From Megaustenia siamemsis (lineage: Eukaryota > Mollusca > Gastropoda > Stylommatophora > Ariophantidae): DNA of 64,000 bases. Numbering within the stretch: the first letter of the stretch is position 1; every line of letters begins with the position of its first letter. The notes under the pieces were generated by a model. That model saw only the letters and a list, made by a program, of their open reading frames with translations, was not told where the DNA came from and did not search any database. The position numbers and the translations under genes are program-made. Below are positions 1 to 64,000 of this stretch, in pieces. The DNA is taken from NCBI GenBank assembly GCA_032433765.1, contig JAVIAB010000092.1, positions 101,994,564 to 102,058,563 of the forward strand, read 5' to 3'.

Positions 1-389
1 TCATTGTAAAAAGTATTGTTATGGAAACAGCGCCATATATTTAGAAGCAGTGATCTCTGCAATATGTGCCACTTTGGCACGCAAGGTTTCTGTTTTTGAG
101 ATTGTGGTTCTGCCCTATGTGCCGTCTTCGGCTCGAAAGGACAATAGATAGATAGATAGTTGACTGAATAATAATTCAGCTGTTGACTTCTTACCATCTC
201 GTTCGCTTCTCCATGCTTCTGTGAGAGTTAGGTTGTATGGATCAATCATCAAAAGCTGAATCACTTCGTCTGCAAATCCTGTGAAACTTGTTGAATATAA
301 AAAGTGTCAGATTAAGTGTTAATCTCATGTATTTGCAAAGTCTGGCATGCTACTTATACTGAACGGGATTTTTTTTTCTTCTCTCTTTT
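1..389. other. no recognisable gene
   Basis: AT-rich sequence with a short GATA-type run near 147-160. I see no coding pattern or element I can name. Confidence 0.4.
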
Positions 390-720
390 ATCACGTTCTG
401 TTTTTTTGCCGGCAGGATCGCCGATTTAAGTCAATGCTGTGTTCTCTATCAAAGGCATTTTCTGAGGCTTTTGTACATAGTGAATTGTATTTTTTATTAT
501 GTCGTAAATGCCCGTACTCTTCGCATGATTATTCTTAGTAATATCTTAGTCATGTGACTCGCTTATTGTACGATAATCATCGCATTCAATCACACCATAT
601 TTCTTTGGTAGGTCTATGAATATTGATTTTATCAGGTCTTCTGGTATATATATCAGCTATTGTAGATATCATTCAATATTTTTGTTATTATTTCAATTCC
701 AAAATCACCCATGGCTTCAA
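390..720 (-). mobile_element. LINE 3' remnant
   Basis: The stretch around 400-520 resembles 37310-37420: both have a 'tttttgccgg' start, a 'gtcaatg' block and the phrase 'ttattatgtcgtaaa'. The 37-kb copy runs on into a reverse-transcriptase C-terminal tail on the minus strand, so this is probably another 3' end of that LINE. It is heavily decayed and has no usable frame. Confidence 0.4.
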
Positions 721-739
721 TCTCTTCTTTAGTTATATT

Positions 740-880
740 AAAGAGAAAAGATGCCAAGCAGCTTAAGAGAATGGCTTGGCAGAAGGTCAACAACAGAAAT
801 GATAAATAACTGTCGAGATCGAAAGTTGTGGAGAGACATGATCACCTACGCCAGCAGGCATGGTACTTGATGATGATGAA
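740..880 (+). mobile_element. RTE-like LINE, C-terminal tail
   Basis: On the plus strand the sequence matches the C-terminal tail of the RTE-like LINE seen at 44405-44640 on the other strand (residues like REWLGRRST, then a LWRDMI-type block and SRHGT). It ends in a TGATGA-type microsatellite, the usual 3' end of these elements here. Strongly 5'-truncated, non-functional. Confidence 0.7.
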
Positions 881-2259
881 ATTCCCTCATTCCTTCTTCT
901 TCTTGGTCTACCTCTATACTAAAGGGAATTAAGCAAAGAAAATGCTCTATCTCAAACTGCTCAAGGAGAAATGATCACGCTGTGTGATCAACAAGTAAGC
1001 TTCAAAGAAAATATAAAGACTGCACTAAAGGACTTTTGCATTAGTAACTCAGAATAGAAGAGCGTGGCTGTTACCCATTCAATAGTATGTGGAGTATCTA
1101 CCAATGGTTTTGTTATATATTGGACAAATAAAATGATGAACTCTCTCCAGATGTAATAAAACCTCAAACTCTTATTTCCATTTCTTCCTTTTCGACTTGC
1201 TTCTAACCCTATAACAAACGTTACTTCTCAACTCAGGTTATCCTATTAAACACAGCTATTTCAATCTACGGTATACAAACATTTATTTCATTGTTTCATG
1301 TTTATTGTATCATTATTTGTAAATGTGTATTCTTATTCGGTAACTAATGTTTTTATGTTCCTAAGAGAAGAATTTTGACGAAACATCGATAATGATCCCG
1401 TGGTTTCTCCCTACAACTTTAAGCTACCATCACGCGTTGTTTATTTAGACTTTTTTTCTACTTTATTCTCCAGCCGTCATGCACTCGCTCCAAACTTTAA
1501 ATCTTTTAAGCTCTTGTTAATCCTCGTTAAATATAATCATTATCTGTCCTCTCACTCGTCCTTTTATTAAATAGTCAATAAATGTTATTACAGACGCGCT
1601 CGAATCTTTTAGTTTTTCTTATTATGTTCTGATCAGGTGCTGCGAGTTACTCTCGTTTCCGTCGCTAGACTAGTGCGTGTGATTAACGTGATTACTGTCT
1701 GAATCTTCTCTTGTATTCTACGCAGCTGAATTGTAGTGTGTCTTGCGGTCAATGATGCATCGTTCGTTGCTGGTCCAATGATAGGGCATTACCACAGTCT
1801 GCATGTCCATTGCACTGAAATAAAGAGAGTTCAAATAATAGTACTTAGCGGAAACATATCTCTACTCATGAGAAACTGATGATAGATTCTACATTTTGTG
1901 TTTAGTGGTTTCAAGTAAAAATATAACAGAATTTGTGTGTTTTTTAAACATAAAGGAAAAAAAAGATAGTTTAAAAGGCAAAAAAAACAACAATATTGAA
2001 ATAGTATTATTATTATTTTTATCTTGCCACCATAAATGTAAAATGTGTGAAATATTATATCCTCATAAATACACGGATTGACTATTTTCTTGACTGTAAC
2101 GTCACATTGAGTTCAACAGATGAAGCACTAAACAATTGGTCCAAAATTACACGTAGTCAATGGCCAAAGTTTGTAATTTGATAGCTGGCTGAACAATTCA
2201 GATCAACGTTTCATCTGAAATATTTTATCCTGATTTGTAAAGCTGTGAGTTCACATTTA
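881..2259. other. no recognisable gene
   Basis: AT-rich, frequent stops in all frames. The one small open frame near 1896-2081 is low-complexity and has no support as a gene. Confidence 0.4.
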
Positions 2260-2325
2260 TTGTAAAGATGCAAGCTAACAATTAAAGCTGCAAGCTAACA
2301 GTTGTAAAGCTGCAAGCTAACAGTA
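2260..2325. repeat. short tandem repeat, about 22 bp unit
   Basis: Three consecutive units containing 'gcaagctaacag', separated by 'aaagct' or 'ttgtaaagct'. Confidence 0.8.
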
Positions 2326-2420
2326 AGATTCCGAATTACATTGTTGTTATGAAGATCACTATAACGACAATGCCGAAACACTTGAGACTCGATTCTCACA
2401 AACAATGGACGACGCTAGAT

Positions 2421-3032
2421 ATTGGTTATTGGTTATGGAAGGCCTCGGTATCACTGCAAACGAATTAAAATCCATAATTGCTCAACTGCCCGTGGGAGTG
2501 GAATCATCCGAATTACTAACACATCTCCCAAACAAAGAAAGGTAACTGTAGTCCCCAACGTAGCAGTCTCAGCACACGCCAAAAGACATAAGGCGAAACC
2601 GCGCAGAAAGTGAACACAGCCAACTGTTCCCTGTCATACAATATTATCATTCATCGTAAACAAGCGGGATATCGAAACAGGAATCAAAACGCATGAGACA
2701 CACAGCTCACGGTGTGCACAGAGCACTTAACTCAGTAGCTCCTGCAACAAGCCGGAACCGGAATATGAGGAAACTGCAAGAAGGAACACTTTTCAGACAT
2801 AGCCTTCAATTGTTCCTGCCGCCTATCCACCATATACCATGGAAGTTCGCGTCCTCCCGAAAATGATGATCTTCGTAGCACTTCATGATGTTAGGCCATC
2901 GTTGATGACTCCAATTCCAAACATATAGACACACAGTGGTGGTAAGTTATCATTTCCACTCCAACAGAAGCCACCTGACCTGTAGTTAGTAAAACACAGA
3001 GAGAATATGATTTTGTGACCTTCACTGATTGA
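2421..3032 (-). mobile_element. 3'-anchored retroposon, copy A
   Basis: Shares its 3' end with copies at 28974, 33075 and 44372. All end at a variable run of the heptamer 'aaccaat' (seen here as 'ttggtta' on the plus strand). This copy carries the common 3' UTR and the last codons of the cysteine-rich protein found in the copy at 28974-30240, then homology stops near 3032. The differing 5' break points are the usual sign of target-primed reverse transcription. The 63-codon plus-strand frame at 2422-2613 lies antisense inside the UTR and is probably a shadow. Confidence 0.75.
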
Positions 3033-3379
3033 CTCATACCCTACGACTAATCGATATCTTCAACATACTTTATGAAGAAACAACATATATGTTAAATATT
3101 TTAAGCTTACCTAGGCGAAATGTAGCAGATATACGTGTGTGTATGTATTTTTTATGTATGTAGGCGTATGTATACACTGTATGTATGTATCTATATATAG
3201 GAGTATATATTGTCTGTTGTATTTAATACGTGTATTACGTCATTACAAAAAGTACGGACCTAATCCTTTATTTTCACAAATAACATAAAATATTGTAAAA
3301 AATCTTCAGAAATAGATTTCTGAAGTTTCCTGCCATTTTAAGAAGAAAAGTTTTAGCAACCTGACACCAGACGGGCTTC

Positions 3380-3610
3380 TTACATTTATTTGTATGTGTT
3401 TATTTGTTTGTATGTGTTTAATTATCTGTATGTATTTAATTATCTGTATGTGTTTAATTATTTGTATGTGTTTATTTGTATGGTTTAATTATATGTATGT
3501 ATTTAATTATCTGTATGTGTTTAATTATTTGTATGTGTTTATTAATTTGTATATGTTTGTATGTGCTTAATTATTTGTATATGTTTATTTTTTTATGTAT
3601 TTATTTATTT
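3380..3610. repeat. degenerate tandem repeat, TGTTTAATTATTTGTATG type
   Basis: About a dozen irregular units of 16-20 bp built from 'tgtttaatta' and 'tttgtatg'. Confidence 0.85.
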
Positions 3611-4227
3611 TTATCAAAGTGGCCACAGCTTCAAAATAGCAAATGAGTTGTGTTCGAGTGTTGCCCAGCTGGAGGTTATCAGCCTAAAGTGACTCACCAT
3701 CGTCTAGAAATGCGTTTGAGTCGGGCGTTGCCAGCGTTGATACTGTTAGCAGGCGATAACATCAATTTCAAAAAAGTATTACTAACTACTGATAAATCGC
3801 ACAATATGGGTCGATGCAGCTTTGAAGATAAACTGCTCGCTTAACTGTCTGTAGATATCTGCTTAGGAGTACAATAGGAGAGATCTTTTTTTTCCATTGA
3901 AACTTAATTCAAGGTAAGCGAAATTCGGTACATAGTCTTACTGGAGACGGACGACAAAGAGGCGGGCATAGTCTCATGTTAAAGTATAGCCATAAATGAG
4001 CCCACGCGTTTTCATTGACTTTCCTTGCAAAGTAGTCATTGTTGTAATCACTGTTTTATCTTCAAGGAAAAACAATACTACACGAGACTTTAGTACGTGG
4101 GAAACAAAAAAAATTGGTTTGGCACTGATAAGACAAAATTAGATCAAAATACAAACACAATGAACTTTCAACAGGTCAACGGTAGCTAAACTAGTTTTCT
4201 ATTATGTCTATCAAACCATTACGTTAC
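3611..4227. other. no recognisable gene
   Basis: No element recognised. A 64-codon open frame at 3650-3844 has no family resemblance I can see. Confidence 0.4.
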
Positions 4228-4229
4228 TA

Positions 4230-4334
4230 TAGTCCGTTCAGAAATTCATAATCACACCTGAATTAGTTTTGCGTGATAACCGCTTGTTATTTTGGTTTTA
4301 AATTTTTCATGCAATCTTAGAATATTGATGACGC
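4230..4334. repeat. left terminal inverted repeat
   Basis: Reverse complement of 6106-6210 with few differences; outer end TAGTCCGTTCAG, inner end near 'aatattgatgac'. Confidence 0.9.
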
Positions 4335-4644
4335 AAAGATTTGGGTATTTTTTTATTCCACAAAACACAACAGATTTTGCACATCAGCGAATTCCTTTGA
4401 TCTTTTATGACGATATCACACAAGTTGATTCAAATTGTAGAGTTTACAGTAATCGTGTTAAATTTTCCAGTTTACTGCAATTCTTGCCAGACGCGTATCT
4501 ACATAGTGCTTAATTGTGGGTGTTGTTCGTTATGTGTATTTGCAAACATGAATTCAATTGGTTACAATTAGTCTTGTCCTTCGGTCACCATTAGATCCCA
4601 GGACGTTCTAACTGCAGCTGGAATTGAATTCACATTAATTTTAA

Positions 4645-5770
4645 TCATTCCGAATCTGACGATTCCAAGAGGTTGATAATCATTACTGGCTGGACAAATA
4701 GTAATCCATCTCGTTTCCAGTACTCATCTTCCACCCGCAGCACATGTTCAACACACTTCTTCCAGAACAGAATGTCTATTTTTGAGAGAGACTCGCGTGT
4801 CAGAACTTCAACATCACACATTTTAAACGTCCTGTTCTGTTCTGCAACTTGTCCTTTGACGTGAGCCCAGACAAGTTCGAATGGATTAAGGTGCGCATGA
4901 TATGGAGGGAGTCGAAGAGAGGTGTGGCCGTATTTCTCAATGATTTTGTCAACATGGTACAAATTTTTCTTAATCGTATTCTTCACAAGTTGTAACAATT
5001 CGGGTTTTAAATATGTGTCGTCAAATTTGACATTTTCATTCGCAAGCCATGTCCTAATTTGCTCTTTTGTATTTGATGCAGTAGGCACTTTGTCTTCCTC
5101 TGATGCGACATTGTGGTATGATGCATTATCCATGACTATGCATGAAGGTCTCTGGTAAGGGGTTAAGGCAAAGAAATGCAAATGAATGCATAAAAATGCG
5201 AAGCTGCAGTAAAGCTGAATTCGAGGAAAAAATGAAAATAAAAAAATAAAAAATGGTATGTTAGAAGCTTTACGTGATTAGTAGACGACACAGATTCGAA
5301 TCTGTGTCGTCTACTAATCACGTAAAGCTTCTAACATACCATTTTTTATTTTTTTCAATTTTTCCATGAAGGTCTCTCCAGGATTGGTAAAAGATCGTTC
5401 TCCAACCAGTGCCTGAAAATGTTTCCATTCATTTCAGTATGGTAGTCCCTACCATCGGTACTTTTGATTGGAAAATAAGTCCCGCATCATGGACAAGGCC
5501 GTTTTCTGTCCTTCCAGCATGCGTTAATATAATGCGCTGGCCTTTGCTGCTCGGAATTGTTCTTTTGAGTTTGCCATTTACTGACTGCCATTCTTTAGGA
5601 TAGGTGTGGTGTGCGTTGACCCTGATTCGTCCAAATATACAAATATCATACCGTTCACTCCGCCGCTCACGGATCTGCCTCAGGTATTTGCTTCGAGCAA
5701 TGACCAAGTGTGGTTTTTCACAACTGATATAGTAAAACAGTAACTTTTTTGCATAGTTATAAATTTGCAT
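4645..5770 (-). pseudogene. DDE_3 transposase, broken
   Basis: Two minus-strand segments join into one transposase when the 211-bp insert is ignored. The upstream part (5770 to about 5378) has the VNAHHTYPKEW block, normally just after the first catalytic Asp. Here the usual acidic-E-T-W is replaced by GRIR, so that Asp seems lost. The downstream part (5153 to 4645) has IVMDNASYHN with the second Asp, then PPYHAHLNPFELVW with the third acidic residue, then VKGQV and a C-terminal helix region. The family uses this domain to cut and join at TA sites. I see no helix-turn-helix DNA-binding region upstream, so the N-terminus is probably deleted. Inactive by several lesions. Confidence 0.88.
5154..5364. 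repeat. 211-bp insert with perfect 116-bp palindrome
   Basis: The insert splits the transposase coding sequence and is flanked by identical 13-bp copies of CATGAAGGTCTCT (5141-5153 and 5365-5377), a target site duplication. Within it 5240-5297 and 5298-5355 are exact reverse complements with no spacer, centred on GATTCGAATC. An imperfect match continues a few bases further out. The remaining 86 bp next to the left duplication are not palindromic. A 13-bp duplication fits retroposition or a transposase making long staggers; the origin is unknown. Confidence 0.9.
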
Positions 5771-6105
5771 TTCGAACTCATTGTAATTTAGATATAAATG
5801 TTGGTATTTAAAGTCAACAAATTGTCTACTGAGTCTTCACAAAATTAATAAAGATATGCCTTCCCTTCGGTAATTAATGCCAAGGCCGTGGTGCGTCATG
5901 TCGTTCAATAACAATTCAGTTTTGTGCACGGGATTTCCTGAAGTTAGTGTTTCTGCAATAGCCAAACTATTTTATGTGAACGACCGCACCAAATTAATGT
6001 ATATATCCTAAAATGGTGTCAAATTGGAACAGGGTGAATTTAATATACCTAAAGAATAAAACTTTTAAACTAGATCAAATTTCTCAGAGCAAAAAATATT
6101 TATAT

Positions 6106-6210
6106 AACGTCAACAATATTCTAAGATTGCATGGAAAATTTAAAACCAAAATAACAAGCGGTTATCACTCAAAACTAATTCAGGTGTGATTATGAATTCT
6201 GAACGGACTA
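6106..6210. repeat. right terminal inverted repeat
   Basis: Mirror of 4230-4334; outer end CTGAACGGACTA followed by TA. Confidence 0.9.
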
Positions 6211-6279
6211 TAACACTCAGCTACTCACACACTGACTTTAACAAAATAACATTGGAAAGGTGTTATCTAAGGAAACTAA

Positions 6280-7875
6280 AGTAATAAATCATCAGCATCT
6301 TTGAGTGCCGTCTCCGTATAGAAGGTTGGCTACCATGGAGCGCCATTCCGCTCTGTCTCTGCTTTGATGGTGCAGGTTTTCATAGGCTGACCTATCCGTC
6401 TTTTCATTGTACTCATTCACGATGCGTCTTGGTCTGCCTCTTTTACCTTGTATTTTCCATTACAAGATTACTTTTAATATGCTGTTGTGTCTTTTAACAT
6501 GTCCCAAACATTTCATTTTTCTTGTTTGAATTGTATTTAGTAGTTCTCTTTTCATTTTTATTTGTTTTAAGACATAGTTTTTTTTTCTCTCCGTCCAATT
6601 CTACCTATTCTTCTATATATTCACATTTCAAAGGCTTCAATTTTCTATTCTGTTTTGTTGTCCAGCTTCCACGTTTCTGCACCATACATGAATGTTGACA
6701 CGATGTAACATTTTGCTATTCTTAGTTTCAACCCTGATGTTAATCGTTTGGATATTAATATATTTTCATGACATTAAAATTACGTTTTGCCATTCCTGTT
6801 CTTTGTTTATTTCAGTTGTGCATTTTCCATCACTGGTTATAGTACGCCCAAGGAAGTTGTAGCTCTGAACTGTCTTCAGGTCTATTACTTCAATTTTGAT
6901 ATACACTTGTAGGTTTTGAGTATTTTCTTTGTTTTTGATCATAGTTTTAGTCTTTTTATTCATATCCAATCCATATTTTTTATTTGTTATGTTTATTTCA
7001 TTAAGTAATGTTGTAAATCTTTAGGATTTTCTGCTAGTAGTACAATATCATCAGCATATCTTAGGTTATTGATTATCTTTCCATTATTGTTTAGGCCTGG
7101 CATCTCAGTGATGTTTTTAAAGACTTGCTCAGTGTCTAGATTGAACAAGCTTGGTGATAGGATGCGTCCCTGTCTTTCTCCCCTTTATATATCAATGAGT
7201 GTAGAGTTCTCTTTGTTATATTTTATTATTGCTGTTTGCTTCCAGTATAAATTACATATTAGTAGTATGTCAGTGTCATCTAGACATACTACTTTGGAGA
7301 ATTCTATGAATCAGGCATATATTGTTTTGTTATTTCTGTGTAAAAAAAAAAGTAAAGTACCCCCGTCACGCCAAGTGGAATCGTATAGGGAATATGGTAT
7401 TAGTGACCATAAATTTTACAGACCTTCGGCACATGATTTTTGGGGTAATGTGGTCAGTATTACGCCCGTGCTGCTTTACTTTCTCAGAAAAATACCCGGT
7501 ACCCATTTAAGGCTGGGTGAACCCGGAAGCCGTCGATTGGGATCGAACCCTACACCTTGTCCTTTGTAGTCCAGTTCACTAGCCACTGAGCTATCGCGGC
7601 TCCTTATTTCTGTGCACTTTTCGATTACTGTCCTCATACAGAATTACGGCTTCTTTTGTCCCACTATTTTTCCTAAATCCAATTGCTGCTCATCTAATTT
7701 AATATTGATTTTGTTCTGAATACTTTCTACATAACTTTTAGCAAGATTGTTGTTACATACCTTATTGTGCATATTGTTCTAAAGTCATTGCATTCAACTG
7801 CACAATTCTTTTTTAGGCAATGCAACGAAAATTGATGTTTTTAGTTCCTTTGGTGTGTATCCTGTATTGTATCAG
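6280..7875 (-). mobile_element. RTE-like LINE fragment, split by a SINE
   Basis: Read on the minus strand, pieces match the reverse transcriptase at 36225-37150: the segment facing the catalytic region near 7020-7160, the block with KTKTMIKNKEN near 6950, the YNFLGRTITSDGKCTTEI block near 6835, then the C-terminal tail toward 6290. The SINE at 7341-7603 interrupts it; upstream RT sequence resumes at 7604 and runs to about 7875. Several frameshifts and stops; not functional. Confidence 0.85.
7341..7603 (-). mobile_element. tRNA-derived SINE, family S, nested in LINE
   Basis: The minus strand starts GAGCCGCGATAGCTCAGTGG (pol III A box) with a B box matching GGTTCGATCCC about 45 bases on, then a conserved body with GGCACGGGCGTAATAC and a 3' end CGTGACGGGGGTACTTTACT followed by T. 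An 11-bp target duplication TTATTTCTGTG flanks it (7330-7340 and 7604-7614). Confidence 0.92.
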
Positions 7876-8984
7876 TGATAAATACCACACATAAAGTGTG
7901 GCAGTGTTGTGAAAACATAACTTTGATACATAAGATCTACCCGTAATGTTGTATGAACATGTAAGGCACAGTGAGTTCACCACGCTGAAAGTCCAAATTA
8001 AAATGTGTTTTATTTTAATGTATTTAAATGTATTTATTTGTTTTATTTTAATTTTATTTACTTTGTTGTAAGATAAAATTAAGATATAAAAAAGCTCATG
8101 AAAATTCATTGGACAAATAATTGTATTGATAATTTGAGTGCTCTAAAAAAAGACATTAAACGATCTGCTTAAGGCACTTAGTAACTATATTGGTTTTCTG
8201 TGAACGATAGTTGAATTAATGGGAACCGGTTTAGTGTTGCGAATGAATGTGTCATAATGAAATGTGAAAGCTGATTGGTTCACTTCCTGCCCTGTTGCGT
8301 TTCTTTATGAGGCGAACGATGAGTCCCAAACACGACATTGTCAGATGAGGGTCAGTGGAGGTTATCAGCTTGAGTAGCAATCTGGACTGTCTTACCAAGT
8401 AATTATCTTGTCACGCATAGTGTGGGTGTTTGTATTTGTTTCAATTAGACCGTCTATCTGGCATCATCTTCTTTACATCTTGATTGAAGATGCATCGGCA
8501 AAACACTCGTGGTCGAGCCGGCGTGAGATGTCCTCACGGGTAGCAACAAAGTTCCTCCAATTCGGATGGGCCCTTGGCCTTCTGTTGCAAAAATGTCTAT
8601 GTCAGACCCACTCTGTTCATCTCTATTTTACCCCATCAGATTGACCTTGATCTGCTTCCCTGTCATCTTCTATCTGGAGCTCACTGCAAAGCAGTGTTTG
8701 CGATTCTTACAAAGTTAACAGCCAGTACAGCTCAATTGTATGTAAGGGTTCTCTGTACGTCATCGTGGCATCTTCATTGCAGCTTTCATTTTTTTTACTA
8801 ATCTTATATGTCACAAAATATTGTAAGAATTATCTTCAGGCAACTTGTTCAAATACCAGTTTTAAAGTGTCCTTTATTCTCAGTTTTTCCCAAGAATGTA
8901 AACATATTTACATGCATATCAACACATACACAAATATATATTTACATACATACACACATATACACATATAAATGTTCTTATGGA
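7876..8984. other. no recognisable gene; CA/TA-rich end
   Basis: The 8405-8800 stretch is less AT-rich than its surroundings and has moderately long open frames on both strands, but I recognise no domain. Near 8900-8975 there is an 'acatacaca' type microsatellite. Confidence 0.35.
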
Positions 8985-8989
8985 CATAC

Positions 8990-9246
8990 ATAAAGTAGTA
9001 AAGTACGCCCGTCACGCCAAGTGGCGTATAGGGAATATGGTGTTAGTGACCATATATTTTACAGACCTTCGGCACATGATTTTTTGGGTAATGTGGTCGG
9101 TATTACGCCCGTGCCGCTTCACTTTTCCTGAAAAAAATCAGGTATCCATTAAAAGTTGGGTGAACCCGGAAGCCGTCGGTTGGGATCGAACCCTACCTCT
9201 TGTCCTTTGTAGTCCAGTTCACTAACCACTGAGCAATCGCGGCTCC
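8990..9246 (-). mobile_element. tRNA-derived SINE, family S
   Basis: Full-length copy of the family at 7341-7603; the tRNA-like head is at the right end, the 3' tail at the left. Possible target duplication of ACATACAT on each side. It sits directly against the 3' end of the next LINE. Confidence 0.9.
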
Positions 9247-9254
9247 AAGTACAT

Positions 9255-12200
9255 ACATACATTTGAGTTATTTACGGGTCATCATCATTGCACTCCGAAC
9301 ATGTCCATAGGTGCTCAGATCCCTTCCTCAGCAAGCCCCGCAGTGTCCAGCGACTGACGACTCCAGTTCTGTGTTGGTTGATACGTCTTCTTACACGCCC
9401 ACTAAGTTTATCATTTCTGGCTGTGCCCATCTTAACTCCCATCTCTTTCATCCAAAGGAGTGACGTGGGTTTGTGGTTGTCGAAGTCCTGTTCTCTTCCC
9501 ACATCTTGGAGGGCATTGATGATGTCCGCCAGATCCATGGTTGACCGTCGTCAACGACAGCGCAGCTAGCCAACCTGTCTGCTCTTTCATTTCCCCGTAC
9601 ACCCGTATGTCCAGGAACATAGACAAAAGTGACCTTACGTATTTTTGACTTCTGCAATGACTCTAACCATTGCATGCGTACAGAGCCTCCACTTTTTTTT
9701 ATCATGCGCATCGAATCACTCAGTATACAGACGTGGGTGTAGTCTTGTGACTCAACCAGTGAATGTCCTGAGATCAGCCATCACCTTCATCGTCATGCTA
9801 CTCGTGGTCATGACGTATGCACCACTGTCTTCTTTGACTATTCTGCCTGCCGGGCAGGCTGTAAATGTCCATGCACTTCTTTGGTGTCGTATTACAGATG
9901 CGTCTGTATATATGACTGCATCTTTCGCATCGGTGTTATCGCAGATGAGGCCGTTGACCTCCGCATTGACCACGACTGAGTACGGTTCCCTACTTTTCCT
10001 GTCGAGTGTGACAGTACAAGAGAATATCCCCTTGAATGACGTAGGCACAGGTATCCACTCCTCGCCAACGTTGATATGATAAGCCCACAGACCTGTTTAA
10101 TGACATCTTCTGCTCGGCCCACCCATGATTTGCTTCTTTTTAGCCTGGCACCTTCCCCTGTGTTGAGCTCGTGGTGCAATGGATGCTCTTTATCTGCACT
10201 AATCTTGAGATATTCTCCAGATTTTGACTCTGTCATCCATGGTTGGAAAGTCAAGAAGATACTTCATTGCTACACAGGGAGCGTTCCTCGTACACCCCAA
10301 GATGATGCGCATGGCCTCATTTTGTATTTTATCCACTCTGTCAATTTGAGTCGTACTGACAGTAAGAATTGCCAGGGCATACTCGATTTGTGCGAGGACG
10401 AATCCCTGGAACAGAAGAGTAAATAGCCTCTGCTCGTTGTTGGCAGCTGCCATGACCTTCAAGGCGGCTAATCCTTTGCGGGATTTTGTTATCACATGGT
10501 CAACGTGGTCCCGAGAACACAGGCTGCTATCAAACTTAACTCCGAGGTATGTCATCAACTTGTCCCTGGTCACCTCTTCAGCTCCCATTCGTACTACCGG
10601 TGTGTGCGTATTAACGATATGATTGTTAAAGGAATTGAAACTGATGTTTTATTAGGATTAACCAAGGCACCTGAAACCCGAGACCAGGAAGAAATGCGAT
10701 CGAGTTTGTCTTGCATTGTGGAGGCGATTCCCTTCTGTCTCTTCCCTGTCGATATACCAGAATATCATCAGCAAAAGTCATAGTTCTTCCCCTCCCATCC
10801 AGCTGTTGTTCCGTGATCGTTATTGTGTACACGTTAAATATAACTGGTGACAATGGGGAGCCTTGTGGCAGCCCTGGACAAATGGATGTTGGCTCGGAAG
10901 ACCAACTTCCACATCTGAGTATCGCCTTCCTCTGAAACAGTGCCGCGGCGATCCATCTAATGAGGAAGGGGTGCACTGCCAGTTTGAGGAGCATGTGCAT
11001 GAGGTATTCAAATGGTGCTCTGTTGTATGCATCCTCGCGGTCTATAGCAGCAGCATGTCTCCTCTCGTCTGTGAAAGCCTTCGAAGACATAATATGTGAA
11101 GACAGCCACGTTGAGTAATGTCTCTTTGTTATATCTATAACCTCCGAGTGTGGGTGGGAAATGCGCGTTTCTGTTCAAGGTGACAGGTGAGAACAGAGGC
11201 AACTATTTTCTCCAGTAGCTTGCCCTCAGTGTTCTGCATCGTGATGATTCCGTAGGCACTGATCTGAGAATGATCTTTGTTTGGCTTCGGTAGTGGTAGT
11301 AAGTAGCTGTGAAGCCACTTCTCCTTAATCTGACCATTCCAAATGATGGTATTAAACTCTTTGGCCAATTTTTTCAATTCGTCGTCAGCTAAATTGCCTA
11401 TGTCGTCGTACCGAACACCATCTTGACCAGGAGTAGTGTTGTGTGACCTTTTAAGTGTCGTGCGAATGGTATCGGTTGTGATTGTGAGATCTTCTTCCAG
11501 CACTACATCCTTACACATTTTGACAGCCTTATTTCTTTGGTCCGTCTACTCAATGTAGCGGGCAAGCAGGGCCTTCCCTTTGCTCTCATTAGATTTGTGC
11601 CATATCTGGCCTGTGCTCTGAAAGTCTGGTATGCCTCTGTGTCGTGTTGTGCCAATCATGCTCTGATGAAGGCACCAGAATGTAGCTAGAGATTTTTCTA
11701 AACACAGTTTTTGACAGAAATTATTCCATTTGGCATCCTTAGCCTGCTTAGCACATAGTTTAAAGTGCATCATTTTTTGGTCGACCTCTTCTTTCAGACG
11801 CTTCAAGAGCTCAGGTTGTGTGTTCCATTTTTTCTGGCTTTCTGCCATGTCTTGGCCGTTTGTCTCTTGTTCCGCTAAGCTTTCTCGACGTCTACGTTCC
11901 ACCAGGGTGGCTGCGTCCATCTCACCTGCCTCCTACGAGGGGTGCTCTGTTTCCTATGTATGATTTTGCTAATGACGTTCTGGTCTGTTTTCTCGTAGTG
12001 GAATGTGTGTAACTTTCTTTTCTGTCTTCTATTTCTGCTTTTCTCAATTAGGAGGGCACATGGATAGTGATCACTTCCGTGGAATCCCTGTGCATTTCAC
12101 CTGCAAACCGGTGCGAAGGTGGAAGCCACCAGTGCCACGTCTATGACACTATCAGAGTCCCTGTTCGAGTGGCCATTCTTATTGCCCTTCCATCATTCAA

Positions 12201-12565
12201 GCATACTAAATCGACTGACCCTAGTGCGTTCTCTAGATCTTCTCCCTGCTTTTTGGTTATGACGTTACTCCACTGGTTGCCTCTAGCATTAAAGCCTCTG
12301 CAGAAAATGATGTTCTCTTCCTCGAAATCGAAGAGATTCTGCCATTGTTGTGTGTCCACCTTCCCTTTACAGGCATACACATTTACAACTACGAAATGAA
12401 CTGGGGTCTACATCCTAACCGCATGTACCTGCAATTCTGCATTGTCCACGCAGAGATATCGACCTCAGCTGCCATCATATTGTTGTGCACGTGGATGGCC
12501 TGCCCAAGGTGTCGTCTATTGAAAAAAAAACAATGAAATCCAGGGGCATTAACTGTCCTAGATAC
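9255..12565 (-). pseudogene. I-like LINE with endonuclease, RT and RNase H
   Basis: Domains in order on the minus strand. Endonuclease: around 12500-12140, with a decayed GDFNARGNQW-type active-site block (here CRGFNARGNQW). Linker: 11920-11546. Reverse transcriptase: 11518-10626, with TTPGQDGVRYDDI, PLPKPNKD, GLPQGSPLSP and FADDI, keeping both Asp of the catalytic pair. Thumb-like part: 10588-10199, YLGVKFD onward. RNase H: 10048-9450, with YTDAS and VPGHTGVRGNERADRLA. C-terminus ends SECNDD. EN-RT-RNase H order is typical of the I/Nimb group. Several frameshifts separate the blocks, so this copy is dead, but it is the most complete LINE in the window (about 3.3 kb). Confidence 0.9.
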
Positions 12566-12569
12566 ATAC

Positions 12570-12572
12570 AAC

Positions 12573-12604
<32 letters not shown>

Positions 12605-12618
12605 CACACACACACACG
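12570..12618. repeat. CA/TA microsatellite
   Basis: (CA)n followed by (TA)n and (CA)n, at the 5' edge of the LINE to its left. Confidence 0.95.
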
Positions 12619-12721
12619 TAAATGTAGTATGTTTCTCTCTTCCCGTGTATTTTGCTGTTGTAACCAAGTATTATTATTATAATTAAGTTTCAAATGGAGC
12701 TCATAAAAAAAAAAAAAAAAC

Positions 12722-12960
12722 ATCAGAAAGAAGCAATCAACATTTTTCGAGCACATCATGAGAAGATGATTCCTGGAAAACTTGGTTACAACTGACAGAA
12801 TAAAAGGAAGAGAGATCGCGGACGACAAGAGAGAAAATACTGGATCGCTTGGTGTCATGGCATGGAAAACAGTCAACACAGAACTAATACGATGCACTGT
12901 AGATAGAAGATTGTGGAAGGGCATGATCGCCTACGCCAACCGGTATGAACATGATGATGA
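12722..12960 (+). mobile_element. RTE-like LINE, 3' tail
   Basis: Plus-strand match to the C-terminal tail seen at 58373-58573 on the other strand, ending in the TGATGA microsatellite. A run of A precedes it at 12703-12720. It overlaps in content with the start of the next, opposed fragment. Confidence 0.8.
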
Positions 12961-14110
12961 TGAACCAAGTATTCCAATTTTCATCTTCTCATGATGTTGA
13001 TTGTTTCTTTCTATGACTTTTAGGAACTCCCTTTTCAGTGTTGGCCTCTTTGAGAATTTCCTCGTTGATCGTTTTAGCTGTCTAGGGAACTTTCAAAATT
13101 TTTCTAAGAAATCCAATCTCTGTGGCCTTTAATCGTCTTTACATTTGGTTGCTTACTGTCCATGATTCGCTTCCATAGGTCAGAATTGGCTCTATATAGC
13201 ACCAATAAACTTTCAATTTCACTTCTATTAACATAGATATTTTTGCATAAGACGGTTTACCTTTTCTGAAGTGCTATTTTGACCTGAGCTGTTCTGTTTT
13301 TCATTTCTGTGGTGCATCTTCCATCTGATGTTATTATTGTGCCCAAGTATTTGACGCGTTGTTCTTGTTTCAGATTTATCCTGTTTATATTTATGCTGCA
13401 TGATGGTGATTGTTTCTTCGATATAACCATTACTTCTGTTTTCTACTATTCAGACTCGTATCTTTCTTGATGCTTTCTTTTACTATTATGTCTATCATTA
13501 CTTTTAGTTCATTTTCTGTCTCTGCTATTAAGACTGTGTCATTTGCATAACAGAAATTGTTTAAGTTGTGACGCTGATTTCAATTTCTTTTATATCTACT
13601 ATTGATCTCATAATATGTTCGCTGTAAAGTGAAAACAAATCCGGCGTTAGAACAAAGCTTGTCTGACTCATTGTTTTATATATTGGAACTATCCTGTTTG
13701 GTTTCAAATTCTTATGGCTGCTGTTTGTTGCCAGTACATGTTTTTTATAATAATTCTCAGATCCTTGCCATCAATGTTTAACTTCAGCAGCATATTGATT
13801 ATTTCCACATGCTTTTCTTTGTCAAATACTTTTGTGTAGTCTATAAAGCACATATATAGATTCTTCTTACTGCTCTAAATCTTTTTATCAACGTTTTCAG
13901 AATGTATATTGCATTATTGGCCCCCTTTCCTTCCACAAATCCACATTGTTCCTCACTTATTTATGTTTTTTTTTTGTTCCTTACACGGCTCATGATGATT
14001 CATGAGACTAATAGCGCGATGGTCTTCACAATCAGTGGCGCCTGACTTCTTCTGTATGGCTAGAAAGACAGATTTTAGTATATTTTCTGGTATGTGTCCA
14101 CTGTTATATA
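12961..14110 (-). mobile_element. RTE-like LINE, RT region
   Basis: Minus-strand RT with many stops. Blocks visible going from 14110 down: a region before the catalytic core near 13990-14060, ALDYTKVFDKEKHVEIINML near 13830, then KTEVMVISKKQ near 13440, YLGTIITSDGRCTTEM near 13340, and a tail cut off where the opposed fragment begins. The copy lacks the normal 3' end. Confidence 0.85.
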
Positions 14111-15534
14111 TGTAGAGTCTTCAGTCCACATATTTATTTAAGCAAGATGTCCGATAGCAAAAGTTGGTATGCGTGGCACCACATCTAGCGCATCTCTTTG
14201 CAAGTCCTCTAACCAATGGTGAAGAAATTACGCTAAAAAAATAATCTTATGCAGCTCTTACTTGACAGTAACATTATGTACCACTGAGCTTAGTCTTTAG
14301 ATCATGCACTGCCATTTGTTTACTGCACTCTTCACTGGCCAAAACCAAATGATTTCGTCAAGACGTTGATGGTTTTTTGTGTCCAAAAATCTAGGTCTCC
14401 TATTACCTTCGTTTCGATCGATTCCATTACCTGCTGTTAACTTACTCACAATTCTGTAGGTAGTCTGCTCAAGAATGTTCACTTTTTAGAAATGTTGGAA
14501 CGTGTTCAATTTCCTTCTATTCTGAAGCTGTGAAATTAATATTCACTTTGACTTTGTATCCAATTTTGCCACCAGCATTATAAATTGTCTTCTGCTCTAT
14601 TGTCAAGGGAATTTACAGTATTTTGTTGGTTTACTTTTGATAGTATCTGCTAACTTAAATGAAGTGTAAATATAGAGAAGATCGTGTATATTTAATTAGT
14701 CTTGAGCATTTTTAGCTCAGCAGTAAGACTATCATTTTTTTTTGCAATTCACTTTCAGTGTATATATGTGTGTACACATGAAACATGAAATGAGAGCTCT
14801 TTTATCTCAATTATTCTATATATGTTGTGTTGTTAAAATATCATTGACAAACCATATCTTTTGGCATTCGCTTGTTCACTGTATTTTTTTTCTTTAACAG
14901 ACTGGTTCCGATCCAGTATAGGCGTGCCATTGAGTGCATGTACATGTGTTATAATTGGAAGAACTTGGGTATGTAATGTCTTTTTTAAAATACTTTATGA
15001 GGTTGTGTCTTTGTGTGCATGATCATGGCTTTAGCAATGTTGTTTGCGTATGGGGGTGTGCGACTCTAGAAGTTGGGTACAAGAACTAAAACTATGTTAT
15101 CTGAAGTGGCAGTTTTAAATGAGCATTCAAAAAAGAACAATTATCATATTATACTTGAAGAGATGTATCGAACGAATAGCAGTAGAGGGAAGGAGAAAGG
15201 TATATAGAAAAATAACGAAAAATTTAACAACCCATACGGAGAGAAATATAAATAAAGAGATGAAATAGAAAGATGATTAACTAATGAAGTAAGAAATATA
15301 AATGAAATAAAAATAAATTTGGTGATTTGAGGCTAGTTCTTTTTTTTTTCCTTTTCAGGTCAATATCCTATTTGAAGATCCACTAAATTAGCAATGAATT
15401 TTTACCGACTAGTAACACTTATTTTTTTTCTTCGTTTAACTTTTATCGCCGCCAATCTACGTGCCTATTATCCTGTTATCGTCGTTATTGTCATACCTAT
15501 TGTCATGGAACAATCTTCTAAGTACTACAATGAG

Positions 15535-15573
<39 letters not shown>

Positions 15574-16034
15574 AGGCATGGTTATATGTAGCAGACGAAT
15601 CATGCTCTGTAAACACTAGAATGAAACATGCATGGTGCTTGAGGTTGATTTGTTTTTGCTTCTTCTCTTTTGCTAGATTTATCTTCAAGTGGTGTTTAGT
15701 CTGACACATGCAATCGCAGCGTCATTTATCAAATGATTGGTCTAGTACGTTCCATCTGATCCGCTAAACTGCTTCCGTATTCTTTTGAACGTGTATTAGG
15801 ATTACACAAAGTACTCTCAATTATTTCTGCCTTTTCAACATTCATGTTAGGATCGACTAAATTACTCTATGTGTACAATATACATATGTATATTACTATA
15901 TGTGTACATATGTTTCGTATGTGTTTGTGGGAATTGACAAATAACATATTATCAGCGACATATTGTCTAATTCTTCTAGCGCGAAGAACATTTACCGCGC
16001 TTTTCTTGTTGGTGTATACTCCGTTGCTGTTTGA
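14111..16034. other. no recognisable gene; TA microsatellite
   Basis: No coding pattern recognised. A pure (TA)n run lies at about 15537-15569. Confidence 0.45.
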
Positions 16035-17245
16035 TTCATCATTTTCATACTGGTTGGCGTAGGCTTCCATGTCTATCCATAACTCTCTAACCACAGTGCA
16101 TCGTATCAATTCTACTGTTGACTGTTCACCGTGCTACATACAAGGTTATCTAGTATTTTCTCACTCTGTTGTCCGTGATCTCTCTTTTCCTGTATTTTGC
16201 CACTTGTAACCAAATATTCACATTTCCCTCCTCTCACGATGTGCTTAAAAAATGTCGATTATTTCTTTCTAGTGTTTTTTAGAAGATCTTTTTTTATGTG
16301 TGTTGGCCTCTGATAATTTCCTGAACATTCTTCTGTAAAATCCCATCTATAAGGCCGATAATTGTCTTTCATTGTTTACCACTTTCCGAGATTTGCTTCC
16401 ACAGGTCAGAATTGGCGCTATTTAAATCAGTGATGAACTCTCTTTCTCACTTCTATTGACATAGGCCTGTTTCACAAGTTCTTTTTTTTCATTTTCTAAA
16501 ATGTTACTTTGGCTTGTGTCATTCAGCTTTTAGTTTCTGTGGCGCATCTTTAGACGGGTGTTATTATTGTAGGAATAATAGAACAAAGAAGTATGTGTTA
16601 GCACTCGGAAAAATTGACAGACAAACAACAATAGAAAAAAACGAAGAACAATATATGGTCCGAAGTGGGATCGAACCCGTACTCAGTGGCACCGCGCCTT
16701 GCCACGAGAAGCCGAACGCTTGGCACACTGCCACGCAGCCAACTAAAAAATTGGCTATTGTAGCAGTGTCTTACACGATGACGTTCTCAATGACTATAGC
16801 ATAGGGTAACGATCACAGACAGGAAATAAATTGTATATTATTGTTATTATTGTACCCAGGCAGTTAAGGTTCTGCACTTGTTTCAAATTTGTCTCGCTTA
16901 TTTTTATTTTGCATGGCGGCTAGGTTTATTTCTTCGATATGACCATTATTTATGTTTTCCTTCAGTTTAGGCTGAGACCTTTTTTGTTTTCTGTCTCCTT
17001 CCTCTGTCTAAATCAGGGAAAAAATTACTCTGCTGAAGGGGAACACCGTTATTATGCACTAATTTTTGCTTCAAACGATCGATACTGTTATTCATTGGTT
17101 GTCTTTATACACGCCATCAAAATCGTTTCTAAATTGACCATTTCTGCGAAATTTCTTAGTGGAATACGATCTATGCAGTCTTTGTTCTTTGCAAAACTTG
17201 CTTGCCCTTTTCTTTTACTTTACAGAGTCGTTGTATGGCGATCAT
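16035..17245 (-). mobile_element. RTE-like LINE fragment split by a SINE
   Basis: Tail at 16035-16120 matches the LINE tail at 58380-58470, and the body matches up to 16571, where a SINE interrupts. After the SINE the homology resumes exactly (16843 onward, 'ttgtacccagg' against 'ttgtgcccaag' at 58927) and fades near 17245. Heavily mutated. Confidence 0.82.
16572..16842 (-). mobile_element. tRNA-derived SINE, second family, nested
   Basis: Flanked by a perfect 12-bp target duplication GTTATTATTGTA (16560-16571 and 16843-16854). On the minus strand a tRNA-like head holds an A box near GGCTGCGTGGCAGT and a B box GGGTTCGATCCCAC (near 16668-16681). It differs in sequence from the S family. Confidence 0.9.
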
Positions 17246-17479
17246 GTGGAGTATGTTGCTAAGCACCAAGTAAACGAGTCGATTATTGTCTTCTAATTTG
17301 AAATCATGAATTAGTGACGCTTCGCGTCAGTAATTCTGTATATAGTCAGCAAGTCATAAATGACTACTTACGTCAGAATCATCAGCAACAAGAGCTGACC
17401 ACGAACCTACTCCACCTGTCAGTGGTGCCTCTGAAAAGAGACTAACTAATTTGACTGTGGGAGTAGAAATTGAAGAGGG

Positions 17480-18930
17480 AGTAACTTGACACTCAAAGTT
17501 GCAGTACCGAAGTCGAATGTATCGGGCCGAAATACACAAATATCACAGCTTCCTGTGAGCAACCTAGAGGATCCATACAACAGAGTATCTCTGGATTTCC
17601 TGATGTATCGGCTTGTCGAACTTAAGACCAACTCATTCCTCCCTTATTGCTCAATCTTGTATTTCTGCAGCCCAACGAAGGGAGGTATGTGTTAAGTGGA
17701 CCTCCGAAGCAATGACAATTCACCCCGGACTTCCACAAGTTTCATCTTTATCTCCAGCGTTGTTCAACGCCTACACAGTCAGGATTACAAGTGATCAAAT
17801 GTTAGAACAGGGTAGAATATATCTTACTCTGATGGTGTGTTAATATATTGCCAGGAAAGAGATAGAGAGAGTTGCTGAGGAACTTCAGACATCGTCTGTG
17901 GTGTGGGGAGGCAAGAGCACTTGTCAATCCGACGATAGCAACATTGACATGGTTTACTTTGAATAATGGCTTAGTCAACAAATTAAAGTCAATTGTGAAT
18001 CTGTGTTCAGATGTTGTGGGAGAACATTATGCGATGGGATCGTCTGAGTGTGTGGTTTGGTTTGAGCCTTACTTCTTTTAACAAGCATGTAGACCAGACA
18101 TTAGTGAAAGACATAGAGGCCCTATCTGCAATGAGGATCATGGCATCAGCACAAATTGAGCAGCGTCATCTTGTTTTTTTTTTTTTTTATGCCAGGCGCT
18201 GGCACTATCTGTGATTGGGTAAACACTGGTGACCCTGACTCTCAGCCATTCACAGATAGAACAATTCAAAGGGATACAACATGAGGTAATATGTGTCATC
18301 CTTTGGTGCACAAAAGATACTCAGTGTAGGCCGATGCGTTTACCTCTTCCATTTCCCCATCTTGTCAGACAAAGTAAGACTTTTTCTAGCAAGTGCCTAC
18401 CTTCGAATAAGTGAAAGTCCACGTCATCCACTATATTGTGAATTTATGGGTACAATAGGCAGCAAGCTAAAAAATATGACAAGCGTTGAAGGGGCAAGTT
18501 ATGGGTATAGTTAAGCAGGTGTGTTAAATCAAAGACATAAATCTCGGGGAAGAATGGGTGCGAGTGAAGCACGTCCTTTCTCGTCGTCATCATACTAGAT
18601 ACAGAATGTAGACAACAAAACATATTGGCCATTGAGGCAGAAGTGCAGGCCTTGATTTTCGAGAACTCTTCTGGTAGTGGCGCATGTTATTTACACAGCA
18701 TCGATCTGTTATTCGGCAGGTACAGAGCTCGTGGGCTTTCATAGTTTATGTTGGAGGAAGAACTGTGAAGGAAGGCAGTGGTACTTTTTCATTGACTACA
18801 AGTAGTTTGGAGATTATGGTTGTTACAAAGGTATTAGCATGGCTTGAAACACAACTTTATACACATCCTTGTTTCCTTGGTGACTCAATGAGTATGCTCA
18901 GAGAGATTGTAAGTGACTGCTGAACGGCAG
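17480..18930 (+). pseudogene. I-like LINE fragment, RT and RNase H
   Basis: Same family as 9255-12565. Visible blocks: EDPYNRVSLDFLMYRLVEL near 17563, HPGLPQVSSLSPALFNAYT near 17720 (QGSPLSP equivalent), a thumb-like region with MASAQIEQRHL near 18140, then an RNase H start near 18690 with VGGRTVKEGSG. The catalytic FADD block is not intact and a T-run at 18174-18188 breaks the frame. Confidence 0.8.
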
Positions 18931-18989
18931 TGGTTATATTCTCTGAGGAGATCTATTCTAACAAGTGTCTGCTTGATTTTAATGCCAGA

Positions 18990-19085
18990 GCATGCGAGTG
19001 TAAGGTAAAGGTAAAGCACAAGACTTGAATCGACCGGTGTCTTAGCACGATAGTTTTCACTCTGCCTTTTTAACTTATATTACGA
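18990..19085 (+). repeat. SINE-like remnant
   Basis: The phrase 'taaaggtaaag' followed by 'gacttgaatcgaccggtgtcttagcac' and 'agttttcac' matches 48331-48380. It is a partial copy of that dispersed sequence. Confidence 0.55.
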
Positions 19086-19364
19086 GCGAAGGCTTTTTCC
19101 CCCCTAATAAGGGTGAAATGAAATATTGTAATTCATTCTTAATATGAAATGAATACTATTTACTGTATTACTCATTTAATCCTGAATACTTTTATTCAGT
19201 TTCCTTCTAGAGTTTTCTTTGTTTCTAGAGTTATCCACTCTTGTGTTTGGAATAGATTGGGGAAACAGCTTTGATTAATTCAAGGATCTTGGAAAATGGA
19301 AGAACTATTTTATTATCCGATAAGAACCAAAAAGTTGTGTGGACCGCCTGCTTCTGTCAGTCTG

Positions 19365-19600
19365 GTGGCCACAGTAAAGGAGCAGAACAACATCAGAGAA
19401 AGGACAAGATTACTTTTTTGCATCTTAATGTTAGTAGATGGGAATGCAACAACATAAAATGTAAAAGATTATTTTTTTGCATTTTAGTGTTCTTTGTAGA
19501 TGGAAGAACAACATTATAGAAAGGACACTATTAATATTTGAATTTTAGTGTTTGTAGATGAGAGAACAACATCAAGAATGGAGGAGAGCTATCTTTGCCT
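19365..19600. repeat. tandem repeat, about 60-65 bp unit
   Basis: Three to four diverged units containing 'agaacaacat', 'aaaggac', and 'ttttagtgtt' or 'cttaatgttagtagatg'. Confidence 0.75.
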
Positions 19601-21727
19601 CAGTAAACAGTTATTAAGTGTTCAGTTATGAAGCAAACTGCGTAGACCTCATTCAGAGTGGCCAATCGACCACCAACGTTGCAGGATATATTATGATCAT
19701 TTAAATATACACGAATTAGTTGTAGCATTAGAATAACCAATACATCATTCTTCTTCACAATATATAACCAAACGGTTGTTTTAGTTTACATGTTCAACGT
19801 CTAAGCTTCCGTGCAACAGTTCAGTATTAAATAAATTACAACTCTACTAAAAACTGCTGACTTTAGGAATGGTCATAGAAAAATAAAGACTAGGTACGCA
19901 GTCCCTTTTAATTGCGTGCTAAGTTTAAAGAAATTAAGATGTAACATACAGGGCATCACAATGCTCCTAACAGGCGAAGAAAACTATTGAAGCTAACAAG
20001 CAACAAAGTTACTGACTAAATGTGACCGAAGCGAGAGCTTGTGTTAGCACGATCACAAATTTAAAATGTGAGAACAATTAGTTACTGACAGCACGCAAGA
20101 TGATGCTTGGTCATAAATTACAATGGTTTTACTTATTGAAGTATCATTTCTGCCTTCGTAATGAAGCGCTTGTATATTTTATATCTTGTCCCAGACCGTG
20201 TAGCGTACTTGCTGTTGTTACCTTGTAGCCGTGCAGGATTTCTGTAAAATTATAAAAACTAATAAACAGATAGACACACAGTTTTTCTTATTTCAGATAA
20301 TCAAATCGTTGTCTGTTGTGAGATCATAATGATACGTGATTAGGCTTCAGTTTTATGATAGGGACTAATCACTTATATATTTTTCTATGTGTTTGATATT
20401 GAATAATTTTCAAACCTATTTCTGGAATCACCATTTCTTAATCCTAATTTTCTTGTGATGTAATTATTCGTATTCTGTTTCTTTATAACATCCCATTTGA
20501 TAATGTAGGCATCGGAGTGGTAGAAATACACTTGAGTTTAAAATGTTGTTTAGTAAATGTTATGTTCGATTGCCTTAGTTACGCAGACAATATGTCACAG
20601 CAACGGCTTCTGACGTCTTGTTTATATTTCTCTTTCGAATATCCTTCATTTGTAATAATTCCTTAAAAGAAACACAATGATTACGACACATTTAAATACA
20701 AAACAAAAGAGTGAAGAGCATAAAAACTATGAAGTATTAATTTCTTACACATGTTAGTTTCAGCGAAAAATGTTAACTTCTGCCTAATACAACCTGCACA
20801 AGCATGTTTATTTATTGAATGTAAGTAACTTCAGTGTTGTAGAATGAAACTGTGCTGCAAAATTAAGAGGACAAAAACTTGTATTACAAAGGGAAGGATT
20901 AATACAAAGTACACTATTAAAGTAAAAAGGAGATAGAAGGTTGTTGCGATAAAAAAAAATAATCATCTAATCACCTGCAGACATGGTACTTCATAATGAT
21001 TTATTTGTAGATGCATTTCGTTTTTTCTGTCAACATTAAATGTTGAAGCTTGTAATCTCGTGTTTCTGTCGCCTTCTACCGACACAAGATGATTTTATGT
21101 AATGTGCGACATAGTGAACCATAGACTTTTATCTACGCACTGGTTAAAATAGTGAAGCAATAAAAGGACATTTGTATATAATAAAATCGCTGTTTGAAAA
21201 AAAGGGAATTCATAGAAGTGTTTTATGGCGCAATTAATTCAACTGAGCTTAGTCACAAATGTTGCAAGTGACGTGTGCGAGAAGAGGACAGACTAGCTGG
21301 TTGAAAATGTCAGTTTTATTTTTAAAAAATCATTAATATGAGATATACGTATGTTGTGTTTAAATATAAAACTGTTATGATTATTTACGGGTTGTGTCTG
21401 TTAGCACGTAAATCGTTCTGTTCATACATGGAGATTCCAGCATAATTCACGAACTTCGTAGTGGACCACCGTGGCATTTTTCGTAATTGCTTTTGTTTCT
21501 ATGAGTGTAATAGTTTTTCTATTCTTGTGTTCAAGACTGCGACGCGACAGAGATGATGTATGTTTAACATTTTTTAAATTGCAAGTTGATCAGTTTCTGT
21601 TTCTTTCTTGTTTCATTTATTTAGTGATTGTGTCAATCCAGACTCTCATTACAAGTTTGTTGCCGGATGTTTTATGTTGCAAGCTTCTACTTCTCGTTTT
21701 TGGATTTCATTCTAATCAGACGTCGTA
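19601..21727. other. no recognisable gene
   Basis: Two kilobases of AT-rich sequence. An 85-codon open frame at 21471-21728 would encode a hydrophobic peptide with at least two membrane-like segments (VIVFLFLC, FLSCFIYLVIV), but it has no recognised family and runs into the minisatellite; I do not call it a gene. Confidence 0.4.
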
Positions 21728-24537
21728 ACCATTCAGTTCGTTGATGTTTCTTGTGAACATTCATTTCGTTGATGTTTCTTATGAACATTTAGTTCGTTGA
21801 TGTTTCTTGTGAACATTTAGTTCGATGATGTTCCATGTCATTTAGTTCGTTGATGTTCCATGTCATCATTTAGTTCGTTGATGTTCCATGTCATCATTTA
21901 GTTTGTTAATGTTCATTGTCATCATTTAGTTCGTTGACGTCCAATGTCATCATTTAGTTCGTTGATGTTCCATGTCATCATTTAGTTAGTTGATGTCCCA
22001 TGTCATCATTTAGTTCGTTGATGTTCGTTGTCATCATTTAGTTCGTTGATGTTCGATATCATCAATTAGTTCGTTGATGCCCCATGTCATCATTTAGTTG
22101 GTTGATGCTCCATGTCATCATTAATTTTGTTGATGTTCCATGTCATCATTTAGTTCGTTGATGTTCCATGTCATCATTTAGTTCGTTGATGTTCCATGTC
22201 ATCATTTAGTTCGTTCATGTCCCATGTCATCATTTAGTTCGTTCATGTCCCATGTCATCATTTACTTCGTTGACGTTCCATGTCGTCATTTAGTTGGTTG
22301 ATGCTCCATGTCATCATTAATTTTGTTGATGTTCCATGTCATCATTTAGTTCGTTGATGTTCCATGTCATCATTTAGTTCGTTGATGTTCCATGTCATCA
22401 TTTAGTTCGTTCATGTCCCATGTCATCATTTAGTTCGTTTATGTTCCATGTCATCATTTAGTTCGTTGATGTTCCATGTCACCATGTAGTTCGTTGATGT
22501 TCCAAGTCATCATTTAGTTCGTCGATGTCCCATGTTATCATTTAGTTCGTTGATGTCCCATGTCATCATTTAGTTCGTTGATGTCCTATGTCATCATTTA
22601 GTTCGTCGATGTCCCATGTTATCATTTAGTTCGTTGATGTTCCATGTCATCATTTAGTTTGTTGATGTTCATTGTGAGCATTTAGTTCGTTGATGTTATG
22701 TTTCATGTCATCATTTAATTCGATGATGTACCATGCCATCATTTACGTCGTTGATGTTCCATGTGAGAATTTAGTTCGTTGATGTCCCATGTCATCATTT
22801 AATTCGTTTGATATTCCATGTGAGAATTTAGTTCGTTGATGTCCCATGTCATCATTTAGTTCGTTGACGTTCCATGTCATTATTAAGTTTGTTGATGTCC
22901 CATGTCATTATTAAATGTGCTGACGTTCCATGTCATCATTTATTTCGTTGACGTCCCATGTCATCATTTAGTTTGTTGATGTCCCCTGTCACTATTAAGT
23001 TTGTTGATGTCCCATGTCATCATTTAGTTAGATGTTTTCCATGTCACCCTTTAGTTCATTGACGTGCCATCTCATCCTTTAGTTCGTCGATGTCTCATGA
23101 CATCATTTAGTTCGTTGATGTCCCATGTCATCATTTAGTTAGTTGAAGTTCCATGTGAGCATTATATCGTTGATGTCCCATGCATCATTTAGGTCGCTGA
23201 TTTCCCATGCCATCCTTTAGTTCGTTGATGTACCTTGTCATTATTTAGTTAGTTGATGTCCCATGTCATCTAAACTATTCGGTGATGTTCCAAGTGAGCA
23301 TTAGGTCGTTGATGTCCCATGTCATCATTTAGTTTGTTGAGGTCCCATATCATAATTTAATTCGTTGATGCCCCATGTCATCATTTAGTTCGTTTATGTT
23401 CCATGTCATTATTTAGTTTGTTGAGGTCCCATATCATCGTTTAGTTTGTTGAGGTCCCATGTCATCATTTAGTTCGTCAATGTTCCATGCCATCATTTAG
23501 TTCGTCGATGTCTCATGACATCATTTAGTTCGTTGATGTCCCATGTCCACATTTAGTTCGTTTATGCTCCATGTTATTATTAAGTTTGTTGGTGTTCCAT
23601 GTTATCATTTAGTTTGTCGATGTCCCATGTCCACATTTAGTTCGTTGACGTCCCATGTCATTATTAAGTTTGTTGATGTTCCACATAAGCATTTAGTTCG
23701 TTGATGTTCCATGTGAGCATTTAGTTCGTTGATGTTCCATGTGAGCATTTATTTCGTTAATATTCCATGTGAGCATTTATTTCGTTAATGTTCCATGTGA
23801 GCTTTTATTTCGTTGATATTCCATGTCGTCATTTACTTCGTTGATGTCCCATGTCATCATCTAGTTCGTTGACGTCCCATGTCATCCTTTAGTTCGATGA
23901 TGTACATGTCATTATTAAGTTCGTTGATGTCCTATGTCATTATTAAGTTCGTTGATGTCTTATGCCATCATTTAGTTCGTTGACGTCCCATGTCATCCTT
24001 TAGTTCGATGATGTGCATGTCATTATTAAGGTCGTTGATGTACCATGCCATTATTTAGTTCGTTGATGTCCCATGTCATCTAAACTATTCGGTGATGTTC
24101 CATGTCATCATTTATTTCGTTGACTTCCCGTGGCATCATTTAGTTCGTTGATGTTCCAAGTGAGCATTAGGTCGTTGATGTCCCATGTTATCTTTAAGTT
24201 CGTTGATGTCCCATGTCATTATTAAGTTCGTTGATGTCCCATGTCATCATTTAGTTCGTTGACGTCCCATGTCATCCTTTAGTTCGATGATGTACATGTC
24301 ATTATTAAGTTCGTTGATGTTTCATATGGGCATTTAGTTCGTTGATGTTCCATATCATAATTTATTTCGTTGAGCTCCCATGTCATCATTTAATTGGTTG
24401 ATGTCCCATGTCATCATTTAATTGGTTGATGTCCCTTGTCATCATTTAATTTGTTGATGTCCCATTCCATCATTTAATTTGTTTGATGTCCCATGTCATC
24501 ATTTAATTGGTTGATGTCCCAAGTCATCATTTAAGAG
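21728..24537. repeat. 28-bp minisatellite, about 100 units
   Basis: Unit is close to TTTAGTTCGTTGATGTTCCA plus TGTCATCA. Variants alternate 'ttccatgtcatcat', 'tcccatgtcatcat' and 'ttccatgtgagcat'. Several larger blocks recur (for example 22100-22240 and 22290-22430 share the same order of variants), which implies higher-order duplication. Stops occur in all frames. Confidence 0.97.
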
Positions 24538-25261
24538 GCGGTGTACCAAAAGTCCTCACAGTGTTACCAGTTTAACGCTATTTCTTTTTATTTGTAGCCT
24601 TTATTATACCTCAATTTTCACATGATTAAAGTTGTTCATAGGCTCGCATGGTAGCACATATTGTCGGTGCAGACTGTGCATCCATTAATTTATTCAGTTT
24701 GTGTTTCAGTTAAACATTGTGCCGCCTTTGAGGCTCTTTGGTAGTTGTATCGTTTACTTTCTGAAATATGTTTTCAAGCTCTTTATTCTATGCTATCTTC
24801 AGGTAAAACGTTTTTTTTATGAAAATGTAAAATTTTATTTTCAATTTCAGCTGCCAAGGTTTACTAAACGTGCGCTTTCTTGCGTATGGCGCATCAAGAA
24901 TTTTCTTTTGTTTCCGAAAGGGCTAGGCATATAATATTATTTGCTATGAATTTAGGAGTAGATGCACTTCACTAGAAATGAACCAAGAAGACAAACTAGA
25001 TGGGTGCACCATTTTCTACGTTCTAGACCGATGAATCGATAGTATAACGATGCAGTACTTTCAATGGAGGAGTAGGAAGAATAGGTGAAAAGAGAAGTGA
25101 ATTACTCTTTTATATCTTATTAATCTCTTTTATTTTCTTGGTGCTTACATTATCATTATGTATGGGTAACAACCAATAAGGATTTCTGAGAACAATCTAC
25201 AACCACGTCACGTTATTCGAATGTAGCCATCATAACTGGTACTAATGCGGTCGTCAAACCA
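24538..25261. other. no recognisable gene
   Basis: AT-rich with a 77-codon hydrophobic open frame at 24701-24934 that I cannot place. Confidence 0.4.
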
Positions 25262-25520
25262 ATGGATGGTAGCAACGTATCTCTCATATCTATCTGTCCG
25301 TCGCTTCTGATATCTCTGTGCCTGCCCGCTGAGGGGAACCGACAAATAGTTGTGACGTTTTTAGCATTGTGAGAAGGGGCGTATGTGGGTAAAATGAGGT
25401 CAGTCGTCTATAACTCGCATAGCTCGAAACGTCACAAGTATTTGGTTGTTTTCGGGAAAACCATCTCAGTGAGCAGGCTCAGAAATATCGGTGGGGACGA
25501 TCTATCTATCTACCTGCCTG
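25262..25520. mobile_element. fold-back or MITE-like inverted repeat
   Basis: The left arm (about 25270-25368) and right arm (about 25425-25515) are imperfect reverse complements: 'gcctgcccgctgag' against 'ctcagtgagcaggc', 'caaatagttgtgacgttt' against 'aaacgtcacaagtatttg', and outer 'gatatctct' against 'agaaatatc'. A loop of about 55 bp separates the arms. No coding capacity. Confidence 0.7.
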
Positions 25521-26139
25521 TCTTTCACTGTATATAAATATTTATAAGAAATTCCAGCAGTCGTCACACTCATTCCATAATGAAAAGTCAAAAACAAAAA
25601 CGAAAAACAACGTTCATTAAGCCATCGTTTGAAATAACACGATTTAATAGCTGAACAATTCAGAAGGTATCAGTTATAATGTATAGTTTATAGCATATAG
25701 TTTAATTAAAATAGATGTCGCTATTTTATCATTTTACTACTACATTTTTAGACGGATGTTTCAGTGACGTGTGTAAAACATTATTCCGTGTGCACGGTAG
25801 CTATATCTGTTCCAATGACACATTAGAATATTTTAACTTCCCTCTATCCATTGATATTTTGATGGGTTATTTTGGTTCGGGTTTCGGAGTTTATTCTAAA
25901 TGTTGTTTGCTAAACAAGTTGATATTTTTGTTTAATAATCAAGAATAAATGAACGTTTTCAGCTTAAAACAACCAGGTTATTAAGTGTAATGGGTGTGTG
26001 GTCTTTATTCTCCTTACTTATCGAACACGCCTGACAGGCCCACCCCCACCCTTTTTTTCCCAGGCATAATTTAAATATGGGACACATACTTTGATCATAG
26101 TGGTTGTTTTTGTCACAACAACGCAGCATTATTTGTATC
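25521..26139. other. no recognisable gene
   Basis: AT-rich. A 77-codon open frame at 25715-25948 has no recognised family. Confidence 0.4.
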
Positions 26140-26235
26140 GTCATCATCATATGTCACACCGCTTGGCGTGGGCGATTATGTTCTTCCACAATTCTATGTT
26201 CACAGTGCATGGTGGATTGTCTTTCCATCAAGAAA
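26140..26235 (-). mobile_element. RTE-like LINE tail remnant
   Basis: 'catcatcatatgtcacaccg' through 'cttccacaattctatg' matches the 3' tail at 46272-46335 on the same strand. Confidence 0.65.
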
Positions 26236-26327
26236 AGTAAACAGCTAAGCCACCTCTATCCCGTAAAAAAATCTAGAGTATAGTTTGAGTCTACATCAAA
26301 TTGCGATTATCGACCTTAACTGATGTC

Positions 26328-26372
26328 CATACACACACACGCACACACGCACGCCACGCGTGCGCGCGCTGT
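26328..26372. repeat. alternating purine-pyrimidine tract
   Basis: (CA)n then CGTGCGCGCGC, a sequence able to adopt left-handed DNA. Confidence 0.8.
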
Positions 26373-26435
26373 ATAGTCTATAATTAATTAATAGGTCAGC
26401 AATGTAAATATTGGATAAAACATTTGCTGGAAGAA

Positions 26436-26640
26436 CAGATGGCCGAATCGATAACTTGACTTGCTCCAGACCAACAGAGCGCGGGTTCGGATCCCGCTAG
26501 GTCAGACAGTTTTACTTTCAGGGATGAAATAAAAACTCAGACCGGAACATTTGGTAGCGACTGTACTCTACAGTCAGTGTTTATTCTCCGGTCTGATAAT
26601 TCCCAAGATGGCGGGTCGTAGGAATGGGGCAATGCAGGTA
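26436..26640 (+). mobile_element. tRNA-like SINE with hairpin 3' part
   Basis: A-box-like GATGGCCGAATCGATAA and B-box-like GGGTTCGGATCCC, about 40 bases apart, resemble a tRNA head. Downstream CAGACCGGA and TCCGGTCTG (near 26560 and 26595) form an inverted repeat. Single copy in the window, no clear target duplication. Confidence 0.55.
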
Positions 26641-26789
26641 GAGATAATTACATTTTACTTGCAACTGAGCGAAGACAAGTTTTAGTGAGGACAAAGCAAA
26701 AGGCTTTGTAAACGCTTTGTGGCATGTATAGTGTTGGGTATTAACATTCATTTGTTTCCATAGCTATTGACACATCTGTGTAGTTGTAG

Positions 26790-26860
26790 TCTGGGTGCAC
26801 GCTAATTCGTCACACTTTCTGCGGACAAAAGTTATAGTACCCATTTTCAGAGGCAGATGC
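26790..26860 (-). mobile_element. SINE remnant
   Basis: 'agtacccattttcagaggc' also occurs at 55130-55150 inside a diverged SINE. Confidence 0.45.
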
Positions 26861-26889
26861 ATATCAAAGCCTTGTCGATCAAAGTAAAA

Positions 26890-27729
26890 AAGAAATTCTC
26901 AACATTTGGGGAATTTAGCCAGATGCCTACTTAGTGGATGGGCAAAGGCATTAACCAATACGTTACTGCGGTCTTCAGTGACGGAAGCTGTTATCTGTTT
27001 TTTTTTTAAATCTTGAATGACGATATTCACGTTAATCTAATGTATTTGCTTTGTAAATTGTACACGGAATAACTTCAAGAACAACTTTAGGATACAAATA
27101 TACTCAATGCAGCCTGTGCTCACTAAATGGCTCAAGTTATATTTGATTTATATTTGACTGACAATTAGCAGAGTCAGTTCTCGACTAAAAAAAAAACCCC
27201 AAAAATAATTATTATTTAACATTTTAAAATGTCTTTTTGCTTATTACATTATCGTTTATCTTGTTTTAAACGGGTGACATTTTGACGGTAATATATTCCG
27301 TTTCATTTTCCTAGCTACAAATGACACATTTTGCTCCGTGTTAAAATTTGGATTGCGGTCGGAAATTACTGTTGACTTATTTTTAAAATATGGATTTATT
27401 CTTAATCGTTGAACTCCCAGTTCCGAGTACATTTTACTATCTCTTGCATCATGCAGTTCTCTGCACTCCTATTCAGAATGCATTTGTTCAAGACTGCTTT
27501 CTTAGTCTTTCGTGTCCATTGACATTCAAGCAAAATAATAGTTGTCTGAATTAAAATGTGCCTCTTCTAGCAAAGTAGCTGAGGTGTTGGAAATGAAGTG
27601 TTTCTCGGAAACCATTCTTATTAGACAAAGGAATCTTTCCTACCTGTTTTGTACACAATTGCCACTCCTTTAAGAGAATTGTCAGCTGAGATTATATCTG
27701 TCTTCCATCATGTATATTTCAAACGTTAT
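26890..27729. other. no recognisable gene
   Basis: No open frame or element of note. Confidence 0.4.
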
Positions 27730-28973
27730 CATCATGGTAATGATCAGGTATTACTAAAACAACATTGCATCATGTTAATGATCAATTATTACTAAAACAA
27801 CATTACATAATGGTTAAAAGTCTGGTAATACTAAAAGAACATTACATCATTGTAATGATCAGGTATTTCTAAAACAACATTGCATCATGTTAATGATCAA
27901 GTATTACCAAAACAACATTATATCATTGTAAAATACAGGTATTACTAAAACAACATTGCATCATGGTAATGCTTAGGTATTATAAAAATAACATTATTCC
28001 ATGGTAAATGTCAGGTATTACTAAAACAACATTACATCATGGTAATGATCAGGTATTACTAAAACAACATTACATCATGGTAAACGTCAGGTATTGCTAA
28101 AACAACATTGCATCATTGTAAAATTAAGGCATTCTAAAACAACATTGCATCATTGTAAAATCAGTTTTACTAAAACAACATTGCATGATGATACAAGTCA
28201 GGTATTACTAAATCGACATTGCATCATGGTAATGATGGGGTATTTCTAAAACAACATTGCATCATGGTAAAAGTCAGGTAATACTAAAACAGCATTACAT
28301 CATGGTAATGATCATTTATTACTAATACAACATTGCTTCATGGTAATGATCAGGTATAACTAAAACAACATTACATCATGGTAAAAAAAACAGGCATTAC
28401 TGAAACAACATTACATCATGGTAATGATCAGGTATTACTAAAGCAACATTAAATCATTGTAAATGACAGGTGTTACTAAAACAACATTGCTTCATGGTAA
28501 CGATCAGGTATAACTAAAACAACATGACATCATGGTAAAAAACATGTATTACTGAAACAACATTACATCATGGTAATGATCAGATATTGCTAAAGCAACA
28601 TTAAAACATTGTAAATGACAGGTATTACTAAAACAACATTGCATCATGGTAATGATCAGGTATTATTAAAATAACATTATATCATGGTAAAATTCAGCTA
28701 TTACTAAAATATTACATCATGGTAAATGTCAAGTATTACTAAAACAACATTGCATCATGGTAAATATCATGTATTACTATAACAACATTGCATCATGGTA
28801 ATAATCAGTATTACTAAAACAACAGTGCATCATGGTAATGATCAGGTATTACTAAAACAACATTACATCATGGTAAAAGTCTGGTAATACTAAAACAACA
28901 TTACATCATGGTAATGATCAGGTATTACTGAAACAACAATGCATAATGGTACTATCGGGTATTACTAAAACAA
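27730..28973. repeat. 38-bp minisatellite, block 1
   Basis: About 32 units of the type CATCATGGTAATGATCAGGT then ATTACTAAAACAACATTG. Unit lengths vary from 35 to 39 bp. The same monomer resumes at about 30541. Confidence 0.97.
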
Positions 28974-30240
28974 CAGTTATTGGTTATGGAAGGCCTCGGT
29001 ATCACTGCAACCGAATCAAAATCCATAATTGCTCAACCGCCCGTGCCAGTGGAATCATCCGAATTACTAACTCATCTCCCAAACAAAGAAAGGTAACTGT
29101 AGTCCCCATCGTAGCAGTCTCAGCACACGCCAAAAGACATAAGGCGAAACCGCGCAGAAAGTGAACACAGCCAACTGTCCCTGTCATACGACATCATCAT
29201 TCATCGTAAACAAACGGGATATCGAAACAGGATCAAAACGCATGAGACACACAGCTCACGGTGTGCACAGAGCACTTAACTCAGTAGCTCCTGCAACAAG
29301 CCGGACTTGGAATATGAGGAAACTGCAAGAAGGAACACTTTTCAGACATAGCCTTCAATGGTTCCTACCGCCTATCCACCATATACCATGGAAGTTCGCG
29401 TCCTCTCGAAAATGATGATCGTCGTAGCACTTGATGATGTTAGGCCATCGTTGATGACTCCAATTCCAAACATATAGACACACAGTGGTGGTAAGTTATC
29501 ATTTCCAATCCAACAGAAGCCACCTGACCTGTAGTTAGTAAAAAACACAGAGAGAATATGATTTGTGACCTTCACTGATTCGCTCTTAGATGTGAATGTG
29601 TAGTTTACACAAGAGGAGAAGTTTTCAACTACAGTGATCCCATTTAAGGCAATTCTGGGATAGCAAGGCAAGACTCCTTTATAGCAGCAGAACTTGATGA
29701 TGTTCTCTGCTCCCGTCTTGTAGCTGCTGTCACACGATTCTGATGTCTCATTAACTTGGACATCATTCAAGAACAATGTCAGATTAACATTCCATAGATC
29801 TGGCTCTGCTGATGAAGTGCTTGGTGCAACAGTTGTATCAATCATACAGGAGGCTCCTGGTCTGTGATCATTAATATCATAGGCGGAATATGATGTTGTT
29901 ATATTCAGTATTTCTTTCTGGGGTGTAAATATGTGGCACACACATGGAGAGTGGTTTGTGGTCACAGTAATTCCATTAAAGGCAATTCTAAGGTAGCATG
30001 GCATAGCTGTTTCAGAACAGCACAATCCTATGATGTTTCTGTGTTCGCTATAAAGCTGCTGCTACACAATCCTCAACAATTATAGGTGTGGACATTATTC
30101 ACTTGCAATGACAAAACTGCTTTGTTTACATCATAAACCTCTGGAAGCGAATCATTTATGGGACTAATAATACAATGTATTCTTCCATCGGGGATATCTT
30201 CCTTGAGTCCCCCCCCCCCCCCAAAAAAAAAGGTCTTTGG
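28974..30240 (-). mobile_element. 3'-anchored retroposon, copy B (longest)
   Basis: Lies between the two blocks of the 38-bp minisatellite. Its 3' end is at 28974 ('ttattggttatggaaggcc' on the plus strand). The 3' UTR runs to about 29430, followed upstream by cysteine-rich coding sequence to about 30200. A C13-A9 run lies at 30208-30230. Upstream (30240-30540) the sequence no longer shows a clear frame. Confidence 0.78.
29372..30025 (-). pseudogene. tandem cysteine-rich extracellular-type domains
   Basis: The open frame holds about two tandem units of roughly 100 residues. Each has a CC pair, a PCY-RI-NGITV strand, a C at the centre, a TFT-type strand, and a C after a PGASC or SGGFC motif. 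Unit 1 starts at CCSETAMPCYLRIAFNGITV; unit 2 at CCYKGVLPCYPRIALNGITV. A weaker third unit continues upstream (30200-30040, with EVYDVNKAVLSLQVNNVHTYNC) but has stop codons. Potential N-glycosylation sites (for example NVNLT, NETS) suggest a secreted or surface protein, with a beta-sandwich fold plausible. I do not recognise the family. Copies A and D have a stop after GLTS where this copy reads on for 20 codons. No introns appear within the units. Confidence 0.55.
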
Positions 30241-30540
30241 TTAAAAAGCACATATGCTTTTGAGTTAAACACAAAATGAGCCCACTTCATAGATTCAAAA
30301 TGATCTTTGCCAATGCCATCCGTTTGCACAAGTTAGGTCCTTAGCTACCAAGGTCACAAACGAAGCCATCAAATAAAGACTTTATCTACAGCGAAGGTTA
30401 ACGAACTGTGAACAAAATTTATGTTCAAAACCCTTGAAAACATTTTCAAAAATCTGCCAACTCGCTGCAATAACAGATATCGTGACTACATTGCTTAGTC
30501 CATGGCTCGAATATAAATAAGCTGCCATTTTGGTGCGTCC

Positions 30541-31465
30541 CATGACGTCACCTCATTAAAACAACATCATCAAAACAACAGTACATCATGATAATGATCA
30601 GGTATTACTAAAACAACATTACATCATGGTAATGATCAGGTATCACTAAAACAACAATGCATTATGGTAATCATCAGGTATTACTAAAACAACATTGCAT
30701 AATGGTAATGGTAAGGTATTACTAAAACAACATTACATGATGGTAAATTCAGGTATTAATAAAACAAAATTGCATCATGTTAATGATCAAGTATTACTAA
30801 CACAACATTGCATCATTGTAAAAGACAGGTATTACTAAAACAACATTGCATCATGGTAATGTTCAGGTATTACTAAAATAACATTATATCATGGTAAAAG
30901 TCAGGTATTACTAAAAGAACATTACATCATGGTAATGATCAGGTATCACTAAAACAACATTGCATCATGGTAATGATCAGGTATTACTAAAACAACATTG
31001 CATCATGGTAATGATCAGGTATCACTAAAACAACACTGCATCATGGTAATGATCAGGTATCATTAAAACAATAATAATGGCATAATGGTGAGGTATTAAC
31101 TAAAACAACATTGCATCATGGTAAAAATCAGGCATTACTAAAACAAAATTTTAGCATGGTAAAATCAGTATTACTAAAACAACATTGCATCATGGTAAAA
31201 GTCAGGTAATACTAAAACAACATTACATCATGGTAATGATAATTTATTACTAATACAACATTGCTTCCTTGTAACGATCAGGTATTACTAAAACAACATT
31301 GTTTCATGGTAAAAGTCTGATAATACTATAACAACATTACATCATGGTAATGATCAGGTATTACTAAAACAACATTGCATCATGGTAAAAGTCAGGTATT
31401 ACTAAAACAACATTACATCATGGTAATGATCAAGTATTATTAAAACAACATTACAACACGGCAAC
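30541..31465. repeat. 38-bp minisatellite, block 2
   Basis: Same monomer as 27730-28973, about 24 units, ending 'aacattacaacacggcaacag'. Confidence 0.97.
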
Positions 31466-31567
31466 AGTAATTGACGTGAAAAGATTAGTTTCCATAAATT
31501 AAATAGTATACATTGCCTTCGTTAAACAATTAACACAGATTTGATGCAGCGTTCTATGGCTTCTATC

Positions 31568-31835
31568 CATTATGTCAACACCGAGAAGTCGAAGATTAAG
31601 AAGATTGGGGCATTTAAAAAATAATAATAATCGCGTCACCAAACAAATATTGGAAGCGATCTGTGGTATGAAGCGAGCTGAAGGAAGACCACAACTAAGG
31701 TACAAAGATGTCTGCATTTATAACAACTGCGAAACGATTACAAATGATCGTAGCAAACGGAGAAGATAATATAAGGTGGACTGGTAACATGTATAACGAA
31801 ATTGAAGTCAAAATTAACAGAATAAAGAAGCAAGA
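31568..31835 (+). mobile_element. LINE C-terminal tail, third subfamily
   Basis: LRRLGHLKN, then KRAEGRPQLRYKDVC and NDRSKRRR match the tail that follows the RT domain in many endonuclease-RT LINEs (a LRWLGHV ... GRPQLRYKDVCKRD type). Frame is open for 65 codons but lacks any RT domain; a 5'-truncated copy. Confidence 0.75.
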
Positions 31836-32992
31836 GAAAAGAGATTACAACTCTGAGCTTAAAACTGCCTTGTTCATTCAACGGCCGAACCTGTCCTTCC
31901 AACGGAATTGTTAACATCGGCTATGAAAGAAGCTGATCGACAAAACAAAATCAGATAGCAACTACATGCTTCAGAAATTCATAAAAACGATAAATTCATA
32001 CTAACTCGCTAAAGAAGAAGTCTTACAACTTGAACGTCATTTTCAGCTAATCTTTCTTGTCGTTAGGAAAAACAATTCGTCTGTTTAACACGGACATAGT
32101 CTTCTCATGCATACGTGATTTATAAAAATTAAAGAGCAAAAAATAAGAGTGTTGAAGGAGACAAAAAAATGGTTGTACAGATAGTTGTTATACATGTCTT
32201 GAACAGTTAAAAGGAGTAATGAAAACGTCTCAATGAAACCATTGCAGAAAGAAAACTTTCAGACTTTTTATGCATGAAGACGTTGTACCTACCTTGGTCA
32301 TATCATAAGAATAGAAGACATTTAAAATATTGAAATACTGTAATAATAAGGAAGATGAAATAAAATAGACGAATATTGAATGCACGAGAGAAAAAACTTG
32401 ACAGCTTTACAGTAGACATGAAAAAGGTCAACAGTAGTAAATGATAAACAATGGGGACAGAAATACGTGGATGGAACAAGATAGCCGGCCGACGACAGTA
32501 GTAGTAGTACTTGATCATTATGATACTAACATAACATTTAATGTAAATTATGTGATTCACCGACATAAATACTTGTTATGTGCTCTAGAGATGAGTTTAT
32601 TTATTGCGGAATTAAAGACTTAGGATTATGTGGCAACCAGTATGGGTGCGTAATGTAAAATATAAATTATGTTTGAAGTACAGGACACAAATAGACTATT
32701 ATTGAAAAATGACATTACATCTGTATATAATGTATGAATTTTGTGCCCTAACCTATAAATATATACCTCACTAGACGGGAATGTAACTTTACATTGACCA
32801 ATTCTTCTTTGTTCTTTTGTCTTACCTTATGGTGCGTGAATTGTTGCTGATATGCGTAGGGGGGCTTGTGAATATTGTTAGTTGTGCATTTTGATTTGCA
32901 TTCCTGACTTTAAGATTTTGTCTATTCGTCTTATCCACTGTCGTCATTTTGCCTTGAAGCCTGATGTAGCATGTGCAACAGGTCAGCTGAGT
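31836..32992. other. no recognisable gene
   Basis: AT-rich. A weak YLGHIIRIE-like trace near 32290-32320 could be a very old LINE. Confidence 0.35.
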
Positions 32993-33318
32993 TTAATTCT
33001 GATCTGTGTGTTTCATCCGTTTTGATCGTGTTTCGATATTCCACTTGTTTACGATGAATGATGATATCGTTATTGTTATTGGTTATTGGTTATGAAAGGC
33101 CTCGGTATCACTGCAAACGAATCAAAATCCATAATTGCTCAACCGCCCGTGGCAGCGGAATTATCTGAATTACTAACTCATCTCCCAAACAAAGAAAGGT
33201 AACTGTAGTCCCCATCGTAGCAGTCTCAGCACACGCCAAAAGACATAAGGCGAAACCGCGCAGAAAGTGAACACAGCCAACTGTTCTCTGTCATACGATA
33301 GCATCATTCGTTGATGAT
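32993..33318 (-). mobile_element. 3'-anchored retroposon, copy C, rearranged
   Basis: 33075-33318 is the 3' terminal part in minus orientation. The segment 32993-33070 matches the neighbouring UTR part (44080-44150 in copy D) but in plus orientation. The two pieces meet at the 'ttattgttattggttattgg' tail, so this copy is an inverted arrangement. Confidence 0.7.
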
Positions 33319-33589
33319 GTTCATTCGCCAACATCCCAATGATGCTAGATGGTGATTAATGAGGCGAACAAATGAAATGCAAGAAAAATTGTGAAATCAT
33401 CTGACAGATGCCACCCTACTGTCTAAGGAAATAATATTCGTTTCAAAACAGGCACTCTACTACACAATCTTCTTTACGACGTTCTGCTATCAATGCCAAG
33501 CTTGGACTCTAGACTCATGAACAATAAGAACAATAATTACCGCCAGAATGTAAGTGTGTTAGACGCATGGCAGAAAACTTACTAAGTGA

Positions 33590-33900
33590 TCAGAAGTGAA
33601 GAGGTAAGAAAAAAAGTTAGGAATAATTCGCACCATTAGATACATAAAGAAACAACAGATAAAATGGTTTGGTCACATGGTAAGACAGAAAGTTCAAGAT
33701 ACAACACAACGAGCCTTTAACAAATGCTACGAAAACATTAGACCAAGGTTCGAGCATGGAAAAGATGGAATTGATGGAATCAGTAGGAAACAACAACAAG
33801 TTAATCTAACAGCGGTACAGAATAGCAAATGACCGTGAATTTTATCTCCCCTTGACATAGAAAAGCACATGAGCAAAGAAATAAGAAGAAAAATACGATG
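33590..33900 (+). mobile_element. LINE C-terminal remnant
   Basis: A frame with RYIKKQQIKWFGHMVRQ and QRAFNK resembles the RT-following tail of LINEs, as at 51495-51600. Broken downstream. Confidence 0.6.
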
Positions 33901-34518
33901 AATTAATGAATCGATGAATGAAGCAGTTGGGAGTGAGATACTTGTCTCTCCTGTCGTCAGATTGCCCTCATCTCTTTATTTAAAAAAACTTTATTCAATA
34001 ATCGTTTCGGAAAATGTGGCAGTTTGTTTTTGTTTCGTTGCAAATTATGTGCTTCTAAATTTAAATACTACAACATAACTATTTGTTGTAATCTAAAAGT
34101 GGCATTTTAGTATTGATCCTAGAAACTTTACAACATTTATCAGCGAAGATGTCTTGAGTCTCCAGACAATTTACTAATATATGTGTTACCGCGAGTGTTG
34201 AAAAATGTTAAACTACATGTTAAACATGAAAATGTGAAATTATAGCTCACTTTATGCTTGATTGTGTGATTTTTATAAATAAGATTGATGCTTAGGAGTA
34301 GAAATGTTTCAATATTTGACAAATATAACGTTCACTTTTTAGTGTGAAATATTCCGTGTTAAATAAGAAATGTTATTACAATGTAAGTATAGCAGTTTCT
34401 AGTGAACTAAAGTATACAATAACAAAATCGTTCGTCGGTAACAATTTCATAATATGCACGTGAGCAAGACCACTAAATTACCGTTGGACAAGTAGACGTG
34501 TATGATTATCATCAGGCT
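33901..34518. other. no recognisable gene
   Basis: AT-rich, nothing recognised. Confidence 0.4.
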
Positions 34519-34529
34519 AAGTAAATCTG

Positions 34530-34788
34530 GGAGCCGCGATAGCTCAGTGGTTAGTGAACTGGACTACAACGGACAAGAGGTAGGGTTCAATCCCAACCAA
34601 CGGCTTCTGGTTCACCCAGCCTTTAATGGGTACCAGATTTTTTTTCTGGGAAAGTAAAGCGGCACGGGCGTAATACCGACCACATTACCCAAAAATTATG
34701 TGCTGAGGGTCTGTACAATTTATGGTCACTAACACCATATTCCCAATACGCCACTAGGTGTGACTGGGGCACTTTACTTTTTTTTTTA
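34530..34788 (+). mobile_element. tRNA-derived SINE, family S, full length
   Basis: Begins GAGCCGCGATAGCTCAGTGG; B box GGTTCAATCCC; ends in a T-run followed by AAA. Perfect 11-bp target duplication AAGTAAATCTG (34519-34529 and 34789-34799). Best plus-strand reference copy of the family. Confidence 0.95.
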
Positions 34789-34799
34789 AAGTAAATCTG

Positions 34800-36224
34800 C
34801 ATTCATTTGTAAAGTCTATGTGAGGCTTAGATTTGAGCAACACACGGTTTGAAGTCTATATGAAACAATCGGGTTTTCTCAGCGTCTGCTTAATTAAAAT
34901 CTAGGTGAATAATAGTGTCTAGTCTTCCTGATAACGGCTTGCAAAACGTAGATTCAGACTTCAAATGAGCACATAAGATAAACCCGCGACATTTGGAATT
35001 CCGAAGTGGCAGGTAGTATACCATACTCTGGTTATATCTTCTGAACTAAGATGCATGATGTCATTGATTAGGCATTAGGCAATTTTCCATATTTAGCAAG
35101 GGATTCCCGCGGGTTACATTGAATCATTAATTGTGTCCCTGGCTTTCGTTTGTTATCAAGAATGAGGCTAAACTACTAGGGGACTCTCTCTTAGTGTCAA
35201 AATAGTCATCTTATATATAAAGATAAAGAACACGGTTCACTTCTTCTTCGGGAAGGGATTGGAGGGGGGCGGGGTGTAGAATGCATCTATATGAATGTGC
35301 TAGTCCAAAGTAATCTGAGTCTGGCAGCACAAAGATCCCTGCCAAGATCTTATAATCGCTATGGAGAAACTTAGATTCAAAGATACAGTCTTGATCCCAC
35401 TCATTCGGTCTTGTATACAATAAACATGGACAATATTAGCAAACAAACGCTGCGAAAACAACAAACGGAAAGGCGTCCTTTGAAAAATAAAAAGATGAAT
35501 AAACAGAATACTAATTACATTTGGAAAGATAACAAAAGAGAAACCAATCAAATTGGAGAAAAAAGTAAATGTTTTCTTAAAAGTCTAAAGGCAAGTAAGG
35601 AAAGATTTTTAAAAAGTAGAAAACAGTCAGGTACAATGTTTAGTCAAGGAGAAAGAATATGGATGGGAGAAAAAAAAAGATTGTGTAAGACAATATCAAA
35701 TAAAGAACATGCAGACATGTCGTCATCTCACAACGAACTGTTCCCAAAGGTCCTGCAGCTTACGAGACTAGAAGCCAGAAAGTGTACTTGACATTTGGGT
35801 CGCGTCGTTACTGTCATCCTTGATGTTATATCATCTGTTCACTGTTTCTGTTCACTAACAGAAATGTTTATATTTTTCTCTGTAGTAGCAGTAGACACGT
35901 TGGCTGTAACCTGAGGCGACTTCCTCCTTCCGTGCTCTGCTTCTGTAGTTATGAGAAGTCATTATTTTTCAGCCTGCTGGCATTTTCATTTTTGAAAGAT
36001 ATTTTAATTTTTAGTTACTTCTGGTTTATTAGAAACAAATCTTCATCCAACAGCATGTGTATTCTAAACAGCAAATAGTTGTATTAACATTTGCTTTTTT
36101 CTATTTTATATCCCATTTTTGCTTCTATCTGTAGGTTACACCCCACCACTTACTCTCTGCTACCAGCTTTACCGCGGCACTGCAATTATTTGCCTATTCA
36201 CTTATTTCTTTCTAATTGTGAACA
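34800..36224. other. no recognised gene; one basic open frame
   Basis: A 126-codon ATG-initiated frame at 35411-35791 encodes a very Lys/Arg-rich peptide without recognisable domains. Its A-rich base composition could explain the lack of stops. I list it as possible only. Confidence 0.3.
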
Positions 36225-37150
36225 CTACACCCATTGATATAAAAAGAGGAGTAAGACAAGGATGCATCCTATCACCAAGCTTGTTCAATCTATACACTGA
36301 GCAAATCTTTAAAAACATCACAGAGATGCCAGGCCTAAACATTAATGGGAAGATAATTAATAACCGAAGATATGCTGATGATACTGCACTACTAGCAGAA
36401 AATCCTAAAGATCTACAACAATTACTTAATGTAATAAACATGACAAGCAAAAAATAGGGACCAGATATGAATATCAAAAAGACTAAAACTATGATCGTAA
36501 ACAAAGAAAATTCTCAAGACCTACAATTAAATATCAAAGTGGAAGGAATACATCTAGAGACAGTTCAGAATTACAACTACCTGGGACATACTATAACCAG
36601 TGATGGAAAATGTACAACTGAAATAAATAAAAGAATAAGTATGGCAAAAAATAATTTCAATGCCATGAAAAATATACTAACATCAAAACAAATAACACCA
36701 GGGCTAAAACTAAGAATAGCAAAATGATACAGCTTCTCAATATTCCTGTATGGTGCAGAAACATGGACATTAGACCAGAAAACAGAAAAGAAAATTGAAG
36801 CCTTTGAAATGTGGATTTATAGAAGAATAGGTAGAATTGGATGGAAAGAAAAGAAAACAAACGAGGAAGTTTTAAAACAACTAAAAATGAAAAGAGAACT
36901 ACTAAACACAATTAGAGCAAGACAAATGAACTTTTGGATCATGTTAAAAGACACAACAGCCTAATAAAAGTAATATTGGAAGGGAAAATACAAGGTAAAA
37001 GAGGCAGAGGCAGACCAAGACTAACATGGACTAGTAACGTCAAAAGATGGACAAGTCAGCCTATGACAATCTGCACCATCAAAGCAAGAGACAGAGTGGA
37101 ATGTCGCTCCATGGTAGCCGATCTTCGATGCGGAGACGGCACTCAATGAT
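36225..37150 (+). pseudogene. RTE-like LINE, RT core to 3' end
   Basis: Best preserved RTE-like copy. RT blocks: IDIKRGVRQGCILSPSLFNL near 36235, then RRYADDTALLAENP near 36368 (catalytic Asp pair intact), MNIKKTKTMIVNKEN, YNYLGHTITSDGKCTTEINK, then YGAETWTLDQK, a WIYRRIGRIGWKEK block and a tail with GKRGRGRPRLTW. Single in-frame stops after about SKK (36455) and IAK (36725), and a frameshift near 36930, inactivate it. 5'-truncated. Ends at GATGATGATGATG around 37147-37160. Confidence 0.9.
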
Positions 37151-37249
37151 GATGATGATGAATTGTGTGCATATTATTCAAGACAAAGACATTACGGTCG
37201 CTAGTATGTTTCGTTCCACTTGTTTTATATTTGTTAGTTCTTATCTTCT

Positions 37250-37310
37250 TCTTTCTTTCTTTCTTTCTTTATTTATTTATTTATTTCCTTCTTTCTTTCT
37301 TTTATGTAGT
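37250..37310. repeat. TTTC/TTTA microsatellite
   Basis: Runs of 'tttc' then 'ttta' units. Confidence 0.9.
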
Positions 37311-37620
37311 GCTTTTTGCCGGTAGGCGTCGCAGGCGTAGGTCAATGATGTGTTTTCATTCAATGGGTCTTTAAGTGGCAGTGATATTGTATTGTTTTAT
37401 TATGTCGTAAAATCCCTCAATCCATTTTGTTGTTATAAGCTATTGACGTTGGTGCTGAGGGGTTCATGCGCATTAAATGTTCAAAGCACTTTAATCTTTG
37501 TCTCTCTGTGTATTCAATGACTGGTAGAATTTCAATGGTGTTTCTGATTCCATCGTTCTTTATATGATCCCATCCTGTTTTCTTCACAGTTTTTCTGAGA
37601 TTATTTTCAAAGATCAATAC
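37311..37620 (-). mobile_element. LINE C-terminal remnant, fourth subfamily
   Basis: Minus frame with GWDHIKNDGIRNTIEILPV, then EYTERQRLKCFEHLMRMNPS, corresponds to the post-RT tail (RQL-W-GH--RM type). Truncated before the RT domain. Confidence 0.65.
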
Positions 37621-37970
37621 AAATCCTGTTCAATGAAATTATTGTATAATGTCTGTTATCCCAATTGCACGGTATGTACCAGTTTTATTAACTTTTAGTT
37701 CTTTTTAGTGTGGCTAACGTGGTGTCTATGTTGTTTAAAGACTACGACAAAAGTATGGCTGATGTATCATGAAAAGTCGTTCTGCGTTCCAGGCAAAAAA
37801 ATCATTAGTTTCTATTTTCACATGTTGGCAACGTTATCTTGATAAAATAACTAAATTCAGGGAATTGAACCTCCTCCCGTCTGGTCAGTAGGCGAGATAG
37901 ATAACAAGAAGCAACTGTACCTGAGTTAGGTGGAGACCACGAGCTCGACAGCCTGTTGTGGCCATAGTAA

Positions 37971-38221
37971 AGTAAAGTACCCCCCGTCACGCCAAGTGGC
38001 GTATAGGGAAATATGGTGTTAGTGACCTATATTTTACAGACCTTCAGCACATGATTTTTGGGGTAATGTGGTCGGTATTACGCCCGTGCTGCTTTTACTT
38101 TCCCAGAAAAAATCCGGTACCCATTTAAGGCTGGGTGAACCCGGAGCCGTCGGTTGGGATCGAACCCTACCCCTTGTCCGTAGTAGTCCAGTTCACTAAC
38201 CACTGAGCTATCGCGGCTCCT
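37971..38221 (-). mobile_element. tRNA-derived SINE, family S
   Basis: Near full-length; head at right (GAGCCGCGATAGCTCAGTGG on the minus strand ends at 38221), tail at left. Directly abuts another tRNA-like sequence. Confidence 0.93.
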
Positions 38222-38253
38222 ACTAATTTTTAGGGAATTAGTAAAACCCAGGT

Positions 38254-38331
38254 GTCCTCGCCAGGATTACGAACCCCGGCTGTTGCCGTGGTAAGCCAAC
38301 CGCCTATCGATTGCGCTAACCGGACACCTCT
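38254..38331 (-). mobile_element. tRNA-like sequence, SINE head or tRNA pseudogene
   Basis: On the minus strand GGTGTCC pairs with terminal GGACACC as a 7-bp acceptor stem. There is an A-box-like GGTTAGCGCAAT and a B-box-like GGTTCGTAATCC with one extra base, which argues against a working tRNA. Confidence 0.6.
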
Positions 38332-38614
38332 GTTGTGGCCATGTTGGGGTCAAAAACCGGCGTCGATAAGTGTCCCTATTAACAGACTGCATCAAAAGAG
38401 ATTGACTAAAGAGGTGGCGTATATATCGCTGTTATTCATGCGAACTGGGATATTACTTGTTATGTTTCATACATTGAATTCAGGCCAATAACGAAATAAC
38501 ATACCTATCCTGCGCTCTGCTCCGATCAGTCGCAGTGTCTTCTCCCATCCCTTCTAGTTGATTTAAACGAGACAGACATCTCAAGGATATTTTGGCATCT
38601 CCAACCATAACCAC

Positions 38615-38950
38615 ACAGGTACAGTCCCGTGTGGCCGTCCCGTTTGCAAAGCATGTCCGTTTGTGCAGGAAACCGACCAAATAACTTTACATAACGACAT
38701 GTTTGAGTGGAAGAAGTGAGTCACGTGTGTTTCTTGGGATTTGAGAAATGTTATCACCTGCCAACTTTTGCCAGAAAAAGTCTACAGGTGAAGCAGGAAC
38801 AATTACAGGTGATAGATTGTGTGAGCGGCACCTCTCGCGATGCTACCACTCTAGTGGCGGCTCATTCAACTCTCTCGACCATGTTAGACTCCGGATATCC
38901 GGGTCTCTGGCTTCATCTCATGTTCCACAGTTACACATATAATCCCGCAT
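38615..38950 (+). pseudogene. Penelope-like element, zinc-motif and GIY-YIG remnant
   Basis: GTVPCGRPVCKACPFVQE matches the Cys-motif linker (PCG-P-C--CP) found upstream of the GIY-YIG endonuclease in Penelope-like elements. In another frame downstream, near 38780-38930, TITGDRLCERHLSRCYHSSG and SFNSLDHVRLRISGS correspond to the later part of that endonuclease. The GIY and YIG strands themselves are not visible and at least one frameshift is needed. No RT domain is nearby. Confidence 0.65.
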
Positions 38951-39714
38951 GCGAAACCGAAGAGAATAAATATTTTTTTTCCTTTCTATAAAAACCTGCG
39001 TATCCGCTTCCTTTCCTTTTCTACGTTTTGCAGTCAGGTCTTCAAGAAGACTAGACACGCCTGCTCCCATAGATTATAATTAGGAAGACACTGCGAAAAC
39101 CTTTTCGCTTCACACTGGTCTCAAACCGAATGCTCTAATCTCAGCCTAACATCGACTTTTGTTAATGAATGTGGATTAACTGCAAATAAGCCTTGTGATA
39201 ATAGTTAACAAATTGTAACTGATATTTTAGTTGTCTTGTTCACTCGCTCTGTATAGTAATATAACCGGTGTATTATTCTTCTATCCTAGACTAACTTTCC
39301 TATTCTTTTCCTTACTACCAGATGGGTCTGCTCTTGCCTCTTTGTCCTTTCCAAATTTAGAACCGCTCGCCATCCATTAGACCTCGTTCGACCTATCCGC
39401 TTCCCAGGTTCAGTGACCAGTCGCTGTGTTATCACGTCACTGAGAGTACACCTGCTGTGACATTCGCATTAGTATCAAGAGATCTATTAATTGCTCTGTT
39501 TCTTGTTTGTTTTATTTAATGTGTGGATGAAGACTTACGTTTAAATGCTCTGTCTATTCCGATGTTTAATCGTAAAGCGTTAACATACACGCTTGTATCA
39601 TTATTATGCTTATTGACTCGGCTTTAATGTGGTCTTTTATGTTTATAAGATTCGACGTAATTTTACGTATCTAGGCTTATTCTAATACGATCGTGTTTCA
39701 TCTTGCTATTCTCT
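38951..39714. other. no recognisable gene
   Basis: May include the 3' UTR of the Penelope-like remnant; nothing else recognised. Confidence 0.35.
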
Positions 39715-39890
39715 GAGAGCCGCGATAGAGCTATGGTGAATGAACTGGTCTGCTAGTGAAAAGAGTCTAATCTCGACCCCGATTAACTGCTTCTAGCTCC
39801 ACTCAGCCTTAGTACCATGGATGTTGACCACATTATCTCGTGGATGATTGAAAAATATGGGCACCAAAACCATGCAGTGGAGGCTTAACG
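39715..39890 (+). mobile_element. family S SINE, decayed
   Basis: Starts GAGCCGCGATAGAGCTATGG, has a decayed B-box region and body 'gaccacattatc'. Diverged and shortened, so an older insertion than 34530-34788. Confidence 0.75.
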
Positions 39891-41689
39891 ATGGTTCTTT
39901 CTCCTTCTTTTTGACATCTCCAACTGACCTAATTGAAGAAACTGCATCTGGCTCGCTGAGTTTGGGAAAGTCTTAACGGATCACTGGCCTCCTCATTACA
40001 AAATTGTGTGACCTAATAAAATGAGATCTGCGATTTGACTCTTTAACATTTCATATACGTTATGGGTCTAACTTTACCATTCCGCGATATCCTTGGTTAG
40101 AGTAAAAGACGATAACCGATAAATAAAGGCCTAGGAATGGGGATTTGCAGAAGTTTGGGGAGAGCTGAGTGGATGGACATAAAACAATGACTTTCCGATG
40201 CAGTTACAAATGTAAACAAAATACTGAATACAATCTGAGCATGATAATTCAGATAATTTGGACTTATAAACAGCTGTAACGTGATGACAGCCATTTTAGA
40301 TGGGATAGTGCAGAGAAATAACAAAAAGCAGATAAAGTTTCAAATGGACTAACAATATCAAGAGTGTGAGATGAAAATTAGTCGCTGAGTGGAAGTCATC
40401 AAGGCAGGAAACAAAGTGTAATGGCGTTCTCTGGTACCAACCTTCGTTGAGGCTAATAACATGATGATATCTAAGGAACACTGAGTGTGTGTGTATGTGG
40501 GGGTAATAGAAAATTGTTGAGCGTTACTCTCAACAAAATGCGAGCATCCTATCCCATGCAACAAGCGCTGGAGAGAGTTACAACAAATCAAGGGTGCGCG
40601 GAACAGCCGCGCTGGGACGAGTTTCCTGTTCAGGGAATCCTTTTCCCACTTCAGACGCAGTTTTATTCTGGTTTGGCCCGTTAGAACGTAACGAAGGTTC
40701 TCTTCGACACGTTAGCCGTAGGTTATAGCCAAGTAACGACCTGTGGCGTGCCGTTGAAATCTTGTCATCTGCGCATGGAATTAAACTAAACACAAACATG
40801 CTTTCGTTTCTTTATGTGTCGTCATTACCAGCGCTACTCAGCCTGAACATTACCTGTTTTTTATTTGGTTAAATCGTTCTTTTATGAACACTTGTTTTTG
40901 CTTTATATTTCTGTTTCAGGCGAAACCCGCAGTTAGTGAACTTTGCCACAGTTGATGGAGCATTCTTCTATTTTGCGATCATTTTAAAGATTACGCCAGA
41001 ACTAGTGAGTGGCAAGTTCTGCTCATCGCATCAACGGGAAATTCCACGAAAGCAAAAATAGAGCACAAGAAACGCAAAGTTCGGTGACTGCTTTATCTTT
41101 CTAATTTATGCTAAAAAGTTAGAAAACTATTTGTTTCCCTCACAGATAACAATTCTTGGCTATTCAGTTCGTCTAGTCCTTCACAAACTGTACCTGTATC
41201 AGTGTATAGATGACGTCAACGTTCACTTTTAACCTATCTTTCGTCAGTTGTGTGTCTTCAGCTGAGTATTCTTAACAGTTTGTAGCTATTGATTAAAGAA
41301 AAAAACAGTCTTGACATCCAAAGTGGTACTAATTTATGGGGCTTGTTTATTTCTAGCGTTCAAATGCTGGATTAATAAAACAGGATAGACCGATGCCAGA
41401 ACAAGTGTCTTCAAACATGGATAATTTTCATCCGTTGCTTGCATTATACACAAACATTATTACAGTCTAAAAAAGGTGAGTGCTATTTGTATGTCCATAA
41501 TTTTCTAATTGTTTTTCTTCAACAAAGATAATTTATTTTTAAAGTAGTGATAGCAATGATCATATAAACATTGTATTCTATGTAATATCAGTATTAAGAT
41601 AACACATCTATTGCCTCAAAATCGTTATCTCCTTGTACCGTCTCGTATAGAAAGTTAACAATGACAGAACATCAATTTTTGTTTAGGCA
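39891..41689. other. no recognisable gene
   Basis: No element recognised. A pyrimidine tract with 'tttctgtttcag' at 40909-40920 resembles a splice acceptor and is followed by about 45 open codons, but without a supporting exon pattern I do not annotate a gene. Confidence 0.35.
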
Positions 41690-42000
41690 TAAGCTTTTAT
41701 TGATTCTTCAGTTCACCACTTGATCTACTCTGTGTACTTTAGTCTGCCTGCTTCTGTCTCCTTTACTTTGCACTTTATTTTTCTTCCAGTATAACTTTTA
41801 GTAAGTTGTTATTTCACTTAATGTAAGCAAAAGAGTTCATTTGTCTTGTTCTAAATGTGTTTACTTGCTCCATCTTCATGTATAGTTCTCTCAAAACCTC
41901 ATTAAACGTTTTCTTTATTGTCCACAATTCTTCATAATCTTTCAAGAATTTCAATTGTTTAAAATGATTTTTTCCCTATAAAGTCAATGTTTTCTGCACG
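41690..42000 (-). mobile_element. RTE-like LINE remnant
   Basis: 'tagtctgcctgcttctgtctcctttactttgc' parallels 'ggtctgcctcttttaccttgt' at 6430-6450, the basic tail of the RTE-like LINE. Very decayed. Confidence 0.5.
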
Positions 42001-42040
42001 ATACAAGTATGTCGAATAAATATAACACTCTATTAACATA

Positions 42041-42150
42041 ATCACATTACCCCAAAAAGCATGTGCTGAAGGTCTGTAAAATGTATGGTCACTAACACCA
42101 TATTCCCTATACGCCACTTGGCGTGACGTGGGCTCGTTACCCTACTTTTA
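42041..42150 (+). mobile_element. family S SINE, 3' half
   Basis: 'cacattaccccaaaaag' to 'ccacttggcgtgacg' and a pyrimidine-rich end; lacks the tRNA head, a 5'-truncated insertion. Confidence 0.88.
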
Positions 42151-43005
42151 CTATTAACATAATAAATATTTAAAATCTGATTATGGTGTCAACAGCAGCA
42201 TTAATGTTGTAATGAGTCAGCGATGTTTCACGTATTTGGTACAGATACTTTCTTAGTCTTACATAAGGTCAAAGTATAAGATTTACCCATCCTGTCATGG
42301 GGAATGTGTGGGAAATGAAGTTGCCGACAAGCTTTAATGATCTTCAACTCATTTTATGAGTAGCATATTCTCTATAATCCCAGGTCACTCGAATTTTTTT
42401 CAGGAAAAAAAAATATCACGGGTTCTCATTTCGGACAAGAGGAGAAACTGAAATCTTCTGATCTCGAGATCGGAAGCAAAATTCACTGTATTTCCTTGAT
42501 AGATAAAAAACGTTTATACCAAACAGTATAGTTATTTCGATGATTCGTCGTTTCTTTAAACAGATATGCCCATATCGTTCTACTTCTTAGCCTTATTTTT
42601 AGCCTACAATCGTTGTACCTTCTAAAGATTATGTGATTTTTGTTTTCTCTTATTTTCTGCGTCTTCTGCTTTTCTATGCTTTCTTTCAACACACTTAACG
42701 TTTAAGAATATAATTATATTTCTCTATTTCTAATGTTTTAATTTCTTACATATCCAGCTATTTTACTTCGATGCAGTGGTGGGTTGTTCGTTAATTTACA
42801 ATATTAGAAGCACTAAAAGTTATGTTGGTCCCTTAGTAACTACCACTGGGTAATAAATTGTTAGGGACGTCATTGTACTTAGCTTCAGCTTCTTGAGGTG
42901 AGGTGGCCAGTTCACTTTCTCACTGTTTTTCCTTCCCAGAGAGTATTTCTTGTACACATTTAAAGTAAATAGACTGAGTTGATCCGGGTAGCCTTTTAGG
43001 TCGGA
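42151..43005. other. no recognisable gene
   Basis: AT-rich; nothing recognised. Confidence 0.4.
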
Positions 43006-43009
43006 AACA

Positions 43010-43100
43010 AGGAAACAAATTTAGTCTGAACTGGCATTTGAACTCCGAACCTTCAGGACGAGATGCGAGTGCAGTAACCACACCGTGACCGGGCACTAGA
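43010..43100 (-). mobile_element. tRNA-like SINE head
   Basis: On the minus strand GCCCGGTCACGGTGTGGTTA (A-box-like) and GGTTCGGAGTTCAAATGCC (B-box region), about 35 bases apart. Confidence 0.55.
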
Positions 43101-43704
43101 AGTACTACAGTAAAATAAAATCACATAGCGGTAGATAATGGTAGGGGAAAAAAACATGTAAGAAGAAATAGAGAAAGACGTTATTTATATAATCGATAAA
43201 ATCGTCATCACAGACCAAGTCTGCTAGTGTTGGTTAACATATCTTTACACACTTTTCTCTACAGTTAACAGTTTTGATGCTGACTTCATATCAACAGATT
43301 TTCTTAAAATTGTTGCTACATTTCTCTATGCTTTCTTTTACATCATTTTCCTTATTTTTCTTCATGTTGTCACTGTAAATTTCACCTTCCTCATCTCGGT
43401 ACATTGACACAAATAATGGATGTTTTCTCACGATGTTAGTGAGCAGATTTAAATCAGCTTTTCCTATGGAAGTAGGCATATATAACTTGTATTAAATATC
43501 ATGCTGAGCTGTGAGTAGAGCAGAAGGAAACGTGTAAAATAAACATAGAATGGTAATAATGCAGCTAAAGGTAATTTGTCTTGTTTCTCCATAGATTTAA
43601 CTTGATATTTTCTGTTTATTTTACAAAAACTTTATATTTTTCTTTTGGCCTCTTATGGAACGTTCTCGAAATTCTTTTTTTAAGAATCTGTCTAGGGTAT
43701 TTTC
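43101..43704. other. no recognisable gene
   Basis: A 62-codon minus frame at 43291-43479 is not recognised. Confidence 0.35.
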
Positions 43705-44372
43705 ACAGTTGAAAACTTCTCCTCTTGTGTAAACTACACATTCACATCCAAGAGTGAATCAGTGAAGATCACAAAATCATATTCTCTCTGTGGTTTTACT
43801 AACTACAGGTCAGGTGGCTTCTGTTGGATTGGAAATGATAACTTACCACCACTGTGTGTCTATATGTTTGGAATTGGAGTCATCAACGATGGCCTAACAT
43901 CATGAAGTGCTACGACGATCATCATTTTCGGGAGAACGCGAACTTTCATGGTATATGGTGGATAGGCGGCAGGAACAATTGAAGGCTATGTCTGAAAAGT
44001 GTTCCTTCTTGCAGTTTTCTCATATTCCAAGTCCGGCTTGTTGCAGGAGCTACTGAGTTAAGTGCTCTGTGCACACCGTGAGCTGTGTGTCTCATCCGTT
44101 TTGATCCTGTTTCGATATCCCGCTTGTTTACGATGAATGATAATATCGTATGACAGGGAACAGTTGGCTGTGGTCACTTTCTGCGCGGTTTCGCTTTATG
44201 TCTTTTGGCGTGTGCTGAGACTGTTACGATGGGGACTACAGTTACCTTTCTTTGTTTGGGAGATGAGTTAGTAATTCGGATGATTCCACTGGCACGGGCG
44301 GTTGAGCAATTATGGATTTTAATTCGTTTGCAGTGATACCGAGGCCTTCCATAACCAATAACCAATAACCAA
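43705..44372 (+). mobile_element. 3'-anchored retroposon, copy D
   Basis: Plus orientation. Starts inside the last cysteine-rich unit (VENFSSCVNYTF, then SGGFCWIGNDN and PLCVYMFGIGVINDG), with a TGA after GLTS near 43903, followed by the shared UTR and ending 'ccataaccaataaccaataaccaat' at 44372. The 5' edge differs from copies A, B and C. Confidence 0.82.
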
Positions 44373-44404
44373 TTTTCACAGTTCTTCTGGGTGCTGTATT
44401 TCTG

Positions 44405-45115
44405 TACCTTATCATCATCAATCATCATCAAGTACCATGCCTGCTGACGTAATTGATCATGTCTCTCCACAACTTTCGATCATGACAGTTATTTATCATT
44501 TCTGTTGTTGACCTTCTGCCAAGCCATTCTCTTAAGCTGTCTGATATCTTTTCTCTTTGCTTCTCTCTATCTCTTCGTCCTTCAATTTTTTCAGTTGTTA
44601 CAATATATTCCAGCTGTTCTCTTCTCATTACGTGGCCAAAAAATTATGATTGTTTCTTCCTAATATTGTAAATTAGCTCTCTTTTTGCTTTGACTTCTTT
44701 CAGAGCGTTTTAATTACTTTTCTTAGCTCTCCATGTTATTCTCAACATTCTTCTGTAAAACCACATTTCTACAGACTCCAGTGATTTCCTTGTCTGTTGT
44801 CCTATTTCCATGATTCACATCCATATGTTAAGACTCGCTCTACATAACATTTAAGAGGTCTTTTTCTTATGCCTATTGTCAAAAATGGGTTGCATATTAT
44901 CTTCCTCATTTTTTGGAAAGCTGCTTTTGCCTCAATTTTTTGCATCTCACCTCTGTTATACATCTTCCGTCTGAGATTAACAAAGTTCTCAAATATTTAA
45001 ATTTATTTACCTGTTTTAATATTTTTCCACTTGTCTTTATTTTGCACTGAGGTGATGTCTTTTTCTTTTTTTTTTACTATTACTTCTGTGTTTTTGCTAT
45101 TACCTGTGTACCTTA
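44405..45115 (-). mobile_element. RTE-like LINE, 3' part
   Basis: The tail frame MRREQLEYIVTTEKIEGRR and LREWLGRRSTTEM is open; upstream the AAFQKMRKIICN and YGCESWK blocks are broken by stops. Its 3' microsatellite (TCA)n lies at 44405-44430, just beyond the retroposon tail. Confidence 0.82.
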
Positions 45116-45147
45116 AAGTAGATAATACAAGTGCAAACCATCTATAG

Positions 45148-45417
45148 TTTACTATTACCCCCGTGTTGCTACCGAGACCCACACGGTAAGGGGAGAAAAG
45201 AATAGAGTCACTGTTACTTGTCACGCATGTCATAAAAGGGTGGCTAAGGAGATTTGGAATCGTCGCCTGTGTAGCCTAGTAGGACGTTCACAGAGCGATC
45301 TTGTCAACGGAATTTACCGATGCATTTTGGGAAATTCTGTGACAAATCGTGGAACTGATATAGGAGTTCCTGACTGCAATGAAACTGATTACATGGACAG
45401 AATAGAATTTTACTGTT
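45148..45417 (+). other. dispersed sequence with open frame, copy 1
   Basis: About 90 codons open on the plus strand up to TAG at 45416-45418, without a clear start Met. It includes RVTVTCHACHKRVAKEIWN, LVNGIYRCILGN and DYMDRIEFYC, with several cysteines and conserved aromatic positions. An inverted, frame-broken homologue lies at 52690-52990. I cannot assign a family. An exon of a repeated extracellular protein or a retroposed piece are both possible. Neighbours: an RTE-like LINE on the left, a 51-bp minisatellite starting at its right edge. Confidence 0.5.
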
Positions 45418-45765
45418 AGTTTATTATTAAAACAATAGATGTCTATGTAAAAACAGCGGGTCATTGAAACTATATAAAATTGTAGATTTCTGTGTAAAAA
45501 CAGTGGACCATGGAAATTATATTATTAAAACTATAGATGTCTTTGTAAAAACAATGGGTTATGGAAATTATATTATTAAAACTACAGATGTCTTTGTAAA
45601 AACAATGGGTCATGGAAATTATATTATTAAAACTACAGATGTCTTTGTAAAAACAATGGGTCATGGAAATTATATTATTAAAACTATAGATGTCTTTGTA
45701 AAAACAACGAGCTATGAAAACTATATTATTAAAACTGTAGATACCTGTGTAAAAAACATCGTGCC
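45418..45765. repeat. 51-bp minisatellite
   Basis: Six to seven units of the type GTCTTTGTAAAAACAATGGG then a 'tcatggaaattatattattaaaac' part. Because 51 is 17 codons, one frame stays open (DVFVKTMGHGNYIIKTT repeated). Low complexity gives no reason to treat it as a gene. Confidence 0.95.
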
Positions 45766-45824
45766 AAATAAATTAAAGATAACTTTGCACTTTTTTCTGT
45801 ATTGTATTTGAATCACTAATATTG

Positions 45825-45900
45825 GGAGTAGCTGGGTTAATCCGGGCGTTTATCAATCAGGCAGAGGTTGGTTCGATTCCTAGCAAAAAGAAAATTGCTT
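45825..45900 (+). mobile_element. tRNA-like SINE head
   Basis: GTAGCTGGGTTAATCCGG (A-box-like) and GGTTCGATTCC (B box) about 35 bases apart; the body fades quickly. Confidence 0.6.
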
Positions 45901-46264
45901 ATTTGAAAGTGATATACAAGCCATAAAGTGACGTGTACACTATGTGACGACAGCGCTACAGATGCTGTCTTTATTTACAACCCCTCAGCAAAACCATCTT
46001 GGTTGAACACAGAAATCCATAGACAATTGTGTTTGTTTGCACTGCTGGCTATATAGTTTCCACAGATATCACAGCTTTTGTAACATATATTTTAGCTGAT
46101 CATTTTATAAAGCTATTTATTTATATGGTGCACCCCCGTTGATTAAACGAAGATTGTGCTCAACTTTCTTCAATATTTGTGGTAGAAAATTGAATTTCAC
46201 ATAGAAAAGTATCACATTCGCCTTTCCTTTAAACTTTTATTTTTGTCAATAATACCTTTATTTC

Positions 46265-46880
46265 TCTTAACTTCATCATATCATCATCATGTGCCATACC
46301 GGTCGGCATAGGTGATCATGTCCCTCCACAATCTTCTATCTACAGTTCATCGTATCAGTTCTGTTGTTGACTGTTTTCCATGCCATGACACCAAGCTATC
46401 CAGTATTTTCTCTCTTTCTTGTCCGCGATCTCTCCGTTCCTTTTATTTTGCTAGTTGTAACCAAGTATTCCAAATTTCCTCTTCTCATGATGTGCCAGAA
46501 AAATGTTGATTGCTTCTTTCTGATGTTTTTAAGAGCTCCCTTTTTGTGTTGGCCTCTTTGAGAACTTCCTCATTGGTCTTTTTATCTGTCCAGGGAACTT
46601 TCAACATTCTTCTGAGAAATCCAATCTCTGTGGCGTCTAATCGTCTTTTCATTTGTTTGTCTACTGTCCATGATTCGCTTCCATTGGTCAGAATTGGTTC
46701 TATATAGCACCGATGAACTCTCTTTCTCATTTTTATTGACATAGATTTGTTGCATAAGATATTTTTCATTTTCTGAAATGCTATTTTGGCCTGAGCTATT
46801 CTGCTTTTTATTTCTGTGGTGCATCTCCCATCTGATGTTATTATTGTGCCCAAGTATTTGAAACGTTGCACTTGTTTCAG
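46265..46880 (-). mobile_element. RTE-like LINE, C-terminal part
   Basis: Nearly identical in structure to 58363-59085: tail with the (TCA)n 3' end at 46265-46290, then FLRRMLKVPWTDKKTNEEVL, NGSESWTVDKQMKRR, SIKMRKRVHRCYIEPIL and FKYLGTIITSDGRCTTEI going upstream. The copy breaks off at 46880, where a tandem repeat starts. One long open stretch (46485-46880) suggests a recent insertion. Confidence 0.9.
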
Positions 46881-47080
46881 ACAAGACTTGTTCTCAGACT
46901 TGTTTCCATAAACAATAATCACACAAAAACACCTTAACTTGTACCCTTCCATAAACAATAATCACGTTAGAACACCTTATCTTATACCTTTCCATAAACA
47001 ATAGCCACGTTAAAAATCACCTTATTTTATACCCTTCCATAAACAATAATTAAGTAAAATCACTTCTTATACCGTTCCAT
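46881..47080. repeat. tandem repeat, about 43 bp unit
   Basis: Four units with 'tttccataaacaataatcac' and 'caccttat'. Begins exactly where the LINE homology stops. Confidence 0.9.
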
Positions 47081-47695
47081 AAGTAATAACCAATGAAAAC
47101 TTTCCAAGGAATTATGTATGAATTTACTTCGAATAAATGTCAAAACGACCTCAGCTTTCTCCTGCTTGAAAAGAGCAAAGAACAAGCATTTGACTGAGAA
47201 CAGATCATATTAGACTCAGACAATATATGCATAGAAAGTTACGACCTGAGGGAAATGACTTCAGTCCCTGTGGGCAATCTCCAGATAATGCCAAATCTAT
47301 ATACTACAAAATTGTCATCTTTACAATGAGAGAGTAAAAATTCCGGCAAACATAGACTCCTTTGAGAGTCACACTATTGGAATTGTTGACAGAGCTGGAA
47401 CTTGTGGTTCGATTCATAAACAACAGAAATGAATCACGTTTTGAAATGTATTAAAATATTATCTATTTGTATGTACGCATGCATGTTATGTTATATTATG
47501 TTATGGTATTGTATGGTATGATCAACATCGCTGTGCTTCAGACACATTGAACCAATCCTCTCGAAATACTGAGAACCTTTGAGGAGAGCCCTGACTCACG
47601 CGCACTAACTTATTGCACGGCATGGGGTACATAGATATGTATTCTGTATGTGTGCATGCATACATGCATTCATGTATGTGTGTATGTAATAAAGA

Positions 47696-47737
<42 letters not shown>

Positions 47738-48213
47738 TTTGGATGTGCATGTATGTGGTCTTTCACGACTTCAAAGAAAGTTGCAAGCAAATTGATTTCG
47801 AACTTCAACGTTAACTACCAAGCGCTGTTTTGTCGAGTAGTTTTGCACATAAATTAAGAGAATATTGGAACAGCTGGTCCAGTTTTAGAATGAACAAATT
47901 TACATTCGCAAATTTACATTATTGGGGCTCATATCTTTTCTCTGGCGTCGTTTAATCATAACTTTATCTCCATTTTATTTTCGAAATGTTCTACTATTTC
48001 TAATATATGCTGTCCATGATATTCTGCAAGATTATCCCAGTCTTTCTTCACTAATTAAGAATTCATTATTTTTGTTCTACCCACTTGCCACATCTTTTTT
48101 GTTTTAAATTCATCATGCAATAGTAGGGTTGTCCATTCATCTCTCACACCCCAGCTAGTGACGTAGCTTTGGTTGCCAGAGCTGAGGCAAAGCAACTGTG
48201 TGGTTTGTCAACT
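47081..48213. other. no recognised gene; TA/TG microsatellite
   Basis: A (TA)n(TG)n run occupies about 47697-47738. No gene seen. Confidence 0.45.
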
Positions 48214-48324
48214 TTCATTGCAAGGCAAGAGATGCGTTTCTTAATTTCCTATTTATTTCATACATAAACATTTTTTTTTTAAATGTTCGTCCTTATAATT
48301 TTGTGATAGGGTTAACACACTCTC
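48214..48324. repeat. direct repeat, left copy
   Basis: About 110 bp ('ttcattgcaaggcaagagat' to 'gggttaacacactct') repeated at 48653-48764 with few changes. Confidence 0.88.
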
Positions 48325-48652
48325 TAGATAAAGGTAAAGTAGGAGACTTCAATCGGTGTCTTAACACGCCAGTTTTCACCCATATGTGCTCGACTGCCTA
48401 TTCAGAAATGTTCGGATATTTCTAGACAGCGTCGCTTCAAGCATCGAAACTCGTGATGTGAGGCGGCATTCCTCACCTGCCCATAGTACTAACCTGAAAC
48501 CCATTTCTACTAGTGGCTGGGTCGACCGCGGGATTTTTTAAAAACTCCGCGGGAGTTTTTAGCAACCACGGGTACAACTCACAAACTGGTACTAGTGCGA
48601 ATTGAACACGGTTTTCCGACCGAACGTTGGTGGCCTAGTCGGGTAACACACT
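48325..48652 (-). mobile_element. SINE-like insert between direct repeats
   Basis: On the minus strand the head reads CCCGACTAGGCCACCAACG with a B-box-like GTGTTCAATTCGC, suggesting a tRNA-derived head. The other end shares 'taaaggtaaag' to 'ccagttttcac' with 18990-19085. A CCGCGGGA / TCCGCGGG hairpin sits at 48527-48556. Confidence 0.55.
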
Positions 48653-48764
48653 CTCATTGCAAAGCAAGAGATACGTTTCCTTATTTACTATTTATTTCAT
48701 ACATAAACATTTTAGTTTTGTTTTAGCGCTTTTATAATTTTGTGATAGGGTTAACACAGTCCCT
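48653..48764. repeat. direct repeat, right copy
   Basis: Partner of 48214-48324. Confidence 0.88.
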
Positions 48765-50024
48765 ACCACACGATACGCCGCTGGTGTAAGCAAACCATAA
48801 ACCTAGACTTCTGAGTGTTGACATAATCGATAGAAGCACATATAGATAGATACATAGTAAGTCCCATCAATAAATGTGTGTGTTCATTGTCTTACCAGCA
48901 TTGATCCACTGTAATATACGAAAATCATTAAATTCAGTTAGTAGACGGACTCTAGCAAGTGAAAGAAAGTATCTGAAGATAGAACGTAAAGGAAGAACAA
49001 TGAAGGTCATTTGTATCATGTTTATAAATGCGTTGACACTTCCGTCACTTCATGGGCATGGAGACAGTTGTGGTGTACAAGAGGGAGAAGGAGAAAGAGA
49101 TGGGAAAATGGACAGATGGAGAACAGAAAACTAAAGGAGACAGGGAGGCTGAGTAGACGTGTGGGTTAATGGGTGGGTGGATGTAAGATAATTGGAGAAT
49201 GAGTGAGAGAGAATGTGAGTGATTGGGAGATGAATGAGTGAGTGGGTGCGGATAAAAGTGAATAAGGGAGTGATTTAGTGAGGGATTGAGTGGGTAGAAA
49301 ATGTTAATGGTGAATTAAGTGTCATAAATTCACACTCTTAATTAATTAGGGAAATAGGACAAGACCTACGAAAGACAACACATTGCACACAAATGTGTGT
49401 TTAATGCGCTCTTTCAGTGATTCTCAAACTTGTTTACGTTTTGTCCCCACAAATGAACTCCATAAATCACGTGCAGTAGTAGAGATTACATTAGGATACT
49501 ACTTTTTATCTGTTTGCTCGTAGTTCATTACAGTAACACACAGGACTGTAAGCTGCGTTCTTTGTTTTGTTCTTTCGGCTTGACGCGGCTGCTCAATCTT
49601 CAGCTGAGATTGGAGGAAAACGCCTAGGGACAAACTCGCATCCATTTATTCCTGTCTACTTGCGTCAATTGTATTATGTAGATTGCTGAATATGTCTGAC
49701 GTTATTAAAGCAACATAATGTAACAGCTTCCTTCGGAGATTGTACCGCAAACAAAGAAATAAACATCCAAAGCAATAAGGCAAATATAATGTTTGAAGCT
49801 AATCCATTAACAGAAAATAATAAAATAGTCCATATCAACACAATGAAATATTTTATATAAAGTATATGCTCACCCTAACCAACCAGCGTCAAACATGTTC
49901 ACTCAAGACAAGTCAGGACACAACATTAGTCACTACAAAAATATAGTGTTCATCAAGAATAACAAAAGTAGTGGTTGGAAGTTAAAAGTAAAAAAATAAA
50001 TAGCAAAAGAAAGCAATAATCGAG
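48765..50024. other. no recognisable gene
   Basis: Purine-rich GAGTGAGTG-type stretch at 49140-49300. The 86-codon frame at 48874-49134 is low-complexity at its end and unrecognised. Confidence 0.4.
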
Positions 50025-50040
50025 AACTAAATACCTAGAG

Positions 50041-50282
50041 TTAAAAAAAAATATAAGTAGAGTCTCCGTCACGCCAAGTGGCGTATAGGGAATATGGTGT
50101 TAGTGACCATAAATTTTACAGACCTTCAACACATGATTTTTGGGATGATGTGGTCGGTATTACGCCCGTGCCGCTTTACTTGTCCATAAAAATCCGGTAC
50201 CCATTTAAGGCTGGGTGAACCCGGAAGCCGCCGATTGTGATCGATCCCTACCTCGTGGCCTTTGTAGTCAAGTTCACTAACC
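50041..50282 (-). mobile_element. family S SINE, 5'-truncated head
   Basis: Flanked by a perfect 15-bp target duplication ACTAAATACCTAGAG (50026-50040 and 50283-50297). The first 20 or so bases of the tRNA head, including the A box, are missing. Confidence 0.93.
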
Positions 50283-50297
50283 ACTAAATACCTAGAG

Positions 50298-51148
50298 GCG
50301 AGACAAGAAATAAAATGTTTAATAATTTAATAACGTCGTGTGATCCCATACAATACAAATCATATATTTAAAAAGAGATGTACACAGAACCCGAAGCAGA
50401 TCTAGGGTTAGATGAAACAAAAAGTCTCAGATTGTGAATCTCTACACTGAAGTATAACTGAATCTTAAGAAAAACGACGAAGAATAATGACACAAACACA
50501 TGCACGGTTATTCTAAATGAGCTGTGCAACTTGCGCAATTATTACAGACTGACTGACATATACATAAACGTGAAAGAAAAACCCTCAAGGTGAGTATTCA
50601 TTATTTAGGTTACCTGAATCTTTAAGCACACTGTGTGAGAGCTGCGTGTCATCGCGACCATATATCCTGGGGAAAGTTCTTGCCATACACGGCTTAACAT
50701 GTCCGCATCTATTGGCAGAACATTACAACATAAATATGCATGCGCAACAAGTAAACTTAGATAGTTTTCTTTTCTAGTAACGCCTCATGTTCTTTTTCTA
50801 AAACACATACTTTCTTTGTTATAAGAAAGATAAGTTGTTCATCCATTTATATTTTATCCCTGAATTTATATTTCTCGCTCTCTCTCTCTCTCTTTCTCTC
50901 TCTCAATATATATATATATATATGTATATACATATTTATATTTTGTTTTAAAAAGAAATAGGAAGTTTGGGCATAGATACAAACAAAATAACGGAAGGTT
51001 ATTGAAACGTGGTCACTAACATATACAGATTAATTGGACTTAAACACGTGGAAATATAACAATTCAAATACAGCAATTTTGTTAAGTTTTTTCTTCATTT
51101 CTTTTTTTTTCAACGACAAATGTTAAACGAATAACGTTTCATTATATC
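50298..51148. other. no recognised gene; CT/TA microsatellite
   Basis: (CT)n then (TA)n at about 50875-50925. Confidence 0.45.
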
Positions 51149-51280
51149 ATTGTTCTTTGTTAAGCTCTTGTTCTTTGATGTCAATAAGGATCATGATGTC
51201 ATCGTTCTTTGTTAAGCTCTTGTTCATTCATGTCAATAAGGATCATGATGTCATCGTTCTTTGTTAAGCTCTTGTAGGAC
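51149..51280. repeat. 52-bp tandem repeat
   Basis: Two and a half units containing 'ttctttgttaagctcttgtt' and 'gtcaataaggatcatgatg'. Confidence 0.9.
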
Positions 51281-51419
51281 ATGTCTGCTGTGGTCATTAT
51301 GGTCGACATGCGAATGAGGATGATATGTTGACATTTGACTTGCAAAGTGATCGTTTCATGAAGGTTCCAATTTGTGTATTGTTTCTACATCCCTCATAGA
51401 TTATAACCTGTGAGACGAG

Positions 51420-51680
51420 ATGCTAGAGAAAGATAAAAATCAACACGAAGATAGATTGAATATGCAATAAGAGAAAACATTCGAACTAAATCGTGCCTGC
51501 TACATGCATAAAAAAAACAAATGAAATGGTTCGGACATTTGGTAAGAACGAACCCAGATCAAACAACATCAAAAGCTTTCTACCTCAAAACATCAGGATA
51601 ATGAGCAATAGGAATACCAAGAAAGTAATGTACAGACGGATCAAAAGATATGTGCAAAAACAAAAACATTTCTAGCATAA
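51420..51680 (+). mobile_element. LINE C-terminal remnant
   Basis: A broken frame with ACYMHKK then KWFGHLVRTNPDQTTSKAF resembles 33590-33900. One frameshift lies in the A-run near 51509-51516. Confidence 0.6.
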
Positions 51681-52059
51681 GAGTGTCTGATTACACATAA
51701 GAATGGTACTATACATAAAAGGGAAGCGATCAAAAGAACAGGAATACAACAACTATCGATATCAGATTATATTATGCATTCCTGTTTGTTCCTACCATGC
51801 TTCAAGGCAACAGTAAATAGGCAAATCAAAACAAACATAGGGAGTGTAGCAGCAGTGCTACCTCATGTTGAGCAACGCAAATAGCAGCAATGTTCTCCAT
51901 AAAAACGAAGAATTATACTACAACATATGCGTAATAGGTATGTGACAACTTTTGCTTTTATAAACAAACATATGAACTTTCTGCACGTTTGCTGTTCACC
52001 ATAAAATAGGTTTTTTTTGTAGACTTTGAAACCAGATGTGAACCATATATCGAAACCAA
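51681..52059. other. no clear gene; possible RT trace
   Basis: A faint LINE RT-like stretch near 51720-51770 cannot be confirmed by eye. Confidence 0.3.
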
Positions 52060-52735
52060 ATCAGCTGTGATGTGTGCATTCTATTCTATCCATGAAACCA
52101 CATCAGCTGTGATGTGTGCATTCTATTCTATCCATGAAACCACATCAGATGTGATGTGTGCATTCTATTCTATCCATGAAACCACATCAGATGTGATGTG
52201 TGCATTCTATTCTATCCACGAAACCACATCAGATGTGATGTGTGCATTCTATTCTATCCATGAAACCACATCAGATGTGATGTGTGCATTCTATTCTATC
52301 CATGAAACCACATCAGCTGTGATGTGTGCATTCTATTCTATCCATGAAACCACATCAGATGTGATGTGTACATTCTATTCTATCCATGAAACCACCTCAG
52401 CTGCAATGTGTACATTCTATTCTATCAATGAAACCACATCAGATGTGATGTGTACATTTTATTCTATCCATGAAACCACATCAGCTGTGATGTGTACATT
52501 CTATTCTATCCATGAAACCATCTCAGCTGTGATGTGTGCATTCTATTCTATCCATGAAACCATCTCAGCTGTGATGTGTGCATTCTATTCTATCCATGAA
52601 ACCATCTCAGCTGTGATGTGTGCATTCTATTCTATGCATGAAACCATCTCAACTGTGATGTAAGCATTCTATTATATCCATGAAACCATCTCAGCTCCGA
52701 TGTGTACATTCTATTCTATCCATGAAACCAGTCTT
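52060..52735. repeat. 42-bp minisatellite, array 1
   Basis: Sixteen units, type TGTGATGTGTGCATTCTATT then 'ctatccatgaaaccacatcagc'. Period 42 is 14 codons, so a 198-codon plus-strand frame (MCAFYSIHETTSDV repeated) stays open by arithmetic. Very homogeneous, so recently expanded. One edge of copy 2 of the dispersed sequence is the apparent founder unit. Confidence 0.97.
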
Positions 52736-52924
52736 ATTGCAATACATGAATTTCCCATATTCGCTCCACGACTTGTCACAGCATTTCCCAAAATGCATCA
52801 GTAAATTATGTTGACAAGGTCGCTTCGTGCATGTCCTACTCACTGCACATGATTCTAAATCTCCTTAGTCGCCTCTTACAAGCTGAATTGCCGGTAAAAG
52901 TGGCTCTTTTATTTTCTTGCCTAA
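52736..52924 (-). other. dispersed sequence, copy 2
   Basis: Reverse complement aligns along its length with 45180-45400: shared 'ctaaggagattt', 'tgatgcattttgggaaat', 'ctgtgacaa-tcgtgga'. The coding frame is broken here. Confidence 0.8.
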
Positions 52925-53225
52925 CCGTGGGGGCCCTGGTAGCCACAAAGACAATAGGTACAGGATAGAGTGGGGCCCTGATAGCCACACAGACAATAGG
53001 TACAGGATAGAGTGGGGCCCTGATAGCCACACAGACAATAGGTACAGGATAGAGTGGGGCCCTGGTAGCCACACAGACAATAGGTACAGGATATAGTGGG
53101 TCCCTGGTAGCCACACAGACAATAGGTACAGGATAGAGTGGGTCCCTGGTAGCCACACAGACAATAGGTACAGGATATAGTGGGTCCCTGGTAGCCACAC
53201 AGACAATAGGTACAGGATAGAGTTG
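52925..53225. repeat. 42-bp minisatellite, array 2
   Basis: Seven units, type GTAGCCACACAGACAATAGG then 'tacaggatagagtgggtccctg'. Period 42 keeps all three minus frames open, producing three overlapping open frames that are not genes. The unit matches the other edge of the dispersed sequence. Confidence 0.97.
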
Positions 53226-53599
53226 TTTTGTTGTCATGCCTGATCGTCCCAGCACGTCTGTCCCACTTCATGTCTTGTTATCTTTTACAAGTTATCCTTA
53301 TTAGGAACAGCTTTCCAAGAGGATGTGATTATTTGTTCTAGTGTGACTCTGAATGTTTCTCCAAACATTTTTACAGTAACACATTTACATGTATTTATTT
53401 TACATTTAAAGATGTTGCCATTATTTATAAAGCTACATGCATGAATTACCTCAAAGTACCTAGTGACGCAAAGTTTTAACAGTCTTGTTAACCTCACTAC
53501 ACGACATTAAGCCATTAACCATTATATGTATTGCTGCCAATGTTTTTCTTGGTGATTATCTATTCTGAACTACATCAGCCAACATGTGTAATAGAAAAA
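53226..53599. other. no recognisable gene
   Basis: A 70-codon minus frame at 53285-53497 is unrecognised. Confidence 0.35.
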
Positions 53600-54520
53600 C
53601 ACTGAGAAGATGCAGTCATCTATATAGGCGGATCAGTAATCCGACAAAAAAAGGAGCTAGTGTATATTTACATAACACGCTGCAGGCAGAACAGTCAAAG
53701 AAGACTGCGTTCCGTAAGTTATGACCACGACTAGCATAACGATGGAGGCGATAGTAGTGACAAGGACATGCATCTGGTTACGACTCTAACCAGATCCATA
53801 CCCATGCTTGTAAACTAAGTGATTCGATGAGCATGATAAAGAAAGTTGAAGCGGGCTCTGTACTCAAGCCAGTGGGTCGAGCCATTACATAAGTTAATAT
53901 ACGCAGAATCATCTTTGTCAACTTCCCTGGACATGCAGGGGTAAAGAAAAAAGTAAAGTACCCCCCTCACGCCAAGTGGCGTATAGGGAATATGGTGTTA
54001 GTTACCATAAATTTTGCAGACCCTCGGCACCTGATTTTTAGGGTAATGTGGTCGGTATTACGCCCGTGCCGCTTTACTTTCCCAGAAGAAAATCCGGTAC
54101 CCATTAAAGACTGGGTGAACCAGAAGCCGTTGGTTGGGATTGAACCTTACCTCTTGTCCTTTGTAGTCCAGTTCACTAACCACTGAGCTATTGCGGCTCC
54201 CGTGCAGCGGTAGTACGAGACAATGAAAGAGCGGACAGGTTGGCTAAATGTTGTCGACGACGGTCAATCTATGGGTCAGGCGGACATGCCCTTCGAGATG
54301 TGGGTAGGGCACAGATAACCATGAGTCCGCCTCAATCCTTCGAATGAAATAGACGTGTGTAAAGAGATGTGCATATCCCGAATCAAGAAAATCAGCGGGC
54401 GCATAGGAGAACTTATCTACCAACACAGCCGTCAGTCGCTGGACGTGGTGAGGAGGCGATCTGAGCACCTATGTACATTTTCTGAGTGCAATGATGATAA
54501 CCCACAAGGAACTCAATAAC
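53600..54520 (+). pseudogene. I-like LINE, RNase H part, split by a SINE
   Basis: Upstream of the SINE: IYIGGSVIRQ (first RNase H strand, its catalytic Asp position altered) and FPGHAG at 53920-53938. Downstream, NERADRLAK continues the same PGH-G-x-x-x-NERAD motif, then the C-terminal part to a degenerate ECNDD end near 54500. Same family as 9255-12565. Several stops and frameshifts. Confidence 0.82.
53944..54200 (-). mobile_element. family S SINE nested in RNase H
   Basis: Full-length copy inserted in the middle of the RNase H motif. A mutated 12-bp target duplication is visible: CATGCAGGGGTA (53932-53943) and CGTGCAGCGGTA (54201-54212). Confidence 0.92.
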
Positions 54521-55004
54521 TCATTGAAAGTAATTAACCTAACGAAAAAAATGAACATTCGACAAGTATGTACATAATCAAAGTTTTCAACGCACCTTTT
54601 TAAGGAAAGAAAGTACATTTTTCGATTACCTTCATCGTCTGTGTGCAGATAATTTAAATTGCAGTGCTTTAGAAAAGGAAGGATTAGTGATATAGTAAGT
54701 TAAATACACATCTTCAGATACATCCTGAACAAAACATTAAATTGTTGGACACAAAACGCGTTTGCTATCAAATAGAATCTGCCAAAAAGAAGATTATGTA
54801 ATTAAAGCGAGTGTATGGAAGATTTCTCAAACAAATTAGCGGTAAATTAGCGATAAATCGAAAAGAAATTGCTGAAAAACAAATTACAAAGAAAACAAAT
54901 TACTGTTTAATCGGAAAACGGCATTTGATGAAAATATAATCGAGGGACAGCAAGAGACTTAGAAGCATTGGACGAAAGCGTACAAGTAAATTACGGTTCT
55001 CTCC
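54521..55004. other. no recognisable gene
   Basis: AT-rich; nothing recognised. Confidence 0.4.
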
Positions 55005-55260
55005 ATGCCTTGCTAGGCGTAGGGATACTATGGTGTTAGTTACCGAATTTTGTTAATGACCAGGATGCGTTTTTCAGTGTTGTGATCACATCATGTCGTC
55101 TTTATTGGTCAGAAAATTCTCTGGTACCCATTTTCAGAGGCCGAGTGAACCCTATAGCAAAATTCGCCACTCGATACTTTTGAGAATCAAACCCGGATCT
55201 TTGTGATCATGAGGTGTGCATACTAACCATTCAGTGGCTTCACGGAAAGTTGTCGCCTGA
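55005..55260 (-). mobile_element. diverged SINE related to family S
   Basis: Shares 'tggtgttagt', 'ggtacccat', 'gtgaaccc', and a head-like end 'aaccattcagtggc'. The body is quite different, so it may be a related subfamily. Confidence 0.7.
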
Positions 55261-55565
55261 TGTCATGGGGTGGAAAGGGGAGGGGTAAAGTACATCATTA
55301 CATATGTGCATGCATGAGTGATGACATACAAGCTTTAACAACAGGGACTAATGATTACCATCACACGTTTAGCTAGCGTTCTTTTAAAGGGTTACAGTTG
55401 TTGTATCAAAGATTAAACATTCAATTCTGATGTACATTCTGATCTTTTCAACATCAGTGATGTTGATATTTGATGTCATATCGATTATAATTTGTTCCCT
55501 GATGGACACTCTCTAGTCGATAGCTGGAAGAAAAGTAATAACAGCAAGGAAAGGTAATATTTCAA
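55261..55565. other. no recognisable gene
   Basis: Nothing recognised. Confidence 0.4.
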
Positions 55566-55775
55566 TCATATTCCATTGTTGCAGGCTAATAACGTGAGAT
55601 TGAAGCTATTGTTACTGGCTAACAGTGTATGACTGAAGCAAGTGTTGCAGGCTAACAGTGATAGATTAAAGCAATTGTTGCAGGCTATCAGTGTAAGATT
55701 GAAGCAATTGTTGCAGGCTATCAGTGTAAGATTGAAGCAATTGTTGCAGGCTATCAGTGTAAGATTGAAGCACCT
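55566..55775. repeat. 33-bp minisatellite
   Basis: Six units of GCAGGCTATCAGTGTAAGAT then 'tgaagcaattgtt'. Period 33 keeps a minus frame open (NCFNLTLIACN repeats). Confidence 0.95.
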
Positions 55776-56449
55776 CAAGAGTGTGCACTATTAACCAAAA
55801 ATGAACTACTTTTTCGGTTATACTCATACTTGAAATGTGCTAATCAGGTACCTTTTTTAACACCTGCACGTGTTAAACGTGAATAATAACTCGTGTATCT
55901 CGAGGGCTAGTAAACAAAGTGTTAACACAGTTCTCATTTGAATTTCATATTTTTCCACTTAGTTGCCTCTACGTACTGTAGTCTCTGCGCCTGAAATAAA
56001 CAAGGCAATTATATCTCATGTTCTTTTATAGCTTTTCTTTATATTCAGTAAATAAACACTGAATGAAAGCGTTGATTATACCCAGATTGATCACATTTGA
56101 CTTGTAACATGTTTAGGATCCATTAGAGGTTCTTAAAGAGATTAGACTTTTATTGAAGAAATCGCAGCTCTGTTCTAGGGTTATCACTGTGCTCAATACT
56201 GTGACCAGACTGGCTAAAGTCTGTTAAGTATGTTCCTGTTGAAACGATGGTGGTTAATTATTGCATTAGGGATTTTTTCCCCTCTCTCTTTTGTTGTAGC
56301 TTGTTGAAGTGTCAAGATAATTTAATGGTATTCGGTGTACTTTGAGTAATGCATTAAAGAGAATGTGTTAGAATATGGGGTTCTTAAAGTGTGGTCTGTG
56401 TCATTTGCAGTTCAAGGTTTGTTTGATGTGAGAAAAAGAAAAATAGTAA
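55776..56449. other. no recognisable gene
   Basis: Nothing recognised. Confidence 0.4.
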
Positions 56450-56740
56450 CATGTTATATTTACTCTATATTCACGTATAATGCAGAAACATGGACATGAA
56501 TTAAGAAAACAGAGCAGAAAATCGAATCATGTAATGTGGAGCTATACAATTGGAGAGAATTCGGCGAAAGGAAAAGAAAAATGAAATTTTGAGTGAGCTA
56601 AAAATGGAAAAGCAAAACTAGTTAACACAATTAGAATGAGATAACTAACATTTTTATGATATATGAAAAGAAACAATGCTCTACTGAAATTTATCTTGGA
56701 AAGAAAAGTACAAGTTTTCTAGGTAGAGGTAGCAACTTTT
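56450..56740 (+). mobile_element. RTE-like LINE remnant
   Basis: YNAETWT, then a KTEQKIES-like block and a following basic tail parallel 36750-36990; many stops. Confidence 0.75.
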
Positions 56741-57004
56741 GCTACCTGGAGATTGTAGGCTCTATCGCTTGAAATGCTGACGTCACGCTGATTTCTGTGT
56801 ATTTGTTGTTCAGACAATGGCTGCGCTCATGATTTAACTTGCGTATTTGAACTATCTTTGGATTTGATATAATGAGCTTCTGAGGGAAAATATCTATAAA
56901 TGATATTGCAGTAGATTGATGCAAGTTTTTCAATTTCTTATTTCAAGCGTGTCGACATAATACACATACTTAACTCTTTTGTTTTGTTTATTCTTCCCCT
57001 GAAA

Positions 57005-57110
57005 ATGTTCAAATCGTGTTGTGTTCCTGGCTGCAAATTTAATTACAACAGGTGGTAGTCACATTAATGTGTTTAAAATTCCTTAAAAAAATTAACTGCA
57101 AAGTAAGGGG
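57005..57110 (+). pseudogene. THAP-domain N-terminus, fragment
   Basis: ATG at 57005 opens MFKSCCVPGCKFNYN, which has the CCVPGC spacing at the start of THAP zinc fingers (C2CH). After a one-base shift INVFKIP follows, matching the typical V-xF-x-FP strand. The later Cys, His and AVPTIF-type end are not found. THAP domains occur in P-element transposases and host factors. The fragment lies about 120 bp outside the inverted repeat starting at 57228. Confidence 0.55.
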
Positions 57111-57227
57111 ATAAAATGTGTTTCATGAAAAGACTAGTCTCCTATAGCGGTAAGTGTAGTATGTAAGACACATTTTCAAGCCTCTGATATAATTGTAAGC
57201 GACACTTTCAGATAAAGCTGGGACTAC

Positions 57228-57642
57228 ACAAGTAGTTAGGAATTACTGAATACGTGCTCCAAAGGTTCGGCCACATTTTATATATGTCCAATATAACAAG
57301 TGTCTGAACATTTCATAATGTGGTCGCACATTTTTTTTTGCTCGGCGTTCGGCTGGAATGGTGCTTTTTTTTTTGTTCGACTGGTTCCGGTCGTGACCCG
57401 TCGACCCGTGTCCCGGTGATCCGCGCTGGCTCGGCTGTGGGCAGGATCGGCGACCCGTGACGTCTCGTGATCGGTCGGCGTCTCCTGATGTAAACACTCG
57501 TGATTATCCTATTTTTATGGATTTTAAATGCTGTAGCGGTGAGCTTGTTAGGGGGGAACTAGGAAAAATTAAAACGCTTGTTCAAAAAAAGGGAAACATG
57601 CTGACGCGTGTTATCTCTCCTCACTTTATTCTTTATAGGTTT
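57228..57642. repeat. left inverted repeat
   Basis: Reverse complement of 62706-63118 with roughly nine in ten bases alike. Contains a GC-rich centre (57380-57480, CGACCCGTG motifs) in an AT-rich setting and a smaller internal hairpin (GGCCAC...GTGGTC near 57268-57328). The match stops abruptly at both sides. Confidence 0.93.
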
Positions 57643-58291
57643 TTAGTATTAGTCCTTCACTGTAACACGTGTTTGAATAAATAATTAGATAAAATACCTC
57701 CTTTAACTTGTATCACAGAGACATTATACCCCTGCATACCCTCATCAGCATCATCAAGTACCGGTTGGTGTAGAGTGATCATCCACAACTTTCGATCTCT
57801 AAAGAAATAATAAAAGTGAGAGTTTTAAAGTGTTATTCTTAAATAAAACATGCAGCCCGCCCGTATAAGACTGGGTCATGAACAGGCCAGAACTTACATC
57901 GTAGGCCTCTATCAGCTGAACACATGACAAGTAACGCGTATATGATTGGGTTCATTGACTACCGGGGTGACGGCGAAGTGCTGTAAGGCGAATGTTTATC
58001 TGTCAAATCTATTAGCGTGTCGCGGTTCTAAAACTTGGGGAAAGCTGTATTACAGGGGTGAATATGTTGTGTGTCATGTGTTTATATTTTGGTGAAAGGA
58101 GTACCTGACTCAATGGTTATCTCGGGTGTAAGTGTGGTTGATTATTATCCCTTAAGGTATCTGTGTGCTGATATTCATAAGACCAGGTGTGGAAATTTAA
58201 ATAACGTGTTGGTTGTGATGATTCTAAAAATGGAGAAAAGGAGTGTTTTCCCTTTTGATTTTCGTCTATCATCATTACCATGACCACCCAC

Positions 58292-58296
<5 letters not shown>
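57643..58296. other. interior of the element, no clear gene
   Basis: A LINE-tail trace lies at 57740-57800. An ATG at 57849 opens a short frame (MQPARIRLGHEQARTYIVGL) that ends after about 25 codons, and another open frame of 70 codons is at 58071-58283. Neither is recognised. These may be remains of other genes of the element. Confidence 0.3.

Positions 58297-58362
<66 letters not shown>
58297..58362. repeat. (CT)n microsatellite
   Basis: A pure CT run of about 66 bases immediately before the 3' end of the LINE to its right. Confidence 0.98.
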
Positions 58363-58364
<2 letters not shown>

Positions 58365-59085
58365 ATCATTCATCATGTGCCATACCGGTTGGCGTAGGCG
58401 ATCATGTCCCTCCAGAATCTTCTATCTACAGTGCATCGTATCAGTTCTGTTGTTGACTGTTTCCCATGCCATGACACCAAGCTATCCAGTATTTTCTCTC
58501 TTTGTCGTCCGCGATCTCTCTTTCCCTTTATTTTGCCAGTTGTAACCAAGTATTCCAACTTTTCTCTTCTCATGATATGCCCAAAAAAATTGATTGCTTA
58601 TTTCTGATGTTTTTAAGAGCTCCCTTTTTGTGTTGGCCTCTTTGAGAACTTCCACCTTGGTCTTTCTAGCTGTCTAGGGAACTTTCAATATTCTTCTGAG
58701 AAATCCCAACTCTGCGGCATTAAATCGTCATTTCATTTGTTTGTCTATTGTCCATGATTCGCTTCCATAGGTCAGAATTGGTTCTATATAGTACCGATGA
58801 ATTCTCTTTCTCATTTTTATTGACATATATTTGTTGCATAAGATATTTTTCATTTTCTGAAATGCTATTTTGGCCTGAGCTATTCTGCTTTTTATTTCTG
58901 TGGTGCATCTCCCATCTGATGTTATTATTGTGCCCAAGTATTTGAAACGTTGCACTTGTTTCAGATTAGTCTCGTTTATTTTTATGCTGCATGATGGTGA
59001 TGATTGTTTCTTCGATATAACCATTACTTCTGTTTTCTTACTATTCAGACTGAGACCTTTCATGTTCTCTCTCTCTTCACATTCA
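58363..59085 (-). mobile_element. RTE-like LINE, C-terminal part
   Basis: Well preserved: 58573-58373 encodes the tail MRREKLEYLVTTGKIKGKRD with WHGKQSTTELIRC. Upstream, 59063-58728 encodes KGLSLNSKKTEVMVISKKQ, FKYLGTIITSDGRCTTEI and YGSESWTIDKQMK. The two halves are in different frames. 5'-truncated near 59085, inserted inside the TIR-bounded element. Confidence 0.9.
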
Positions 59086-59296
59086 AGTTAAATCAAGTCA
59101 AATAAAACACATACTTTCTTTATTTAATTTCACAGCTTTTTTTATTAATACAGCGGAGAACAGATATTTGAAAATATATTACTGTCCGGTTGATGAATGT
59201 ATTAATTTTAACCGTTTGGACTTCCTCCCTCCTATTTTGGTGGTACTGTCTATTTGTGTTAAATGTCTATCAAACACAGGTGCATAGGAACGTTGA

Positions 59297-59893
59297 TTAA
59301 CCTTTAAACACAACCACCTCAATTTTGACAAAACCTTGATCAAAGATGGAATAGGTAATTGGTGACTCTGATGAATCACCCGGGGCATCCATGCTGACTG
59401 CGGGATCTTTCGTCTAGTTAATAAGAGTGTGGTTCTGGTTAACAAGAGGTGGCGTGTAGTTGAGGTTCTAGTTAACAAGAGGTGGCGTGTAGTTGAGGTT
59501 CTGGTTAACAAGAGGTGGCGTGTAGTTGAGGTTCGGGTTAACAATAGCTGGCGTATTGTTGAGGTTCTAGTTAACAAGAGGTGGCGTGTAGTTGACGTTA
59601 GCATAAGCAGACAAAATCTCCTCTCGCATCTCAACTAGCGTTATAAGTTCCTCTCTCGAGAGTGTTATTCCAGTTCTGGTAGGAAACTTAAAAAAACTCT
59701 CACCGCTACATGTCCTTATGTTTATCAATGGTCTATTACGAAAAACACATATTGAGACTGCCTTAACGCCATCCTTTGACAATGGAATTATATTCTCATT
59801 GCCACGTGACATGAAAATGCGCTGATCACAAAAATAAAACGAAGTTGGAATATTCACGCTACACGACTCCATATTCAAAGAAAACAAACACAA
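59297..59893 (-). pseudogene. PC4-like protein with 11-residue repeats
   Basis: From the ATG at 59893 (or the second Met at 59872) there is a compact domain with KAVSICVFRNRPLINIRT, then FPTRTGITLSREEL. This matches the PC4 (p15) single-stranded-DNA-binding fold: a strand, a PL-xIR strand, then P-x-x-x-GIxLS before a helix. PC4 proteins bind single-stranded DNA as dimers and occur in eukaryotes and some large DNA viruses. A tail of five 11-residue repeats (NYTPPLVNQNL type) follows, then about 40 residues to a TAA at 59297. Three in-frame TAG codons (59567, 59468 and 59414, plus-strand starts) interrupt the tail at a position where other repeat units keep a sense codon. A minus-strand AATAAA lies at 59119-59124. 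Head-to-head with the ATPase. Confidence 0.6.
59425..59600. repeat. 33-bp coding tandem repeat
   Basis: Five units with 'gttaacaagaggtggcgtgt' on the plus strand. In phase with the minus-strand reading frame (11 codons). Confidence 0.95.
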
Positions 59894-60329
59894 ACCACTC
59901 AGTAACAGACGCTGGTTAGCTGTGTGTATGCATATACACTGATAGACTGAGCTTTATACCTCACTGTAGTCGGGTCGAAGACCGTCTATTTATAGTAACT
60001 AATGCAATACGTTATCAGGCGTGTTGAGATATGTTCAGTGATGGCCCCCCACTCCGGAAGTGACCCCTCGGACTGAGCCAAGGGCTGATGTGTGGGAAAT
60101 CCCGGCTAACCTGGCCGATGATGTGTGAAATAATTGTGTATGTATGTGTGTGTGTGTGTGTGTGTAACAATTTGGTCTCAGGTAACGCGTACTGAGACTA
60201 AGAAACCCCGAAGTGTTTATATGGGTTGTAGTTTTTAAAATAGGTGTGAGTTAAAGAGGGAAACCTCGCGTGCTGACCTGAAATCACGTGTTGTCACTGT
60301 TACTCAAATCCCATTCAGCGTCGTCGAGG

Positions 60330-60367
<38 letters not shown>

Positions 60368-60404
60368 TTTAGGTGGTATAATCACTAAAGTTTCATTTGT
60401 GAGG
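59894..60404. promoter_or_regulatory. divergent intergenic region
   Basis: Lies between two divergent genes. Contains a (TG)n run at 60138-60163, a (TA)n run at 60331-60364, and TATA-like sequences ('tatttatagta' at about 59987 and 'ctttatacc' near 59950). Likely a shared promoter zone, by position only. Confidence 0.35.
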
Positions 60405-61022
60405 ATGGATCCCAGATGGAAATACCCATTCACAGCTCTGATAGCCGGGCCTACAGGGTGTGGGAAAACGGTATTTGTGCAAAATTTTATACAGAAGCTT
60501 CTCGAGTTAGCTGTCCCCGTACCGGAGGAAGTTATATGGCGTTATGGTGAATGACAACCAATATACGAGACTATGGGGTCAGTGAGATTTATCGAGTGTC
60601 TACCAGACATCGATAAATTTGAAGGTGGTAAGAAGAGAAGACTGATCGTTATCGATGGCTTGATGTCGGAGACGGACGAGAGAGTAACAAAATTATTCAC
60701 CAAAGGTAGTCATCACAGAGATATTAGTGTGATGTACATTGTGCAAAACCTATTCGGAAAGAATAAGGAACATCGAACCATAAACCTCAATACACACTAT
60801 TTAGTCCTTTTCAAGAACCCGAGAGACGGAAGTCAAATAATCAATCTGACTAAACAAATGTACCCACGAGAGGTGGGGTACCTCTAAGATAGTTTTAAGC
60901 ACGCGACAGCGTCTCCTCACTGTTACTTGTTGGTTGATCTTCGTCAGGATACACCGGATCATCTTAGGTTGAGCACAAAAACATTCCCAGGGGAGAGACA
61001 AATCGTCTACGTCCAAAAGTAA
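60405..61022 (+). pseudogene. virus-type packaging ATPase, two nonsense codons
   Basis: A P-loop NTPase of about 205 codons. It starts MDPRWKYPF, an upstream Met at 60288 being unlikely because a TA microsatellite lies between. Walker A is GPTGCGKT (near residue 15), then a Walker B-like strand RRLIVIDGLMSETD, then KGSHHRDISVMYIVQNLF and a conserved LNTHYLVLFKNPRD block. A C-terminal YLLVDLRQDTP and a basic end follow. The layout matches the short FtsK/HerA-type packaging ATPases that move DNA into capsids in polinton-like and other DNA viruses. In-frame TGA at 60552-60554 and TAA at 60885-60887 interrupt it with no frameshift, so it was lost by point mutation. It ends at TAA 61020-61022, where LINE sequence begins. 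Confidence 0.75.
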
Positions 61023-62705
61023 CAAAAATGTGCGACGAATCACTTAAACGATAATATGATAGAGCGGTTAACAAATGGCATCATGAGAGCTGCTAAGGAA
61101 TCCATTCCTAGAGAAGCAAGAAGAAACTACAAGCCATACTGGAGCAAGGAAATACAAAGACTAGAGGAGAAGCTGGACTCTGCCAGAGAACTAGCTGCAA
61201 CAACACACAGCAAAGAGAGCAACATTGCCTTCAAAGCAGCCTCGGCCAAATACAGACGTGAGGTCAGAATATCAGCAAGACAGAGCTGGATAGACAAAAC
61301 AGAGAGCCTTAATCTAGACAAAAATGGTCATAAACTGCGAAAGCTCTGAGTGACGAAAACAACTGCCGACCTCCAATATCATTAATACACAATCAGAACA
61401 TCCTCACAGACAAAAGAGCAGTAAATCTACTGATAGAGACTACAAAAACATTAGTAGAATAAACATTCCAATAGACAAACAGAAAGCTGCAAGGCGAAAC
61501 AACCAAGATGCAAAACACATGCTTTTAGCACCTAAAGAGTATCAGACGACCATCTTTACCCCAACTGAATTAGATGTTGCCTTCAAAGTATTGAAGCTCA
61601 AAAGTTCCCCTGGTAAAGATAGAATCTCCAACGAAATGCTCCTAAATCTTGGACAGAAAGCCAAGAGCCAGCTTCTAAGGATAATAAAGTCTAGCTGGAA
61701 GAGAGGTCATGTGCCGGCAATCTGGAAAGAAGCTATTATGGTGCCCATCATCAAGCGTGGAAAAGACCTACTAGACCCAAGTAGCTATAGACCAATTAGC
61801 CTACTGAGCTTCCTGAGTAAACTCACGGAAAGGCTGGTTAACAGAAGACTTATGTGGCATTTGGAGACAAAACAACAAATCATACCATAACAAAGTGGCT
61901 TCCGTCAGCACAGATCAACTGAAGACCTCGTCACCTACATTGCACAGGAAATAGAGGATGCTCTACAAGAAAAGTAGCACACTGGCAGTGTGGGTCGACA
62001 TGGAGAAGGCTTTTGATAGGGTTTGGCAAGAACAAGTTTTAAAGAACAAGCTTTTTAGACTTGGCATCCAGGATCGTTTATACAATTTGGTCTCTCAATA
62101 CCTTCATGATAGAACGACCAGAGTACAAGTTCAATGTCAACTAAGTAAGAAGGTCTCTATCGAACAAGGTGTCCCACAAGGCGGAGTCTTGTCCCCAACA
62201 CTCTTTTTAATTTTCATAAATGACATCGTAAAGGACATTCCACCCAGAATACACTCAGCAATATACGCAGATGTTATGGACTCGTGAGGAAAGTAAGTCG
62301 GTGGCGGGACCCAGGATGCCAGATGTCCTAGGTGAACTTGAAAAAATGGACGAACACCTGGTTCTTACCAATCAACGAAAAAAAAAAACAACATATATAA
62401 TTTTCAGCCTATCAAGAAACACACTCTCTGCAAACTTGAAGATAAAAGACCATACACTCCCTATTGACCAAAACCCAACATATCTTGGTGTCACCATGAA
62501 TCGCAGAATGACTTGGCAACATCAGATAGACAGAGCAAGGAAAAAAGCCAGAAAGCGAACAAATATTATGAAGAAATTGGCAGGAACGGACTGGGGGGCA
62601 GACAGCAATATTTTGAAAAGACTATACGTAGGAAGAGTCAGACCAGTTCTAGAGTATGGAGTCACAGCCTGGGCTATGGCTTCCAAATCACACATTAGCA
62701 AAATT
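61023..62705 (+). pseudogene. jockey-like LINE, RT region
   Basis: Plus-strand frames in order: a pre-RT region with YKPYWSKEIQRLEEKL (61056-61349), then RT with LKSSPGKDRISNEMLL, SSYRPISLLSFLSKL, GFRQHRSTEDLV, WVDMEKAFDRVW (first catalytic Asp), EQGVPQGGVLSP, and a damaged catalytic box IYADVMDS (a YADD in most relatives). Then YLGVTMNRRMTW and LEYGVTAWAMAS. Three frameshifts or stops separate the blocks. No endonuclease domain (5' truncation) and no RNase H. The 3' end stops exactly where the right inverted repeat begins, which is unusual for a LINE. Confidence 0.88.
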
Positions 62706-63118
62706 AACCTATAAAGAATAAAGTGAGGAGAGATAACACGCGTCAGCGTGATTCCCTTTTTTTTGAACACGCGTTTTAATTTTTCCTAGTTCCCCCCTAA
62801 CAAGCTCACCGCTACAGCATTTAAAATCCATAAAAATATGATAATCACGAGTGTTTACATCAGGAGACGCCGACCGATCACGAGACGTCACGGGTCGCCG
62901 ATCCTGCCCACAGCCGAGCCAGCGCGTATCACCGGGTCACGGGTCGACGGGTCACGGCCGGAACCAGCCGAACAAAAGAAAGCATAATTCCAACTGAACA
63001 CCAAACAAAAAAATGTGCGACCACATTATAAAATGTTCGGACACTTGTTATATAGGGCATATATAAAACGTGGCCGAACGTTTGGCGCAGTAATACAGGA
63101 ATTCCTTACTACTTGCGC
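62706..63118. repeat. right inverted repeat
   Basis: Reverse complement of 57228-57642; inner end 'aacctataaagaataaag', outer end 'actacttgcg'. Confidence 0.93.
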
Positions 63119-63608
63119 ATGTCATCTCTAGAAGTCACCTGTCTCTCACCCAACTATTTTTTCAGATACCTGGATACTTTTCTATCGAAGTAACTAAATC
63201 ATGGAAACATCCAGTGGAACGGAAAAAATTATTTAAAAGTCATAAAGAAAATAACAGTATGTGGCTGTTACTAGTTGTTATAAACGATTTTGAACATCTG
63301 AAAATGAAAGTGGCCATGAACATGGAGTTCTTATTGGAGAAACCTTGGAAATATTGTCTGATTGATGGAGAACTTGACACTTAATGTTTTACAAAATCAG
63401 TGTTAAAATAATATGTTCAGCTTTCATTTGTTTAACTGTACGAATATTTATATAAAATATGATATGAGTGTTATACTGTTTGTTGGTAATGACAAACTTA
63501 TTTGGTCTTAAATGGATTATTGAAAGTAGCAACGTTGAAAGGTGGTCAAAGCTGAAATATTTACATATTTATTGCAAGCAATCTAATTCTTCTAACGATC
63601 AGCACAAC
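63119..63608. other. no recognised gene; possible terminal exon
   Basis: A pyrimidine tract ending TTTTTTCAG at about 63163 is followed by about 71 open codons to a TAA near 63384 (frame starting IPGYFSIEVTKSWKHPVERK). I recognise no domain; it could be a chance frame. Confidence 0.3.
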
Positions 63609-64000
63609 AGAAGTGTGCACTAGCTTGTAGAGAAAGCACATACTAGCTTGTAGAGAAAGCACATACTAGCTTGTAGAGAAAGCATACACTAGTTTGTAGA
63701 GAAAGCATACACTAACTTGTAGAGAAAGCATACACTAGCTTGTAGAGAAAGCACATACTAGCTTGTAGAGAAAGCATACACTAGTTTGTAGAGAAAGCAC
63801 ATACTAGCTTGTAGAGAAAGCATACACTAGTTTGTAGAGAAAGCACATACTAGCTTGTAGAGAAAGCATACACTAGTTTGTAGAGAAAGCACATACTAGC
63901 TTGTAGAGAAAGCATGCACTAGCTTGTAGAGAAAGCATATACTAGCTTGTAGAGAAAGCATACACTAGTTTGTAGTGAAAGCACATACTAGCTTGTAGAG
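63609..64000. repeat. 23-bp minisatellite, continuing beyond the window
   Basis: About 17 units of TAGCTTGTAGAGAAAGCACA then 'tac', with 'cttg'/'tttg' and 'cacatact'/'catacact' variants in partly alternating order. Runs off the end of the window. Confidence 0.97.

What the first reader, a model, noticed from the sequence alone, without database searches (positions are those of the whole stretch)
57228..63118. TIR-bounded virus-derived element with packaging ATPase and PC4-like gene
Seen: inverted repeats of about 415 bp flank a region with a packaging-type ATPase (GPTGCGKT, VIDGLMSETD, LNTHYLVLFKNPRD) facing away from a PC4-like gene. Known: such ATPases package DNA in capsid-forming elements, and long TIRs mark polintons and related elements. 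Inference: this is a decayed, internally deleted member of a capsid-encoding DNA element lineage. A PC4-like single-stranded-DNA-binding protein as its divergent partner is unusual. The alternative is two separate inverted insertions of a 415-bp element around an older viral fragment.
Basis: partly seen in the sequence, partly recalled or inferred. Interest (0 to 1): 0.85.

Follow-up and report, generated by a model that had tools for sequence, protein, structure and literature searches.

The report
Broken copy of polymerase-less Maverick relative
This stretch is a decayed, shortened copy of a small virus-like mobile element that carries its own capsid genes and integrase but no recognisable DNA polymerase, and near-intact relatives of it occur at many places in the same genome.

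Summary
An element at 57231-63113 has ~410-bp inverted arms (92% identical), AGTAGT ends and a weak 6-bp target duplication (TACACA/TGCGCA, 4 of 6). Between the arms lie a broken PC4-like gene and a broken packaging ATPase, facing apart; the rest was replaced by a LINE fragment. In the same 2.59-Gb genome the arm occurs in 12 head-to-head pairs, so it is a true terminal repeat. Relatives, 8.8-8.9 kb where both ends were measured, carry PC4-like protein, ATPase, integrase with chromodomain, a minor-capsid candidate, a pVI-like protein, a double-jelly-roll capsid protein and an adenain-like protease, with 6-bp target duplications and Maverick-type (AGT)2 ends. No polymerase match (E<0.5) was found in the 18 copies examined. 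A young subfamily is abundant: the 97 best-scoring capsid places (of 4393 candidates) are full length, 93 without a stop. Maverick-type polymerase B matched at six other places, one in an ordinary 19.8-kb Maverick of another lineage. The window thus holds a dead fragment of a polymerase-less Maverick relative that probably replicates with a polymerase supplied in trans. New variant of a known kind; replication is inferred, not shown.

The parts
57225..57230 (.). left copy of the degenerate target-site duplication (TACACA; right copy TGCGCA, 4 of 6 identical)
   Evidence: most sister copies with located ends have 6/6 or 5/6 matches
57231..57641 (+). left terminal inverted repeat, the part still matched on the right (begins AGTAGT)
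57642..59274 (+). rest of the left terminal repeat as defined by sister copies (about 1.3 kb in all), interrupted by a LINE fragment at about 58337-59066
58337..59066 (-). inserted LINE fragment with a CT run; not part of the element
   Evidence: gap in the match to sister copies; 92.6% copy at 46271-46892
59182..59872 (-). PC4-like (ssDNA-binding fold by family) gene, broken: 3 stops and a changed frame in the tail; the tail holds a 33-bp repeat at 59428-59632
   Evidence: Pfam PF02229; tblastn with the L021 protein, 71%; repeat
60405..61022 (+). packaging-type ATPase gene, broken by in-frame stops at 60552 (TGA) and 60885 (TAA); 88% identical to the open 205-residue relative
61028..61050 (+). 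first codons of the next gene (small protein), cut off by the LINE piece
   Evidence: comparison with L021 by eye
61051..62705 (+). LINE fragment that stands where sister copies have the integrase, capsid and protease genes and the inner right terminal repeat; its left edge is approximate
   Evidence: RVT_1 matches; gene maps of sister copies
62706..63113 (-). right terminal inverted repeat (ends ACTACT)
63114..63119 (.). right copy of the degenerate target-site duplication (TGCGCA)

Best explanation
The window holds a dead, internally deleted copy of an integrating virus-like element of about 8.8-8.9 kb, related to Mavericks/polintons, that has lost, or never had, its own DNA polymerase. How it most likely works: its integrase (rve core plus chromodomain) inserts a linear genome with 6-bp target duplications [ends and duplications shown; enzyme action inferred from family]. 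The ATPase packages that genome into capsids of the double-jelly-roll protein, matured by the adenain-like protease [fold and families shown; particles not shown]. The (AGT)2//(ACT)2 ends suggest extrachromosomal, protein-primed copying, with the PC4-like protein coating displaced single strands and a polymerase supplied in trans, most likely by an ordinary Maverick in the same genome [inferred]. The window copy lost the genes right of the ATPase when a LINE inserted and a deletion followed [inferred from the junctions]. The confidence given is for the identity of the element; the trans-polymerase step alone I put near 0.45.
Against: The window copy itself has only two broken genes and a 4/6 target duplication. 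No particle, transcript or excised DNA was seen. Scored places are the best-scoring ones, so their intactness is not representative. The polymerase in trans is unproven: the ordinary Maverick at C137:9133274-9153120 ends AGTAGATG, not AGTAGTG, and its integrase is only 24% identical. PC4 similarity rests on Pfam (about 1e-7) and weak PDB hits (0.44-0.62); a single-sequence model of the window piece failed (pLDDT 36). dN/dS exceeded 1 in 3 of 19 comparisons. L011 (1/6 in register, a 5-bp repeat one base off) and L018 (3/6) lack a clean 6-bp duplication. Four scans of IMG/VR found no free relative.
Confidence: 0.82

Rival explanations
1. The 8.8-8.9-kb relatives are high-copy deletion derivatives of a polymerase-bearing master Maverick of the same subfamily that was not detected.
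For: Searches score only the best candidates, so copies can be missed. Six places with polymerase B exist, and only one of them was read in full.
Against: The other genes are kept in order and mostly open in young copies. No polymerase match below E 0.5 in 18 copies, and the six polymerase places lie far from the listed capsid and ATPase places. The one such element read is a different lineage.
Confidence: 0.2
2. The element moves as a plain transposon: capsid genes are relics or serve another purpose, and no particles form.
For: No free viral relative was found in four scans of IMG/VR. High copy number.
Against: 93 of the 97 scored capsid genes have no stop (best-scoring places only). dN/dS is below 1 in 16 of 19 comparisons of capsid, minor-capsid candidate, ATPase and integrase genes. 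The whole morphogenesis set (ATPase, protease, capsid) is kept.
Confidence: 0.2
3. Replication uses host polymerases, or an unrecognised replicase among the small genes, rather than a Maverick polymerase in trans. (This rival concerns the replication step only and is compatible with the identity of the element.)
For: The element is abundant while polymerase B places are few. The small genes have no Pfam match above cut-off.
Against: The (AGT)2 ends are the kind linked to jumping-back in protein-primed copying (PMC8097293 discussion passage). The genes not assigned to a family are small (about 90-265 residues).
Confidence: 0.4
4. Two separate inverted insertions of a 415-bp repeat around an old viral fragment.
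For: 16 of 28 places (12 pairs and 16 singles) of the repeat were unpaired, though partners may be unscored.
Against: 12 head-to-head pairs, several around the same genes, with shared outer 6-bp duplications.
Confidence: 0.02

Closest known systems
Maverick/Polinton (vertebrate Mavericks of PMC8097293, passages)
   Same: Terminal repeats, 6-bp target duplication, (AGT)2//(ACT)2 ends, rve integrase, packaging ATPase, adenovirus-type protease, double-jelly-roll capsid
   Different: No protein-primed polymerase B found; 8.8-8.9 kb against 12.7-24.6 kb; a PC4-like gene beside the ATPase. Copy number looks higher (93 stop-free capsid genes scored, against at most 38 intact whole elements there), but the two counts are not of the same thing
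Adintovirus
   Same: Integrase with C-terminal chromodomain (feature named in PMC11071296 passage; found here)
   Different: No polymerase B with OTU-like domain found. The same paper mentions animal genomes with adenovirus-class capsid genes that lack both polymerase B and integrase, a partial precedent
Polinton-like viruses (PLV) and Tlr1
   Same: Capsid elements that mostly lack polymerase B; Tlr1 keeps an rve integrase (PMC11071308 passage). Protist elements without a detectable polymerase, and thousands of capsid genes in Trichomonas, are reported (PMC10120064 passages)
   Different: No helicase, primase or other replication protein was recognised here; Tlr1 encodes a large helicase protein; protist elements are 14-40 kb
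F54H12.2-like proteins of invertebrates and a fish
   Same: The capsid gene belongs to this family by homology (among 120 listed, the only names besides 'hypothetical protein' are F54H12.2 or F54H12.2-like, from Trichonephila twice, Dendronephthya and Erpetoichthys)
   Different: Called uncharacterised there; the capsid fold is assigned here. Whether others have assigned it in print I could not establish

Membership tests
Maverick/Polinton | terminal inverted repeats with conserved end motif | tested here: met
   AGTAGT at both ends in the window and in the sister copies with located ends, except L014's right end, which reads AATAGT; motif per PMC8097293
Maverick/Polinton | 6-bp target-site duplication | tested here: met
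   9 of 15 copies 6/6, 3 of 15 5/6, window 4/6, L018 3/6, L011 1/6 in register; 3 of 18 copies had no located ends
Maverick/Polinton | rve-type integrase | tested here: met
   in relatives, E 7.6e-13; absent from the window copy
Maverick/Polinton | packaging ATPase | tested here: met
   the full-length relative is below every Pfam cut-off shown except RNA_helicase-, A32- and IVa2-like weak hits (best E 7.8e-4), so A32-like or IVa2-like is not resolved
Maverick/Polinton | adenovirus-type cysteine protease | tested here: met
   Peptidase_C5 2.7e-4 (21.1 bits, cut-off 21.3), ASFV S273R chain 3.8e-4, H/Q/C motifs present
Maverick/Polinton | double-jelly-roll major capsid protein | tested here: met
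   (model of homologue P0122, 66% identical to the L021 protein)
Maverick/Polinton | single-jelly-roll minor capsid protein | tested here: inconclusive
   253-265-residue gene in that position, no Pfam match; not folded
Maverick/Polinton | protein-primed DNA polymerase B | tested here: not met
   no Pfam polymerase in the genes of L021 and L023 scanned; no match below E 0.5 in 18 copies with this genome's own polymerase frames; six places elsewhere
Maverick/Polinton | size 12.7-24.6 kb (vertebrate intact elements) | tested here: not met
   8873 bp (L021) and 8839 bp (L023); range from PMC8097293 passage
Adintovirus | polymerase B with OTU-like domain | tested here: not met
   as above
Polinton-like virus | other replication protein in place of polymerase B | tested here: not met
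   no polymerase or primase family, and no helicase family above cut-off, in the genes scanned; an unknown replicase is not excluded

The most novel reading that the evidence does not exclude
A self-integrating, capsid-encoding DNA virus lineage of animals that carries no replicase: a satellite that keeps protein-primed ends and its own integrase and capsid but borrows the polymerase of ordinary Mavericks (or of the host), with a PC4-like protein beside the ATPase, and that has outnumbered its presumed helper in the genome.
Probability: 0.35. Interest if true: 0.86.

Novelty: new variant of a known kind. Interest (0 to 1): 0.7.

Why it matters
The vertebrate Maverick survey seen here in passages (PMC8097293) took its candidates from co-located integrase and polymerase B, so elements like this would be missed by design. 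A polymerase-less, capsid-encoding lineage with many open copies would be a counterpart, in a multicellular-type genome, of helper-dependent virophages. It also gives a likely function to the uncharacterised F54H12.2-like proteins: double-jelly-roll capsid proteins.

Tried and rejected
Rejected: two independent insertions (paired copies); an ordinary polymerase-bearing Maverick.

Led nowhere: PC4 piece in the protein database, 1 candidate, no hit. PHROGs, no clear hit. Four IMG/VR scans with the ATPase piece, capsid piece, capsid alignment and ATPase alignment, no relative. Single-sequence fold of the PC4 piece, pLDDT 36. ATPase against PDB sequences, weak P-loop hits only (best 0.0037). Paper searches; apart from their listings I saw only passages of PMC11071308, PMC11071296, PMC13282606, PMC10120064, PMC8097293, PMC3671162 and PMC6431247. 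In these I saw no PC4-bearing, polymerase-less Maverick of animals; subscription papers are mostly not held, so this is weak. A pattern count of the capsid gene (and repeats), a PC4 search and a search for other copies of the LINE/arm junction did not complete.

Weaknesses: picked a wrong record for the window (empty tblastn, blank WIN row); redone. The six young copies were chosen from a best-scoring list.
Full report
What is in the window. The ends are AGTAGT at 57231 and ACTACT at 63113, flanked by TACACA and TGCGCA. Inside lie a PC4-like gene on the minus strand (59182-59872; Pfam PF02229 above its cut-off) and a packaging-type ATPase gene on the plus strand (60405-61022). Both are broken. 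A LINE fragment with a CT run interrupts the left arm, and a second LINE fragment (about 61051-62705) stands between the ATPase and the right arm.

The arms are terminal repeats of a family. In the window's own genome (2.59 Gb, 155 contigs) the 415-bp arm gave 46 matches, with 40 of 230 candidates scored. 27 rows form 12 head-to-head pairs 2-9 kb apart, the window being one; 16 places were unpaired. The other eleven pairs were fetched. Their arms run to about 1.3 kb in L009 and L012. Outer flanks show duplications: L010, L012, L013 and L014 match 6/6 (L014's right end reads AATAGT), L009, L015 and L016 5/6, the window 4/6, L018 3/6, L011 1/6 in register (a 5-bp repeat one base off); L017 and L019 had no located ends.

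Full gene set. Older relatives L009 and L010 (8.4 and 8.2 kb) still carry, in pieces, integrase, capsid and protease genes. A search with the second ATPase piece scored 150 places of 2539 candidates, the window among them, all at 90% or more and without a stop in the matched stretch. L021-L025 match all ten genes, some with a stop or frame break. Five of the six, L021-L024 and L026, have perfect 6-bp duplications; L025's ends were not resolved. Lengths between located ends are 8873 bp (L021) and 8839 bp (L023). Gene order in L021 and L023: PC4-like (minus), then on the plus strand ATPase, a small protein (90-108 residues), a 121-154-residue protein, integrase with rve core (7.6e-13) and chromodomain (2.7e-6), a ~115-residue protein, a minor-capsid candidate (253 residues in L023, 265 in L025, only its last 154 open in L021), a pVI-like protein (named by eye), the capsid protein and an adenain-like protease. 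In L023 the ten genes leave 441 bp uncovered over 2104-9115, and the catalytic motifs of integrase, protease and ATPase are present.

No polymerase. None of the L021 and L023 genes scanned matches a polymerase family, and helicase-type hits are the weak P-loop ones of the ATPase, below cut-off. Polymerase B (PF03175) gave 12 matches at six places in the genome, 91 of 466 candidates scored; the same search rang in 0 of 14 control genomes. None lies near a listed capsid or ATPase place. Polymerase frames from two of those places, used as tblastn queries on the 18 copies, found nothing below E 0.5, while finding themselves. The one such element read runs 19.8 kb at C137:9133274-9153120, with 196-bp arms (97.4%), ends AGTAGATG and the 6-bp duplication AAGTTG. 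It has its own integrase and a Pox_A32-type ATPase and only 24% integrase identity to this family. So an ordinary Maverick exists here, but of another lineage.

Abundance and age. With the L021 capsid protein, 97 places were scored of 4393 candidates: all full length at 98-100% identity, 93 without a stop. These are the best-scoring places, so the share of intact genes is not representative, and the number of loci behind the candidates is unknown. 28 places picked from both lists have an ATPase-capsid spacing of 3793-3929 bp. dN/dS between near-intact copies was below 1 in 16 of 19 comparisons and above 1 in 3 (copies with stops or broken alignments in a gene were left out of that gene). Over the outermost 144-346 bp the arms of L021-L025 are 96.5-100% identical; over longer stretches with tandem repeats 86.7-98.8%. 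The eleven older copies give 86-95%. The window copy belongs to the older subfamily: its arm is not alignable over most of its length to the young arm, though both begin AGTAGT.

Mechanism. Shown: ends, duplications, gene families, capsid fold, abundance, absence of a recognised polymerase in the copies read. Inferred: integration by the encoded enzyme, packaging, protein-primed copying with a polymerase from elsewhere. Two observations favour a linear replicating form. The (AGT)2//(ACT)2 ends are the commonest vertebrate Maverick motif, linked by those authors to the jumping-back step of protein-primed copying (PMC8097293, passages). And palindromic copies occur: L026 has 3.65-kb arms, a perfect 6-bp duplication and AGTAGT at both ends; further opposite-strand neighbours within 10 kb, read by eye from the listings, occur twice more among ATPase places and three times among capsid places, and these were not fetched. 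Fold-back forms of this kind are expected of strand-displacement copying (general knowledge).

Membership. It works like a Maverick, but two features of that family were tested and not met (polymerase B; size), so I do not file it as one. It shares the chromodomain integrase named for adintoviruses (PMC11071296 passage) but no polymerase of theirs was found. Polinton-like viruses mostly lack polymerase B but encode other replication proteins (PMC11071308 passage); none was recognised here. Precedents limit the novelty: Bellas et al. note that many protist elements lack a detectable polymerase and count 4,841 capsid genes in one Trichomonas genome (PMC10120064 passages), and PMC11071296 mentions animal genomes with adenovirus-class capsid genes but no polymerase B or integrase.

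Limits. Copy counts are lower bounds. No other animal genome could be searched. Whether the window's LINE-containing form itself spread (junction search) did not complete.

Noticed in passing
L019 (G000:C8:55553075-55559711): A pair of related arms grown to ~2.6-kb inverted arms in which none of the L021 proteins was found: a foldback-like derivative.
   Followed up: partly
L026 (G000:C51:10334600-10344500): Palindrome of the left half of the young element (PC4 and ATPase in both 3.65-kb arms) with a perfect 6-bp duplication.
   Followed up: partly
G000:C137:9133274-9153120 (L034, L035, L037): Ordinary 19.8-kb Maverick with an open 1025-residue polymerase B frame, 6-bp duplication AAGTTG, and a ~2.6-kb minisatellite inside.
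   Followed up: partly
59428-59632: 33-bp (11-codon) repeat in the tail of the PC4-like gene; the L021 relative has a TPPVVN-rich tail there.
   Followed up: no
63550-64000: Tandem array of a 23-bp unit running to the window end.
   Followed up: no
55566-55805: Another 33-bp minisatellite with an open frame.
   Followed up: no
4645-5181: Transposase-like open frame on the minus strand, Tc1/mariner-like by eye only.
   Followed up: no
BFVD R9XLG5: The capsid model's best viral-library match is an uncharacterised protein filed under Cotesia sesamiae Mombasa bracovirus (33% identity, E 5.2e-29, TM only 0.40), suggesting such an element in a wasp viral segment.
   Followed up: no
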